A stretch of 6,917 bases of DNA, taken from contig JAHEFL010000085.1 of assembly GCA_024640205.1 (NCBI GenBank), positions 1 to 6,917 on the forward strand. Direction: 5' to 3'. Origin of the DNA: Flavobacteriales bacterium. GTDB lineage: Bacteria > Bacteroidota > Bacteroidia > Flavobacteriales_F > PHOS-HE28. The translations under genes and the position numbers were made by a program. Positions 1 through 6,917 of this stretch are shown one piece after another; position 1 is the stretch's first letter, and each line of letters begins with the position of its first letter. Under the pieces are notes generated by a model, which saw only the letters and a list, made by a program, of their open reading frames with translations, was not told the DNA's origin and made no database searches.

Positions 1-958
1 CTCCATCATTTGCTCCCAGGTATGAGTATAGGACCGCCAAGGTCATCACCACCGCGAGCACCAATACGGAATGGATCAACCAGCGTTCGATCTTCCACGC
101 CTTGTCACTCTTGTCGCTTAATTGCCGGAAGGGGTCGCCAGCGGTCTCCGCCAATCCACCACAACCACAAACCCAGGAGCAGTACCAGCGCTTCCCGTAG
201 AAGTACGTCAGCACCGGCGATATCAGGAAGATCATGGCCACGCCGAACAGGAGCATGAACGATCCGAAACCTCCAGCTTCGATCAGGCCTTTCACGTGCC
301 ACTCATCGAAGAAGTAGTAGTTGAGCGGCCACATGTTGGCGAAATTGTAGTAAGGTTCATTGAGCCTTTGGAGCAGTTCCGGGATCAGGAATGCGAAGCC
401 CAACTGGAAGAACATCACCGAGATGGTGCGGAACACCTGGTACTTATTGTGCCGGTATTTCAGAATGAATTTCAAACCCATCACGAGGATCGCAAGTGTG
501 TACAAGGTGCCGTAAACGAACCATTCAGAGGCGGCATTCCCGCTAAGAGCAATGCTGAGCGGATCGAACAAGGCCACCATGCCTCCATTGGTCGCACCAT
601 CCCGGCCGAGGCCTAGTAATTCGGGCTGGAAATAAAGGAGGACGTAAAAGCCCGTCAGGATCACACCGAGGACCCATGCCGATGCTCCGCGCGCCGTAAG
701 TCCATGATGCCAGACTCCATCATTCTTGATGCCCGCGGGTTCGTGGGCATAGGTGCGATGCATATGTAACGCGGCCCCCAAGATGACGGCCAACAGTGCA
801 CAGCCGAGGACCATTGCTGCCGGAACTCCGGGAATGAATGGACTTACGAACAGCGAGAGGATACCGACGGCCACCGCCGTCAACGCACCTTTCTGGACGG
901 CATCCAGAGTGCCGCTTCGCAGCTCGGAGATCGATAGACTATGGTCGGTCCGGCTCAT
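1..958 (-). CDS. Polytopic membrane Fe-S-type (polyferredoxin-like) protein, C-terminus beyond window
   Basis: An open frame of 319 codons runs from an ATG at 958 to the window edge without a stop, so the C-terminus is missing. The ATG overlaps the stop of the upstream flavoprotein gene (ATGA), which fixes the start. Hydrophobic, probably membrane-spanning stretches lie near residues 24-64 (perhaps two), 93-110, 146-166, 179-196, 229-253 and 294-315. After the fifth comes the sequence RWYCSWVCGCGGLAE (C260, C264, C266), which resembles the CxxxC motif following a helix in NapH/NosR/CcoG-type membrane Fe-S proteins but lacks their usual Cys-Pro. Known members of that broad group pass electrons through Fe-S clusters at the membrane. 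Classic ferredoxin motifs, if present, would lie in the missing part. Coupling to an NAD(P)H-type flavoprotein suggests the pair works as an electron-transfer unit. That role is inferred; the exact family is not certain. Confidence 0.82.
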   Translation of the reverse strand, partial: MSRTDHSLSISELRSGTLDAVQKGALTAVAVGILSLFVSPFIPGVPAAMVLGCALLAVILGAALHMHRTYAHEPAGIKNDGVWHHGLTARGASAWVLGVILTGFYVLLYFQPELLGLGRDGATNGGMVALFDPLSIALSGNAASEWFVYGTLYTLAILVMGLKFILKYRHNKYQVFRTISVMFFQLGFAFLIPELLQRLNEPYYNFANMWPLNYYFFDEWHVKGLIEAGGFGSFMLLFGVAMIFLISPVLTYFYGKRWYCSWVCGCGGLAETAGDPFRQLSDKSDKAWKIERWLIHSVLVLAVVMTLAVLYSYLGANDG

Positions 959-2256
959 ACGCTTACCCGGTTCCGTTCCTTGAACGAGTCTTGCACCATC
1001 CGAATGGTCGAGCCATGGAATTCGGGATCAAAGCTTGCTTCGCGGAAATTACTCATGAGGTGGTCCACCGTTGTACCCTGCGTGATATAACGATCCAATA
1101 CCTCATGGCGCAGCCGTATCCCGAATGCATGGACTCCTTTCACTATGCGATCTTCAGTGTCCCATACCACCCGCAATGCTTGCCTGCCGCTCCGATGCTC
1201 CCAGTAGTGATCCGATTCTCCATCACGCAATTCCTTCCTCACCCATCCGTACGTCTGGTATTCAATGTCGAAGAATTTCGAACTGTTGAACCAGACACCC
1301 GGACGGTATGATGTCCGTTGTCCGGTGAGGGAAAGGGCAACGGTCTCTCCCATCATCCGACCGGTATACCAGACCTGTTCGATCGGTCCGCGCTCAGGGT
1401 CGGGGTTTTGATGGAACTCGGCGCAATCGCCGATCGCGTAAACGTCGGTGGCGCTCGTTTCCAGGAATTCGTTCACCAGCACACCACGTCCGGTGGCGAT
1501 CCCGGTCGTTCCAGCCAGCCATGCGATGTTCGGGCTGACACCGGTGGTCAGGCCAACGAATTCACACGCGATCTCTTCACCCGAATTCGTTCGCACACCG
1601 CATACTCTGCCATCCGCACCTGGCACTATCCCTGCCAGTTCCGTTCCGCACCTCAGATCCACGCGGTGCTCCATGATATGCCTGCCGATCAATTCGGCTT
1701 CCTGTAAGGGCAAGTGATCGCCCCAGAAAGATCGATCCCTCACCAGGAAGGTGACCGGGATCTTCCGCGAACAGAGCATTTCCACCATCTCCATGCCGAT
1801 CAATCCACCACCAACGACCACCGCACGCTTTACTCTCCGGGTGTCCCGTTCCATCGCCTCCAGATCCTGCATGCTATACAATCCCTGCACGCCGGGAAGA
1901 TCCTGGCCTGGCCATCCGAATTTGTTCGGCACGGAGCCGGTCGCGATCACCAACTTGTCATATTCCAGCACGGTTCCATCAGCCAGCAGGACCTGTTTGT
2001 TCCCCGATCGCACCTCATTCACCCACGCTTGTACCAGTTCGATCCGGTTCTTGGGCCAAAAGTCGTCCGCGTAAGGTTTGATGTCGGCTTTTCGCATATG
2101 CCCCATGTACACGTACATGAGCGCTGTCCGGCTGAAAAAATGAGAACTCTCACCGCTGATCACCGTGATCCTCGCTAAGCTTCTCTTGCGCACGTGTCGT
2201 GCAGCCGTGATCCCGCTGATGCCATTGCCTATGATGATGATGTGCATCCCGCTCAT
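955..2256 (-). CDS. NAD(P)/FAD-dependent oxidoreductase (Pyr_redox_2 type)
   Basis: This 433-residue flavoprotein has the two-dinucleotide-domain layout of rubredoxin reductase/NirB-like enzymes. The FAD-binding GNGISG is at residues 10-15, the VIATGS strand at 103-108, the NAD(P)-binding GGGLIG at 149-154 and the second FAD motif VYAIGDCAEF at 272-281. No redox-active CxxC follows the first FAD motif, so it is not a thioredoxin- or lipoamide-type disulfide reductase. About 110 residues beyond the second FAD motif form a C-terminal domain that I cannot name. Such enzymes take hydride from NAD(P)H and pass electrons to a protein partner or a small acceptor. Its start overlaps the DUF547 stop and its stop overlaps the start of the membrane Fe-S protein, both as ATGA, so that membrane protein is the obvious candidate partner. 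A second in-frame ATG at 2247 is possible but would lose the coupling. The substrate is unknown. Confidence 0.9.
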   Translation of the reverse strand: MSGMHIIIIGNGISGITAARHVRKRSLARITVISGESSHFFSRTALMYVYMGHMRKADIKPYADDFWPKNRIELVQAWVNEVRSGNKQVLLADGTVLEYDKLVIATGSVPNKFGWPGQDLPGVQGLYSMQDLEAMERDTRRVKRAVVVGGGLIGMEMVEMLCSRKIPVTFLVRDRSFWGDHLPLQEAELIGRHIMEHRVDLRCGTELAGIVPGADGRVCGVRTNSGEEIACEFVGLTTGVSPNIAWLAGTTGIATGRGVLVNEFLETSATDVYAIGDCAEFHQNPDPERGPIEQVWYTGRMMGETVALSLTGQRTSYRPGVWFNSSKFFDIEYQTYGWVRKELRDGESDHYWEHRSGRQALRVVWDTEDRIVKGVHAFGIRLRHEVLDRYITQGTTVDHLMSNFREASFDPEFHGSTIRMVQDSFKERNRVSV

Positions 2257-3014
2257 TGCGCGTTCAAACGCCAGTCGTAGTCCAGGAATTCGACTTTGGC
2301 GCCTTTCATTATCGGGTCGATCGCATAACGGTTGATGTGAGCTATCAAACTGCCTTCCTGTGTGAAGTCGCTCGCGAACCAGTCGAAGATCCGGCTTAAC
2401 TGCAAGCGCTCCGGAGCAAGCTTGTTGCGCAGCGGATCATTTATGAACCGCCGTGCTGCATCATCCAACTGATCATCCAACTTGATGGCCGTGTAGGCCT
2501 GGTTCCACAATTGTGGACAGGAGAAGGAGGCGCACACGATCGCGTAATGGATGCGGGGATCATTCAGGTTCTTGCGCAGTTCGACATGTTCCACATGGTC
2601 CAGGTTCATCTTTCGGCCGCCGATCGAAAAGAACTCCAGTTTCCACGGCGAATTGATGTCCTTGATGCTTGTCACACCCGGATGGTCCAGGATAAGTCGT
2701 ACGGTGAAAGCGTTGTATGCGTTGATCCAGAACGCCTTGCGTTCGTTGTCGCTCCAGCTTTCCGAGGGAGTGGCCTTGCTCAGTTGGTCCAGGTAGTGCG
2801 TCAAACGAGCGTCGTTGCCGATGCTGGCGTAATCCACTTCTCCTTTGTCATTGACATAGGCATGGAGGAGTTGATCCCACTCCCTGTGATCGAATGTTAT
2901 CGTTTCAACGACGGTAACAAGGGGTGCGGCATCGAGATCACGCTTCACGTCGATGGCGCTCGGGTCGGAACATGCTGAAAGTAGGATGAAGACGTTAGCG
3001 AATGATGTGATCAT
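2253..3014 (-). CDS. DUF547 domain lipoprotein
   Basis: A 253-residue protein of the DUF547 family, whose biochemical function is not known. Conserved blocks seen are WINAYNAFTVRLIL (residues 97-110), RKMNLDHVEH (134-143), HYAIVCASFSCPQL (156-169, with C161 and C166) and LSRIFDWFASDF (206-217). The chosen ATG gives a short signal with a lipobox, LLSAC, so C15 would be lipidated and the protein would sit in the inner or outer membrane facing the periplasm. The start is uncertain: this signal has no basic residue, and the frame stays open upstream. A TTG at 3047 would add an Arg-containing n-region, an ATG lies at 3170, and a TTG at 3215 overlaps the glycosyltransferase stop. The stop overlaps the flavoprotein start (ATGA), which places it in the same operon. 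Its place between the glycosyltransferase and the redox genes suggests a role in the same pathway, but that is inference. Confidence 0.85.
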   Translation of the reverse strand: MITSFANVFILLSACSDPSAIDVKRDLDAAPLVTVVETITFDHREWDQLLHAYVNDKGEVDYASIGNDARLTHYLDQLSKATPSESWSDNERKAFWINAYNAFTVRLILDHPGVTSIKDINSPWKLEFFSIGGRKMNLDHVEHVELRKNLNDPRIHYAIVCASFSCPQLWNQAYTAIKLDDQLDDAARRFINDPLRNKLAPERLQLSRIFDWFASDFTQEGSLIAHINRYAIDPIMKGAKVEFLDYDWRLNAQ

Positions 3015-3211
3015 TATTGGTTGAGGATAAGGCCTTGATCGGTCCAAATTAGATGCGGCAGGTATGGGAGGCGTGGGATCGCTGTCATCATTTGCTTTGC
3101 GCAGATCGATACATGGGGTACCGTGCGTTTCGTTCGATGTTCCCACTTTATTGCTCGCGATGCGCAACATGAAGCTCGTATTACCTTGTTCTGATTTGCA
3201 GTGTCCGTTCT
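3015..3211 (-). other. Only sizeable gap inside the operon (about 200 bases)
   Basis: This stretch lies between the glycosyltransferase stop and the preferred DUF547 start. It holds no separate gene on either strand that I can support. The DUF547 frame runs through it with no stop, but the encoded residues are polar, Pro-rich near the end and look like no domain. On the minus strand a TAATTTG sequence at about 3045-3051 is one base short of the Bacteroidota -7 consensus TAnnTTTG and has no clear -33 partner, so an internal promoter is possible but weak. Confidence 0.4.
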
Positions 3212-3805
3212 TCAAGGCAGGGTGATATCGGCGAGGTCGGCCTCGGTGTCCACATCGATCAATTCAGGCAGCAAAGCGAACGATAGGCCCAAGGATCGCA
3301 GATCCGTCACGGTGTCGCGTGCCACTGTTCCAGTGCTCCACATTTTGTTCCTGAATACTTCCGGGATCATCCTGCGCATGGCCAGAAGGTAGTAGCCACC
3401 ATCCCGGGATGGTCCCAGGGACACATCGTGGTCGGTCAATGCTTCGAAGGCGTTCCCTATGATCTCCGCATTTACTCCGGGGCAATCGGTCCCTATGATC
3501 AATACTTCTGCATGTCCCGCCTTGAAGGCTTGTTCAAAGGCATGTGCCATGCGCTCACCGAGGTCCCCTTCGCATTGTTGCTCAGCATGGAAACCATGCG
3601 GGATCCACGCGGATCGCTCCGGAAGAGTGCCTTCATACCAGATGGCGCATGGAAGACCGGTCCTTTGGACCTCCTCCATCGTATGCTTGAGCAAGCGTTC
3701 GTAGATATCCAGTGCTCGCGCATCGCCGACCGTAGCGGCCAAACGAGTTTTGACCCGCCCCGGTTCCGGAACACGCAAAAAGGCGATGATGAGTCGATCC
3801 CTCAT
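3212..3805 (-). CDS. TIGR04282-family arsenosugar-associated glycosyltransferase
   Basis: A 197-residue soluble protein with the GT-A/CofC-like nucleotidyl-sugar fold. Motifs in order are PEPGRVKTRLA (13-23), GDLGERMAHAF (80-90), the metal/nucleotide region IGTDCPG (104-110), GPSRDGGYYLL (131-141) and DVDTEADL (184-191). This combination is typical of the family first named for its association with radical SAM/Cys-rich proteins and later assigned to arsenosugar biosynthesis; its exact donor and acceptor are not established. The ATG at 3805 overlaps the ArsS stop (ATGA) and directly precedes the conserved RLIIAFLRVPEPG strand. An upstream in-frame start at 3856 would add 17 residues lying wholly inside arsS and is unlikely. 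Length fits the family. It has no membrane segment, so it should be cytoplasmic. Confidence 0.9.
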   Translation of the reverse strand: MRDRLIIAFLRVPEPGRVKTRLAATVGDARALDIYERLLKHTMEEVQRTGLPCAIWYEGTLPERSAWIPHGFHAEQQCEGDLGERMAHAFEQAFKAGHAEVLIIGTDCPGVNAEIIGNAFEALTDHDVSLGPSRDGGYYLLAMRRMIPEVFRNKMWSTGTVARDTVTDLRSLGLSFALLPELIDVDTEADLADITLP

Positions 3806-4842
3806 GTTGTGGCGCCACCGCAACTGCTTCCCGCCCCGGCAGTGCATCCATAACAATGGCGCCCCGTCACGATGTTCCGTCCGATCACGCTGGCATTGGG
3901 CAGGTCGGCGATATGTCGCGGCATTCCAGCGGAAAGCGGCATCTCCAGCATTTGATTGAAGTCGCAGTCGTACAGCATACCGTCATGGCCGACGGAGACC
4001 ATCGTTCGACACATCAAGCCTTCCACGGTCACTGGGTTGAAGGCATTGACTAGCTTTTCCATATATTCCTCGTAGTTGCCGCTTTTCTGCAGCTGTTCAA
4101 GGAATCGACTGATCGGGAGATTCGTGATGGCGAACAGAGCGTCGAAGCTTATCCCGTGGTCTTTGAGCAGGGCTTTCTTGAACTGCTGCTCAAGGTCGGA
4201 TTGTGATCCAGGAAGGAACGCCCCTGCCGGATTGTATACCATGTTGAGCACCTTGTCGCTGTCGCCCGTTCCATAGCCAACCGCATTGAGCAAGCGGAGC
4301 GCTTCGATGGATCGTTCGAATACACCATCCCCGCGTTGTCGATCGGTACGGCCCGCAGTATAAAAGGGGAGGGAACAGACCACTTCCACTCCCTGTGAAC
4401 GGTAGAATTCCGGAAGGTCACGGTATTTCTTGTTCGATACTATGATCGTGAGATTGCACCGAACAATGATCCGTGCGCCACGCTTGCGCACTTCCGCCAC
4501 GAACCAGCGAAAATCGGGATGCATTTCCGGCGCACCACCTGTGATGTCGACAATGCCGATCTGATGTGCATCGATCGCCTGCAAGCAAGCTTCCATCGTT
4601 GGGCGGTCCATACGCTCCTTTCTGTCCGGACCTGCATCCACATGGCAATGAACGCAGGTCTGGTTACACATCTTTCCGATGTTCACCTGCAGCGTTCCCA
4701 AAGCCGTGCTCCGCAACGTCCTTATGCCATGACGCTCCAGTGTCTCCCGGAAACCGGGAAGGTCGTGAACGGGATCTTCCAGTAGCTGCACTTGCCGCGC
4801 CGCAGCGCTCAAGGGGTGACGCTTAGCTGCAAGGCTCTTCAT
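3802..4842 (-). CDS. arsS: Arsenosugar biosynthesis radical SAM protein ArsS
   Basis: A 346-residue radical SAM enzyme. The [4Fe-4S]/SAM motif CNQTCVHC gives C59, C63 and C66, followed by TGGAPEMHPD (101-110) as the SAM-binding turn. The C-terminal region has the Cys-rich DUF3641-type layout: LMCRTMVSVGHDGMLYDCDF (277-296, C278 and C293), then HCYGCTAGAGSSCGG at 329-343 (C330, C333, C341). In studied cyanobacterial systems ArsM makes dimethylated arsenic and ArsS transfers the 5'-deoxyadenosyl group of SAM to it, giving the nucleoside precursor of arsenosugars. Some relatives are selenoproteins; here the positions are Cys and no in-frame TGA interrupts the gene. The ATG at 4842 overlaps the stop of the AhpD-like gene (ATGA). 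A longer frame back to 4956 lies inside that gene and is rejected. The enzyme should act in the cytoplasm. Confidence 0.94.
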   Translation of the reverse strand: MKSLAAKRHPLSAAARQVQLLEDPVHDLPGFRETLERHGIRTLRSTALGTLQVNIGKMCNQTCVHCHVDAGPDRKERMDRPTMEACLQAIDAHQIGIVDITGGAPEMHPDFRWFVAEVRKRGARIIVRCNLTIIVSNKKYRDLPEFYRSQGVEVVCSLPFYTAGRTDRQRGDGVFERSIEALRLLNAVGYGTGDSDKVLNMVYNPAGAFLPGSQSDLEQQFKKALLKDHGISFDALFAITNLPISRFLEQLQKSGNYEEYMEKLVNAFNPVTVEGLMCRTMVSVGHDGMLYDCDFNQMLEMPLSAGMPRHIADLPNASVIGRNIVTGRHCYGCTAGAGSSCGGATT

Positions 4843-5177
4843 CCGTGCGTAAGGGCCTTCACCTTGTTCATCATTTGAACACTGTGTACCAGCGAGGCTC
4901 CACTGCGGATCGCTGCCGCTACGTGCACCGCCTCCATCATTTGTTCCTCGCTGCAACCCTTTTCCAAGGTGTCCACCGTGTATGCATCAATGCAATATGG
5001 GCATTGTACCGTGTGCGATACGGCCAGTGCGATCAGGGCTTTTTCGCGCGCCGTGAGCGCTCCTTCCTTGAACACATCGTTGTAATAGCTGAAGTATTTG
5101 TCCCCGAGTTCCTTCTGGTACTCGGTGATCTTGCCGAATTTTTTGAGATCGGCCGGGTCGTAGTAATTGTTCTCCAT
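4839..5177 (-). CDS. Arsenosugar biosynthesis-associated peroxidase-like (AhpD/CMD family) protein
   Basis: A 112-residue member of the carboxymuconolactone decarboxylase/AhpD-like family. The helix pair with LTAREKALIALAVSHTVQ (41-58) leads into the CxxC motif CPYCIDAYT (C59, C62), and a second conserved region MEAVHVAAAIRSGASLVHSV follows at 81-100. The family includes small disulfide peroxidase components. Here the His that normally follows the second Cys by four residues in AhpD (CxxCxxxH) is Tyr66, so peroxidase activity cannot be assumed. This subfamily is known as a steady neighbour of the ArsS-type radical SAM protein, and here its stop overlaps the arsS start. ATG at 5177 (MENNYYDP) is preferred over a TTG at 5189, which adds only four residues. 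It is the first gene of the operon and carries no signal peptide, so it is probably cytoplasmic. A thiol-redox role towards an arsenic intermediate is possible but unproven. Confidence 0.9.
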   Translation of the reverse strand: MENNYYDPADLKKFGKITEYQKELGDKYFSYYNDVFKEGALTAREKALIALAVSHTVQCPYCIDAYTVDTLEKGCSEEQMMEAVHVAAAIRSGASLVHSVQMMNKVKALTHG

Positions 5178-5322
5178 GAATACGGGCAAGGTAGGACGGC
5201 GATTGACAAGGTCGGAACATGGATCCGTTCCTGACCCATCCTGAACAAGAATGACCCTGCTGCGTGGATGAACGATCTTTGCACCGTCAGGTCAGGTGCT
5301 TCAAAGCGACCCACAGGACGTG
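5178..5322. promoter_or_regulatory. Divergent intergenic region between the arsenosugar operon and the T9SS-protein gene
   Basis: These 145 bases must hold the promoters of the minus-strand operon and of the plus-strand secreted protein, unless transcripts enter from outside. No full -33/-7 pair is clear on either strand. On the plus strand GATCTTTG (5274-5281) is one base off TAnnTTTG. Just after it, GCACC (5281-5285) and GGTGC (5295-5299) form an inverted repeat around a direct GTCAG GTCAG repeat, which could be an operator. The assignment is by position, with the motifs as weak support. Confidence 0.4.
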
Positions 5323-5916
5323 ATGCGTAGTTCTTCACTGATACCGCTTTTATTCCCTTTTGTGGCGTTCGCACAAGAGGAGCATCCTTACATCATGCAC
5401 TTCGATCTTACTGTTCTGGACGGTAGTATCCTGGTCGCGTGGACAATGCAAGGCGGGAGTACGTGCAATGGCCTGGATGTGGAGCGCTCTCGCGATGGCG
5501 GGATATTCGAACGGGTGCATCGGATCGAAGGCATTTGCGGAGATCCGACCATCGCGGTCCCGTTCTCATGGATCGATGATGCACCGCCGGAGTTCAGCGT
5601 GGTCCACTACCGGATCCAGCTTGGATCCGAGGGATACAGTTCCGTCCAAGCCGTGGAATTCAGCCAACTCAAGCAAAGCGATCATCGGTTCTACCCTTCG
5701 CCAATGCGGAGCGAGGCTCGTTTGTTGTTGAACGTGCGGTCCGGTGCTTGGGTGGATCTCCGGATCATGGATGCTTCAGGTCGAACGGTTGTTGAGCGGT
5801 CCGGGAACCTGGGCGGTGATATTCGATTATCACTTCCCTGGCTGAATGCCGGTACTTACGGTTTTCTTGCCGTGAGCGAAGGACGCCGATATGTCGGTCG
5901 CTTCGTCAAGGATTGA
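5323..5916 (+). CDS. Small secreted protein with T9SS type A C-terminal sorting domain
   Basis: A 197-residue exported protein. Residues 1-17 form a signal peptide (MRSSS, then a hydrophobic run ending VAFA before QEEH). The middle, about 28-113, has the pattern of a fibronectin-III/Ig-like domain common in Bacteroidota surface proteins (LDVERSRDGGIFERVHRI, later a WIDDAPPEFSVVHYRIQL stretch); C48 and C72 might form a disulfide. The last ~75 residues fit a T9SS type A sorting domain: FYPSPMRSEARLLLNV (123-138), a DASGRTVV turn (150-157), LPWLNAGTYGFLAV (171-184) and the terminal GRFVKD. Such proteins cross the outer membrane by the type IX system and are released or anchored. The ATG at 5323 is chosen because it begins the signal peptide; an upstream GTG at 5296 would add nine polar residues. 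No enzyme motif is visible and no specific function is proposed. Confidence 0.82.
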   Translation: MRSSSLIPLLFPFVAFAQEEHPYIMHFDLTVLDGSILVAWTMQGGSTCNGLDVERSRDGGIFERVHRIEGICGDPTIAVPFSWIDDAPPEFSVVHYRIQLGSEGYSSVQAVEFSQLKQSDHRFYPSPMRSEARLLLNVRSGAWVDLRIMDASGRTVVERSGNLGGDIRLSLPWLNAGTYGFLAVSEGRRYVGRFVKD

Positions 5917-5975
5917 AGGTGACCCTTTCGGGATCTTTAACATCTCCTATCCTGCACTGGACCTTTCCATGGCCT

Positions 5976-5983
5976 TACTTTTG
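5976..5983 (+). promoter_or_regulatory. Candidate Bacteroidota -7 box (TACTTTTG)
   Basis: This octamer matches the Bacteroidota -7 consensus TAnnTTTG exactly and lies 24 bases before the ATG of the Cys/His-rich gene, leaving a short leader with an A-rich stretch before the start. No good TTG -33 element was found 19-20 bases upstream, so the call rests on one half of the promoter. Confidence 0.4.
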
Positions 5984-6007
5984 CTGCTCTACCACCAAAC
6001 TCGAAAA

Positions 6008-6400
6008 ATGAGAACCATCATCACACTACTCGGCCTTCTGGCGATCATGGCCACGGCCCAAGCACAATCCGAGGTAGGCACTACAACAAAGAAGAAGGCC
6101 AAGGCATCCACGACCGCGCCAGCTGCTGAAGTTGCGACCGAGGCTGCGCCCAAGGCAGGTTGCTGCGCACACAAGAGTACCGGTAAGGCAGAGGCCACTT
6201 CAGAAGGTGCACATGCGGAAGAAGGCGCTCACAAAGCAGGTGGTTGCTGTGCAGGCAAGTCCGAAGCTGCGAAGGCATCCTGCCATGACAAGGCTGAAGG
6301 ACACGCTCACGATCACGGTCATGAGCATGGTGAGGCCGAAGGGGCTGCGGCTCCTGTTCCCAGCGCCACACCGATGACCGAAGAGAAGCCGAACGAATGA
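6008..6400 (+). CDS. Exported Cys/His-rich low-complexity protein, possible metal/metalloid binder
   Basis: A 130-residue protein with no recognised family. Residues 1-19 form a signal peptide ending ATAQA before QSEV, so it is exported, probably to the periplasm. The rest is Ala/Lys/Glu-rich and likely disordered. It holds two vicinal cysteine pairs in similar settings, KAGCCAHKS (C52, C53) and KAGGCCAGKS (C80, C81), then SCHDK (C92), then the His cluster HAHDHGHEHGE (99-109). In all there are five Cys and nine His, suited to binding soft or transition metals such as Cu, Zn, Ni or As(III); this is inferred from composition only. The ATG at 6008 is preferred because it directly begins the signal peptide and follows an A-rich leader; an in-frame ATG at 5969 would add 13 residues and overlap the candidate -7 box. 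It follows the T9SS gene by 91 bases and ends before a hairpin. Confidence 0.78.
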   Translation: MRTIITLLGLLAIMATAQAQSEVGTTTKKKAKASTTAPAAEVATEAAPKAGCCAHKSTGKAEATSEGAHAEEGAHKAGGCCAGKSEAAKASCHDKAEGHAHDHGHEHGEAEGAAAPVPSATPMTEEKPNE

Positions 6401-6421
6401 CATTTTCCATATTGGATTAGG

Positions 6422-6447
6422 ACAGGCCCGGATCACTCCGGGCCTGT
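6422..6447. terminator. Perfect 11-bp hairpin between convergent genes
   Basis: ACAGGCCCGGA (6422-6432) pairs perfectly with TCCGGGCCTGT (6437-6447) around a four-base TCAC loop. It lies 21 bases past the stop of the Cys/His-rich gene and 56 bases past the stop of the converging regulator gene, so it could stop transcripts from both sides. There is no run of U after the stem on either strand, so it is not a textbook intrinsic terminator; it may instead be a 3'-end stabilising stem. Confidence 0.55.
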
Positions 6448-6503
6448 TCCGTTGCGCGGGTGTGCTCTCGACCTCGGTGGACCCGGACCAACGGACCATT
6501 CGA

Positions 6504-6917
6504 TCATTGCTTCAGAACATGTTTACCATCCGCAAGACTGTCCACAAGATCCTGGATGCTCGTTGTTCCGAGGAGTCGCCTTAAACGCTCTCGTACCTCA
6601 AGAAAATCATCGTGCATGGGACAGGGCCGCTCCGAGTTACATTCGGGTAATCCCAACGCACAGCGGGTGTATACCTCATCGCCATCGATCGTGTCCACGA
6701 TGTCCTGCAACTTGGTACCCTTGGCAAGGGCTTCGGTGATCTGGAAGCCGCCGCCATGCCCTTTCATGGAAATGACGATGCCCGCATGTACCAATTTCTG
6801 GAGGATCTTCGCCGTAAAGGCCTCCGGAGAATCCGTACGTGCTGCGATCTCCGTAACTCCGATCCGTTCGTCCCCGTCACGGCACGATGCTATGCAAAGC
6901 GTGGCACGAATCGCATA
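6504..6917 (-). CDS. Rrf2-family transcriptional regulator with three conserved Cys, N-terminus beyond window
   Basis: The frame is open from the window edge (137 codons in view) and ends at a TGA at 6504-6506. The visible part starts YAIRATLCIAS, which matches Rrf2 proteins from about residue 8, so only the first few residues are missing. The winged-helix DNA-binding region follows: GVTEIAARTDSPEAFTAKIL as the recognition helix area and ISMKGHGGGFQI as the wing. Next comes CALGLPECNSERPCPMH, with Cys spaced x6 and x5, the layout that binds an Fe-S cluster in IscR/NsrR-type members. Such regulators sense iron-sulfur status, nitric oxide or redox stress. The targets are unknown; it converges on the Cys/His-rich gene and is not part of the arsenosugar operon. 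A TTG at 6794 is internal and not the start. Confidence 0.88.
   Translation of the reverse strand, partial: YAIRATLCIASCRDGDERIGVTEIAARTDSPEAFTAKILQKLVHAGIVISMKGHGGGFQITEALAKGTKLQDIVDTIDGDEVYTRCALGLPECNSERPCPMHDDFLEVRERLRRLLGTTSIQDLVDSLADGKHVLKQ

Follow-up and report, generated by a model that had tools for sequence, protein, structure and literature searches.

The locus raises the question of whether the genes that follow ArsS in a Flavobacteriales genome extend the arsenosugar pathway, as the original prediction held, or only lie beside it. To our knowledge, the enzymes leading from arsenosugars to lipids, beyond methylation and ArsS, are largely unassigned. The extended gene set was not found described in the open literature that was searched. 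A 2024 study on algal arsenolipids concludes that several arsenic-cycling pathways are still unknown (PMC11009773), and the adenosylation of arsenic by a radical SAM enzyme in arsenosugar synthesis has been reported (PMC12159101). The window, the whole stretch of 6,917 nucleotides analyzed here, is the entire contig C351 of a draft genome (2.6 Mb, 83% complete).

Gene layout and protein families

Six minus-strand reading frames, four of whose five junctions are ATGA overlaps, were borne out by the frames and bases of the window. The first three genes matched the arsenosugar signature that had been proposed for them, each above its curated cut-off. They encode an AhpD-like protein of arsenosugar loci (4839..5177; TIGR04169, 183.8 bits, cut-off 120), the radical SAM protein ArsS (3802..4842; TIGR04167, 445.8 bits, cut-off 300), and a CofC/glycosyltransferase-like protein (3212..3805; TIGR04282, 208.1 bits, cut-off 134). 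ArsS was present as a single copy over cut-off in this genome, and its radical SAM domain was confirmed by a profile match. Known arsenosugar genes comprise these three families, TIGR04283, and the arsenosugar-type ArsM (NF038099). Even at E up to 1e-20, the latter was not found in the draft genome (83% complete), a point against our main reading; it exceeded the cut-off in 21 of 29 ArsS genomes of the same class. Cluster versions with ArsM and a PNP gene recur in Flavobacteriaceae, whereas the window contains neither and adds DUF547, FAD, and Fe-S genes, apparently with three glycosyltransferase genes downstream.

The overlaps lie at 4839-4842 (AhpD-like/ArsS), 3802-3805 (ArsS/TIGR04282), 2253-2256 (DUF547/FAD), and 955-958 (FAD/Fe-S), all on the minus strand. 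This tight coupling had been taken as a pointer to an extended pathway. By itself, such spacing is common in the genus: 4-base overlaps occurred in 22 of 87 neighboring same-strand pairs from eight loci (homologous operons included), and consequently the overlaps alone are weak evidence. Against that background, four overlaps in five junctions would arise by chance with a binomial probability of ~0.016. The remaining junction, between TIGR04282 and DUF547, is a gap of 197 bases (3015..3211) that divides an arsenic block from a module block, and a search of it for a promoter or terminator gave no convincing candidate. On the plus strand, a divergent gene (5296..5916) has homologues that adjoin the FAD gene, or lie one gene off, in three relatives of the genus, and it may mark a point at which the arsenic block was inserted.

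The DUF547 protein (2253..3014, minus strand; PF04784, 100.1 bits vs. a gathering cut-off of 27) has a frame open upstream to a TTG at 3215, which overlaps the TIGR04282 stop. The start was taken as the ATG at 3014, which opens a lipoprotein-type signal (LLSAC). Its predicted model was confident, yet no convincing match was obtained among solved structures.

The FAD/NAD(P) oxidoreductase (955..2256, minus strand; Pyr_redox_2) is of the ferredoxin-reductase type. Its closest solved sequence relatives were ferredoxin-NAD reductases of the putidaredoxin reductase type, represented by 21 distinct sequences (E up to 1e-20). Unlike those systems, the run contains no soluble ferredoxin gene, and the likely partner is the polytopic membrane Fe-S protein encoded next to it. 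Fusions between a flavin domain and the Fe-S protein exist, the flavin domain there being YpdA-like.

Only the N-terminal 318 aa of the membrane Fe-S protein (1..958, minus strand; Fer4_5) are encoded in the window, because the contig ends at base 1. Another contig of this genome, C84, appears to carry the C-terminal half in frame (L251 2559-3182). Support for joining the two contigs consists of 11 bases in common and a frame that runs through without a break, which we counted against our main reading; an overlap of at least 20 bases between C351 and C84 was tested for and not found. Two ferredoxin-type cysteine sets follow the membrane part and are near-invariant in 95 relatives; those of the window gene apparently lie on C84. 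These sets, the Fer4_5 domain, and cysteine motifs in the membrane part are shared with NapH/NosR-type membrane ferredoxins. The NapH/NosR motif is CxxxCP; the present family has CxxxCxC where the first such motif stands, and its partner, separate or fused to it, is a flavin reductase. Scores were also far under the curated cut-offs: 22.2 and 20.4 bits for the window protein against NapH-type models (213.05 and 234), and for a full-length relative 59.8 bits vs. 213.05 (NapH-type) and 20.4 bits vs. 1000 (NosR).

Since C84 appears to hold the in-frame Fe-S remainder followed by three glycosyltransferase genes, the run apparently comprises nine genes, the six of the window and gtA-gtB-mGT, and this continuation was counted for the main reading. 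Relatives of gtA resemble polyprenyl-phosphate hexose transferases, those of gtB processive GT2 enzymes, and those of mGT GT87 enzymes. Polyprenyl-phosphate sugar glycosylation (AglJ, dolichyl-phosphate hexose transferase, GT87) was matched by relatives of gtA and mGT, with gtA under the curated cut-off. The difference is that the genes here apparently share an operon with ArsS. These genes fit the membrane part of an earlier guess of membrane or export steps.

Co-occurrence of ArsS and the downstream genes within the class

Presence was surveyed in 98 sampled genomes of the same class. ArsS and FAD occurred together in 27, ArsS only in 2, FAD only in 9, and neither in 60, such that FAD was present in 27/29 ArsS genomes vs. 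9/69 without ArsS. At the genus level, the corresponding counts were 20, 1, 4, and 28. Within the window's own genus (n = 45), ArsS was found in four genomes, FAD in the same four and one more, and a close DUF547 homologue (E < 1e-50) only in the same four. Among 80 genomes of the class, TIGR04282 was present in 29/29 with ArsS, 9/9 with FAD only, and 1/42 others, and DUF547 (E up to 1e-36) in 26/29, 9/9, and 0/42, respectively. Full clusters with ArsM, PNP, and a FAD-FeS-gtA-gtB-mGT block were found in Flavobacteriaceae, among them Gramella jeungdoensis (L067) and Christiangramia sabulilitoris (L100). In nine near-complete genomes, TIGR04282, DUF547, FAD, Fe-S, and gtB are all present, and neither ArsS nor arsenosugar-type ArsM is.

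On another reading, which we consider rather unlikely, arsenosugar synthesis and membrane glycan assembly are two independent neighboring traits that share hosts and habitats, drift together, and yield separate products. The 197-base gap separates the two blocks, the module stands alone in the nine genomes, and ArsS and FAD are >25 kb apart in 7 of the 22 genomes in which both lie on one contig. Shuffling within families, however, gave a mean of 16.0 joint ArsS/FAD cases and a maximum of 24 in 20,001 shuffles, vs. 30 observed. That excess, along with varied gene orders uniting the same families across classes, is not readily accounted for unless the two blocks are functionally linked, and TIGR04282, which is named for arsenosugars, was present in 9/9 of the ArsS-free module genomes tested.

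Gene neighborhoods in other classes

Operons combining these families were also found in other classes of the phylum. Their orders were AhpD-ArsS-TIGR04282-FAD-FeS (L164, L165), AhpD-ArsS-FAD-FeS (L166), FAD-FeS-AhpD-ArsS-gtA (L163), and, in two genomes, a fused form, [FAD::FeS]-TIGR04282-DUF547-AhpD-ArsS-gtA (L193, L194). Counted against the main reading, at the cut-offs used, were the absence of FAD from 106 and of the Fe-S protein from 94 of the 127 ArsS genomes outside the class. With 156 genomes there having neither ArsS nor FAD, the odds ratio was 2.2 (p 0.03). Also counted against it were the neighborhoods of 91 ArsS loci, where FAD lay within 10 kb in 9, Fe-S in 11, and gtA in 9; the AhpD-like gene was within that distance in 80. 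The proposed link of the last three genes to ArsS is supported well beyond close relatives by genome presence and by the operons of other classes, though within 10 kb of ArsS FAD (9/91) and Fe-S (11/91) are in the minority. Specificity of these genes for arsenosugars was not supported, given the nine genomes that keep the module without ArsS or arsenosugar-type ArsM and the 94/127 outside-class ArsS genomes without the Fe-S protein at the cut-off used.

The same observations bear on whether the FAD and Fe-S proteins form a dedicated electron supply for arsenic chemistry, reducing either the [4Fe-4S] cluster of ArsS or methyl-arsenic from the pentavalent to the trivalent form, the presumed ArsS substrate. 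We regard this as improbable. It would fit the ferredoxin-reductase type of FAD and the radical SAM domain of ArsS, and in other classes the pair adjoins AhpD-ArsS with gtB and mGT not found in the stretch read (L163-L166). The pair is nevertheless retained in the nine genomes that have neither ArsS nor arsenosugar-type ArsM and the Fe-S protein is absent from 94/127 outside-class ArsS genomes. Within the class, moreover, FAD tracks gtB (36/36 FAD genomes vs. 2/62 others among the 98) more closely than ArsS.

A possible route to membrane-anchored arsenic compounds

The reading that we tentatively favor, at somewhat less than even confidence, is that AhpD-ArsS heads a module of TIGR04282, DUF547, FAD, Fe-S, and three glycosyltransferases; this module probably makes a lipid-linked glycan, to which it would attach the arsenosugar. 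The product would be an arsenolipid or arsenoglycan. The redox pair is best read as not specific to arsenic but as part of a module for a membrane glycan that is older, has an electron path from NAD(P)H to the membrane, and takes in AhpD-ArsS as a plug-in. Specifically, a phosphorylase, suggested by the PNP gene clustered in Flavobacteriaceae, would free arseno-ribose, which TIGR04282 and related transferases could activate or transfer. gtA, gtB, and mGT would assemble a membrane glycan able to receive the arsenosugar, and a reductive step at the membrane would draw on electrons that the flavoprotein takes from NAD(P)H and hands to [4Fe-4S] centers of its membrane partner. An outer-side role would fall to the DUF547 lipoprotein.

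A broader version, doubtful as a whole, is that Bacteroidota have an assembly line whose products are arsenolipids or arsenic glycans anchored in the membrane. There, the ArsS arsenosugar would be loaded on a polyprenyl carrier by a glycan module that is older, free of arsenic, and equipped with an NAD(P)H-to-membrane electron chain; the arsenic part would be optional and would have joined this module repeatedly, and TIGR04282 would be too narrowly named as "arsenosugar glycosyltransferase". Genes that track ArsS through the class, recur in operons of other classes, and are fused in two genomes are named candidates for arsenosugar-to-lipid steps, and they occur in culturable marine bacteria. 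If the favored reading is true, candidate genes are now named for the bacterial making of arsenic-bearing lipids or glycans.

The pattern within the class is nested, with ArsS mostly inside the module and the module also present without ArsS, which suggests that arsenic metabolism is over-called when TIGR04282 is automatically annotated as an arsenosugar gene. A 2026 paper lists genes bearing this name under arsenic sequestration (PMC13077682). Among the 80 genomes of the class, 10 of the 39 with TIGR04282 had no ArsS over cut-off.

The gene run and its apparent continuation

From position 5177 to the contig's first base, the minus strand encodes, in this order, an AhpD-like protein, ArsS, a TIGR04282 protein, a DUF547 lipoprotein, an FAD/NAD(P) oxidoreductase (FAD) and a membrane Fe-S protein (FeS). 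The window is the entire contig C351 of a draft genome that totals 2.6 Mb, is split into 556 contigs and is rated 83% complete. The bases bear out a six-gene run with exact ATGA overlaps at four of five junctions, the TIGR04282/DUF547 junction being a 197-base gap. The original prediction took this coupling as a sign of an extended pathway. The overlaps are present, but 4-base overlaps are frequent in the genus (22 of 87 same-strand neighbour pairs in eight loci), so ATGA coupling alone is little proof.

Using an Fe-S family profile (alignment A1), the absent C-terminal half of the Fe-S protein was located on contig C84 of the same genome. Inspected by eye, C84 ends in the same 11 bases that open the window, and the frame stays unbroken across the join; a scripted test found no overlap of at least 20 bases. 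After the Fe-S stop, C84 carries three glycosyltransferase genes: gtA, 4 bases downstream, gtB, into which gtA runs, and the start of mGT, which gtB meets in an ATGA overlap. The full run is apparently AhpD-ArsS-TIGR04282-DUF547-FAD-FeS-gtA-gtB-mGT, across a join that we infer and that the assembly does not contain. Each family is already known, and the first three genes form the established arsenosugar signature; others have reported (work cited in PMC12159101) that arsenic is adenosylated by a radical SAM enzyme during arsenosugar synthesis. A search of the open literature turned up no account of the extended gene set, subscription papers lying mostly outside that search.

Occurrence of ArsS and the module across genomes

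The phylum was sampled evenly (395 genomes, 98 from the window's class): ArsS exceeded its cut-off in 156, FAD (E <=1e-80) in 71, Fe-S (E <=1e-30) in 90 and gtB (E <=1e-90) in 173; some gene copies may be missed through the cut-offs and the limited number of scored candidates per genome. ArsS and FAD occurred together in 48 genomes, ArsS only in 108, FAD only in 23 and neither in 216. Within the class the corresponding numbers were 27, 2, 9 and 60, or 20, 1, 4 and 28 at genus level. When labels were shuffled within families 20,001 times, over the class genomes and 44 other genomes of the window's genus, joint ArsS/FAD cases averaged 16.0 and never exceeded 24, against 30 observed. In that genus (n = 45), ArsS exceeded its cut-off in four genomes and FAD in those four plus one 85%-complete genome. 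DUF547 (E <1e-50) was limited to the four ArsS genomes, lying off the ArsS contig in two of them and, in a third, some 20 kb away from ArsS; in two more genomes the matches were weaker (33% identity in one, a 30% fragment in the other).

ArsS and the pair were only weakly associated outside the class: ArsS with Fe-S in 33 genomes, ArsS only in 94, Fe-S only in 21 and neither in 149 (p 0.004), and for FAD 21, 106, 14 and 156 (p 0.03). Two families, f19 and f25, account for 77 of the 94 ArsS genomes without Fe-S. Their loci read had TIGR04282 and TIGR04283 together in 8/8 and 7/13 cases, respectively, and the FAD/Fe-S pair in none at the cut-offs used. The pair is thus not required by every ArsS pathway.

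We tested 80 of the 98 class genomes for further components: all 29 with ArsS, all nine with FAD only, and 42 of the 60 that lack both. DUF547 (E <=1e-36) was present in 26/29, 9/9 and 0/42 (one of the 26, G304, having as its sole copy one of 37% identity) and TIGR04282 in 29/29, 9/9 and 1/42, while gtB occurred in 36/36 FAD genomes of the class vs. 2/62 others. Arsenosugar-type ArsM exceeded its cut-off in 21/29 ArsS genomes, 0/9 FAD-only genomes and 0/22 further genomes of the class; it was not matched at E <=1e-20 in the window's genome (83% complete), and the three ArsS relatives in its genus gave weak matches only. These counts indicate that ArsS in the class is almost confined to genomes with the TIGR04282-DUF547-FAD-FeS-gtB module, which also occurs without ArsS in nine genomes, all rated 100% complete. 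The presence of the module in these nine, which also lack arsenosugar-type ArsM, leaves an arsenosugar-specific role for the last three genes of the window unsupported and weakens the proposal that the FAD/Fe-S pair reduces ArsS or its substrate.

Gene order around ArsS and FAD

The 91 ArsS loci read comprised the window, 31 others of its class or genus, and 59 of 127 other-class ArsS genomes, hand-picked to sample across families. ArsS had AhpD within 10 kb in 80 of them, TIGR04282 in 52, TIGR04283 in 32, DUF547 in 17, Fe-S in 11 and FAD in 9, all lower bounds because some loci are shortened. The ArsS-FAD distance, in the 22 one-contig genomes among the matches listed, was <=10 kb in 8 and <=25 kb in 15. 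Operons that join FAD/Fe-S with ArsS occur in other classes of Bacteroidota; the pair lies within 10 kb of ArsS in few loci. Arrangement varies by class: AhpD-ArsS-TIGR04282-FAD-FeS in L164, L165 and, with one extra frame, L202; AhpD-ArsS-FAD-FeS in L166; FAD-FeS-AhpD-ArsS-gtA in L163; and a fused FAD::FeS gene followed by TIGR04282-DUF547-AhpD-ArsS-gtA in L193 and L194. The variation in order, together with the differing flavin domain, suggests that these families came together more than once. Joint presence across genomes and repeated operons in other classes link the last three genes to ArsS beyond close relatives; the within-family shuffles and the repeated operons weaken the reading that the arsenosugar genes and module are mere neighbours. 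In L163, two sensor-kinase/response-regulator pairs (956-3139 and 4441-7245) flank or adjoin the FAD-FeS-AhpD-ArsS-gtA genes, and in all eight f19 loci read (L167-L173, L242) a flavin amine-oxidase-type gene adjoins ArsS, replacing AhpD.

To survey the surroundings of FAD, the window's proteins were compared with the loci of its 80 best relatives, out of at least 590 present in named genomes. Several of these loci stop early at contig ends; an Fe-S gene was nearby in 74, DUF547 (all types counted) in 42, TIGR04282 in 28, ArsS in 14 and AhpD in 10. In Flavobacteriaceae, for example Gramella jeungdoensis (L067), FAD-FeS-gtA-gtB-mGT belongs to a larger cluster, its families typed on relatives, with rhodanese, PNP, ArsM, TIGR04283 and GH113 hydrolase genes. 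Many of the other loci had FAD-FeS-gtA-gtB-mGT and no ArsS within the stretch read. Two of the nine ArsS-free module genomes (L246, L260) carry, in this order, rhodanese, TIGR04282, a fatty-acid-hydroxylase-like gene, DUF547, TIGR04283, an unassigned gene and FAD-FeS-gtA-gtB-mGT, L260 having an additional frame.

Three relatives within the genus (L147, L148, L150) have a homologue of the window's divergent 5296-5916 gene next to FAD or one gene off, and their AhpD-ArsS-TIGR04282 block is some 13-14 kb away from FAD or on a separate contig. In the window, the four genes from AhpD to DUF547 separate the divergent gene from FAD. On the simplest reading, the arsenic block may have been relocated to the head of an FAD-FeS-glycosyltransferase operon.

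Protein resemblances and a proposed plug-in account

Ferredoxin-NAD reductases are among the nearest solved relatives of the window's FAD protein. The closest named families to the Fe-S protein are the NapH and NosR types, at scores far below cut-offs. Its 95 relatives share near-invariant CxxxCxC and CxxxCP motifs and, likewise near-invariant, two cysteine sets of the ferredoxin type; the window's piece stops before the last three of these motifs, which are encoded on C84. In G062 and G019, genomes of another class, a single 826-aa protein fuses a flavin domain, YpdA-like as typed for G019, to the Fe-S membrane part, and more Fe-S matches lie in frames of ~780 to 910 aa, a size that would fit the fused form. 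The relatives of gtA are similar to AglJ and to dolichyl-phosphate hexose transferases, those of gtB to processive GT2 synthases, and those of mGT to family GT87. The DUF547 structure model was confident, with no convincing match among solved structures. In L194 (6989-8272), a TIGR04282-type domain lies behind a partial GT2 domain in one fused protein; the L193 and L188 copies are of similar length, the domains being typed in L194.

On the best-supported account, AhpD-ArsS would feed an arsenosugar into a probable membrane-glycan module. This second module would likely produce a membrane glycan, with electrons passing from NAD(P)H via FAD to the membrane Fe-S protein; AhpD-ArsS would supply the arsenosugar and the module's transferases would attach it. 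A membrane fatty-acid-hydroxylase-like family was seen near ArsS or FAD in nine loci from several families (type assigned on L246, 6227-7099; the copies in L154, L157, L188, L203, L204, L215, L221 and L260 fall in its cluster). Where present, it is a possible electron acceptor for the FAD/Fe-S pair, because a di-iron hydroxylase would need electrons.

Elsewhere in the window, the plus-strand gene at 6008-6400 encodes a small, possibly metal-binding protein whose start resembles a signal peptide and whose tail abounds in Cys-Cys and His; homologues occurred in 0/80 FAD loci, and among unnamed-genome loci its own copy alone was found. The minus-strand gene at 6504-6917, cut by the contig end, encodes an Rrf2-family regulator with a cysteine-rich stretch, and one other locus read (L255) has a related gene at 35% identity.
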